Positions 1 to 64,000 of a stretch of 64,000 bases of DNA are shown here, in pieces (position 1 is the stretch's first letter; each line of letters begins with the position of its first letter). A program made the translations under genes and the position numbers. The notes under the pieces were generated by a model. The model was not told the origin of the DNA, ran no database searches, and saw nothing but the letters and a program-made list of their open reading frames with translations. Source of the DNA: Petrolisthes cinctipes. Lineage: Eukaryota > Arthropoda > Malacostraca > Decapoda > Porcellanidae. The stretch is from NCBI GenBank assembly GCA_033782935.1, contig JAWQEG010000004.1:2046001-2110000 (forward strand), written 5' to 3'.

Positions 1-174
1 GCTGAAAATCGATATTTTAGGTGCCCAAAGTCAATATGTGCATGCATTTTCTCTACCAGTTTATATCTTAAATTCAGGCTCAAAACACCCGAAAATTCGA
101 AATTTTGGGGTCCCAGAAGCGATCTGTACATGCCTACTCCGTGTTAGAATGTTTTCAAAATATAGGCTGAAAAC

Positions 175-350
175 ATGCTAAAAATCGATATTTTAAGTGT
201 CCAAAGTCGATATGTGCATGCATCTTCTGTACCCGTTTATATCTCAAATTCAGGCTCAAAACACCCGAAAATTCGGTATTTTTGGGTCCTAGAAGCGATC
301 TGTACATGCCTACTCCTAGTAAGAGTATTTTCAAAATACAGGCCTAAAAC
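175..350 (+). repeat. Representative full-length 176-bp monomer
   Basis: Used here as the reference unit. Half A occupies roughly the first 87-88 bp (ATCGATATTTTAAGTG, then the TGCATGCA palindrome, then CAAATTCAGGCTCAAAACAC). Half B occupies the rest (CCGAAAATTCGGTATTTTTG, GATCTGTACATGCC, then the dyad GTATTTT-C-AAAATAC at 325-339). The next unit starts at 351. Restriction landmarks seen in most long units are ATCGAT (ClaI), ATGCAT (NsiI) and GCATGC (SphI), so digestion at these sites should give a ladder. Confidence 0.95.
325..339. repeat. Recurrent 15-bp dyad in half B (example)
   Basis: GTATTTT-C-AAAATAC: 7-bp arms around one unpaired base. It recurs in most units of 163 bp or more as GTATTTTCAAAATAC or ATATTTTCAAAATAT (for example 1188-1202), and less often as ATGTTTTCAAAACAT (for example 3983-3997). 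Other units carry one mismatch (ATGTTTTCAAAATAT). It could form a small cruciform or bind a symmetric protein; neither is shown by sequence alone. Confidence 0.8.
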
Positions 351-3300
351 ATACTGAAAATCGATATTTTAGGTGCCCAAAGTCAATATGTGCATGCATG
401 TTCTGTACCCGTTTATATCTCAAATTCAGGCTCAAAACACCCGAAAATTCGATATTTTGGGATCCCAGAAGTGATCTGTACATGCCTACTCCGTGTTAGA
501 GTATTTTCAAAATACAGGGCCAAAACATACAGAAAATCGATATTTTAGGTACCCAAAAGTCGATATGTGCATGAATCTTCTGTACCCGTTTATATCTCAA
601 ATTCAGGCCCCAGACACCCGAAAATTCTATATTTTGGGGTCCCAAAAGAAATCTGTACATGCCTACTCAGATACAGGCCCAAAACATGCTGAAAATCGAT
701 ATTTTAGGTGCCCAAAGTCAATATGTGCATGCATTTTCTCTACCCGTTTATATCTCAAATTCAGGCTCATAACACACGAAAATTCGATATTTTGGGGTCC
801 CAGAAGCGATCTGTACATGCCTACTCCGTGTTAGAATGTTTTCAAAATATAGGCTGAAAACATGCTAAAAATCGATATTTTAATTGTCCAAAGTCGATAT
901 GTGCATGCATCTTCTATACCCGTTTATATCTCAAATTCAGGCTCAAAACACCCGAAAATTCGGTATTTTTGGGTCCTAGAAGCGATCTGTACATGCCTAC
1001 TCCTAGTTAGAGTATTTTCAAAATACAGGCCCAAAACATACTTAAAATCGATATTTTAGGTGCCCAAAGTCAATATGTGCATGCATCTTCAGTACCCGTT
1101 TATATTTCAAATTCAGGCTCAAAACACCCGAATATTCGATATTTTGGGGTCCAAGAAGCGATCTGTACATGCCTACTCAGAACTAGAATATTTTCAAAAT
1201 ATAGGCCCAAAACATGCTAAAAATTGATATTTTAGGTGCCCAAAGTATATATCTCCAATTCAGGCCCAAAACACCCGAAAATTCGATATTTTGGGGTCCC
1301 AGAAGCGATCAGTACATGCCTACTCCGTGTTAGAGTATTTTTAAGATACAGGCCCAAAACATACAGAAAATCGATATTTTAGGTACCCAAAAGTCGATAT
1401 GTGCATGAATCTTCTGTACCCGTTTATATCTCAAACTCAGGCCCCAGACACCCGAAAATTCTATATTTTTGGGTCCCAGAAGCGATCTGTACATGCCTAG
1501 TCAGATACAGGCCCAAAACATGCTGAAAATCGATATTTTAGGTGCCCAAAGTCAATATGTGCATGCATTTTCTCTACCCGTTTATATCTCAAATTCAGGC
1601 TCAAAATGCCCAAAATTCTATATTTTGGGGTCCCAGAAGCGATCTGTACATGCCTACTCAGTGCTAGAATATTTTCAAAATATAGGCCCAAAACATGCTA
1701 AAATCGATATTTCAGGTGAAAAAGTCGATATCTCAAATTCAGGCCTAAAACAACCGAAAATTCGATATTTTGGGGTCCCAGAAGTGATCTGTACATGCCT
1801 ACTCCTTGTTAGAGTATTTTCAAAATACAGGCCCAAAACATACAGGAAATCGATATTTTAGGTGCCCAAAAGTCGATATGTGCATGCATCTTCTGTACCC
1901 GTTTATATCTTAAATTCAGGCTCGAAGCACCCAAAAATTCGATATTTTGGGGTCCCAGAAGCGATCTGTACATGCCTACTCTGATACAGGCCCAAAACAT
2001 GCTGAAAATCGATATTTTAGGTGCCCAAAGTCAATATGTGTATGCATCTTCTGCACCCGTTTATATCCCAAATTCATCTTCAAAGCACCCGAAAATTCGA
2101 TATTTTGGGGTCCCAGAAGCGATCTGTACATGACTACTCAGCGCTAGAATGTTTTCAAAATATAGGCTCAAAACATGCTAAAAATCGATATTTGAATTGT
2201 CCAAAGTCGATATGTGCATGCATCTTCTGTACCCGTTTATATCTCAAATTCAGGCTCAAAACACCCGAAAATTCGGTAATTTAGGGTCCTAGAAGCGATC
2301 TGTACATGCCTTCTCCTAGTTAGAATGTTTTCAAGATACAGACCCAAAACATGCTATAAATCGATATTTTAGGTGCCCAAAGTCGATATCTCAAATTCAG
2401 GCTCAAAACACCCGAAAATTCGATATTTTGGGGTCACAGAAGCGATCTGTACATGCCTACTCAGTGCTAGAATGTTTTTAAAACATAGGCTCAAAACATG
2501 CTAAAAATCGATATTTTAAGTGTCTAAAGTCGATATGTGCATGCATCTTCTGTACCTGTTTATATCTCAAATTCAGGCTCAAAATACCCGAAAAGTCGAT
2601 ATTTTGGGGTCCCAGAAGTGATCTGTACATGCCTACTTAGTGCTAGAATATTTTCAAAATATAGGCCCAAAACATGCTAAAAATCGATATTTTAGGTGCC
2701 CAAAGTCGATATCTCAAATTCAGGCCAAAAACACCCGAAAATTCGATATTTTGGGGTCCCAGAAGCGAACTACACATGCCTACTCCGTGTTAGAATATTT
2801 TTAAAATATAGGCTCAAAACATGCTAAAAATCGATATTTTAAGTGTCCAAAGTCGATATGTTCATGAATCTTCTGTACCCGTTTATATCTCAAATTCAGG
2901 CTCAAAATACCCGAAAATTTGGTATTTTTGGGTCCTGGAAGCGATCTGTACCTGCCTACTCCTAGTTAGAGTATTTTCAAAATACAGGCCCAAAACATGC
3001 TGAAAATCGATATTTTAGGTGCCCAAAGTCAATATGTGCATGCATCTTCTGTACCCGTTTATATCTGAAATTCAGGCTCAAAACACCCGAAAATTCGATA
3101 TTTTGGGGTCCCAGAAGCGATCAGTACATGCCTACTCCGTGTTAGAGTATTTTCAAAATACAGGCCCAAAACATACAGAAAATCGATATTTTAGGTACCC
3201 AAAAGTCGATATATGCATGCATCTTCTGTACCCGTTTATATCTCAAATTCAGGCCCCAGACACCCGAAAATTCGATTTTTTGGGGTACCAGAAGCGATCT

Positions 3301-3409
3301 GTACATGCCTACTCAGATACAGGCCCAAAACATGCTGAAAATCGATATTTTAGGTGCCCAAAGTCAATACGTGTATGCATCTTCTGCACTCGTTTATATC
3401 TCAAATTCA

Positions 3410-4769
3410 GGCTCAAAACACCCGAAAATTCGATATTTTTGGTTCCCAGAAGCGATCTGTACATACCTACTCAGTGCTAGAATGTTTTCAAAATATAGGC
3501 TCAAAACATGCTAAAAATCGATATTTTAAGTGTCCAAACTCGATATGTGCATGCATCTTCTGTACCCGTTTATATCTCAAATTCAGGCTCAAAACACACG
3601 AAAATTCGATATTTTGGGGTCCCAGAAGCGATCTGTACATGCCTACTGAGTGCTAGAATATTTTCAAAATATAGGCCCAAAACATGCTAAAAATCGATAT
3701 TTTAGGTGCCCAAAGTCGATATCTCAAATTCAGGCCCAAAACACCCAAAAATTCGATATTTTCGGGTCCCAGAATCGATCTGTACATGCCTACTACGTGT
3801 AAGAGTACTTTCAATATACAGGCCCAAAACATACTGAAAATCAAATCTTTAAGGTGCCCAAAAGTCGATATGTGGATGCATCTTCTGTACCCGTTTATAT
3901 CTCAAATTCAGTCTCCAAACACCCGAAAATTCGATATTTTTGGGTCCCAGAAGCGATCTGTACATGCCTACTCAGTGCTAGAATGTTTTCAAAACATAGG
4001 CTCAAAACATGCTAAAAATCGAAATTTTAAGTGTCCAAAGTCGATGATATGTGCATACATCTTCTGTACCAGTTTATATCTTAAATTCAGGCTCCAAACA
4101 CCCGAAAATTCGATATTTTTGGTTCCCAGATGCGATCTGTACATACCTACTCAGTGCTAGAATGTTTTCAAAATATAGGCTCAAAACATGCTAAAAATCG
4201 ATATTTTAAGTGTCCAAACTCGATATGTGCATGCATCTTCTGTACCCGTTTATATCTCAAATTCAGGCTCAAAACACACGAAAATTCGATATTTTGGGGT
4301 CCCAGAAGCGATCTGTACATGCCTACTGAGTGCTAGAATATTTTCAAAATATAGGCCCAAAACATGCTAAAAATCGATATTTTAGGTGCCCAAAGTCGAT
4401 ATCTCAAATTCAGGCCCAAAACACCCAAAAATTCGATATTTTCGGGTCCCAGAAGCGATCTGTACATGCCTACTCCGTGTAAGAGTATTTTCAATATACA
4501 GGCCCAAAACATACTGAAAATCAAATCTTTAAGGTGCCCAAAAGTCGATATGTGGATGCATCTTCTGTACCCGTTTATATCTCAAATTCAGGCTCCAAAC
4601 ACCCGAAAATTCGATATTTTGGGGTCCCAGAAGCGATCTGTACATGCCTACTCAGTGCTAGAATGTTTTCAAAACATAGGCTCAAAACATGCTAAAAATC
4701 GAAATTTTAAGTGTCCAAAGTCGATGATATGTGCATACATCTTCTGTACCAGTTTATATCTTAAATTTA
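3410..4769 (+). repeat. Tandem duplication of a 680-bp, 4-monomer block
   Basis: Sequence from about 3410 to 4089 is repeated at about 4090-4769. Landmarks at 3508 and 3684 recur at 4188 and 4364, an offset of 680. Both copies share rare markers: CATACTGAAAATCAAATCTT, and a 3-bp insertion giving TCGATGATATG (near 4044 and 4724). Only a few substitutions separate the copies, for example GAATCGATC against GAAGCGATC and TACTTTC against TATTTTC in the third unit. Upstream of 3410 and downstream of 4769 the similarity returns to the array background. Confidence 0.88.
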
Positions 4770-5530
4770 GGCTCAAAACACCCGAAAATTCGATATTTTG
4801 GGGTCCCAGAAGTGATCTGTACATGCCTACTTAGTGCTAGAATATTTTCAAAATATAGGCCCAAAACATGCTAAAAATCGATTATTTAGGTGCCCAAAGT
4901 CGATATCTCAAATTCAGGACCAAAACACCCGAAAATTCGATATTTTGGGGTCCCAGAAGCGAACTGTACATGCCTACTCAGTGTTAGAGTATTTTCAAAG
5001 TACAGGCCCAAAACATACTGAAAATCGATCTATTAAGTGTCCGAAGTCGATATGTGCATGCATCATCTGTTCCCGTATATATCTGAAATTCAGGCCCAAA
5101 ACACCCGAAAATTCGATATTTTGGGGTCCCAGAAGCGATCTGTATGTGCCTACTCCGTGTTAGATTATTTTCAAAATACAGGCCCAAAACATACAAAAAA
5201 TCGATATTTTAGGTGCCTAAAAGTCGATATGTGCATGTATCTTCTTAACCCGTTTATATCTCAAATTCAGGCTCCAAACACCCGAAAATTCGATATTTTG
5301 GGATCCCAGAAGCGATCTGTACATGCCTACTCAGATACAGGCCCAAAACATGCTGAAAATCGATATTTTAGGTGCCCAAAGTCAATATGTGTATGCATCT
5401 TCTGCACCCTTTTAAATCCCAAATTCAACCTCAAAACACCCGAAAATTCGATATTTTTGGGTCCCAGGAGCGATCTGTATATGCCTACTCAGTGCTAGAT
5501 TGTTTTTAAAATATAGGCTCAAAACATGCT
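4750..5530 (+). repeat. Multi-monomer block with a diverged copy at 14503-15283
   Basis: Landmarks at 4834, 4984, 5196 and 5498 have partners at 14587, 14737, 14949 and 15251, all offset by 9753. The block includes a 147-bp unit, a TTTCAAAGTACA variant of the dyad region, a CATCATCTG variant of half A, a 158-bp unit, and a GTTTAAATCCCAAATTC unit (the first copy has CTTTTAAATCCC). A third partial relative lies at about 9880-10250 (offset 5049 from the first copy, 4704 to the later one). Divergence between copies is clearly greater than in the 41-51 kb region, so this is an older duplication. Confidence 0.75.
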
Positions 5531-8269
5531 AAAAATCGATATTTTAGGTGCCCAAAAGTCGATATGTGCATGTATCTTCTGTACCCGTTTATATCTCAAT
5601 TTCTGGCTCAAAACACCTGAAAATTCGATATTTTGGGATCCCAGAAGCGATCTGTACATGCCTACTCAGTGCTAGAATATTTTCAAAATATAGGCCCAAA
5701 ACATGCTTAAAATCGATATTTTAGGTGCCCAAAGTCGATATCTCATATTCAGGCCCATAACACCCAAAAATTCGATATTTTGGGGTCCCAGAAGCGATCT
5801 GTACATGCCTACTCCGTGTTAGAGTATTTTCAAAATACAGGCCCAAAACATACAGAAAATCGATATTTTAGGTGTCCAAAGTCGATATGTGCATGCATCT
5901 TCTGTAACCGTTTATATCTCAAATTCAGGCTCAAAACACCGGAAAATTCGGTATTTGTGGGTCCTAGAAGCGATCTGTACATGCCTACTCCTAGTTAGAA
6001 TGTTTTCAAGATACAAACCCAAAACATCCTCAAAATCAATATTTTAGGTGCCCAAAAGTCGATATGTACATGCATCTTCTGTACCCGTTTATATCTCAAA
6101 TTCAGGCTCAAAACACCCGAAAATTCGATATTTTGGGGTCCCAGAAGCGATCTGTACCTGCCCACTCAGGGCTAGAATATTTTTAAAATATAGGCTCAAA
6201 ACATGCTAAAAATCGATATTTTAGGTGTCCAAAGGCTATATGTGCATGCATCTTCTGTACCCGTTTATATCTCAAATTCAGGCTCAAAACACCCGAAAAT
6301 TCGGTATTTTTGGGTCCTAGAAGCGATCTGTACTTGACTACTCCTAGTTAGAATGTTTTCAAGATACAAACCCAAAACATGCTCAAAATCGATAATTTAG
6401 GTGCCCAAAAGTCGATATGTGCATGGATCTTCTGTACCTGTTTATATCTCAAATTCAGGCTCAAAACACCCGAAAATTCGATATTTTGGGGTCACAGAAG
6501 TGACCTGTACATGCCTACTTAGTGCTAGAATATTTTCAAAATATAGGCCCAAAACATGCAAAAAATCAATATTTTAGGTGCCCAAAGTCGGTATTTCAAA
6601 TTCAGGCCCAAAAAACCGAAAATTCGATATTTTGGGGTCCCAGAGGCGGACTGTACATGCCTACTCCGTGTTTGAGTATTTTCAAAGTACAGGCCCAAAA
6701 CATACTGAAAATCAAACTTTTAGGTGCCCAAAAGTCGATATGTGCATGCATCCTCTGTACCCGTATATATCTCAAATTCAGGCTCAAAACACCCAAAAAT
6801 TCGATATTTTGGGGTCTCAGAAGCTATCTGTACTTGCCTACTCCGTATTAGAGTATTTTCAAAATACAGGCGCAAACATGCTGAAAATCGATATTTTAGG
6901 TGACCAAAGTCGATATGTGCATGCATCTTCTGTACCCGTTTATATCTCAAATTCAGGCTTAAAACACCCGAAAATTCGATATTTTAGGGTCTAAGAAGTG
7001 ATCTGTACATGCCTACTTAGTGCTAGAATATTTTCAAAATATAGGCCCAAATCATGCTAAAAATCGATATTTTAGGTGCATAAAGTCGATATCTCAAGTT
7101 CAGGCCAAAACACCTGAAAATTCGATATTTTGGGGTCCCAGAAGCAAACTGTACATGCCTACTACGTGTTAGAGTATTTTAAATATACAGGCCGAAAACA
7201 TACTGAAAATCGAATCTTTAAGGTGACCAAAAGTCGATATGTGGATGCATCTTCTGTACCCGTTTATATCTCAAATTCAGGCTCCAAACACCCGAAAATT
7301 CGATATTTTGGGGTCCCAGAAGCGATCTGTACTTGCCTACTCCGTGTTAGAGTATTTTCAAAATACAGGCCCAAAACATGCTGAAAATCGATATTTTAGG
7401 TGACCAAAGTCAATATGTGGATGCATCTTCTGCACCCGTTTATATCCCAAATTCAACCTCATATTACCCGAAAATTCGATATTTTTGGGTCCCAGAAGCG
7501 ATCTGTACATGTCTACTCAGTGATAGAATTTTTTCAAAACATAGGCTCAAAACATGCTAAAAATCGATATATTAAGTGTCCAAAGTCGATATGTGCATGC
7601 ATCTTCTGTACCAGTTTATATCTCAAATTCAGGCTCAAAACACCCGAAAATTAGATATTTTGGGGTCCCAGAAGTGATCTGTACAGGCCTACTTAGTGCT
7701 AGAATATTTTCAAAATATAGGCCCAAAACATGCTAAAAATCGATTATTTAGGTGCCCAAAGTCGATATCTCAAATTCAGGCCCAAAACACCCGAAAATTC
7801 GATATTTTGGTGTCCCAGAAGCAAACTGTACATGCCTACTTCATGTTAGAGTATTTTCAAAATACAGGCCCAAAACATACTGAAAATCGATCTTTTAGGT
7901 GCCCAAAAGTCGATATGTGCATGCATCTTCTGTAACCGTTTATATCTCAAATTCAGGCTCCAAACACCCGAAAATTAAAAATTTTGGGGTCCCAGAAGCA
8001 ATCTGTACTTGCCTACTCAGATACAGGCCCAAAACATGCTAAAAATCGTTATTTTTGGTGCCCAAAGTCAATATGTGTATGCATCTTCTGCACCCGTTTA
8101 AATCCCAAATTCAACCTCAAAATACCCGAAAAATCGATATTTTTGGGTCCCAGAAGCGATCTGTATATGCCTACTCAGTGCTAGATTGTTTTTAAAATAT
8201 AGGCTCAAAACATGCTAAAAATCGATATTTTAGGTGTCCAAAGTCGATATGTGCATGCATCTTCTGTAC

Positions 8270-9200
8270 CAGTTTATATCTCAAATTCAGGCTCAAAACA
8301 CCCGAAAATTCGGTATTTTTGGGTTCTAGAAGCGATCTGTACATACCTACTCCTAGTTATAATGTTTTCAAGAGACACACCCAAAACATGCTCAAAATTA
8401 ATATTTTTGGTGACCCAAAAGTCGATATGTGCATGCATCTTCAGTATCTGTTTATATCTCAAATTCAGGCTCAAAACACCCGAAAATTTGATATTTTTGC
8501 GTCCCAGAAGCGATCTGTACATGCCTACTCCGTGTTAGAGTATTTTCAAAATACCGGCCCAAAACATGCTGAAAATCGATATTTTAGGTGCCCAACTCAA
8601 TATGTGCATGCATATTCTGTTCCCGTTTATATCACAATTTCTGGCTCAAAATACCTGAAAATTCGATATTTTGGGATCCCAGAAGCGATCTGTACATGCC
8701 TACTCAGTGCTAGAATATTTTCAAAATACAGGCCCAAAACATGCTTAAAATCGATATTTTAGGTGCCCAAAGTCGATATCTCACATTCAGGCCCAAAACA
8801 CCCAAAAATTCGATATTTTTGGGTACCAGAAGCGATCTGTACATGCCTACTCAGTGCTAGAATGTTTTCAAAATATAGGCCCAAAACATACAGAAAATCG
8901 ATATTTTAGGTGTCCAAAGTCGATATGTGCATGCATCTTCTGTAACCGTTTATATCTCAAATTCAGGCTCAAAACACCCGAAAATTTGGTATTTGTGGGT
9001 CCTAGAAGCGATCTGTACATGCCTACTCCTAGTTAGAATGTTTTCAAGATACAAACCCAAAACATCCTCAAAATCAATATTTTAGGTGCCCAAAAGTCGA
9101 TATGTGCATGCATCTTCTGTACCCGTTTATATCTCAAATTCAGGCTCAAAACACCCGAAAATTCGATATTTTGGGGTCCCAGAAGCGATCTGTACCTGCC
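8270..9200 (+). repeat. Multi-monomer block with relatives at 10955, 17010 and 18365
   Basis: A run of units carrying GATACACACCCAAAACATGC, GATATTTTTGCGTCCC, GTGCCCAACTCAATATG and ATCTCAATTTCTGGCTC is found here and again at 10955-11480, 17010-17990 and 18365-19295. Offsets between landmark sites are 2685 (8274 to 10959), 8743 (8274 to 17017) and 10095 (8274 to 18369). The shared rare variants show common descent of the whole block, not parallel mutation. Confidence 0.8.
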
Positions 9201-12200
9201 CACTCATGGCTAGAATATTTTTAAAATATAGGCCCAAAACATGCTAAAAATCGATAATTTAGGTGCCCAAAGTCGATATCTCAAATTCAGGCCCAAAACA
9301 CCCGAAAATTCGATATTTTGGGGTCCCAGAAGCGAACTGTACATGCCTACTCAGTGTTAGAGTATTTTCAAAATACAGGCCCAAAACATACTGAAAATCG
9401 ATCTTTTAGGTGTCCAAAAGTCGATATGTGCATACATCTTCTGTACCCGTTTATATCTCAAATTCAGGCTCCAAACACCTGAAAATTCGATTTTTTGGGG
9501 TCCCAGAAGCCATCTGTACTTGCCTACTCCGTGTTAAAGTATTTTCAAAATACAGGCCCAAAACATGCTGAAAATCGATATTTTAGGTGCCCAAAGTCAA
9601 TACGTGTATGCATCTTCTGCACTCGTTTATGTCTCAAATTCAGGCTCCAAACACCCGAAAATTCGATATTTTGTGGTCCCAGAAGCGATCTGTACATGCT
9701 TACTCAATGCATGAATGTTTTCAAAACATAGGCTCAAAACATGATAAAAATCGATATTTTAAGTGTCCAAAGTCGATATGTGCATACATCTTCTGTACCA
9801 GTTTATATCTTAAATTCAGGCTCAAAACACCCGAAAATTCGATATTTTGGGGTCCCAGAAGTGATCTGTACATGCATACTTAGTGCTAGAATATTTTCAA
9901 AATATAGGCCCAAAAAATGCTAAAAATCGATTATTTAGGTGCCCAAAGTCGATATCTCAAATTCAGTCCCAAAACACCCGAAAATTCGATATTTTGGGGT
10001 CCCAGAAGCGAACTGTACATGCCTACTCAGTGTTAGAGTAATTTTAAAGTACACGCCCAAAACATACTGAAAATCGATCTTTTAAGTGTCCAAAGTCGAT
10101 ATGTGCATGCATCATCTGTACCCGTATATATCTCAAATTCAGGCCCAAAACACCCGAAAATTCGATATTTTGGGGTCCCAGAAGCGATCTGTACATGCCT
10201 ACTCCGTGTTAGAGTATTTTCAAAATACAGGCCCAAAACATACAAAAAATCGATATTTTAGGTGACCAAAGTCGATATGTGAATGCATCTTCTGTACCCG
10301 TTTATATCTCAAATTCAGGCTTAAAACACCCGAAAATTCGATATTTTAGGGTCCCAGAAGTGATCTGTACATACCTACTTAGTGCTAGTATATTTTAAAA
10401 ATATAGGCCCAAAACATGCTAAAAATCGATATTTTAGGTGACCAAAGTCGATATCTCAAGTTCAGGCCAAAACACCCGAAAATTCGATATTTTGGGGTCC
10501 CAGAAGGGAACTGTACATGCCTACTCCTTGTTTGAGTATTTTCAAAGTACAGGCCCAAAACATACTGAAAATCAAACTTTTAGGTGCCCAAAAGTCGATA
10601 TGTGCATGCATCTTCTGTACCCGTTTATATCTCAAATTCAGGCTTCAAACACCCGAAAATTAAATATTTTGGGGTCCCAGAAGCAATCTCTACATGCCTA
10701 CTCAGATACAGGCCCAAAACATGCTGAAAATCGATATTTTAGGTGCCCAAAGTCAATATGTGTATGCATCTTCTGCACTCGTTTATATCTCAAATTTAAC
10801 CTCAAAATACCCGAAAATTCGATATTTTAAGGTCCCAGAAGCGATCTGTACATGCCTACTCAGTGCTAGAATGTTTTCAAAATATAGGCTCAAAACATGC
10901 TATAAATCGATATTTTAAGTGTCCAAAGTCGATATGTGCAGGCATCTTCTGTGCCGGTCTATATCTCAAATTCAGGCTCAAAACACCCGAAAATTCGGTA
11001 TTTTTGGGTTCTAGAAGCGATCTGTACATGCCTACTCCTAGTTATAATGTTTTCATGATACACACCCAAAACATGCTCAAAATTGATATTTTTGGTGACC
11101 CAAAAGTCGATATGTGCATGCATCTTCAGTACCTGTTTATATCTCAAATTCGGGCTCAAAACACCCGAAAATTTGATATTTTTGCGTCCCAGAAGCGATC
11201 TGTACATGCCTACTCCGTGTTAGAGTATTTTCAAAATACTGGCCCAAAACATGCTGAAAATCGATATTTTAGGTACCCAACTCAATATGTGCATGCATAT
11301 TCTGTTCCCGTTTATATCTCAATTTCTGACTCAAAACACCTGAAAAATCGATATTTTGCGATCCCAGAAGCGATCTGTACATGCCTACTCAGTGCTAGAA
11401 TATTTTCAAAATATAGGCCCAAAACATGCTTAAAATCGATATTTTAGGTGCCCAAAGTCGATATCTCACATTCAGGCCCAAAACACCCGAAAATTCGATA
11501 TTTTGGGGTCCCAGAAGCGATCTGTACATGCCTACTCCGTGTTAGAGTATTTTCAAAATACAGGCCCAAAACATACAGAAAATCGAAATTTTAGGTGTCC
11601 AAAGTCGATATGTGCATGCATCATCTGTTCCCGTATATATCTGAAATTCAGGCCCAAAACACCCGAAAATTCGATATTTTGGGGTCCCAGAAGCGATCTG
11701 TATGTGCCTACTCCGTTTTAGATTATTTTCAAAATACAGGCCCAAAACATACAAAAAATCGATATTTTAGGTGCCCAAAAGTCGATATGTGCATGCATCT
11801 TCTTAAAACGTTTATATCTCAAATTCAGGCTCCAAACACCCGAAAATTCGATATTTTGGGATCCCAGAAACGATCTGTACATGCGTACTCAGATACAGGC
11901 CCAAAACATGTTGAAAATCGATAATTTAGGTGCCCAAAGTCAATATGTGAATGCATCTTCTGCACCCTTTTAAATCCCAAATTCAACCTCAAAACACCCG
12001 AAAATTCGATATTTTTCGGTCCCAGGAGCAATCTGTATATGCCTACTCAGTGCTAGATTGTTTTTAAAATATAGGCTCAAAACATGCTAAAAATCGATAT
12101 TTTAGGTGTCCAAAGGCTATATGTGCATGCATCTTCTGTATCCGTTTATATCTCAAATTCAGGCTCAAAACACCCGAAAATTCGGTATTTTTGGGACCTA

Positions 12201-15200
12201 GAAGCGATCTGTACATGCCTACTCCTAGTTAGAATGTTTTCAAGATACAGAACCAAAACATGCTCAAAATCGGTAATTTAGGTGCCCAAAAGTCGATATG
12301 TGCATGCATCTTCTGTACCCGTTTATATTTCAAATTCTTGCTCAAAACACCCGAAAATTCGGTATTTGTGGATACTAGAAGCGATCTGTACATGCCCACT
12401 CAGTTCTAGAATATTTTTAAAATATAGGCCCAAAACATGCTGAAAATCGATATTTTAGGTGCCCAAAGTCAATACGTGTATGCATCTTCTGCAGTCGTTT
12501 ATATCTCAAATTCAGGCTCAAAACACCCGAAAATTCGGTATTTTTGGTTCCCAGAAGCAATCTGTACATATCTACTCAGTGCTAAAATGTTTTCAAAATA
12601 TAGGCTCAAAACATGCTAAAAATCGATATTTTAAGTGTCCAAAGTCGATATGTGCATGCATCTTCTGTACCCGTTTATATCTCAAATTCAGGCTCCAAAC
12701 ACCCGAAAATTTGATATTTTGGGGTCCCAGAAGTGATCTGTACATGCCTACTTAGTGCTAGAATATTTTCAAAATATAGTCCCAAAACATGCTAAAAATC
12801 GATTATTTTGGTGCCCAAAGTCAATATCTCCAATTCAGGCCGAAAACACCCGAAAATTCGATATTTTGGGGTCCCAGAAGCGAACTGTACATGCCTACTC
12901 AGTGTTAGAGTATTTTCAAAGTACAGACCCAAAACATACTGAAAATCGATCTTTTGTGTCCAATGTCGATATGTGCATGCATCATCTGTACACATTTATA
13001 TCTCAAATTCAGGCCCAAAACACCCGAAAATTCGATATTTTGGGGTCCCAGAAGCGATCTGTACATGCCTATTCCGTGTTAGAGTATTTTCAAAATGCAG
13101 GCCCAAAACATACAAAAAATCGATATTTTAGGTGCCCAAAAGTCGATATGTGCATGCATCTTCTGTACCCGTTTATATCTCAAATTCAGGCTCCAAAAGC
13201 CCAAAAATTCGATATTTTGGGGTCCCAGAAGCGATCTGTACATGCCTACTCAGATACAGGCCCAAAACATGCTGAAAATCGATATTTTAGGTGCCCAAAG
13301 TCAATATATGTATGCATCTACTGCACCCGTTTAAATCCCAAATTCAACCTCAAAACATCCGAAAATTCGATATTTTTGTGTCCAAGAAGCGATCTGTATA
13401 TGCCTACTCAGTGCTAGATTGTTTTTAAAATATAGGCTCAAAACATGCTAAAAATCGATATTTTAGGTGTCCAAAGTCGATATGTGCATGCATCTTCTGT
13501 ACCCGTTTATATCTCAAATTCAGGCTCATAACACCCGAAAATTCGATATTTTTTGGTCCCAGAAGTGATCTGTACATGCCTACTCAGTGCTAGAATATTT
13601 TCGAAATATAGGCCTAAAACATGCTAAAAATCTATATTTTAGGTGCCCAAAGTATATATCTTAAAATCAGGCGCAAAACACCCGAAAATTCGATATTTTG
13701 GGGTCCCAGAAGTGATCAGTACATGCCTACTCCGTGTTAGAGTATTTTCAAAATACAGGCCCAAAACATACAGAAAATCGATATTTTAGGTACCCAAAAG
13801 TCGATATGTGCATGCATCTTCTGTACCCGTTTATATTTCAAATTCAGTCCCCAGACACCCGAAAATTCGATATTTTTGCGTCCCAGAAGCGATCTGTACA
13901 TGCCCACTCAGCGCTAGAATATTTTTAAAATATAGGCCCAAAACATGCTAAAAATCGATAATTTAGGTGCCCAAAGTCGATATCTCAAATTCAGGCCCAA
14001 AACACCCGAAAATTCGATATTTTGGGGTCCCAGAAGCGAACTGTACATGCCTACTCCGTGTTAGAGTATTTTCAAAATACAGGCCCAAAACATACTGAAA
14101 ATCGATCTTTTAGGTGTCCAAAAGTCGATATGTGCATACATCTTCTGTACCCGTTTATATCTCAAATTCAGGCTCCATACACCCGAAAATTCGATATTTT
14201 GGGGTCCTAGAAGCCATCTGTACTTGCCTACTCCGTGTTAGGGTATTTTCAATATACAGGCCCAAAACATGCTGAAAATCGATATTTTAGGTGCCCAAAG
14301 TCAATACGTGTATGCATCTTCTGCACTCGTTTATGTCTCAAATTCAGGCTCCAAACACCCGAAAATTCGATATTTTGGGGTCCCAGAAGCGATCTTTACA
14401 TGCATACTCAATGCTAGAATGTTTTCAAAACATAGGCTCAAAACATGCTAAAAATCGATATTTTAAGTGTCGAAAGTCGATATGTGCATACATCTTCTGT
14501 ACTAGTTTATATCTTAAATTCAGGATCAAAACACCCGAAAATTCGATATTTTGGGGTCCCAGAAGTGATCTGTACATGCCTACTTAGTGCTAGAATATTT
14601 TCAAAATATAGGCCCAAAACATGCTAAAAATCGATTATTTAGGTGCCCAAAGTCGATATCTCAAATTCAGGACCAAAACACCCGAAAATTCGATATTTTG
14701 GGGTCCCAGAAGCGAACTGTACATGCCTACTTAGTGTTAGAGTATTTTCAAAGTACACGCCCAAAACATATTGAAAATCGATCTTTTAAGTGTCCAAAGT
14801 CGATATGTGCATGCATCATCTGTACCCGTATATATCTCAAATTCAGGCCTAAAACACCCGAAAATTCGATATTTTGGGGTCCCAGAAGCGATCTGTACAT
14901 GCCTACTCCGTGTTGGAGTAATTTCAAAATACAGGCCCAAAACATACAAAAAATCGATATTTTAGGTGCCCAAAAGTCGATATGTGCATGCATCTTCTTA
15001 ACCCGTTTATATCTCAAATTCAGGCTCCAAACACCCGAAAATTCGATATTTTGGGATCCCAGAAGCGATCTGTACATGCCTACTCAGATACAGGAACAAA
15101 ACATGTTAAAAATCGATATTTTAGGTGCCCAAAGTCAATGTGTGTATGCATCTTCTGCACCCGTTTAAATCCCAAATTCAACCTCAAAACACCCGAAAAT

Positions 15201-15299
15201 TCGATATTTTTGGGTCCCAGAAGCGATCTGTATATGCCTACTCAGTGTTAAATTGTTTTTAAAATATAGGCTCAAAACATGCTAAAAATCGATATTTTA

Positions 15300-16779
15300 G
15301 GTGTCCAAAGGCTATATGTGTATGCATCATCTGTACCCGTTTATATCTCAATTTCAGGCCCAAAACACCCGAAAATTCGATATTTTGGGGTCCCAGAAGC
15401 GATCTGTACATGCCTACTCCGTGTTAGAGTATTTTCAAAATACAGGCCCAAAACATACAAAAAATCGATATGTTATGTGCTTAAAAGTCGATATGTGCAT
15501 GCATCTTCTGTACCCGTTTATATCTCAAATTCAGGCTCAAAACACCCGAAAATTCGATATTTTGGGGTCACAGAAGTGACCTGTACATGCCTACTTAGTG
15601 CTAGAATATTTTCAAAATATAGGCCCAAAACATGCAAAAAATCAATATTTTAGGTGCCCAAAGTCGATATTTCAAATTCAGGCCCAAAACACCGAAAATT
15701 CGATATATTGGGGTCCCAGAGGTGGACTGTACATGCCTACTCCGTGTTAGAGTATTTTCAAAGTACAGCCCCAAAACATACTGAAAATCAAACTTTAAGG
15801 TGCCCAAAAGTCGATATGTGGATGCATCCTCTGTACCCGTATATATCTCAAATTCAGGCTCCAAACACCCGAAAATTCGATATTTTGGGGTCCCAGAAGC
15901 GATCTGTACATGTCTACTCAGTGCTAGAATTTTTTCAAAACATAGGCTCAATACATGCTAAAAATCGATATTTTAAGTGTCCAAAGTCGATATGTGCATG
16001 CATCTTCTTTACCAGTTTATATCTCAAATTCAGGCTCAAAACACCCGAAAATTCGATATTTTGGGGTCCCAGAAGTGATCTGTACATGCCTACTTAGTGC
16101 TAGAATATTTTCAAAATATAGGCCCAAAACATGCTAAAAATCGATTATTTAGGTGCCCATAGTCGATATCTCAAATTCAGGCCCAAAACACCCGAAAATT
16201 CGATATTTTGGGGTCCCAGAAGCGAACTGTACATGCCTACTCCGTGTTAGAGTATTTTCAAAGTACATGCCCAAAACATACTGAAAATCGATATTCTAAG
16301 TGTCCAAAGTCGATATGTGCATGCATCATCTGCACCCGTTTATATCTCAAATTCATGCCCAAAACACCCGAAAATTCGATATTTTGGGGTCCCAGAAGCG
16401 ATCTGTACATGCCTACTCCGTGTTAGAGTATTTTCAAAATACAGGCCCAAAACATACAAAAAATCGATATGTTAGGTGCCCAAAAGTCGATATGTGCATG
16501 CATCTTCTGTACCCGTTTATATATCAAATTCAGGCTCAAAACACCCGAAAATTCGATATTTTGGGGTCACAGAAGTGACCAGTACATGCCTACTTAGTGC
16601 TAGAATATTTTCAAAATATAGGCCCAAAACATGCAAAAAATCAATATTTTAGGTGCCCAAAGACGATATCTCAAATTCAGGCCCAAAACACCCAAAAATT
16701 CGATATTTTGGGGTCCCAGAGACGAACTGTACATGCCTACTCCGTGTTTGAGTATTTTCAAAGTACAGGCCCAAAACAT
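15300..16779 (+). repeat. Tandem pair of about 480 bp at 999-bp offset
   Basis: Sequence from about 15300-15780 recurs at about 16299-16779. Both copies carry the rare CATGCAAAAAATCAATATTT junction and the GGGTCACAGAAGTGACC variant. The same markers occur at about 6500-6790, which is 10075 bp before the second copy. That gives a third member of the family and another example of the approximately 10-kb spacing seen in the left arm. Confidence 0.75.
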
Positions 16780-17009
16780 ACTGAAAATCAAACTTTTAGG
16801 TGCCCAAAAGTCGATATGTGCATGCATCTTCTGTACCCGTTTATATCTCAAATTCAGGGTCCAAACACCCGAAAATTCAATATTTTGGGGTTTCAGAAGC
16901 GATCTGTACTTGCCTACTCCGTGTTAGAGTATTTTCAAAATACAGGCCCAAAACATGCTGAAAATCGATTTTTTAGGTGACCAAAGTCGATATGTGCATG
17001 CATCTTCTG

Positions 17010-19297
17010 TACCCGTTTATATCTCAAATTCAGGCTTAAAACACCCGAAAATTCGATATTTTAGGGTCCCAGAAGTGATCTGTACATGCCTACTCCTAGT
17101 TATAATGTTTTCAAGATACACACCCAAAACATGCTCAAAATTGATATTTTTGTTGACCCAAAAGTCGATATGTGCATGGATCTTCAGTACCTGTTTATAT
17201 CTAAAATTCAGGCTCAAAACACCCGAAAATTTGATATTTTTGCGTCCCAGAAGCGATCTGTACATGCCTACTCCGTGTTAGAGTATTTTCAAAATACCGG
17301 CCCAAAACATGCTGAAAATCGATATTTTAGGTGCCCAACTCAATATGTGCATGCATATTCTGTTCCCGTTTATATCTCAATTTCTGGCTCAAAAACACCT
17401 GAAAATTCTATATTTTGCGATCCCAGAAGCGATCTGTACATGCCTACTCAGTGCTAGAATATTTTCAAAATATAGGCCCAAAACATGCTTAAAATCGATA
17501 TTTTAGGTGCCCAAAGTCGATATCTCACATTCAGGCCCAAAACACCCGAAAATTCGATATTTTGGGGTCCCAGAAGCGATCTGTACATGCCTACTCCGTG
17601 TTAGAGTATTTTCAAAATACAGGCCCAAAACATACAGAAAATCGATATTTTAGGTGTCCAAAGTCGATATGTGCATGCATCTTCTGTACCCGTTTATATC
17701 TCAAATTCAGGCTCAAAAAACCCGAAAATTAGGTATTTGTGGGTCGTAGAAGCGATCTGTACATGCCTACTCCTAGTTAGAATGTTTTCAAGATACAAAC
17801 CCAAAACATCCTCAAAATCAATATTTTAGGTGCCCAAAAGTCGATATGTGCATGCATCTTCTGTACCCGTTTATATCTCAAATTCAGGCTCAAAACACCC
17901 AAAAATTCGATATTTTGGGGTCCCAGAAGCGATCTGTACATGCCCACTCAGTGCTAGAATATTTTTAAAATATAGGCCCAAAACATGCTAAAAATCGATA
18001 ATTTAGGTGCCCAAAGTCGATATCTCAAATTCAGGCCCAAAACACCCGAAAATTCGATATTTTGGGGTCCCAGAAGCGAACTGTACATGCCTACACCGTG
18101 TTAGAGTATTTTCAAAATACAGGCCCAAAACATACTTAAAATCGATCTTTTAGGTGTCCAAAAGTCGATATGTGCATACATCTTCTGTACCCGTTTATAT
18201 CTCAAATTCAGGCTCGAAACACCTGAAATTCGATATTTGGGGTCCCAGAAGCCGACTGTACTTGCCTACTCCTTGTTAGAGTATTTTCAAAATACAGGCC
18301 CAAAACATGATGAAAATCGATATTTTAGGTGACCAAAGTCAATATGTGTATGCATCTTCTGCACCCGTTTATATCCCAAATTCAACCTCAAAACACCCGA
18401 AAATTCGGTATTTTTGGGTTCTAGAAGCGATCTGTACATGCCTACTCCTAGTTATAATGTTTTCAAGATACACACCCAAAACATGCTCAAAATTGATATT
18501 TTTGGTGACCCAAAAGTCGATATGTGCATGCATCTTCAGTACCTGTTTATATCTCAAATTCAGGCTCAAAACACCCGAAAATTTGATATTTTTGCGTCCC
18601 AGAAGCGATCTGTACATACCTACTCCGTGTTAGAGTATTTTCAAAATACCGGCCCAAAACATGCTGAAAATCGATATTTTAGGTGCCCAACTCAATGTGT
18701 GAATGTATATTCTATTCCCGTTTATATCTCAATTTCTGGCTCAAAACACCTGAAAATTCGATATTTTGGGATCCCAGAAGCGATCTGTACATGCCTACCC
18801 AGTGCTAGAATATTTTCAAAATATAGGCCCAAAACATGCTTAAAATCGATATTTTAGGTGCCCAAAGTCGATATCTCACATTCAGGCCCAAAACACCGGA
18901 AAATTCGATATTTTGGGGTCCCAGAAGCGATCTGTACATGCCTACTCCGTGTTAGAGTATTTTCAAAATACAGGCCCAAAACATACAGAAAATCGATATT
19001 TTAGGTGTCGAAAGTCGATATGTGCATGCATCTTCTGTACCCGTTTATATCGCAAATTCATGCTCAAAACACCCGAAAATTCGGTTTTTGTGGGTCCTAG
19101 AAGCGATCTGTACATGCCTACTCCTAGTTAGAATGTTTTCAAGATACAAACCCAAATCATCCTCAAAATCAATATTTTAGGTGCCCAAAAGTCGATATGT
19201 GCATGCATCTTCTGTACCCGTTTATATCTCAAATTCAGGCTCAAAACACCCGAAAATTCGGTATTTTGGGTTCCCAGAAGCGATCTGTACATGCCCA
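17010..19297 (+). repeat. Duplicated block, 1352-bp offset
   Basis: About 17010-17945 is repeated at 18362-19297. The landmarks 17017, 17309 and 17545 correspond to 18369, 18661 and 18897. The pair ends where the first copy reads CCCACTCAGTGCTAGAAT and the second reads CCCACTCAGATACAGG, a switch from a full to an 18-bp-deleted unit. The interval between the copies (17946-18361) is ordinary array sequence. Confidence 0.78.
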
Positions 19298-19493
19298 CTC
19301 AGATACAGGCCCAAAACATGCTGAAATCCGATATTTTAGGTGTCCAAAGTCGATATGTGCATGCATCTTCTGTACCCGTTTATATCCCAAATTCAACCTC
19401 AAAACACCCAAAAATTCGATATTTTTGGGTCCCAGAAGCGATCTGTATATGCCTACTCAGTGCAAGAGTGTTTTTATAATATAGGCTCAAAAC

Positions 19494-19757
19494 ATGCTAA
19501 AAATCGATATTTTAGGTGTCCAAAGTCGATATGTGCATGCATCTTCTGTACCCGTTTATATCTCAAATTCAGGCTCAGAACACCCGAAACTTCGGTATTT
19601 TAGGTGTCCAAAGTCGATATGTGCATGCATCCTCTGTATCCGTTTATATCTCAAATTCAGGCTCGAAACACCCGAAAATTCGATATTTTGGGGTCTCAGA
19701 AGCGATCTGTACTTGCCTACTCCGTGTTAGAGTATTTTCAAAATACAGGCCCAAAAC
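19494..19757 (+). repeat. 264-bp unit made of three half-units
   Basis: The distance between successive unit starts here is 264 bp, exactly 176 plus 88. The sequence begins as a normal half A, enters half B (ACCCGAAACTTCGGTATTTT), then passes without a break into half A again (AGGTGTCCAAAGTCGATATG), runs through a second A and ends with a normal half B. The switch falls inside the CGATATTTT-like stretch shared by both halves. This is what an out-of-register exchange between A and B would leave, and it supports the reading that the 176-bp unit is an old 88-bp dimer. Confidence 0.93.
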
Positions 19758-21623
19758 ATGCAGAAAATCGATAGTTTAGGTGACCAAAGTCGATATATGT
19801 ATGCATCTTCTGTACCCGTTTATATCTCAAATTCAGGCTTAAAACACCCGAAAACTCGATATTTTAGGGTCCCAGAAGTGATCTGTACATGCCTACTTAG
19901 TGTTAGAATATTTTCGAAATATATTGGCCCAAAACATGCTAAAAATCGATATTTTAGGTGCCCAAAGTCGATATCTCAAGTTCATGCCAAAACACCCGAA
20001 AAATTCGATATTTTGGGGTCCCAGAAGCAAACTGTGCATGCCTACTCCGTTTTAGAGTATTTTCAAAATACAGGCCCAAAACATACTGAAAATCGATCTT
20101 TTAGGTGCCCAAAAGTCGATATGTGCATGCATCTTCTCTACCCGTTTATATCTCAAATTCAGGCTCCAAACACCCGAAAATTCAATATTTTGGGGTCCCA
20201 GAAGCAATCTGTACATGCCTACTCAGATACAGGCCCAAAACATGCTGAAAATTGATATTTTAGGTGCCCAAAGTCAATATGTGTATGCATCTTCTACACT
20301 CGTTTATATCTCAAATTCAACCTCAAAATACCCGAAAATTCGATATTTTTGGGTCCCAGAAGCGATCTGAACATGCCTAATCAGTGCTAGAATCTTTTCA
20401 AAATATAGGCTCAAAACATGCTATAAATCGATATTTTAAGTGTCCAAAGTTGATATGTGCTTGCATCTTCTGTGCCCGTCTATATCTCAAATTCAGGCTC
20501 AAAACACCGGAAAATTCGGTATTTTTGGGTTTTAGAAGCTATCTGTACATGCCTACTCCTAGTTATAATGTTTTCATGATACACACCCAAAACATGCTCA
20601 AAATCGATATTTTTGGTGACCAAAAGTCGATATGTGCATGCATCTTCAGTACCTGTTTATATCTCAAATTCAGGCTCAAAACACCCGAAAATTCGATATT
20701 TTTGGGTCCCAGAAGCGATCTGTACATGCCTACTCCGTGTTAGAGTATTTTGAAAATTCAGGCCCAAAACATGCTGAAAATCGATGTTTTAGGTGCCCAA
20801 CACAATATGTGCATGCATCTTCTGTACCCGTTTAAATCTCAAATTCAGGCTCAAAACACCCGATAATTCGGTATTTGTGGGTCCTAGAAGCGATCTGTAC
20901 ATGCCTACTCCTAGTTAGAATGTTTTCAAGATACAAACCCAAAAAATCCTTAAAATCAATATTTTAGGTGCCCAAAAGTCGATATGTGCATGCATCTTCA
21001 GTACCCGTTTATATCTCAAATTCAGGCTCAAAACACCCGAAAATTCGATATTTTGGGGTCCCAGAAGCGATATGTACATGCCCACTCAGTGCTAGAATAT
21101 TTTTAAAATATAGGACCAAAACATGCTAAAAATCGATATTTTAGGTGCCCAAAGTCGATATCTTAAATGTAGGCCCAAAACACCCGAAAATTCGATATTT
21201 TGGGGTCCCAGAAGCGAACTGTACATGCCTACTCCGTGTTAGAGTATTTTCAAAATACAGGCCCAAAACATACTGAAAATCGATCTTTTAGGTGCCCAAA
21301 AGTCGGTATGTGCATACATCTTCTCTACCCGTTTATATCTCAAATTCAGGCTGCAAACACCCAAAAATTCGATATTTTGGGGTCCCAAAAGCCATCTGTA
21401 CTTGCCTACTCCGTGTTTAGAGTATTTTCAAAATACAGGCCCAAAACATGCTGAAAATCGATATTTTAGGTGACCAGAGTCAATATGTGTACGCATCTTC
21501 TGCACCCGTTTATATCCCAAATTCAACCTCAAAACACCCGAAAATTCGATATTTTGGGGTCCCAGAAGTGATCTGTACATGCCTACTTAGTGCTAGAATA
21601 TTTTCAAAATATAGGCCCAAAAC

Positions 21624-23394
21624 ATGCTAAAAATCGATATTTTAGGTGCCAAACTCGATATCTCAAATTCAGGCCCAAAACACCCGATAATTCGATATTT
21701 TGGGGTCCCAGAAGTGAACTGTACATGCCTACTCCTAGTTAGAATATTTTCAAGATACAGACCCAAAACATGCTCAAAATCGATATTTTAGGTGTCCAAA
21801 AGTCGATATGTGCATGCATCTTCAGTACCTGTTTATATCTCAAATTCAGGCTCAAAACACCCGAAAATTCGGTATTATTGGGTCCTAGAAGCGATCTGTA
21901 GTTAGAATGTTTTCAAGATACAGACCCAAAACATGCTCAAAATCGATCTTTTAGTTGCCCAAAAGTCGATAAGTGCATGCATCTTCTGTACCCGTTTATA
22001 TCTCAAATTTAGGCTCAAAACACCCGAAAATTAAATATTTTGGGGTCCCAAAAGTGATCTGTTCATGCCTACTTAGTGATAGAATATTTTCAAAATATAG
22101 GCCCAAAACTTCCTAAAAATCGATATTTTAGGTGCCCAAAGTCGATATCTCAAATTCAGGCTCAAAACTCCCGAATATTCGATATTTTGAGGTCCCAGAA
22201 GCGATATGTACATGCCTACTCCGTTTTAGAGTATTTTCAAAATACCGGCCCAAAACTTGCTGAAAATCGATATTTTAGGTGCCCAAAGTCAATATGTGCA
22301 TGCATTATCTGTACCCGTTTATATCTCAAATTCAGGCTCAAAACACCCGAAAATTCGATATTTTGGAGTCCCAGAAGCGATCTGTTCATGCCTTCTCAGA
22401 TACAGGCCCAAAACTTGCTGAAAATCGATATTTTAGGTGCCCAAAGTCAATATGTGTATGCATCTTCTACACCCGTTTATATCCGAAAATCAACCTCAAA
22501 ACACACGAAAATTCGATATTTTTGGGTCCCAGAAGCGATCTGTACATGCCTACTCAGTTCTAGAATGTTTTCAAAATATTGGCTCAAAACATGCTAAAAA
22601 TCGATATCTTAAGTGCCCAAAGTCGATATCATAAATTCAGGCCCAAAAACCCGAAATTTCGATATTTTGGGGTCCCAGAAGCTATCTGTACATGCCTACT
22701 CCGTGTTAGAGTATTTTCAAAATACTGGCCCAAAACATACAGAAAATCGATATTTTAGGTGCCCAAAAGTCGATATGTGCATGCATCTTCTGTACCCGTT
22801 TATATCTCAAATACAGGCTCCAAACACCCGAAAATTCAATATATTGGGGTCCCAGAAGCGATATGTACATGCCTACCCAGATATAGGCCCAAAACATGCT
22901 GAAAATCGATATTTTAGGTGCCCAAAGGCAATATGTGTATGCATCTTCTGCACCTGTTTATATCCCAAATTCAACCTCAAAACACCTGAAAATTCGATAT
23001 TTTTGGGTCCCAGAAGCGATCAGTACATGCCTACTCAGTGCTAGAATGTTTTCAAAATAAAGGCTCAAAACATGCTAAAAATCGATATTTTAAGTGTCAA
23101 AAGTCGATATGTGCATGCATCTTCTGTACCCGTTTATATCTCAAATTCAGGCTCAAAACACCCGAAAATTCGATATTTTGGGGTCTCAGAAGTGATCTGT
23201 ACATGCCTACTCAGTGCTAGAAGATTTTCAAAGTATTGGCCCAAAACATGCTAAAAATCGATATTTTAGGTGCCCACAGTCGATATCTCAAATTCAGGCC
23301 CAAAACACCCGAAAATTTGATATTTTGGGGTCCCAGAAGTGATCTGTACATGCCTACTTAGTGCTAGAATATTTTCAAAATATAGGCCCAAAAC
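21624..23394 (+). repeat. 11-monomer higher-order repeat, 1771 bp, copy 1
   Basis: The next copy begins exactly 1771 bp later. Unit lengths, read in copy 2, are 146, 163, 177, 147, 158, 176, 146, 159, 176, 176 and 147 bp, which sum to 1771. Copy 1 has this order but is the most diverged of the three: for example CAAAACTTCCTAAAAATCG where copies 2 and 3 read CAAAATTTCCTAAAAATCA. Similarity to copy 2 extends about 90 bp upstream of 21624 and stops near 21535. Confidence 0.93.
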
Positions 23395-23540
23395 ATGCTA
23401 AAAATCGATCTTTTAGGTGCCAAAGTCGATATCTCAAATTCAGGCCCAAAACACCCGATAATTCGATATTTTGGGGTCCCAGAAGTGAACTGTACATGCC
23501 TACTCCTAGTTAGAATGTTTTCAAGATACAGACCCAAAAC

Positions 23541-23703
23541 ATGCTCAAAATCGATATTTTAGGTGTCCAAAAGTCGATATGTGCATGCATCTTCAGTACC
23601 TGTTTATATCTCAAATTCAGGCTCAAAACACCCGAAAATTCGGTATTATTGGGTCCTAGAAGCGATCTGTAGTTAGAATGTTTTCAAGATACAGGCCCAA
23701 AAC
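23541..23703 (+). repeat. Representative 163-bp monomer (14 bp lost from half B)
   Basis: The unit reads GATCTGTAGTTAGAATG where others have GATCTGTA, then CATGCCTACTCCTA, then GTTAGAATG. The same deletion is seen near 21897, 23667, 25438, 27262 and 29868, always next to a GGTATTATTGGGTCC variant. All five copies therefore share one origin. Three of them are successive copies in the 1771-bp higher-order repeat. The two near 27262 and 29868 are outlying relatives. Confidence 0.9.
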
Positions 23704-24027
23704 ATGCTAAAAATCGATCTTTTAGTTGCCCAAAAGTCGATAAGTGCATGCATCTTCTGTACCCGTTTATATCTCAAATTCAGGCTCAAAACACCCCAAA
23801 ATTCGATATTTTGGGGTCCCAAAAGTGATCTGTTCATGCCTACTTAGTGATAGAATATTTTCAAAATATAGGCCCAAAATTTCCTAAAAATCAATATTTT
23901 AGGTGCCCAAAGTCGATATCTCAAATTCAGGCTCAAAACTCCCGAATATTCGATATTTTGAGGTCCCAGAAGCGATATGTACATGCCTACTCCGTTTTAG
24001 AGTATTTTAAAAATACCGGCCCAAAAC

Positions 24028-24185
24028 TTGCTGAAAATCGATATTTTAGGTGCCCAAAGTCAATATGTGCATGCATTTTCTGTACCCGTTTATATCTCAA
24101 ATTCAGGCTCAAAACACCCGAAAATTCGATATTTTGGAGTCCCAGAAGCGATCTGTTCATGCCTTCTCAGATACAGGCCCAAAAC
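24028..24185 (+). repeat. Representative 158-bp monomer (18 bp lost from half B)
   Basis: The end of the unit reads CCTTCTCAGATACAGGCCC (CCTACTCAGATACAGG in most copies) instead of CTACTCAG, then TGTTAGAGTATTTTCAAA, then ATACAGG. The loss removes the left arm and centre of the 15-bp dyad, so this class lacks the hairpin-capable motif. It recurs across the window, for example near 670, 1505, 5335, 13255, 22400, 34265 and 62000. It is normally followed by a unit carrying GTCAATATGTGTATGC, which shows that type order is inherited in blocks. Confidence 0.9.
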
Positions 24186-25018
24186 TTGCTGAAAATCGAT
24201 ATTTTCGGTGCCCAAAGTCAATATGTGTATGCATCTTCTACACCCGTTTATATCCGAAAATCAACCTCAAAACACACGAAAATTCGATATTTTTGGGTCC
24301 CAGAAGCGATCTGTACATGCCTACTCAGTTCTAGAATGTTTTCAAAATATTGGCTCAAAACATGCTAAAAATCGATATCTTAAGTGCCCAAAGTCGATAT
24401 CATAAATTCAGGCCCAAAAACCCGAAATTTCGATATTTTGGGGTCCCAGAAGCTATCTGTACATGCCTACTCCGTGTTAGAGTATTTTCAAAATACTGGC
24501 CCAAAACATACAGAAAATCGATATTTTAGGTGCCCAAAAGTCGATATGTGCATGCATCTTCTGTACCCGTTTATATCTCAAATACAGGCTCCAAACACCC
24601 GAAAATTCAATATATTGGGGTCCCAGAAGCGATATGTACATGCCTACCCAGATATAGGCCCAAAACATGCTGAAAATCGATATTTTAGGTGCCCAAAGGC
24701 AATATGTGTATGCATCTTCTGCACCTGTTTATATCCCAAATTCAACCTCAAAACACCTGAAAATTCGATATTTTTGGGTCCCAGAAGCGATCAGTACATG
24801 CCTACTCAGTGCTAGAATGTTTTCAAAATAAAGGCTCAAAACATGCTAAAAATCGATATTTTAAGTGTCAAAAGTCGATATGTGCATGCATCTTCTGTAC
24901 CCGTTTATATCTCAAATTCAGGCTCAAAACACCCGAAAATTCGATATTTTGGGGTCTCAGAAGTGATCTGTACATGCCTACTCAGTGCTAGAAGATTTTC
25001 AAAGTATTGGCCCAAAAC

Positions 25019-25165
25019 ATGCTAAAAATCGATATTTTAGGTGCCCACAGTCGATATCTCAAATTCAGGCCCAAAACACCCGAAAATTTGATATTTTGGG
25101 GTCCCAGAAGTGATCTGTACATGCCTACTTAGTGCTAGAATATTTTCAAAATATAGGCCCAAAAC
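25019..25165 (+). repeat. Representative 147-bp monomer (29 bp lost from half A)
   Basis: This class reads GTCGATATCTCAAATTCAGG where a full unit has GTCGATAT, then 29 bp including the TGCATGCA palindrome, then CTCAAATTC. The missing piece is bounded by ATAT on both sides (cgATAT...tttATATctc), so a short-homology deletion explains it. The class creates a GATATC (EcoRV) site absent from long units. It occurs throughout both arms, usually with GGCCC rather than GGCTC downstream, so it is one old lineage rather than repeated independent loss. Confidence 0.92.
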
Positions 25166-26279
25166 ATGCTAAAAATCGATCTTTTAGGTGCCAAAGTCGA
25201 TATCTCAAATTCAGGCCCAAAACACCCGATAATTCGATATTTTGGGGTCCCAGAAGTGAACTGTACATGCCTACTCCTAGTTAGAATGTTTTCAAGATAC
25301 AGACCCAAAACATGCTCAAAATCGATATTTTAGGTGTCCAAAAGTCGATATGTGCATGCATCTTCAGTACCTGTTTATATCTCAAATTCAGGCTCAAAAC
25401 ACCCGAAAATTCGGTATTATTGGGTCCTAGAAGCGATCTGTAGTTAGAATGTTTTCAAGATACAGGCCCAAAACATGCTAAAAATCGATCTTTTAGTTGC
25501 CCAAAAGTCGATAAGTGCATGCATCTTCTGTACCCGTTTATATCTCAAATTCAGGCTCAAAACACCCCAAAATTCGATATTTTGGGGTCCCAAAAGTGAT
25601 CTGTTCATGCCTACTTAGTGATAGAATATTTTCAAAATATAGGCCCAAAATTTCCTAAAAATCAATATTTTAGGTGCCCAAAGTCGATATCTCAAATTCA
25701 GGCTCAAAACTCCCGAATATTCGATATTTTGAGGTCCCAGAAGCGATATGTACATGCCTACTCCGTTTTAGAGTATTTTAAAAATACCGGCCCAAAACTT
25801 GCTGAAAATCGATATTTTAGGTGCCCAAAGTCAATATGTGCATGCATTTTCTGTACCCGTTTATATCTCAAATTCAGGCTCAAAACACCCGAAAATTCGA
25901 TATTTTGGAGTCCCAGAAGCGATCTGTTCATGCCTTCTCAGATACAGGCCCAAAACTTGCTGAAAATCGATATTTTCGGTGCCCAAAGTCAATATGTGTA
26001 TGCATCTTCTACACCCGTTTATATCCGAAAATCAACCTCAAAACACACGAAAATTCGATATTTTTGGGTCCCAGAAGCGATCTGTACATGCCTACTCAGT
26101 TCTAGAAGATTTTCAAAGTATTGGCCCAAAACATGCTAAAAATCGATATTTTAGGTGCCCACAGTCGATATCTCAAATTCAGGCCCAAAACACCCGAAAA
26201 TTTGATATTTTGGGTTCCCAGAAGCGATCTGTACATGCCTACTGCGTGTTAGAGTATTTTCAAAATACAGGCCCAAAAC
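25166..26279 (+). repeat. 1771-bp higher-order repeat, copy 3, shortened by four monomers
   Basis: Follows copy 2 through unit lengths 146, 163, 177, 147 and 158. Its sixth unit then starts as unit 6 and ends as unit 10: AGTTCTAGAAGATTTTCAAA joins the two. The final 147-bp unit follows. The length is 1114 bp, exactly 657 bp (units 146+159+176+176) less than a full copy. The joined unit keeps the 176-bp length, so the event was an in-register homologous exchange or deletion between two units of the same repeat. Confidence 0.93.
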
Positions 26280-28452
26280 ATGCTGAAAATCGATATTTTA
26301 GGTGACCAAAAGTCGATATGTGCATGCATCTTCTGTACCCGTTTATATCTCAAATTCAGGCTCAAAACACCCGAAAATTCGATATTTTGGGGTCCCAGAA
26401 GCGATCTGTACATGCCTACTCCGTGTTAGAGTTTTTTGAAAATATAGGCCTAAAACATGCTGAAAATCGATATTTTAGGTGCCCAAGGTCAATATGTGCA
26501 TGCATTTTCTGTACTCGTTTATATCTCAAATTCAGGCTCAAAACATCCGAAAATTCGATTTTTTTTGGGTCCCAGAAGCCATCTGTACTTGCCTACTCCG
26601 TGTTAGAGTATTTTTAAAATACAGGCCCAAAACATGCTGAAAATCGATATTTTAGGTGACCAAAGTCAATATGTGTATGCATCTTCTGCACCCGTTTATA
26701 TCCCAAATTCAGCCTCAAAACACCCGAAAATTCGATATTTTTTGGTCCCAGAAGCGATCTGTACATGCCTACTCAGTGCTAGAATGTTTTTAAAACATAG
26801 TCTCAAAACATGCTAAAAATCGATATTTAAAGTTTTCAAAGTCGATATGTGTATGCATCTTCTGTACCCGTTTATATCTTAAATTCAGGCTCAAAACACC
26901 CGAAAATTAGATATTTTGGGGTCCCAGAAGTGATCTGTACATGCCTACTTAGTGCTAGAATATTTTCAAAATATAGGCCCAAAACATACTAAAAATCGAT
27001 CTTTTAGGTGCCCTAAGTCGATATCTCAAATTCAGGCCCAAAACACCCGAAAATTCGATATTTTGGGGTCCCATAAGTGAACTGTACATGCTTACTCCTA
27101 GTTAGAATGTTTTCATGATACAGACCCAAAATATGCTCAAAATTGATATTTTAGGTGCCCAAAAGTCGATATGTGCATGCATCTTCAGTACCTGTTTATA
27201 TCTCAAATTCAGGCTCAAAACACCCGAAAATTCGGTATTATTGGGTCCTAGAAGCAATCTGTAGTTAGAATGTTTTCAAGATACAGACCCAAAACATGCT
27301 CAAAATCGATATTTTAGGTGCCTAAAAGTCGATATGTGCATGCATCTTCTGCACTCGTTTATATCTCAAATTCAACCTCAAAATACCCGAAAATTCGATA
27401 TTTTTGGGTCCCAGAAGCGATCTGTACATGCCTAATCAGTGCTAGAATGTTTTCAAAAAAATAGGCTCAAAACATGCTATAAAGAGATATTTTAAGTGTC
27501 CAAAGTCGATATGTGCATGCATCTTCTGTGCCCGTCTATATCTCAAATTCAGGCTCAAAACACCCGAAAATTCGGTATTTATGGGTTTTAGAAGCGATCT
27601 GTACATGCCTACTCTTAGTTATAATGTTTTAAAGATACACACCCAAAACATGCTCAAAATCGATATTTTTGGTGCCCAAAAGTCGATATGTGCATGCATC
27701 TTCAGTACCTGTTTATATCTCAAATTCAGGCTCAAAATACCCGAAAATTCGATATTTTGGGGTCCCAGAAGCGATCTGTACATGCCTTCTCCGTGTTAGA
27801 GTATTTTCAAAATACAGGCCCAATACATGCTGATAATCGATATTTTAGGTGCCCAACTCAATATGTGCATGCATTTTCTGTACCCGTTTATATCTCAATA
27901 TCAGGCTCAAAACACCCGAAAATTCGATATTTTGGGATCCCAGAAGCAATCTGTACATGCCTACTCAGTGCTAGAAATTTTTCAAAATATAGGCCCAAAA
28001 CATGCTAAAAATCGATATTTTAGGTGCCCAAAGTCGATATCTGAAATTCAGGCCCAAAACAACCGAAAATTCGATATTTTGGGGTCCCAGAAGCGATCTG
28101 TACATGCCTACTCTGTGTTAGAGTATTTTCAAAATACAGGCCCAAAACATGCTGAAAATCGATATTTTAGGTGCCCAACCCAATATGTGCATGCATCTTC
28201 TGTACCCGTTTATATCTCAAATTCAGGATCAAAACACCCGAAAATTCGGTATTTGTGGGACCTAGAAGCGATCTGTACATGCCTACTCCTAGTTAGAATG
28301 TTTTCAAGATACAAACCCAAAACATCCTCAAAATCAATATTTTAGTTGCCCAAAAGTCGATATGTGCATGTATCTTCTGTACTCGTTTATATCTCAAATT
28401 CAGGCTCAAAACACCCGAAAATTCGATATTTTGGGGTCCGAGAAGCGATATG

Positions 28453-28454
28453 TA
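28453..28454 (+). repeat. Target-site duplication, left copy (TA, within TGTACA)
   Basis: The satellite reads GATCTGTACATGCC in other units; here it reads GATATGTA and then enters the element. The matching TA is at 29390-29391. Because the target TGTACA is itself a palindrome present on both sides, a 2-bp (TA), 4-bp (GTAC) or 6-bp (TGTACA) duplication fits equally well. Only the assignment of terminal bases to the element changes. Confidence 0.8.
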
Positions 28455-28480
28455 CACTCTCCCAAAAAAGTATCGGCATT
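28455..28480 (+). repeat. Left terminal inverted repeat (26 bp)
   Basis: Starts CACTCTCCCAAAAAAGTATC and is perfectly complementary, in reverse, to 29364-29389. The match stops sharply: AAAACG follows on the left, whereas the right end has GCTAGC when read inward. Perfect identity between the two ends suggests the insertion is not very old. Confidence 0.95.
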
Positions 28481-28751
28481 AAAACGAATGAACGAAAACG
28501 ACAATAAACGTAGCATTATGGTACATTGCTTTGAAACCTTATAGATAGTGGTATTCCTGCCGATCAGTTGCCAATTATACATATTCGTATTGCTTCATGA
28601 GTCAGAGAAACTATAGTAGATGCAAATCGAAACATATTCGCATTTCTTCACCCATTAGAGAAATTTCAAATATTATCGTAAGATTTGTCCCTTTCTAATG
28701 CTGAAAATTCAGCTAATCCACACCGTAGTTGCCGAATGGTATATAACGTTA
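28481..28751. other. Element interior, left part: no gene seen
   Basis: Unique AT-rich sequence between the left terminus and the T-rich tract. Apart from the 12-bp subterminal site I see no recognisable gene, RNA gene or repeat. Two similar phrases, ACATATTCGTATTGCTTCA (about 28578) and ACATATTCGCATTTCTTCA (about 28632), form a short imperfect direct repeat about 54 bp apart. Confidence 0.6.
28549..28560 (+). repeat. Subterminal inverted repeat, left copy (12 bp)
   Basis: TGGTATTCCTGC, exactly inverted at 29294-29305. It sits at a similar distance from its own end (94 bp against 84 bp). Paired subterminal sites are common as transposase-binding sites in Tc1/mariner and CACTA families; that role here is inference. 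Confidence 0.65.
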
Positions 28752-28796
28752 TCTTTCTTTTTATTTATTTTATTTTATTTTTACTTTTTTTATATA
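28752..28796 (+). other. T-rich tract inside the element
   Basis: About 45 bases made almost wholly of T with single A or C interruptions (TTTATTTATTTTATTTTATT and similar), ending in TATATA. It has no coding potential. It resembles low-complexity sequence that grows by slippage. It could also be read as an A-rich tail on the opposite strand, but no retroelement body is recognisable beside it. Confidence 0.7.
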
Positions 28797-28814
28797 CCTC
28801 TACCTCGGGACAGG

Positions 28815-28845
28815 AGGCCGTCAGTCGTGGCCTGAGATTGAGGCC
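28815..28845 (+). other. GC-richer segment with alternating AGGCC/GGCCT arms
   Basis: AGGCC at 28815, GGCCT at 28829 and AGGCC at 28841 can pair in two alternative small hairpins (loops of 9 and 7 bases). The surrounding 28805-28880 stretch is clearly richer in G+C than the rest of the element. I see no RNA polymerase III box and no tRNA fold, so I make no functional claim. Confidence 0.4.
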
Positions 28846-28880
28846 CAGAGATTATCGAGTGAAGCTTTGAGGTGTTGGTT

Positions 28881-29293
28881 GCTTCACATGTTTGTTTATA
28901 CACGTCACTTTCTGGAGAGGACAATGTCTGTTTGTGTTGCTTTACAAAACCTTATTTAGAAGTATGAGAAGAAAAAGCATAAGCCTACTTAATCCTACCC
29001 TATGCTATAACTGCATTATATTTAAGACAAAATACTACAGTTACAGCGAATCTACTCAAAGATTCCTTTTTGGTTAAAATCCGATTTGGTAACTTTATTC
29101 TCTGGGTTATCATTCTCATTATATTTAATAATTCAGTAAATTCCCCCTCCCCAAAAACCATCAATCATTAAAATTACATACCGTATATCGGTAAAAATGA
29201 AGTCACAACTCTTACTCCACAACTTGCCTAATGCATGAATTATGTATGCTAGAGGATTTCACGTTAGTACAGAAATGAGTCAACTCATTGCCA
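28881..29293. other. Element interior, right part: no gene seen
   Basis: Unique AT-rich sequence. An open frame at 28892-29077 (61 codons) has no recognisable domain and no support beyond being open. A C-rich run, ATTCCCCCTCCCCAAAAACC near 29141, is the only compositional oddity. Nothing else can be supported. Confidence 0.55.
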
Positions 29294-29305
29294 GCAGGAA
29301 TACCA
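29294..29305 (-). repeat. Subterminal inverted repeat, right copy (12 bp)
   Basis: GCAGGAATACCA, the exact reverse complement of 28549-28560. The flanking bases are not conserved, so the match is a discrete 12-bp block, not the tail of a longer terminal repeat. Confidence 0.65.
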
Positions 29306-29363
29306 ACCCCACAGTACAGTCATACATGTAGCTTCAATCTTTTCTCAGCATGATCTAGCTAGC

Positions 29364-29389
29364 AATGCCGATACTTTTTTGGGAGAGTG
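29364..29389 (-). repeat. Right terminal inverted repeat (26 bp)
   Basis: Begins AATGCCGATACTTTTTTGGG on the given strand and ends GAGAGTG directly before the TA at 29390. It is an exact inverted match to the left end over all 26 bases. Just inside it lies CTAGCTAG, a small palindrome with no left-end counterpart. Confidence 0.95.
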
Positions 29390-29391
29390 TA
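29390..29391 (+). repeat. Target-site duplication, right copy (TA, within TGTACA)
   Basis: The satellite resumes as TACATGCCCACTCAGTGC, in register with the sequence that stops at 28454. See the left copy for the 2/4/6-bp ambiguity. Confidence 0.8.
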
Positions 29392-32200
29392 CATGCCCAC
29401 TCAGTGCTAGAATATTTTTAAAATATAGGCCCAAAACATGCTAAAAATCGATATTTTAGGTGCCCAAAGTCGATATCTTAAATGTAGGCCCAAAACACCC
29501 GAAAATTCGATATTTTGGGGTCCCAGAAGCGAACTGTACATGCCTACTCCGTGTTAGAGTATTTTCAAAATATAGGCCCAAAACATGCTAAAAATCAATC
29601 TTTTAGGTGCCCAAAGTCGATATGTCAAATTCAGGCACAAAACACCCGAAAATTCGATATTTTGGGGTCCCAGAAGTGAACTGTACTTGCCTACTCCTAG
29701 TTAGAATGTTTTCAAGATACAGACCCAAAACATGCTCAAAATCGATATTTTAGGTGCCCAAAAGTCGATATGTGCATGCATCTTCAGTACCTGTTTATAT
29801 GTCAAATTCAGGCTCAAAACACCCGAAAATTCGGTATTATTGGGTCCTAGAAGCGATCTGTAGTTAGAATGTTTTCAAGATACAGACCCAAAACATGCTC
29901 AAAATTGATATTTTAGGTGCCCAAAAGTCGATATGTGCATGCATCTTTTGTACCCGTTTATATCTCAAATTCAGGCTCAAAACACCCGAAAATTCGATAT
30001 TTTAGGTTCCCAGAAGTGATCTGTACATGCCTACTCAGTGCTAGAATATTTTCAAAATATAGGCCCAAAACATGCTAAAAATCGATATTTTAGGTGCCCA
30101 AAGTCGATATCTCAAATTCAGGCCCAAAACAGCCGAAAATTCGATATTTTGGGGTCCCAGAAGCGATCTGTACATGCCTACTCCGTGTTACAATACTTTC
30201 AATATACAGGCCCAAAACATACTGAAAATCGATCTTTTAGGTGCCCAAAAGTCGATATGTGGATGCATCTTCTGTACCCGATTATATCTCAAATTCAGGC
30301 TCAAAACACTCGAAAATTCGATATTTTGGGGTCCCAAAAGTGATCTGTACACGCCTATTTAGTGCTAGAATATTTTCAAAATACAGGCCCATAACATGCT
30401 AAAAATCGATATTTTAGGTGCCCAAAGTCGATATCTCAAATTCAGGCCCAAAACACCTAAAAATTCGATATTTTGGGGTCCCAAAAGCGAACTGTACATG
30501 CCTACTCCGTGTTAGAGTATTTTCAAAGTACAGGCCCAAAACATACTGAAAATCGATCTTTTAGTAGCCCAAAAGTCGATATGTGCATGCATCTTCTGCA
30601 CTCGTTTATATCTCAAATTCAACCTCAAAAAAACCGAAAATTCGATATTTTTGGGTCCCAGAAGCGATCTGTACATGCCTACTCAGTTCTAGAATGTTTT
30701 CAAAATATTGGCTCAAAACATGCTAAAAATCGATATTTTAAGTATCCAAAGTCGATATGTGCATGCTTCTTCAGTACCTGTTTATATCTCAAATTCAGGC
30801 TCAAAACACCAGAAAATTCGATATTTTGGGGTCCCAGAAGCGATATGTACATGCCTACTCCGTGTTAGAGTATTTTAAAAATACAGGCCCAAAACATGCT
30901 AAAAATCGATATTTTAGGTGCCCAAAGTCAATATGTGCATGCATTTTCTGTACCCGTTTATATCTCAAATTCAGGCCCAAAACACCCGAGAATTCGATAT
31001 TTTGGGGTCCCAGAAATGAACTGTACATGCCTACTCCATGTTAGAGTATTTTCAAAATACAGGCCCAAAACATACTGAAAATCGATGTTTTAGGTGCCCA
31101 AAAGTCGATATGTGCATGCATATTCTGTACCCGTTTATATCTCAAATTCAGGCTCCAAACACCCGAAAATTCGATATTTTGGGGTCCCAGAAGCGATCTG
31201 TACATGCCTACTCAGTGCTAGAATATTTTCAAAATATAGGCCCAAAATATGCTAAAAATCGATATTTTAAGTGCCAATAGTCGATATCTCAAATTCAGGC
31301 CCAAACACCCGAAATTTCGATATTTTGGGGTCCCAGAAGCTATCTGTACATGCCTACTCCGTGTTAGAGTATTTTCAAAATACTGGCTCAAAACATGCTA
31401 AAAATCGATATTTTAAGTGTCCAAAGTCGATATGTGCATGCATCTTCTGTACCCGTTTAAATATCAAATTCAGACTCCAAACACCCGAAAATTCGATATT
31501 TTGGGGTCCCAGAAGCGATCTGTACATGCCTACTCAGATACAGGCCCAAAACATGCTGAAAATCGATATTTTAGGTGACCAAAGTCAATATGTGTATGCA
31601 TCTTCTGCTCCCGTTTATATCCCAAATTCAACCTCATAACACCCGAAAATTCGATATTTTTGTGTAACAGAAGCGATCTGTACATGCCTACTCAGTGCAA
31701 GAATGTTTTCAAAATATAGTCTCAAAACATGCTAAAAATCGATATTTTAAGTGTCCAAAGTCGATATGTGCATGCATCTTCTGTACCCGTTTATATCTCA
31801 AATTCAGGCTCAAAACACCCAAAAATTCAATATTTTGGGGTCCCAGAAGTGATCTGTACATGCCTACTTAGTGCTAGAATATTTTCAAAATATAGTCCCA
31901 AAACATGCTAAAAATCGATATTTTAGGTGCCCAAAGTCGATTTCTCAAATTCAGTCCCAAAACACCCGAAAATTCGATATTTTGGAGTCCCAGAAGCGAA
32001 CTGTACATGCCTACTCATTGCTAGAATGTTTTCAAAATATAGGCTCAAAACATTAAAAAAATCGATATTTTTAATGTCAAAAGTCGATATGTGCATGCAT
32101 CTTCTGTACCCGTTTATATCTTAAATTAAGGCTCAAAACACCCGAAAATTCGGTATTTTTGGGTCCTAGAAGCGATCTGTACATGCCAACTCCTACTTAG
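29392..32200 (+). repeat. Array segment, diverged mosaic without a clear long-range copy
   Basis: Mixed full, 147-, 158- and 163-bp units in the standard orientation. It includes the outlying 163-bp variant near 29868, related to the one in the 1771-bp repeat, so this segment or its ancestor was once continuous with that block. The last part (about 31650-31950) matches about 35236-35536 at an offset of 3586. Confidence 0.7.
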
Positions 32201-35200
32201 AATGTTTTCAAGATAAAAACCCAAAACATGCTCAAAATCGATCTTTTAGGTGCCCAAAAGTCGATATGTGCATGCATCTTCAGTACCTGTTTATATCTCA
32301 AATTCAGGCTCAAAACACCCGAAAACTCAATATTTTTGGGTCCCAGAAGCAATCTGTACATGCCTACTCAGATACAGGCTTAAAACATGCTGAAAATCCA
32401 TATTTTAAGTGCCCAAAGTCAATATGTGTATGCATCTTCTGCACCCGTTTATATCCCAAATTCAACCTCAAAACACCCGAAAAATCGATATTTTTAGGTC
32501 CCTGAAGCGATCTGTATATGCCTACTCAGTGCTAAAATGTTTTCAAATTATTGGCTCAAAACATGTTAAAAATCGATATTTTAGGTGTCCAAAGTCGATA
32601 TGTGCATGCATCTTCTGTACCCGTTTATATCTCAAATTCAAGCTCAAAACACCCGAAAATTCGATATTTTTGGGTCGTAGAAGCGATCTGTACATGCATA
32701 CTCCTAGTTAGAATGTTTTCAAGATACAAACCCAAAACATCCTCAAAATCGATATTTTAGGTGCCCAAAAGTCGATATATGCATGCATCTTCTGTACCCG
32801 TTTATATCTCAAATTCAGGCTCAAAATACCCGAAAATTCGATATTTTGGGGTTCCAGAAGCGATCTGTACATGCTTACTCAGTGTTAGAGTATTTTCAAA
32901 ATACAGGCCCAAAACATGCTGAAAATCGATATTTTAGGTGACCAAAGTCAATATGTGTATGAATCTTCTGCACCCGTTTATATCCCAAATTCAACCTCAA
33001 AACACCCGAAAATTCGATATTTTTGGGTCCCAGAAGCGATCTGCACATGCCTACTCAGTGCTAGAATGTTTTCAAAATATAGGCTCAAAACATGCTAAAA
33101 ATCGATATTTTAAGTGTCCAAAGTCGATATGTGCATTCATCTTCTGTATCCGTTTATATCTCAAATTCAGGCTCAAAACACCCGAAATTTTGATATTTTT
33201 GGGTCGTAGAAGTGATCTGTACATGCATACTCCTAGTTAGAATGTTTTCAAGATGCAAACCCAAAACATCCTCAAAATCGATATTTTAGGTGCCCAAAAG
33301 TCAATATATGCATTCATCTTCTGTATCCGTTTATATCTTAAATTCAGGCTCAAAATACCCGAAAAATCGAAATTTTGGGTGCCCAGAAGCGATCTGTACA
33401 TGCCTACTCAGTGTTAGTGTATTTTCAAAATACAGGCCCAAAACATGCTTAAAATCGATATTTTAGGTGACCAAAGTCAATATGTGTATGAATCTTCTGC
33501 ACCCGTTTATATCCCAAATTCAACCTCAAAACACCCGAAAATTCGATATTTTGGGGTCCCAGAAGCGATCTGCACATGCCTACTCAGTGCTAGAATTTTT
33601 TCAAAATATAGGCTCAAAAAATATTATAAAATCGATATTTTAAGTGTCCAAAGTCGAAATGTGCATGCATCTTCTGTACCCGTTTATATCTTAAATTCAG
33701 GCTGAAAACATCCGAAAATTCGATATTTTGGTGTCGCAGAAGTTATCTGTACATGCCTACTTAGTGCTAGAATATTTTCAAAATATAGGCCCAAAACATG
33801 CTAAAATTCGATATTTTAGGTGCCCAAAGTCGATATCTCAAATTCAGGCCCAAAACACCCGAAAAATAGATATTTTGGGGTCCCAGAAGCGAACTGTACA
33901 TGCCTACTCCGTGTTAGAGTATTTTCAAAATACAGGCCCAAAACATACTGAAAATCGATCTTTTTGGCGCCCAAAAATCGATATGTGCATGCATCTTCTG
34001 TACCCGTTTATATCTCAAATTCAGGCCCAAAACACCCGAAAATTCGATATTTTGGGGTCCCAGAAGCGAACTGTACATGCCTACTCCGTGTTAGAGTATT
34101 TTCAAAATACAGGCCTAAAACATACTGAAAATCAATCTTTTAGGTGCCCAAAAGTCAATATGTGCATGCATCTTCTGTACCCGTTTATATCTCAAATTCA
34201 GGCTCCAAACACCCGAAAATTCGATATTTTGGGGTCCCAGAAGCGATCTGTACATGCCTACTCAGATACAGGCCGAAAACATGCTGAAAATCTATATTTT
34301 AGGTGCCCAAAGTCAATATGTGTATGCAACTTCTGCACGCACCCGTTTATATCCCAAATTCAACCTCAAAACACCCGAAAATTCGATATTTTTAGGTCCC
34401 TGAAGCGATCTGTATATGCCTACTTAGTGCTAGAATTTTTTCAAAATATAGGCTCAAAACATGCTAAAAATCGATATTTTAGGTGTCCAAAGTCGATATG
34501 TGCATTCATCTTCTGTACCCGTTTATATCTTAAATTCAGGCTCAAAACACCCGATAATTCAGTATTTTTTGGGTCCTAGAAGCAATCTGTACATGCCTAC
34601 TCCTAATTAGAATGTTTTCAAGATACAGACCCAAAACATGCTCAAAATCGATATTTTAGGTGCCCAAAAGTCGATATGTGCATGCATATTCAGTACCTGT
34701 TTATATCTCAAATTCAGGCTCAAAACACCCGAAAATTCGATATTTTGGGGTCCCTGATGTGATCTGTACATGCCTACTTAGTGCAAGAATATTTTCAAAA
34801 TATAGGCCCAAAACATGCTAAAAATCGATATTTTAGGTGCCCAAAGTCGATATCTCATATTCATGCTCAAAACGCCCGAAAATTCGATATTTTGGGGTCC
34901 TAGAAGCGAACTGTACATGCCTACTCCGTGTTAGAGTATTTTCAAAGTACAGGCCCAAAACATACTAAAAATCGATCTTTTAGGTGCCCAAAAGTCGATA
35001 TGTGCATGCATCTTCTGTTCCCGTTTATATATCAAATGCAGGCTCCAAACACCCGAAAATTCGATATTTTGGGGTCCCTGAAGCGATCTGTACATGCCTA
35101 CTCCGTATTAGAGTATTTTCAAAATACAGGCCCATAACATGCTGTAAATCGATATTTTAGATAACCAAAGTCAATATGTGTATGCATCTTCTGCTCCCGT

Positions 35201-36870
35201 TTATATCCCAAATTCAACCTCATAACACCCGAAAATTCGATATTTTTGTGTCCCAGAAGCGATCTGTACATGCCTACTCAGTGCAAGAATGTTTTAAAAA
35301 GATAGTCTCAAAACATGCTAAAAATCGATATTTTAAGTGTCCAAAGTCGATATGTGCATGCATCTTCTGTACCCGTTTATATCTCAAATTCAGGCTCAAA
35401 ACACCCAAAAATTCAATATTTTGGGGTCCCAGAAGTGATCTGTACATGCCTACTTAGTGCTAGAATATTTTCAAAATGTAGGCTCAAAACATTCTAAAAA
35501 TCGATATTTTTAATGTCAAAAGTCGATATGTGCATGCCTCTTCTGTATCCGTTTATATCTTAAATTAAGGCACAAAACACCCGAAAATTCGGTATTTTTG
35601 GGTCCTAGAAGCGATCTGTACATGCCTACTCCTACTTAGAATGTTTTAAAGATACAAACCCAAAACATGCTCAAAATCGATCTTTTAGGTGCCCAAAAGT
35701 CGATATGTGCATGCATCTTCAGTACCTGTTTATATCTCAAATTCAGGCTCAAAACACCCGAAAATTCAATATTTTTGGGTCCCAGAAGCGATCTATACAT
35801 GCCTACTCAGATACAGGCTTAAAACATGCTGAAAATCCATATTATAAGTGCCCAAAGTCAATATGTGTATGCATCTTCTGCACCCGTTTATATCCCAAAT
35901 TCAACCTCAAAACACCCGAAAATTCGATATTTTTAGGTCCCTGAAGCGATCTGTATATGCCTACTCAGTGCTAAAATGTTTTCAAATTATTGGCTCAAAA
36001 CATGCTAAAAATCGATATTTTAGGTGTCCAAAGTCGATATGTGCATGCATCTTCTGTACCCGTTTATATCTCAAATTCAAGCTCCAAACACCCGAAAATT
36101 CGGTATTTTTGGGTTGTAGAAGCGATCTGTACATGCATACTCCTAGTTAGAATGTTTTCAAGATACAAACCCAAAACATCCTCAAAATCGATATTTTAGG
36201 TGCCCAAAAGTCGATATATGCATGCATCTTCTGTACCCGTTTATATCTTAAATTCAGGCTCAAAACACCCGAAAATTCGATATTTTGGGGTTCCAGAAGC
36301 GATCTGTACATGCTTACTCAGTGTTAGAGTATTTTCAAAATACAGGCCCAAAACATGCTGAAAATCGATATTTTAGGTGACCAAAGTCAATATGTGTATG
36401 AATCTTATGCACCCGTTTATATCCCAAATTCAACTTCAAAACACCCGAAAATTCGATGTTTTTGGGTCCCAGAAGCGATCTGCACATGCCTACTCAGTGC
36501 TAGAATGTTTTCAAAATATAGGCTCAAAACATGCTAAAAATCGATATTTTAAGTGTCCAAAGTCGATATGTGCATTCATCTTCTGTATCCGTTTATATCT
36601 CAAATTCAGGCTCAAAACACCCGAAATTTCGATATTTTTGGGTCGTAGAAGCGATCTGTACATGCATACTCCTAGGTAGAATGTTTTCAAGATACAAACC
36701 CAAAACATCCTCAAAATCGATATTTTAGGTGCCCAAAAGTCGATATATGCATGCATCTTCTGTACCCGTTTATATCTTAAATTCAGGCTCAAAACACCCG
36801 AAAATTCGATATTTTTGTGTCCCAGAAGCGATCTGTACATGCCTACTCAGTGCAAGAATGTTTTCAAAAT
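32200..36870 (+). repeat. Duplicated 1.2-kb block at 3439-bp offset
   Basis: About 32200-33430 corresponds to 35640-36870: landmarks 32266, 32551 and 32916 recur at 35705, 35990 and 36355. Shared rare variants include CAAATTATTGGCTCAAAAC, GGTCCCTGAAGCGATC and AGTGCCCAAAGTCAATATG after an AATCCATATT block. The intervening 33430-35640 is ordinary mosaic array. It includes the longest fortuitous open frame of the window (33728-34579). Confidence 0.78.
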
Positions 36871-39400
36871 ATAGTCTCAAAACATGCTAAAAATCGATAT
36901 TTTAAGTGTCCAAAGTCGATATGTGCAAGCATCTTCTGTACCCGTTTATATCTCAAATTCAGGCTCAAAACACCCAAAAATTCAATATTTTGGGGTCCCA
37001 GAAGTGATCTGTACATGCCTACTTAGTGCTAGAATATTTTCAAAATGTAGGCCAAAAACATGCTAAAAATCGATATTTTAGGTGCCCAAAGTCGATATCT
37101 CAAATTCAGGCCCAAAACACCCGAAAATTAGATATTTTGGAGTCCCAGAAGTGAACTGTACATGCCTACTCATTGCTAGAATGTTTTCAAAATATAGGCT
37201 CAAAACATTCTAAAAGTCGATATTTTTAATGTCAAAAGTCGATATGTGCATGCATCTTCTGTACCCGTTTATATCTTAAATTAAGGCTCAAAACACCCGA
37301 AAATTCGGTATTTTTGGGTCCTAGAAGCGATCTGTACATGCCTACTCCTACTTAGAATGTTTTCAAGATACAAACCCAAAACATCCTCAAAATCGATATT
37401 TTAGGTGCCCAAAAGTCGATATATGAATGCATCTTCTGTACCCGTTTATATCTTAAATTCAGGCTCAAAACACCCGAAAATTCGATATTTTGGGGTTCCA
37501 GAAGCGATCTGTACATGCTTACTCAGTGTTAGAGTATTTTCAAAATACAGGCCCAAAACATGCTGAAAATCGATATTTTAGGTGACCAAAGTCAATATGT
37601 GTATGAATCTTCTGCACCCGTTTATATCCCAAATTCAACCTCAAAACACCCGAAAATTCGATATTTTGGGGTCCCAAAAGCGATCTGCACATGCCTACTC
37701 AGTGCTAGAATGTTTTCAAAATATAGGCTCAAAAAATATTATAAAATCGATATTTTAAGTGTCCAAAGTCGATATGTGCATGCATCTTCTGTACCCGTTT
37801 ATATCTTAAATTAAGGCTGAAAACATCCGAAAATTCGATATTTTGGGGTCGCAGAAGTGATCTGTACATGCCTACTTAGTGCTAGAATATTTTCAAAATA
37901 TAGGCCCAAAACATGCTAAAAATCGATATTTTAGGTGCCCAAAGTCGATATCTCAAATTCAGGCCCAAAACACCCGAAAAATAAATATTTTGGGGTCCCA
38001 GAAGCGAACTGTACATGCCTACTCCGTGTTAGAGTATTTTCAAAATACAGGCCCAAAACATACTGAAAATCGATCTTTTTGGCGCCCAAAAATCGATATG
38101 TGCATGCATCTTCTGTACCCGTTTATATCTCAAATTCAGGCTCCAAACACCCGAAAATTCGATATTTTTGGGTCCCAGAAGCGATCTGCACATGCCTACT
38201 CAGTGCTAGAATGTTTTCAAAATATAGGCTCAAAACATGCTAAAAATCGATATTTTAAGTGTCCAAAGTCGATATGTGCATGCATCTTCTGTATCCGTTT
38301 ATATCTCAAATTCAGGCTCAAAACACCCGAAATTTCGATATTTTTGGGTCGTAGAAGCGATCTGTACATGCATATTCCTAGTTAGAATGTTTTCAAGATA
38401 CAAACCCAAAACATCCTCAAAATCGATATTTTAGGTGCCCAAAAGTCGATATATGCATGCATCTTCTGTACCCGTTTATATCTTAAATTCAGGCTCAAAA
38501 CACCCAAAAATTCGATATTTTGGGGTTCCAGAAGCGATCTGTACATGCTTACTCAGTGTTAGAGTATTTTCAAAATACATGCCCAAAACATGCTGAAAAT
38601 CGATATTTTAGGTGACAAAGTCAATATGTGTATGAATCTTATGCACCCGTTTATATCCCAAATTCAACCTCAAATCACCCGAAAATTCGATGTTTTTGGG
38701 TCCCAGAAGCGATCTGCACATGCCTACTCAGTGCTAGAATGTTTTCAAAATATAGGCTCAAAACATGCTAAAAATCGATATTTTAAGTGTCCAAAGTCGA
38801 TATGTGCATTCATCTTCTGTATCCGTTTATATCTCAAATTCAGGCTCAAAACACCCGAAATTTCGATATTTTTGGGTCGTAGAAGCGATCTGTACATGCA
38901 TACTCCTAGTTAGAATGTTTTCAAGATACAAACCCAAAACATCCTCAAAATCGATATTTTAGGTGCCCAAAAGTCGATATATGCATGCATCTTCTGTACC
39001 CGTTTATATCTTAAATTCAGGCTCAAAACACCCGAAAATTCGATATTTTTGTGTCCCAGAAGCGATCTGTACATGCCTACTCAGTGCAAGAATGTTTTCA
39101 AAATATAGTCTCAAAACATGCTAAAAATCGATATTTTAAGTGTCCAAAGTCGATATGTGCATGCATCTTCTGTACCCGTTTATATCTCAAATTCAGGCTC
39201 AAAACACCCAAAAATTCAATATTTTGGGGTCCCAGAAGTGATCTGTACATGCCTACTTAGTGCTAGAATATTTTCAAAATGTAGGCCCAAAACATGCTAA
39301 AAATCGATATTTTAGGTGCCCAAAGTCGATATCTCAAATTCAGGCCCAAAACACCCGAAAATTAGATATTTTGGAGTCCCAGAAGTGAACTGTACATGCC
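36300..39400 (+). repeat. Duplicated block at 2234/2235-bp offset
   Basis: About 36300-37170 is repeated at 38535-39405. Landmarks 36531 and 36884 recur at 38765 and 39118 (offset 2234); 36355 recurs at 38590 (offset 2235). The 1-bp change comes from a missing C in GGTGACAAAGTC in the second copy. The copies share GTGCATTCATCTTCTG and GGGTCGTAGAAGCG variants. Confidence 0.8.
37560..38589 (+). repeat. 6-monomer higher-order unit, 1030 bp, copy a
   Basis: Unit lengths are 176, 177, 147, 177, 176 and 177, which sum to 1030. Markers in order: GGTGACCAAAGTCAATATG; an unusual CTCAAAAAATATTATAAAAT junction; a 147-bp unit; CTTTTTGGCGCCCAAAAATC; AAGTGTCCAAAGTCG; and CAAAACATCCTCAAAATCG. The same ordered set occurs at 40133-41162 and, expanded, from 41163. 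A partial relative starts at 33445 (offset 4115). Confidence 0.88.
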
Positions 39401-40132
39401 TACTCATTGCTAGAATGTTTTCAAAATATAGGCTCAAAACATTCTAAAAATCGAATCGATATTTTTATTGTCAAAAGTCGATATGTGCATGCATCTTCTG
39501 TACCCGTTTATATCTTAAATTAAGGCTCAAAACACCCGAAAATTCGGTATTTTTGGGTCCTAGAAGCGATCTGTACATGCCTACTCCTACTTAGAATGTT
39601 TTCAAGATACAAACCCAAAACATGCTCAAAATCGATCTTTTAGGTGCCCAAAAGTCGATATGTGCATGCATCTTCTGTACCTGTTTATATCTCAAATTCA
39701 GGCTCAAAACACCCGAAAATTCAATATTTTTGGGTCCCAGAAGCAATCTATACATGCCTACTCAGATACAGGCTTAAAACATGCTGAAAATCCATATTTT
39801 AAGTGCCCAAAGTCAATATGTGTATGCATCTTCTGCACCCGTTTATATCCCAAATTCAACCTCAAAACACCCGAAAATTCGATATTTTTAGGTCCCTGAA
39901 GCAATCTGTATATGCCTACTCAGTGCTAAAATGTTTTCAATTTATTGGCTCAAAACATGCTAAAAATCGATATTTTAGGTGTCCAAAGTCGATATGTGCA
40001 TGCTTCTTCTGTACCCGTTTATATCTCAAATTCAGGCTCAAAACACCCGAAAATTCGATATTTTGGGGTTCCAGAAGCGATCTGTACATGCTTACTCAGT
40101 GTTAGAGTATTTTCAAAATACTGGCCCAAAAC

Positions 40133-41162
40133 ATGCTGAAAATCGATATTTTAGGTGACCAAAGTCAATATGTGTATGAATCTTCTGCACCCGTTTATAT
40201 CCCAAATTCAACCTCAAAACACCCGAAAATTCGATATTTTGGGGTCCCAGAAGCGATCTGCACATGCCTACTCAGTGCTAGAATGTTTTCAAAATATAGG
40301 CTCAAAAAATATTATAAAATCGATATTTTAAGTGTCCAAAGTCGATATGTGCATGCATCTTCTGTACCCGTTTATATCTTAAATTCAGGCTGAAAACATC
40401 CGAAAATTCGATATTTTGGGGTCGCAGAAGTGATCTGTACATGCCTACTTAGTGCTAGAATATTTTCAAAATATAGGCCCAAAACATGCTAAAAATCGAT
40501 ATTTTAGGTGCCCAAAGTCGATATCTCAAATTCAGGCCCAAAACACCCGAAAAAAAAATATTTTGGGGTCCCAGAAGCGAACTGTACATGCCTACTCCGT
40601 GTTAGAGTATTTTCAAAATACAGGCCCAAAACATACTGAAAATCGATCTTTTTGGCGCCCAAAAATCGATATGTGCATGCATCTTCTGTACCCGTTTATA
40701 TCTCAAATTCAGGCTCCAAACACCCGAAAATTCGATATTTTTGGGTCCCAGAAGCGATCTGCACATGCCTACTCAGTGCTAGAATGTTTTCAAAATATAG
40801 GCTCAAAACATGCTAAAAATCGATATTTTAGGTGCACAAAGTCGATATGTGCATGGATCTTCATTATCCGTTTATATCTCAAATTCAGGCTCAAAACACC
40901 CGAAATTTCGATATTTTTGGGTCGTAGAAGCGATCTGTACATGCATACTCCTAGTTAGAATGTTTTAAAAATACAAACCCAAAACATCCTCAAAATCGCT
41001 ATTTTAGGTGCCCAAAAGTCAATATATGCATGCATCTTCTGTACCCGTTTATATCTTAAATTCAGGCTCAAAACACCCGAAAATTCGATATTTTGGGGTC
41101 CCAGAAGCGATCTGTACATGCCTACTCAGTGTTAGAGTATTTTCAAAATACAGGCCCAAAAC
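40133..41162 (+). repeat. 6-monomer higher-order unit, 1030 bp, copy b
   Basis: Unit starts 40133, 40309, 40486, 40633, 40810 and 40986, and the next unit at 41163 restarts the same order. It is 2573 bp after copy a and 1030 bp before the start of the expanded form. It carries a small local change, CCCGAAAAAAAAATATTTTG, at about 40546. Confidence 0.88.
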
Positions 41163-42690
41163 ATGCTGAAAATCGATATTTTTGGTGACCAAAGTCAATA
41201 TGTGTATGAATCTTCTGCACCCGTTTATATCCCAAATTCAACCTCAAAACACCCGAAAATTCGATATTTTGGGGTCCCAGAAGCGATCTGCACATGCCTA
41301 CTCAGTGCTAGAATGTTTTCAAAATATAGGCTCAAAAAATATTATAAAATAGATATTTTAAGTGTCCAAAGTCGATATGTGCATGCATCTTCTGTACCCG
41401 TTTATATCTTTAATTCAGGCTGAAAATATCTGAAAATTCGATATTTTGGGGTCGCAGAAGTGATCTGTACATGCCTACTTAGTGCTAGAATATTTTCAAA
41501 ATATAGGCTCAAAACATGCTAAAAATCGATATTTTAGGTGCCCAAAGTCGATATCTCAAATTCAGACCCAAAACACCCGAAAAATAGATATTTTTGGATC
41601 CCAGAAGCGAACTGTACATGCCTACTCCGTGTTAGAGTATTTTCAAAATACAGGCCCAAAACATACTGAAAATCGATCTTTTTGGCGCCCAAAAATCGAT
41701 ATGTGCATGCATCTTCTGTACCCGTTTATATCTCAAATTCAGGCTCCAAACACCCGAAAATTCGATATTTTGGGGTCCCAGCAGCGAACTGTACATGCCT
41801 ACTCCGTGTTAGAGTATTTTTAAAATACAGGCCCAAAACATACTGAAAATCGATATTTTAGGTGACCAAAGTCAATATGTGTATGCATCTTCTGCACCCG
41901 TTTATATCCCAAATTCAACCTCATAACACCCGAAAATTCGATATTTTGGGGTCCCAGAAGCGATCTGTACATGCCTACTCAGTGCTAGAATGTTTTCAAA
42001 AAATAGTCTCAAAACATGCTAAAAATCGATATTTTAAGTGTCCAAAGTCGATATGTGCATGCATCTTCTGTACCCGTTTATATCTCAAATTCAGGCTCAA
42101 AACACCGGAAAATTCGATATTTTGGGGTCCCAGAAGCGAACTGTACATGCCTACTCCGTGTTAGAGTATTTTCAAAATACAGGCCCAAAACATTCTGAAA
42201 ATCGATATTTTAGGTGACCAAAGTCAATATGTGTATGCATCTTCTGCACCCGTTTATATCCCAAATTCAACCTCATAACACCCGAAAATTCGATATTTTG
42301 GGGTCCCAGAAGCGATCTGTACATGCCTACTCAGTGCTAGAATGTTTTCAAAAAATAGTCTCAAAACATGCTAAAAATCGATATTTTAAGTGTCCAAAGT
42401 CGATATGTGCATGCATCTTCTGTACCCGTTTATATCTCAAATTCAGGCTCAAAACACCGGAAAATTCGATATTTTGGGGTCCCAGAAGTGATCTGTACAT
42501 GCCTACTTAGTGCTAGAATATTGTTAAAATATAGGCCCAAAACATGCTAAAAATCGTCATTTTAGGTGCCCAAAGTCGATATCTAAAATTCAGGCCCAAA
42601 ACACCCGAGTATTCGATATTTTGGGGTCCCAGAAGCGATCTGCACATGCCTACTCAGTGCTAGAATGTTTTCAAAATATAGGCTCAAAAC
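40810..42690 (+). repeat. 11-monomer higher-order repeat, 1881 bp, copy 1
   Basis: Unit starts are 40810, 40986, 41163, 41339, 41516, 41663, 41840, 42016, 42192, 42368 and 42544, with the next copy at 42691. Lengths 176, 177, 176, 177, 147, 177, 176, 176, 176, 176 and 147 sum to 1881. Read from 41163, it is the 1030-bp 6-mer with an 851-bp, 5-monomer block inserted between its fourth and fifth units (1030 + 851 = 1881). It has a different composition from the 1771-bp repeat; that both contain 11 units appears to be coincidence. Confidence 0.92.
41780..42483 (+). repeat. Tandem doubled 352-bp dimer
   Basis: 41780-42131 and 42132-42483 are near-identical two-monomer blocks (landmarks 41840 and 42016 recur at 42192 and 42368). 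Both carry the GTTTTCAAAAAATAGTCTC variant and the AACACCGGAAAATTCG variant. The doubled dimer reappears at 43661-44364, 47032-47735 and 48913-49616, because it lies inside the 1881-bp repeat, which in turn lies inside the 5252-bp block. Confidence 0.92.
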
Positions 42691-44571
42691 ATGCTAAAAA
42701 TCGATATTTTAGGTGCATAAAGTCGATATGTGCATGCATCTTCTGTATCCGTTTAAATCTCAAATTCAGGCTCAAAACACCCGAAATTTCGATATTTTTG
42801 GGTCGTAGAAGCGATCTGTACATGCATACTCCTAGTTAGAATGTTTTAAAAATACAAACCCAAAACATCCTCAAAATCGCTATTTTAGGTGCCCAAAAGT
42901 CAATATATGCATGCATCTTCTGTACTCGTTTATATCTTAAATTCAGGCTAAAAACACCCGAAAATTCGATATTTTGGGGTCCCAGAAGCGATCTGTACAT
43001 GCCTACTCAGTGTTAGAGTATTTTCAAAATACAGGCCCAAAACATGCTGAAAATAGATATTTTTGGTGACCAAAGTCAATATGTGTATGAATCTTCTGCA
43101 CCCGTTTATATCCCAAATTCAACCTCAAAACACCCGAAAATTCGATATTTTGGGGTCCGAGAAGCGATCTGCACATGCCTACTCAGTGCTAGAATGTTTT
43201 CAAAATATAGGCTCAAAAAATATTATAAAATAGATATTTTAAGTGTCCAAAGTCGATATGTGCATGCATCTTCTGTACCCGTTTATATCTTAAATTCAGG
43301 CTGAAAATATCTGAAAATTCGATATTATGGTGTCGCAGAAGTGATCTGTAAATGCCTACTTAGTGCTAGAATATTTTCAAAATATAGGCTCAAAACATGC
43401 TAAAAATCGATATTTTAGGTGCCCAAAGTCGATATCTCAAATTCAGGCCCAAAACACCCGAAAATTCGATATTTTGGGGTCCCAGAAGCGAACTGTACTT
43501 GCCTACTCCGTGTTAGAGTATTTTCAAAATACAGGCCCAAAACATACTGAAAATCGATTTTTTTGGCGCCCAAAAATCGATATGTGCATGCATCTTCTGT
43601 ACCCGTTTATATCTCAAATTCAGGCTCCAAACACCCGAAAATTCGATATTTTGGGGTCCCAGCAGCGAACTGTACATGCCTACTCCGTGTTAGAGTATTT
43701 TTAAAATACAGGCCCAAAACATACTGAAAATCGATATTTTAGGTGACCAAAGTCAATATGTGTATGCATCTTCTGCACCCGTTTATATCCCAAATTCAAC
43801 CTCATAACACCCGAAATATCGATATTTTGGGGTCCCAGAAGCGATCTGTACATGCCTACTCAGTGCTAGAATGTTTTCAAAAAATAGTCTCAAAACATGC
43901 TAAAAATCGATATTTTAAGTGTCCAAAGTCGATATGTGCATGCATCTTCTGTACCCGTTTATATCTCAAATTCAGGCTCAAAACACCGGAAAATTCGATA
44001 TTTTGGGGTCCCAGAAGCGAACTGTACATGCCTACTCCGTGTTAGAGTATTTTCAAAATACAGGCCCAAAACATTCTGAAAATCGATATTTTAGGTGACC
44101 AAAGTCAATATGTGTATGCATCTTCTGCACCCGTTTATATCCCAAATTCAACCTCATAACACCCGAAAATTCGATATTTTGGGGTCCCAGAAGCGATCTG
44201 TACATGCCTACTCAGTGCTAGAATGTTTTCAAAAAATAGTCTCAAAACATGCTAAAAATCGATATTTTAAGTGTCCAAAGTCGATATGTGCATGCATCTT
44301 CTGTACCCGTTTATATCTCAAATTCAGGCTCAAAACACCGGAAAATTCGATATTTTGGGGTCCCAGAAGTGATCTGTACATGCCTACTTAGTGTTAGAAT
44401 ATTGTTAAAATATAGGCCCAAAACATGCTAAAAATCGTCATTTTAGGTGCCCAAAGTCGATATCTAAAATTCAGGCCCAAAACACCCGAGTATTCGATAT
44501 TTTGGGGCCCCAGAAGCGAACTGTACATGCCTACTCCGTGTTAGAGTATTTTCAAAATACCGGCCCAAAAC
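42691..44571 (+). repeat. 11-monomer higher-order repeat, 1881 bp, copy 2
   Basis: The landmarks of copy 1 recur at +1881 through 44425 and 44572. Similarity stops at about 44515, where this copy reads GGGGCCCCAGAAGCGAACTG and copy 1 reads GGGGTCCCAGAAGCGATCTG. Differences between copies are few, such as GATAGATATT changes and GTAAATGCC for GTACATGCC. Confidence 0.92.
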
Positions 44572-45756
44572 ATACTAAAAATCGATCTTTTAAGTGACCA
44601 AAGGTCGATATGTGCATGCATCTTCTGAGCCAGTTTATATCTCAAATTCAGGCTCCAAACACCCTAAAATACGATATTTTGGGGTCCTAGAAGCGATCTG
44701 TACATGCCTACAGAGATACAGGCCCAAATTATGCTGAAAATCGATATTTTAGGTGCCTAAAATCAATATGTGTATGCATCTTCTGCACCCGTTTATATCC
44801 AAATTCAACCTCAAAACACCCGAAAATTCAATATTTTTGGGTCCCAGAGGCGATCTGTACATGCCTACTCAGTGCTAGAATGTTTTCAAAATATAGGCTC
44901 AAAACATGCTAAAAATCGATATTTTAATTGTACAAAGTCGATATGTGCATGCATCTTCTGTACCCGTTTATATCTCAAATTCAGGCTCAAAACACCCGAA
45001 AATTTGGTATTTTTGGGTCCTAGAAGCGATCTGTACATGCCTACTCCTAGTTAGAATGTTTTTAAGATACAGACCCGAAACATGCTCAAAATCGATATTT
45101 TAGGTGCCCAAAAGTAGTATGTGCATGCATCTTCTGTACCCGTTTATATCTCAAATTCAGGCTCAAAACACCCGAAAATTCGATATTTTGGGGTCCCACA
45201 AGCGATCTGTACATGCCTACTCCGTATTAGAGTATTTTCAAAATATAGGCCCAAAACATGCTAAAAATCGATATTTTAGGTGACCAAAGTCAATATGTGC
45301 ATGCATCTTCTGTACCCGTTTATATCTTAAATTCAGGCTCCAAACACCCGAAAATTCGATATTTTGGGGTCCCAGAAGTGATCTGTACATGCCTACTTAG
45401 TGCTAGAATATTTTCAAAATATAGGCCCAAAACATGCTAAAATCGATATTTTAGGTGCCCAAAGTCGATATCTCAAATTCAGGCCCAAAACACCCGAAAA
45501 TTCGATATTTTGGGGTCCCAGAAGCGAACTGTACATGCCTACTCCGTGTTAGAGTATTTTCAAATTACAGGCCCAAAACATACAGAAAATCGATCTTTTT
45601 GGCGCCCAAAAATCGATATGTGCATGCATCTTCTGTACCCGTTTATATCTCAAAATCAGGCTCCAAACACCCGAAAATTCGATATTTTGGGGTCCCAGAA
45701 GTGATCTGTACATGCCTACTTAGTGCTAGAATATTTTCAAAATATAGGCCCAAAAC

Positions 45757-45885
45757 ATGCTAAAAATCGATATTTTAGGTGCCCAAAGTCGATATCTCAA
45801 ATTCAGGCCCAAAACACCCGAAAATTCGATATTTTGGGGTCCCAGAAGCGATCTGTACATGCCTACTCAGATACAGGCCCAAAAG
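45757..45885 (+). repeat. 129-bp monomer carrying both common deletions
   Basis: The unit has the 29-bp half-A loss (GTCGATATCTCAAATTC) and the 18-bp half-B loss (CTACTCAGATACAGGCCC) together; 176-29-18 = 129. It ends with CCAAAAGATACTG, a rare junction (G where C is usual). It belongs to the 305-bp segment absent from copy 2 of the large duplication. Confidence 0.9.
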
Positions 45886-46543
45886 ATACTGAAAATCGAT
45901 ATTTTAGGTGCACAAAGTCAATATGTGTATGCATCTTCTGTACCCGTTTATATTTCAAATTCAGGCTCAAAATACCCGAAAATTCGATATTTTTGGGTCC
46001 CATAAGCGACCTGTACATGCCTACTCAGTGCTAGAATGTTTTCAAAATATAGTCTCAAAACATGCTTAAAATCGATATTTTAAGTGTCCAAAGTCGATAT
46101 GTGCATTCATCTTCTGTACCCGTTTATATCTTAAATTCAGGCTCAAAACACCGAAAATTCGATATTTTGGGGTCCCAGAAGTGATCTATACATGCCTACT
46201 CAGAACTAGAATGTTTTCAAAATATAGGCTCAAAACATGCTAAAAATCGACATTTTTAATGTTAAAAGTCGATATGTGCATGCATCTTCTGTACCCGTTT
46301 ATATCTTAAATTCAGGCTCAAAACACCCGAAAATTCGGTATTTTTGGGTCCTAGAAGCGATGTGTACATGCCTTACTCCTAGTAAGAATGTTTTCAAGAT
46401 ACAGACCCAAAACATGCTCAAAATCGATATTTTAGGTGCCCAAAAGTCGATATGTGCATGCATCTTCTGTACCCGTGTATATCTCAAATTCAGGCTCAAA
46501 ACACCCGAAAATTCGATATTATAGGGTCCCACAAGCGATCTGT

Positions 46544-49500
46544 ACATGCCTACTCAGTGCTAGAATGTTTTCAAAATATAGGCTCAAAAAATATTATAAA
46601 ATAGATATTTTAAGTGTCCAAAGTCGATATGTGCATGCATCTTCTGTACCCGTTTATATCTTTAATTCAGGCTGAAAATATCTGAAAATTCGATATTTTG
46701 GGGTCGCAGAAGTGATCTGTACATGCCTACTTAGTGCTAGAATATTTTCAAAATATAGGCTCAAAACATGCTAAAAATCGATATTTTAGGTGCCCAAAGT
46801 CGATATCTCAAATTCAGACCCAAAACACCCGAAAAATAGATATTTTTGGATCCCAGAAGCGAACTGTACATGCCTACTCCGTGTTAGAGTATTTTCAAAA
46901 TACAGGCCCAAAACATACTGAAAATCGATCTTTTTGGCGCCCAAAAATCGATATGTGCATGCATCTTCTGTACCCGTTTATATCTCAAATTCAGGCTCCA
47001 AACACCCGAAAATTCGATATTTTGGGGTCCCAGCAGCGAACTGTACATGCCTACTCCGTGTTAGAGTATTTTTAAAATACAGGCCCAAAACATACTGAAA
47101 ATCGATATTTTAGGTGACCAAAGTCAATATGTGTATGCATCTTCTGCACCCGTTTATATCCCAAATTCAACCTCATAACACCCGAAAATTCGATATTTTG
47201 GGGTCCCAGAAGCGATCTGTACATGCCTACTCAGTGCTAGAATGTTTTCAAAAAATAGTCTCAAAACATGCTAAAAATCGATATTTTAAGTGTCCAAAGT
47301 CGATATGTGCATGCATCTTCTGTACCCGTTTATATCTCAAATTCAGGCTCAAAACACCGGAAAATTCGATATTTTGGGGTCCCAGAAGCGAACTGTACAT
47401 GCCTACTCCGTGTTAGAGTATTTTCAAAATACAGGCCCAAAACATTCTGAAAATCGATATTTTAGGTGACCAAAGTCAATATGTGTATGCATCTTCTGCA
47501 CCCGTTTATATCCCAAATTCAACCTCATAACACCCGAAAATTCGATATTTTGGGGTCCCAGAAGCGATCTGTACATGCCTACTCAGTGCTAGAATGTTTT
47601 CAAAAAATAGTCTCAAAACATGCTAAAAATCGATATTTTAAGTGTCCAAAGTCGATATGTGCATGCATCTTCTGTACCCGTTTATATCTCAAATTCAGGC
47701 TCAAAACACCGGAAAATTCGATATTTTGGGGTCCCAGAAGTGATCTGTACATGCCTACTTAGTGCTAGAATATTGTTAAAATATAGGCCCAAAACATGCT
47801 AAAAATCGTCATTTTAGGTGCCCAAAGTCGATATCTAAAATTCAGGCCCAAAACACCCGAGTATTCGATATTTTGGGGTCCCAGAAGCGATCTGCACATG
47901 CCTACTCAGTGCTAGAATGTTTTCAAAATATAGGCTCAAAACATGCTAAAAATCGATATTTTAGGTGCATAAAGTCGATATGTGCATGCATCTTCTGTAT
48001 CCGTTTAAATCTCAAATTCAGGCTCAAAACACCCGAAATTTCGATATTTTTGGGTCGTAGAAGCGATCTGTACATGCATACTCCTAGTTAGAATGTTTTA
48101 AAAATACAAACCCAAAACATCCTCAAAATCGCTATTTTAGGTGCCCAAAAGTCAATATATGCATGCATCTTCTGTACTCGTTTATATCTTAAATTCAGGC
48201 TAAAAACACCCGAAAATTCGATATTTTGGGGTCCCAGAAGCGATCTGTACATGCCTACTCAGTGTTAGAGTATTTTCAAAATACAGGCCCAAAACATGCT
48301 GAAAATCGATATTTTTGGTGACCAAAGTCAATATGTGTATGAATCTTCTGCACCCGTTTATATCCCAAATTCAACCTCAAAACACCCGAAAATTCGATAT
48401 TTTGGGGTCCGAGAAGCGATCTGCACATGCCTACTCAGTGCTAGAATGTTTTCAAAATATAGGCTCAAAAAATATTATAAAATAGATATTTTAAGTGTCC
48501 AAAGTCGATATGTGCATGCATCTTCTGTACCCGTTTATATCTTAAATTCAGGCTGAAAATATCTGAAAATTCGATATTATGGTGTCGCAGAAGTGATCTG
48601 TAAATGCCTACTTAGTGCTAGAATATTTTCAAAATATAGGCTCAAAACATGCTAAAAATCGATATTTTAGGTGCCCAAAGTCGATATCTCAAATTCAGGC
48701 CCAAAACACCCGAAAATTCGATATTTTGGGGTCCCAGAAGCGAACTGTACTTGCCTACTCCGTGTTAGAGTATTTTCAAAATACAGGCCCAAAACATACT
48801 GAAAATCGATTTTTTTGGCGCCCAAAAATCGATATGTGCATGCATCTTCTGTACCCGTTTATATCTCAAATTCAGGCTCCAAACACCCGAAAATTCGATA
48901 TTTTGGGGTCCCAGCAGCGAACTGTACATGCCTACTCCGTGTTAGAGTATTTTTAAAATACAGGCCCAAAACATACTGAAAATCGATATTTTAGGTGACC
49001 AAAGTCAATATGTGTATGCATCTTCTGCACCCGTTTATATCCCAAATTCAACCTCATAACACCCGAAATATCGATATTTTGGGGTCCCAGAAGCGATCTG
49101 TACATGCCTACTCAGTGCTAGAATGTTTTCAAAAAATAGTCTCAAAACATGCTAAAAATCGATATTTTAAGTGTCCAAAGTCGATATGTGCATGCATCTT
49201 CTGTACCCGTTTATATCTCAAATTCAGGCTCAAAACACCGGAAAATTCGATATTTTGGGGTCCCAGAAGCGAACTGTACATGCCTACTCCGTGTTAGAGT
49301 ATTTTCAAAATACAGGCCCAAAACATTCTGAAAATCGATATTTTAGGTGACCAAAGTCAATATGTGTATGCATCTTCTGCACCCGTTTATATCCCAAATT
49401 CAACCTCATAACACCCGAAAATTCGATATTTTGGGGTCCCAGAAGCGATCTGTACATGCCTACTCAGTGCTAGAATGTTTTCAAAAAATAGTCTCAAAAC

Positions 49501-51490
49501 ATGCTAAAAATCGATATTTTAAGTGTCCAAAGTCGATATGTGCATGCATCTTCTGTACCCGTTTATATCTCAAATTCAGGCTCAAAACACCGGAAAATTC
49601 GATATTTTGGGGTCCCAGAAGTGATCTGTACATGCCTACTTAGTGCTAGAATATTGTTAAAATATAGGCCCAAAACATGCTAAAAATCGTCATTTTAGGT
49701 GCCCAAAGTCGATATCTAAAATTCAGGCCCAAAACACCCGAGTATTCGATATTTTGGGGCCCCAGAAGCGAACTGTACATGCCTACTCCGTGTTAGAGTA
49801 TTTTCAAAATACCGGCCCAAAACATACTAAAAATCGATCTTTTAAGTGACCAAAGGTCGATATGTGCATGCATCTTCTGAGCCAGTTTATATCTCAAATT
49901 CAGGCTCCAAACACCCTAAAATACGATATTTTGGGGTCCTAGAAGCGATCTGTACATGCCTACAGAGATACAGGCCCAAATTATGCTGAAAATCGATATT
50001 TTAGGTGCCTAAAATCAATATGTGTATGCATCTTCTGCACCCGTTTATATCCAAATTCAACCTCAAAACACCCGAAAATTCAATATTTTTGGGTCCCAGA
50101 GGCGATCTGTACATGCCTACTCAGTGCTAGAATGTTTTCAAAATATAGGCTCAAAACATGCTAAAAATCGATATTTTAATTGTACAAAGTCGATATGTGC
50201 ATGCATCTTCTGTACCCGTTTATATCTCAAATTCAGGCTCAAAACACCCGAAAATTTGGTATTTTTGGGTCCTAGAAGCGATCTGTACATGCCTACTCCT
50301 AGTTAGAATGTTTTTAAGATACAGACCCGAAACATGCTCAAAATCGATATTTTAGGTGCCCAAAAGTAGTATGTGCATGCATCTTCTGTACCCGTTTATA
50401 TCTCAAATTCAGGCTCAAAACACCCGAAAATTCGATATTTTGGGGTCCCACAAGCGATCTGTACATGCCTACTCCGTATTAGAGTATTTTCAAAATATAG
50501 GCCCAAAACATGCTAAAAATCGATATTTTAGGTGACCAAAGTCAATATGTGCATGCATCTTCTGTACCCGTTTATATCTTAAATTCAGGCTCCAAACACC
50601 CGAAAATTCGATATTTTGGGGTCCCAGAAGTGATCTGTACATGCCTACTTAGTGCTAGAATATTTTCAAAATATAGGCCCAAAACATGCTAAAATCGATA
50701 TTTTAGGTGCCCAAAGTCGATATCTCAAATTCAGGCCCAAAACACCCGAAAATTCGATATTTTGGGGTCCCAGAAGCGAACTGTACATGCCTACTCCGTG
50801 TTAGAGTATTTTCAAATTACAGGCCCAAAACATACAGAAAATCGATCTTTTTGGCGCCCAAAAATCGATATGTGCATGCATCTTCTGTACCCGTTTATAT
50901 CTCAAAATCAGGCTCCAAACACCCGAAAATTCGATATTTTTGGGTCCCAGAAGCGACCTGTACATGCCTACTCAGTGCTAGAATGTTTTCAAAATATAGT
51001 CTCAAAACATGCTTAAAATCGATATTTTAAGTGTCCAAAGTCGATATGTGCATTCATCTTCTGTACCCGTTTATATCTTAAATTCAGGCTCAAAACACCG
51101 AAAATTCGATATTTTGGGGTCCCAGAAGTGATCTATACATGCCTACTCAGAACTAGAATGTTTTCAAAATATAGGCTCAAAACATGCTAAAAATCGACAT
51201 TTTTAATGTTAAAAGTCGATATGTGCATGCATCTTCTGTACCCGTTTATATCTTAAATTCAGGCTCAAAACACCCGAAAATTCGGTATTTTTGGGTCCTA
51301 GAAGCGATGTGTACATGCCTTACTCCTAGTAAGAATGTTTTCAAGATACAGACCCAAAACATGCTCAAAATCGATATTTTAGGTGCCCAAAAGTCGATAT
51401 GTGCATGCATCTTCTGTACCCGTGTATATCTCAAATTCAGGCTCAAAACACCCGAAAATTCGATATTATAGGGTCCCACAAGCGATCTGT
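46544..51490 (+). repeat. 5252-bp segmental duplication, copy 2 (4947 bp, 29 monomers)
   Basis: Same order as copy 1 but 305 bp shorter. After 50913 the sequence goes directly from CTCCAAACACCCGAAAATTC to GATATTTTTGGGTCCC, skipping what is 45.66-45.98 kb in copy 1. Landmarks after that are offset by 4947 (46237 to 51184). It ends within TACATGCCTACTCAGTGCTAG; beyond 51513 the sequence continues as ordinary array with AATATTTTCAAAATATAGGC. Confidence 0.93.
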
Positions 51491-53108
51491 ACATGCCTAC
51501 TCAGTGCTAGAATATTTTCAAAATATAGGCCCAAAACATACTAAAAATCGATATTTTAGGTGCACAAAGTCGATATCTCAAATTCAGGCCCAAAACACCC
51601 GAAAATTCGATATTTTGGGGTCCCAGAAGCGATCTGTACATGCCTACTCGGTGTTAGAGTATTTTCAATATACAGGCCCAAAACATACTGAAAATCGATC
51701 TTTTAGGTGCCCAAAAGTCGATATGTGGATGCATCTTTTGTACCCGTTTATATCTCAAATTCAGGCTCCAAACACCCTAAAATTCAATATTTTGAGGTTC
51801 CAGAAGCGAACTGTACATGCCTACTCCGTGTTAGAGTATTTTCAAAATACAGGCCCAAAACATACTGAAAATCGATCTTTTAGGTGCCCAAAAGATGATA
51901 TGTGCATGCATCTTCTGTACCCGTTTATATCTCAAATTCAGGCTCCAACCAACCGAAAATTCGATACTTTGGGGTCCCAGAAGTGATCTGTACATGCCTA
52001 CTCAGTGCTAGAATATTTTCAAAATAAAGGCCCTAAAACATGCTAAAAATCTATCGGATATTTTAGGTGCACAAAGTCGATATCTCAAATTCAGGCCCAA
52101 AACACCCGAAAATTCGATATTTTTTGGTCCCAGAAGCGATCTGTACATGCCTACTCAGTGCTAAAATGTTTTCAAAATATAGGCTCAAAACATGCCAAAA
52201 ATCGATATTTTAAATGTCCAAAGTCGATATGTGCATGCATATTCTGTACCCGTTTATATCTCAAATTAAGGCTCAAAACTCCCGAAAATTCGGTATTTTT
52301 GGGTCCTAGAAGCGATCTGCACATGCCTACTCCTAGTTAGAATGTTTTCAAGATACAAACCCAAAACATGCTCAAAATCGAATTTTAGGTGCCCAAAAGT
52401 TGATATATGAATTCATTTTCTGTACCCGTTTATATCTCAAATTCAGGCTCAAAACACCCGAAAATTCGATATTTCGGGGGTCCCAGAAGCGATCTGTACA
52501 TACCCACTCAGTGCTAGAATATTTTCAAAATATAGGCCCAAAACATGCTAAAAATCGATATTTTTGGTGCTCAAAGTCGATATCTCAAATTAAGGCCCAA
52601 ATCACCCGAAAATTCGATATTTTGGGGTCCCAGAAGGGATATGTACATGCCTACTCCGTATTAGAGTAATTTCAAAATACAGGCCCAAAACATGCTGAAA
52701 ATCGATATTTTAGGTGACCAAAGTCAATATGTGCATGCATCTTCTGTACCCAAAAGATGCTGAAAATCGATATTTTAGGTGCACAAAGTCAATATGTGTA
52801 TGTATCTTCTTTACCCGTTTATATTTCAATTTCAGGCTCAAAACACCCCAAAATTCGATATTTTGGGGTCCCAGAAGCGACCTGTACATGCCTACTCAGT
52901 GCTAGAATGTTTTCAAAATATAGTCTCTAAACATGCTAAAAATCGATATTTTAAGTGTCCAAAGTCGATATGTGCATTCATCTTCTGTACCCGTTTATAT
53001 CTTAAATTCAGGCTCAAAACACCCGAAAATTCGATATTTTGGGGTCCCAGAAGTGATCTGTACATGCCTACTCAGAGCTAGAATGTTTTCAAAATATAGG
53101 CTCAAAAC
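51184..53108 (+). repeat. 12-unit block of 1925 bp, start of a partial repeat
   Basis: Unit lengths 177, 177, 147, 177, 178, 152, 176, 177, 148, 64, 176 and 176 sum to 1925. The block start recurs at 53109, and sequence from about 50935-51790 matches 52860-53715. Shared rare marks are ATGCCTTACTCCTAGTAAG (1-bp insertion) and CTCGGTGTTAGAGTATTTTC. The second copy runs only about 600 bp past 53109 before diverging. The 152-bp unit carries an insertion giving CTATCGGATATTTTAGG near 52052. Confidence 0.85.
52693..52756 (+). repeat. 64-bp truncated monomer
   Basis: The shortest unit noted. The sequence passes from TGCATCTTCTGTACCC directly to AAAAGATGCTGAAAATCG, losing 112 bp: the end of half A and all of half B. 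CCC is present on both sides of the loss (TACCCG upstream, GGCCCAAAAG at the other side in a full unit), so a short-homology deletion is likely. Confidence 0.9.
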
Positions 53109-53759
53109 ATGCTAAAAATCGATATTTTTAATGTCAAAAGTCGATATGTGCATGCATCTTCTGTACCCGTTTATATCTTAAATTCAGGCTCAAAACACCA
53201 GAAAATTCGGTATTTTTGGGTCCTAGAAGCGATGTGTACATGCCTTACTCCTAGTAAGAATGTTTTCAAGATACAGACCCAAAACATGCTCAAAATAGAT
53301 ATTTTAGGTGCTCAAAAGTCGATATGTGCATGCATCTTCTGTACCCGTTTATATCTCAAATTAAGGCTCAAAACACCCGAAAATTCGATATTTTAGGGTC
53401 CCACAAGCGATCTGTACATGCCTACTCAGTGCTAGAATATTTTCAAAATATAGGCCCAAAACATACTAAAAATCGATATTTTAGGTGCCCAAAGTCGATA
53501 TCTCAAATTCAGGACCAAAACACCCGAAAATTCGATATTTTGGGGTCCCAGAAGCGATCTGTACATGCCTACTCGGTGTTAGAGTATTTTCAATATACAG
53601 GCCCAAAACATACTGAAAATCGATCTTTTAGGTGCCCAAAAGTCGATATGTGGATGCATCTTTTGTACCCGTTTATATCTCAAATTCAGGCTCCAAACAC
53701 CCTAAAATTCAATATTTTGGGGTCCGAGAAGCGATCTGTACTTGCATACTCCGTGTTAG

Positions 53760-56700
53760 AGTATTTTCAAATTACAGGCCCAAAACATGCTGAAAATCTA
53801 TATTTTAGGTGCATCTTCTGCACCCGTTTATATCCCAAATTCAACCTCAAAACACCCGAAAATTCGATATTTTTTGGACCCAGAAGCGACCTGTACATGC
53901 CTACTCAGTGTTAGAATGTTTTCAAAATATAGGCTCAAAACATGCTAAAAATCGATATTTTAAGAGTCCAAAGTCGACATCTTAAATTCAGGCCCAAAAC
54001 ACCCAAAAATTCGATATTTTGGGGTTCCAGAAGCGAACTGTACATGCCTACTCCGTGTTAGAGTATTTTCAAAATACAGGCCCAAAACATACTGAAAATC
54101 GATCTTTTAGGTGCCCAAAAGTCGATATGTGCATGCATCTTCTGTACCCGTTTATATCTTAAATTCAGGCTCCAAACACCCGAAAATTCAATATTTTGGG
54201 GTCCCAGTAGCGATCTGTACATGCCAACTCAGATACAGGCCCAAAACATGCTGAAAAACGATATTTTAGGTGACCAAAGTCAATATGTGTATGCATTTTC
54301 TGCACCCGTTTATATCCCAAATTCAACCTCCAAACACCCGAAAATTCAATGTTTTTGGGTCCCAGAAGCGACCTGTACATGCCTACTCATTGCTAGAATG
54401 TTTTCAAAATATAGGCTCAAAACATGCCAAAAATCGATATTTTAAATGTCCAAAGTCGATATGTGCATGCATATTCTGTATCCGTTTATATCTCAAATTC
54501 AGGCTCAAAACACCCGAAAATTCTGTATTTTTGGGTCCTAGAAGCGATCTGCACATGCCTACTCCTAGTTAGAATGTTTTCAAGATACAAATCCAAAACA
54601 TCCTCAAAATCGATTTTTAGGTGCCAAAAAGTTAATATATGCATGCATTTTCTGTACTCGTTTATATCTCAAATTCAGGCTCAAAACCCCCGAAAATTCG
54701 ATATTTTGGGGTCCCAGAAGCGATCTGTACATACCTACTCAGTGCTAGAATATTTTCAAAATATAGGCCCAAAACATGCTAAAAATCGCTTTTATAGGTG
54801 CCCAAAGTCGATATCTCAAATTCAGGCCCAAAACACCCGAAAATTCGATGTTTTGGGATCCCAGAAGCGATCTGTACTTGCCTACTCCGTGTTAGAGTAT
54901 TTTCAAAATTCAGGCCCAAAACATGATGAAAATCGATATTTTAGGTGCCCAAAGTCAATATGTGAATGCATCTTCTGCACCCGTTTATATACCAAATTCA
55001 ACCTGAAAACACCCGAAAATTCGATATTTTTGGGTCCCTGAAGCGTTCTGTACATGCCTACTCAGTGATAGAATGTTTTCAAAATAAAGTCTCAAAACAT
55101 GCTAAAAATCGATATTTTAGGTTCCCCAAAGTCGATATGTGCAAGCATCTTCTGTACCCGTTTATATCTCAAATTCAGGCTCAAAACACCCGAAAATTCG
55201 ATATTTTGGGGTCCCAGAAGCGATCTGTACATGCCTACTCAGTGCTATAATATTTTCAAAATATAGGCTTAAAACATGCTAAAAATCGATATTTTAGGTG
55301 CCCAAAGTCGATATCTCAGATTCAAGCCCAAAACACCCGAAAATTCGATATTTTGGGGTCCCAGAAGCGATCTGTACATGCGTACTCCGTGCTAGAGTAT
55401 TTTTAATATGCAGGCCCAAAACATACTGAAAATGGATCTTTTAGGTGCCCAAAAGTCGATATGTGGATGCATTTTCTGTACCCGTTTATATCTCAAATTC
55501 AGGCTCCAAACACCCGAAAATTAGAAATTTTGGGGTCCCAGAAGCGATCTGTACTTGCCTACTCCGTGTTAGAGTATTTTTAAAATACAGGCCCAAAACA
55601 TGCTGAAAATCGATATTTCAGGTGACCAAAGTCAATATGTGTATGCATCTTCTGCACCAGTTTATATCCCAAATTCAACCTCAAAACACCCAAAAATTCG
55701 ATATTTTTGGGTCCCAGAAGTGATCTGTACATGCCTACTTAGTGCTAGAATATTTTTAAAATATAGGCCCAAAACATGCTAAAAATCGACTTTTTAGGTG
55801 CCCAAAGTCGATATCTAAAATTCAGGCACAAAACACCCGAGTATTTGATATTTTGGGGTCCCAGAAGCGAACTGTACATCCCTACTCCGTGTTAGAGTAT
55901 TTTCAAAAATACAGGCACAAAACATTCAGAAAATCGATCTTGTAATTAAGTGCCGAAAAGTCGATATGTGGATGCATCTTCTGTACCCGTTTATATCTCA
56001 AATTCAGGCTCCAAACGCCCAAAAATTTGAAATTTTGGGGTCCCAGAAGCGATCTGTACTTGCCTACTCCGTGTTAGAGTATTTTTAAAATACAGGCCCA
56101 AAACATGCTGAAAATCGATATTTCAGGTGACCAAAGTCAATATGTGTATGCATCTTCTGCACCCGTTTATATCCCAAATTTAACCTCAAAACACCCGAAA
56201 ATTCAATATTTTTGGGTCCCATAAGCGATCTGTACATGCCTACTCATTGCTGGAATGTTTTCAAAATATAGGCTCAAAACATGCTAAAAATCGATATTTT
56301 AAGTGTCCAAAGTCGATATGTGCATGGATCTTCTGTACCCGTTTATATCTCAAATTCAGGCTCAAAACACCCGAAAATTCGGTATTTTTGGGTCCTAAAA
56401 GCGATCTGTACATGCCTACTCCTAGTTTGAATGTTTTTAAGATACAGACCCGAAACATACTCAAAATCGATATTTCAGGTGCCCAAAAGTCGATATGTGC
56501 ATGCATCTTCTGTACCCGTTTATATCTCAAATTCAGGCTCAAAACCTCCGAAAATTCGATATTTTGGGGTCCCACAAGCGATCTGTACATGCCTACTCAG
56601 TGCTAGAATATTTTTAAAATATAGGACAAAAAAATGCTAAAAATCGATATTTTAGGTGCCCAAAGTCGATATCTCATATTCAGGCCCAAAACACCCGAAA

Positions 56701-59700
56701 ATTCAATATTTTGGGGTCCCACATGCGATCTGTACCTGCCCACTCCGTGTTAGAGTATTTTCAAAATACAGGCCCAAAACATGCTGAAAATCGATCTTTT
56801 AGGTGCCCAAAAGTCGATATGTGGATGCATCTTCTGTACCCGTTTATATCTCAAATTCAAACTCCAAACACCCGAAAATTCAGTATTTTGGGGTCCGAGA
56901 AGCGATCTGTACTTGAATACTCCATGTTAGAGTATTTTCAAATTACAGGCCCAAAACATGCTAAAAATCGATATTTTAGGTGACCAAAGTCAATATGTGT
57001 ATGCATATTTTGCACCCGTTTATATCCCAAATTCAACCTCAAAACACCCGAAAATTCGATATTTTGGGGTCTCAGAAGCGAACTGTACATGCCTACTCCG
57101 TTTTAGAGTATTTTCAAAGTACAGGCCCAAAACATACAGAAAATCGATCTTTTAAGTGCCCAAAAGTCGATATGTGCATGCATCTTCTGTGCCCGTTTAT
57201 ATCTCAAATTAAGGCTCCAAACACCCTAAAATACGATATTTTGGGGTCCTAGAAGCAATCTGTACATGCCTACAGAGATACAGGCCCAAATTATGCTGAA
57301 AATCGATATTTTAGGTGCCTAAAGTCAATATGTGTATGCGTCTTCTGCACCCGTTTATATCCCAAATTCAACCTCAAAACACCCGAAAATTCAATATTTT
57401 TTGGTCCCAGAAGCGATCTGTACATGCCTACTCATTGCTAGATTGTTTTCAAAATATAGGCTCAAAATATGCTAAAAATCGATATTTTAAGTGTCCAAAG
57501 TCGATATGTTCATGCATCTTCTGTACCCGTTTATATCTCAAATTCAGGCTCAAAACTCCCGAAAATTCGGTATTTATGAGTCCTAGAAGCGATCTGTACA
57601 TGCCTACTCCTAGTTAGAATGTTTTCAAGATACAGACCCGAGACATGCTTAAAATCGATATTTTAGGTGTCAAAAGTCGATATGTGCATGCATCTTATGT
57701 ACCCGTTTATATCTTAAATTCCGGCTCAAAACACCCGAAAATTCAGTATTTTTGGGTCCTAGAAGCGATCTGTACATGCCTACTCCTAGTTAGAATGTTT
57801 TCAAGATACAGACACAAAACATGCTCAAAATCGATATTTTAGGTGCCCAAAAGTCGATATGTGTATGCATCTTCTGTACCCGTTTATATCTCAAATTCAG
57901 GCTCAAAACCTCCGAAAATTCGATATTTTCTGGTCCCACAAGCGATCTGTACATGCCTACTCAGTGCTAGAATAATTTCAAAATATTGGCCCAAAACATG
58001 CTAAAAATCGATTTTTTAGGTGCCCAAAGTCGATATTTCAAATTCAGACCCAAAACACCCGAAAATTCGATGTTTTGGGGTCCTAGAAGCAATCTGTACA
58101 TGCCTACTCCGTGTTAGTGTATTTTCAAAATACAGGCCCAAAACATACAGAAAATCGATATTTTAGGTGCCCAAAAGTCGATATGTGCATGCATCTTCTG
58201 TACCCGTTTATATCTCAAATTCAGGCTCCAAACACCCGAAAATTCGATATTTTGGGGTCCCAGAAAGGATCTGTACATGTCTACTCAGATACAGGCCCAA
58301 AACATGCTGAAAATCCATATTTTAGGTGCCCAAAGTCAATATGTGCATGCATCTTCTGCACCCGTTTATATCCCAAATTCAACCTCAAAACACCCGAAAA
58401 TTCGATATTTTAGGGTCCCAGAAGCGTTCTGTACATGCCTACTCAGTGCTAGAATGTTTTCAAAATATAGGCCCAAAACATGCTAAAAATCGATATTTTA
58501 GGTGCCCAAAGTCGATATCTAAAATTCAAGCACAAAACACCTGAAAATTCGGAATTTTTAGGTCCTAGAAGTGATCTGTACATGCCTATTCCTAGTTAGA
58601 ATGTTTTCAAGATACAGACCCAAAACATGCTAAAAATCGATATTTTAGGTGCCCAAAAGTCGATATGTGCATGCATCTTCTGCACCCGTTTATATCTCAA
58701 ATTCAGGCTCCAAACACCCGAAAATTCGAAATTTTTGGGTCCCAGAAGCGATCTATACTTGCCTACTCCGTGTTAGAGTATTTTCAAAATACAGGCCCAA
58801 AACATGCTGAAAATCGATATTTCAGGTGACCAAAGTCAATATGTGTATGCATCTTCTGCACCCGTTTATATCCGAAATTCAACCTCAAAACACCCGAAAA
58901 TTCGATATTTTTGGGTCCCAGAAGCGATCTGTACATGCCTACTCAGCGCTAGAATGTTTTAACAATATAGGCTCCAAACATGCTAAAAATCGATATTTTA
59001 AGTGTCCAAAGTCGATATGTGCATGCATCTTCTGTACCCGTTTATATCTCAAATTCAGGTTCAAAACACCCAAAAATTCGTTTTTTTGGGGTCCCAGAAG
59101 TAATCTGTACATGCCTACTTAGTGCTAGAATATTTTTAAAATATAGGCCTAAAACATGCTAAAAATCGACATTTTAGGTGACCAAAGTCGATATCTAAAA
59201 TTCAGGCCCTAAACACCCGAGTATTCGATATTTTTGGGTCCCAGAAGCGAACTGTACATGCCTACTCCGTGTTAGAGTATTTTCAAAATACAGGCCCAAA
59301 ACATACTGAAAATCGATCTTTTAAGTGCCCAAAAGTCGATATGTGGATGCATCGTCTGTGCCCGTTTATATCTCAAATTCAGGCTCCAAACACCCGAAAA
59401 TACGATATTTTGGGGTCCTAGAAGCGATCTGTACATACCTACAGAGATACAGGCCCAAAACATGCTGAAAATCGATATTTTAGGTGCTTAAAGTCAATAT
59501 GTTTATGCATCTTCTGCACCCGTTTATATCCCAAATTCAACCTCAAAACACCCGAAAATTCAATTATTTTGGGTCCCAGGAGCGATCTGGACATGCCTAC
59601 TCATTGCTAGAATGTTTTCAAAATATAGGCTCAAAACATGCTAAAAATCGATATTTTAAGTGTCCAAAGTCGATATGTGCATGCATCTTCTGTATCCGTT

Positions 59701-62700
59701 TATATCTCAAATTCCGGCTCAAAACACCCGCAAATTAGATTTTTTGGGGTCCCAGAAGTGATCTGTACATTCCTACTTAGTGCTAGAATATTTTCAAAAT
59801 ATAGGTCCAAAACATGCTAAAAATCGATATTTTAGGTGCCCAAAGTCGATATCTCAAATTCAGGCCCAAAACACCCGAAAATTCGATATTTTGGGGTCCC
59901 AGAAGCGATCTGTACATGGCTACTCCTAGGTAGAATGTTTTCAAGATACAGACCCAAAACACGCTCAAAATCGATATTTTAGGTGCCCAAAAGTCGATAT
60001 GTGTATGCATCTTCTGTACCCGTTTATATCTCAAATTCAGGCTCCAAACACCCGAAAATTCGATATTTTGGGGTCCTAGAAGCGATCTGTACTTGCCTAC
60101 TCCGTGTTAGAGTATTTTCAAAATACAGGCCCAAAACATGCTGAAAATCGATATTTTAGGTGACCAAAGACAATATGTGTATATATCTTCTGCACCCGTT
60201 TATATCCCAAATTCAACCTCAAAACACCCGAAAATTCAATATTTGTGGGTCCCAGAAGCGATCTGTACATGCCTACTCAGTGCTAGAATGTTTTCAAAAT
60301 ATAGGCTCAAAACATGCTAAAAATCGATATTTTAATGAATGTCCAAAGTAGATATGTGCATGCATCTTCTGTACCCGTTTATATCTCAAATTCAGGCTCA
60401 AAACACCCGAAAATTCGGTATTTTTGGGTCTTAGAAGCGATCTGTACATGGCTACTCCAAGTTAGAATGTTTTCAAGATACAGACCCAAAACACACTCAA
60501 AATCGATATTTTAGGTGCCCAAAAGTCGATATGTGCATGCATCTTCTGAACCCGTTTATATCTCAAATTCAGTCTCAAAACACCCGAAAACTCGATATTT
60601 TAGGGTCCCAGAAGCGATCTGTACATGCCTAATCCGTGTAAGGGTATTTTCAAAAGACAGGCCCAAAACATGTTAATAATCGATATTTTAGGTGACCAAA
60701 GTCAATATGTGTATGCATCTTCTGCACCCGTTTATATCCCAAATTCAACCTCAAAACACCCGAAAATTCAATATTTGTGGGTCCCAGATGCGATCTGTAC
60801 ATGCCTACTCATTGCTAGAATGTTTTCAAAATATAGGTTAAAAACATGCTAAAAATCGATATTTTAAATGTCCAAAGTCGATATGTGCATGCATCTTCTG
60901 TACCCGTTTATATCTCAAATTCAGGCTCTAAACACCCGAAAATTCGATATTTTGGGGTCTCAGAAGTGATCTGTACATGCCTACTTAGTGCTAGAATATT
61001 TTCAAAATATTGGCCCAAAACATGCTAAAAATCGATATTTTAGGTGCCCAAAGTCGATATATCAAATTCAGGCCCCAAACACCCGAAAATTCGATATTTT
61101 GGGGTCCTAGAAGCGAACTGTACATACCTACTCCGTGTTAGAGAATTTTCAAAATGTAGGCTCAAAACATGCTAAAAATCGATATTATACTGTAAGTGTC
61201 CAAAGTCGATATGTGCATGCATCTTCTGTACCCGTTTATACCTCAAATTCAGGCTCAAAACACCCGAAAATTTGGTATTTTTGGGTCCTAGAAGCGATCT
61301 GTACATGCCGACTCCTAGTTAGAATGTTTTCATGATACAGACCCAAAACATGCTCAAAATCGATATTATAGGTGCCCAAAAGTCGATATGAGCATGCATC
61401 TTCAGTACCTGTTTATATCTCAATTTCTGGCTCAAAACACCCAAAAATTAGAAATTTTTGGGACCCAGAAGCGATCTGTACATGCCTACTCCGTTTTAGA
61501 GTATTTTAAAAATACATGCCCAAAACATGCTGAATATCGATAATTTAGGTGCATAAAGTCAATATGTGCATGCATTTTCTGTACCCGTTTATATCCCAAA
61601 TTCAGGCACAAAACACCCGAAAATTCGATATTTTGCGGTCCCAGAAGCGATCTGTACATGCTTACTCAGTGCTAGAATATTTTCAAAATATAGGCCCAAA
61701 ACATGCTAAAAATCGATATTTTAGGTGCCCAAAGTCGATATCTCAAATTCAGGCTTAAAACACCCGAAAATTCGATATTTTGGGGTCCCAGAAGCGATCT
61801 GTACATGCCTACTCCGTGTTAGAGTATTTACAAAATACAGGCCGAAAACATACAGAAAATCGATATTATAGTTGCCCAAAAGTCGATATGTGCATGCATC
61901 TTCTGTATCCGTTTATATCTCAAATTCAGCTCCAAACACCCGAAAATTTGATATTTTGGGGTCCCAGAAGCGATCTGTACATGCCTACTCAAATACAGGC
62001 CCAAAACATGCTGAAAATCGACCTTTTAGGTGCCCAAAGTCAATATGTGTATGCATCTTCTGTACCCGTTTATATCTCAAATTCAGGCTCCAAACACCCG
62101 AAAATTCGATATTTTGGTGTCCCAGAAGCAATCTGTACATGCCTACTCCGTGTTAGAGTATTTTCAAAATACAGGCCCAAAACATGCTGAAAATCGATCT
62201 TTTAGGTTACCAAAGTCAATATGTGTATGCATCTACTGCACCCATTTATATCCCAAATTCAACCTAAAAACATCCGAAAAGTCTATATTTTTGGGTCCCA
62301 GAAGCGATCTGTACATGCCTACTCAGTGCTAGAATGTTTTCAAAATATAGGCTCAAAACATGCTAAAAATCGATATTTTAAGTGTCCAAAGTCGATATGT
62401 GCATGCATCATCTGCACCCGTTTATATCTCAAATTCAGGCTCAAAACACCCGAAAATTCGATTTTTTGGGGTCCCAGAAGTGATCTGTACATGCCTACTT
62501 AGTGCTAGAATATTTTCAAAATATAAGCCCAAAACATGCTAAAAATCGATATTTTAGGTGCCCAAAGTCGATATCTCAAATTCGGGCCCAAAACACACGA
62601 AAATTCGATATTTTGGGGTTCCAGAAGCGAACTGTACATGCCTACACCTTGTTAGAGTATTTTCAAAATACAGGCCCAAAACATACTAAAAACCGACCTT

Positions 62701-64000
62701 TTAGGTGCCCAAAAGTCGATATGTGCATGCATCTTCGGTACCCGTTTATATCTCAAATTCAGGCTCAAAACACCCAAAAATTCGATATTTTGGGGTCCCA
62801 GAAGCGCTCTGTAAATGCCTACTTAGTGCTAGAATATTTTCAAAAAATAGGCCCAAAACATGCTAAAAATCGATATTTTAGGTGCCCAAAGTCGATATCT
62901 CAAATTCAGGCCCAAAACACCCAAAAATTCGATATTTTGGGGTCCCAGAAGCGATCTGTACATGCCTACTCTGTGTTAGAGTATTTTCAAATTACAGGCC
63001 CACAACATACAGAAATTCGATATGTGCATGCATCTTCTGTTCCCGTTTATATCTCAAATTCAGGCTCGAAACACCCGAAATTTCGATATTTTGGGGTCCC
63101 AGAAGCGATCTGTAAATGCCTACTCAGATACAGGCCCAAAACATGCTGAAAATCGATATTTTAGGTGCCCAAAGTCAATATGTGTATGCATCTTCTGCAC
63201 CCGTTTATATCCCAAATTTAACCTCAAAACACCCGAAAATTTGATATTTTGGGGTCCCAGAAGCGATCTGTACATGCCTACTCAGTGCTAGATGGTTTTA
63301 AAAATATAGGCTCAAAACATGCTAAAAATCGATATTTTAAGTGTCTAAAGTCGATATGTGCATGCATCTTCTGTACCCGTTTATATCTCAAATTCAGGCT
63401 CAAAACACCCGAAAATTCGAAATTTGGGGGTCCCAGAAGCGATCTGTGCATGCCTACTCAGTGCTAGAATATTTTCAAAATATAGTCCCAAAACATCCTA
63501 AAAATCGATATTTTAGGTGCCCAAAGTCGATATCTCAAATTCTGGCCCAAAACACCTGAAAATTCGATATTTTTGGGTCCCAGAAGCGACTTGTACATGC
63601 CTACTCCGTGTTAGAGTATTTTCAATATACAGGCCCAAAACATACTGAAAATCGATCTTTTAGGTGCCCAAAAGTCGATATGTGGATGCATCTTCTGTTC
63701 CCGTTTATATCTCAAATTCATGCTCTAAACACCCGAAAATTCGATATTTTGGGGTCCCAGAAGCGATCTGTACTTGCCTACTCCGTGTTAGAGTATTTTC
63801 AAAATACAGGCCCAAAACATGCTGAAAATCGATATTTTAGGTGACCAAAGTCAATATGTCCATGCATCTTCTGCACCCGTTTATATCCCAAATTTAACCT
63901 CAAAACACCCGAAAATTCAATATTTGTGGGTCCCAGAAGCGATCTGTACATGCCTACTCAGTGCTAGAATGTTTTCAAAATATAGGCTCAAAACATGCTA
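53760..64000 (+). repeat. Array segment, diverged mosaic with short-range relatives
   Basis: Ordinary units with scattered block relationships. About 57110-57490 matches 59279-59660 (offset 2169). About 55600-55900 resembles 58980-59280. The CTACAGAGATACAGGCCC variant occurs near 57270 and 59438 and also near 44710 and 49962. Small private changes are common: a 21-bp loss joining TTTTAGGTGC to ATCTTCTGCACCC at 53805, insertions giving TTTTAATGAATGTCCAAAG (60331) and TTATACTGTAAGTGTCC (61186), and a shortened half A near 63010. No gene or unrelated insertion is seen. Confidence 0.85.

Follow-up and report, generated by a model that had tools for sequence, protein, structure and literature searches.

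The stretch of Petrolisthes cinctipes DNA analysed here, 64,000 nucleotides long and referred to below as the window, lies within a dimeric satellite array, and at one place in it the array departs from its 176-bp period with a unit of 264 bp. We consider that this unit arose when the two diverged halves of the satellite underwent a rare unequal exchange, offset by half a unit, and place the probability of this reading at roughly three in four. Junctions of the same kind, as well as of the reciprocal kind, were observed on other contigs of the genome. We saw no function for the 264-bp unit, which we regard as an outcome of array turnover.

The window (G000:C4:2046001-2110000, in an assembly of 1.48 Gb and 9385 contigs) consists of one array of 377 unit segments, the single interruption of which is an insert at about 28455-29389.

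1-64000, + strand: dimeric satellite array (Tandem Repeats Finder, profile segmentation).

The array extends at least 60 kb past both ends of the window. This gives 184 kb of contiguous sequence, assembled without gaps, that is 99.5% satellite and contains 1096 starts of the first half (A), the units running head to tail throughout. The majority of the window units measure 174-181 bp. A class of 146-148 bp (80 of the 377) repeatedly shows a 29-bp gap in half A, bordered on either side by ATAT, and these short units are scattered through the window in a higher-order patchwork; another of 158-159 bp (29 of the 377) has a recurring 18-bp gap in half B, where CTCAG is joined to ATACAGG. A local higher-order repeat with a block spacing of 1771 bp occupies about 22263-27000 (158-bp units at 22263, 24034 and 25805). 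Several units have lost 22-23 bp between two TCGATAT copies inside half A (63017 in the window; loci L015-L018), and in a 65-bp unit at 52698-52762 an off-register loss of 111 bp joins A position 52 to B position 76 at 52751. The insert (935 bp, 28455-29389) sits in a half B with TA on both sides and has perfect 26-bp terminal inverted repeats, the first letters of which are CACTCTCCC; it is probably a DNA-transposon-like element, one without a known name.

Three other possibilities regarding the array were set aside. An olive-like plant satellite had been suspected from the TaqI-type TCGA motif, and the genome gave no match to the chlorophyll-binding family PF00504. Certain blocks of high identity begin where the 29-bp gap has its edge; in one of seven such pairs the block edge just reflects a full unit aligned to a 147-bp unit. 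The A31 to B87 and A32 to B3 switches found in the 184 kb look, by eye, like small inserts and not like exchange between A and B. A scan of the unit with a CENP-B box pattern of 9 key bases gave at best 7 of the 9 at two places; 682 of 3000 shuffled units did equally well, so that the match is not above chance.

The 176-bp unit is composed of two 88-bp halves, A and B, the consensus sequences of which are identical at 59 of 88 positions. The sequence-only reading had claimed about two-thirds identity by hand alignment, and had proposed a shuffling control and a tree of the halves; the claimed identity holds. In 2000 shuffles the mean was 22.8 matches (SD 4.05) and the maximum 36, well below 59. 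When the unit was shifted against itself, 118 of 176 positions matched at a shift of 88, and the runner-up shift gave 61. For comparisons of individual halves we took the near-complete ones (287 of 380 A segments and 337 of 378 B segments, the dropped remainder being mainly gapped units). Mean identities within the window were 0.897 for A-A, 0.863 for B-B and 0.609 for A-B pairs; the best A-B pair (0.727) was below the worst A-A pair (0.750) and above the worst B-B pair (0.705). In the FastTree analysis a single edge with a support of 1.0 split the 287 A from the 337 B halves into separate clades with no errors, and the chimeric half described below grouped with A. Alternation of A and B holds across the 184 kb, save for the switches named in this report. 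Judging from their similarity, A and B evidently descend from a common 88-bp ancestor.

A profile model with free jumps placed a single half-register switch in the window; it lies at 19599|19600, where position 11 of B is followed by position 12 of A. The elements of the resulting unit are as follows.

19500-19763, + strand: 264-bp unit made of A, a chimeric half and B (profile segmentation; Tandem Repeats Finder, period 264).
19500-19587, + strand: half A, 88 bp (segmentation; taken at 19494-19581, its best copy in the window is 98.9% identical).
19588-19599, + strand: start of a half B, positions 0-11, CGG variant (segmentation; sequence read directly).
19596-19601, + strand: TATTTT, the 6-bp stretch that holds the B-to-A switch (direct reading, segmentation).
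19600-19675, + strand: rest of a half A, positions 12-87, 76 bp (segmentation; closest ordinary A 95.9%).
19676-19763, + strand: half B, 88 bp (segmentation).

A unit of 3 x 88 bp had been pointed out at 19494-19757, which is the same unit with its start placed 6 bases earlier. Tandem Repeats Finder gave a period-264 row at 19298-19892, the sole such row among 150 of its 240 rows. That the crossover lies inside a stretch shared by A and B was also correct, but this stretch is shorter than the one that had been named: because the B parent had CGG where CGA would otherwise stand, the two parents have only TATTTT in common there. The switch is unique among the 377 window units and also among the 1096 units of the 184 kb, and loosening the jump penalty to -7 added one weak candidate, at 6597. 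No half-register switch was found in 458 units on eight other contigs, which had been chosen for matching the 264-bp query.

We also compared the flanks of the junction with the rest of the array. The left flank (18800-19599) aligns without gaps to, for example, 11390-12189 at 92.25% identity, and the right flank (19600-20400) aligns to 10082-10879 at 94.4%, whereas the best match spanning the junction is only 83.5% identical with 22 gaps. As the two flanks match different places of the array and the match across the junction is poor, we concluded that two array contexts were joined at 19599|19600. These flank identities are no higher than those of ordinary neighbours, which indicates that the event in the window is not recent; likewise, no close local source was found for it, none of the matches being better than ordinary neighbours.

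Genome-wide, the 33-letter B-to-A junction has 28 exact matches, spread over 13 contigs; allowing up to 3 mismatches raises the number to 3481, a level that takes in ordinary variants. Within the 184 kb the same pattern has no match at up to 2 mismatches and 6 at up to 3. Of the 28 exact loci we fetched 20, and all of them contained the +88 unit, the changeover falling at matching positions of the two halves. By their 200-bp flanks, these 20 loci fall into seven families (eight at a 97% cut), to which the window adds one. All three loci fetched from the 1-mismatch hits switched from A87 to A0, a kind close to the one sought, and they seem to belong to a single family. In two of the seven families the sequence right of the junction has a close copy upstream: in one, where the event itself can be seen, 440 bp away (5 x 88, or 2.5 units) at L037 (98.3%) and L040 (97.3%), and in the other 235 bp away (147 + 88) at L044 (92.5%). 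Five of the seven fetched families showed no close source within about 1.5 kb (12 of the 20 loci tested).

The reciprocal A-to-B junction, which shortens the array by 88 bp, has 67 exact matches, spread over 36 contigs, and 566 when up to 2 mismatches are allowed. The switch was seen in all 16 fetched loci of these 67, which represent 12-13 flank families, and 15 of them continue in B. The remaining one, L052, returns to A after 19 bases and is in register on both sides, resembling a conversion-like patch of B within an A half. L058, L060 and L064 switch in register a second time, from A56 to B57, where little sequence is shared, and L049, L050 and L055 carry an additional off-register switch.

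It had been proposed that A and B can still recombine. The recurrence of the exchange and the presence of reciprocal products in differing flanks support this proposal, but the exchange is rare and left no conversion tract in the window. At 28 sites diagnostic for A or B, the 624 near-complete window halves carry at most 2 consecutive alleles of the wrong type, and just 6 of them carry 2; conversion between A and B is therefore not visible in the window. As for the rarity, the ordinary B-to-A boundary, searched with the same form of pattern, has 162,163 exact matches in the genome, so that the exact junctions (28 and 67) amount to about 2 to 4 in 10,000 ordinary boundaries, amplified copies included. 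An exact ordinary boundary was present at 143 of the 1096 A starts on contig C4 and at 15 of 458 elsewhere. From the exact boundaries and these two samples we arrived, very roughly and with a wide range, at an estimated genome total of ~1.2 to 5 million units, or 0.2 to 0.9 Gb; on this rough bracket ~14 to 58% of the assembly may consist of the satellite. The satellite is in any case abundant, with matches on many contigs.

The above results suggest the following course of events. An 88-bp ancestral repeat would have doubled, and its two copies would have diverged to about two-thirds identity and spread jointly as a 176-bp unit. The B half of one unit may then have paired with the A half of another, the partners being half a unit apart. 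The strand would have changed over inside the longest block common to A and B, and the product, as the structure of the 264-bp unit displays, has gained 88 bp. A reciprocal product without an A half would also arise, and products of this kind are present in the genome. The exchange probably took place by unequal crossing-over between sister chromatids, or else by break-induced template switching, presumably guided by the remaining homology between A and B.

Several observations count against an exchange of this kind: its rarity (1 switch in the 1096 + 458 sampled units), the one window join between different halves that is off register (52751), the position of the window switch in a word that microhomology by itself would also pick, the absence of A-B conversion tracts from the window, and the five of seven B-to-A families without a close local source. 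The chief alternative is microhomology joining or replication slippage, in which a stalled or broken end would have annealed anew at TCGATATTTT or TATTTT as the longest shared word, the register being kept only through the equal position of that word in A and B. We consider this unlikely, although it is the likeliest of the alternatives. TCGATATTTT (10 bp) is the longest word that the consensus unit contains twice, and its two copies are in register. Hence, a switch at this word alone cannot separate homology from microhomology. The window switch, with just 6 bp shared, would suit microhomology, and off-register joins do occur (the 22-23-bp losses between TCGATAT copies, the 111-bp loss at 52751 and the matches to the TCTGTAC join given below).

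For this reason, the switches at other shared blocks are more informative. At the CATGC block, where A and B share 5 bases, B-to-A switches that keep the register had 8 exact matches on 5 contigs, 36 matches at up to 1 mismatch on 17 contigs and 1003 at up to 3; at the CAAAACA block there were 7 exact matches (2 contigs) and 45 at up to 1 mismatch (21 contigs). In contrast, the off-register join at the longer word TCTGTAC (7 bp), the pattern for which uses the left arm of the CATGC pattern, had 2 exact matches on 1 contig, 3 at up to 1 mismatch on 2 contigs and 13 at up to 3. All these counts are of pattern matches alone and are inflated by amplified families, and the matches with 3 mismatches may include variants of other subfamilies. 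In the 184 kb none of the three patterns was found at up to 2 mismatches. The A56 to B57 switches at L058, L060 and L064, which keep the register over little shared sequence, also argue against microhomology. As in-register switches outnumber the off-register join over a longer word, homology-guided exchange is favoured on balance.

If a single ancient chimeric unit had been spread by conversion and amplification, the junctions would be copies of it and not separate events. Amplification has indeed taken place, as in the families L030-L034 plus L041-L043 (C15, C69, C89 and C115) and L035-L040 (C69), and contigs could be haplotypes of one another. However, each of the 25 chimeric A parts compared had an ordinary A as a nearer match than any chimera from a different family, a comparison biased towards this outcome by setting 1416 ordinary halves against far fewer chimeras. 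Moreover, a full A stands behind some of the junctions and a 29-bp-gapped A behind those of L044, L046, L047 and L048, and the junction flanks are as different from one another as ordinary neighbours are. We therefore regard a single origin as improbable.

It is still less probable that the 264-bp unit is an assembly join, as the sequence-only reading had allowed. No second copy of this very unit was present among 40 scored of 1037 candidates in the genome. However, like junctions in both directions occur on other contigs, the break falls exactly in register inside a shared word, and the 184 kb of array were assembled without gaps.

Finally, A and B are of common ancestry, as a relic A-A-B unit from before the 176-bp dimer became fixed would require, but we find this reading very improbable, since the A part of the chimera belongs with the ordinary A halves of today (95.9% to the nearest), its B start carries the CGG variant of present-day B halves, and A and B alternate over the 184 kb apart from the listed switches. 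The unit had also been taken to reveal the origin of the 176-bp period. An 88-bp origin is supported by the similarity of A and B, but the 264-bp unit is not itself proof of it: the unit is secondary, joins halves that had already diverged and holds no trace of a pre-dimer state.

The identity of ~67% between A and B is below the level usually thought to be needed for exchange between repeats. We tentatively suggest, at somewhat less than even odds, that recombination which keeps the register acts at this identity with a perfect match of 5-10 bp at the switch, and often enough for reciprocal products with a gain or a loss of 88 bp to be left all through a satellite of at least a million units. 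Models of satellite evolution assume that out-of-register exchange reshapes repeats. Here the halves A and B serve as built-in markers, with which a single genome can yield counts of half-register exchanges, of the reciprocal products and of the breakpoints. Such counts would measure the divergence limit for exchange and separate homology-guided from microhomology-guided events; if the suggestion is true, this genome offers a natural assay of how far repeats that have diverged strongly still undergo exchange.

In a literature search that covered mainly freely available papers, we recognised no publication describing this satellite. A close parallel is the highly abundant 72-bp satellite of Palorus subdepressus, in which two variant clades alternate in 144-bp dimers (PMC8122249). 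It resembles the present satellite in its abundance, its two clades and its alternating dimer and differs in its periods (72/144 bp versus 88/176 bp); the passages on it in PMC8122249 give no description of half-register exchange. The primate alpha-satellite dimers (SF1-2) also have alternating types, differing by up to about 30%, a higher-order patchwork and homogenisation via unequal crossovers (PMC8122249, PMC2853522), features that they share with the array studied here. However, their unit is about 171 bp, and one member of the dimer bears a CENP-B box, whereas none was found above chance here. The dimer of the Responder (Rsp) satellite of Drosophila joins two related monomers, each about 120 bp long (PMC8122249); its halves are 84% identical, compared with 67% in our case.

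In the satellites of Meloidogyne, switches between diverged monomers occur exactly at a short conserved motif (PMC3694981), in the same way as the junctions described here are positioned at a short conserved word. In that case the motif is a CENP-B-box-like box, and transposition or illegitimate recombination has been proposed (PMC3694981), whereas in the present satellite the block is just the longest word that the two halves have in common, and the counts include switches at other blocks too. Out-of-register exchange as the motor of satellite evolution (Smith), and break-induced replication together with its microhomology-mediated form as routes to it, are in print (PMC8122249, PMC7463522, PMC2853522). 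Half-unit exchange is a known kind of event, to which this satellite adds an unusually countable case.
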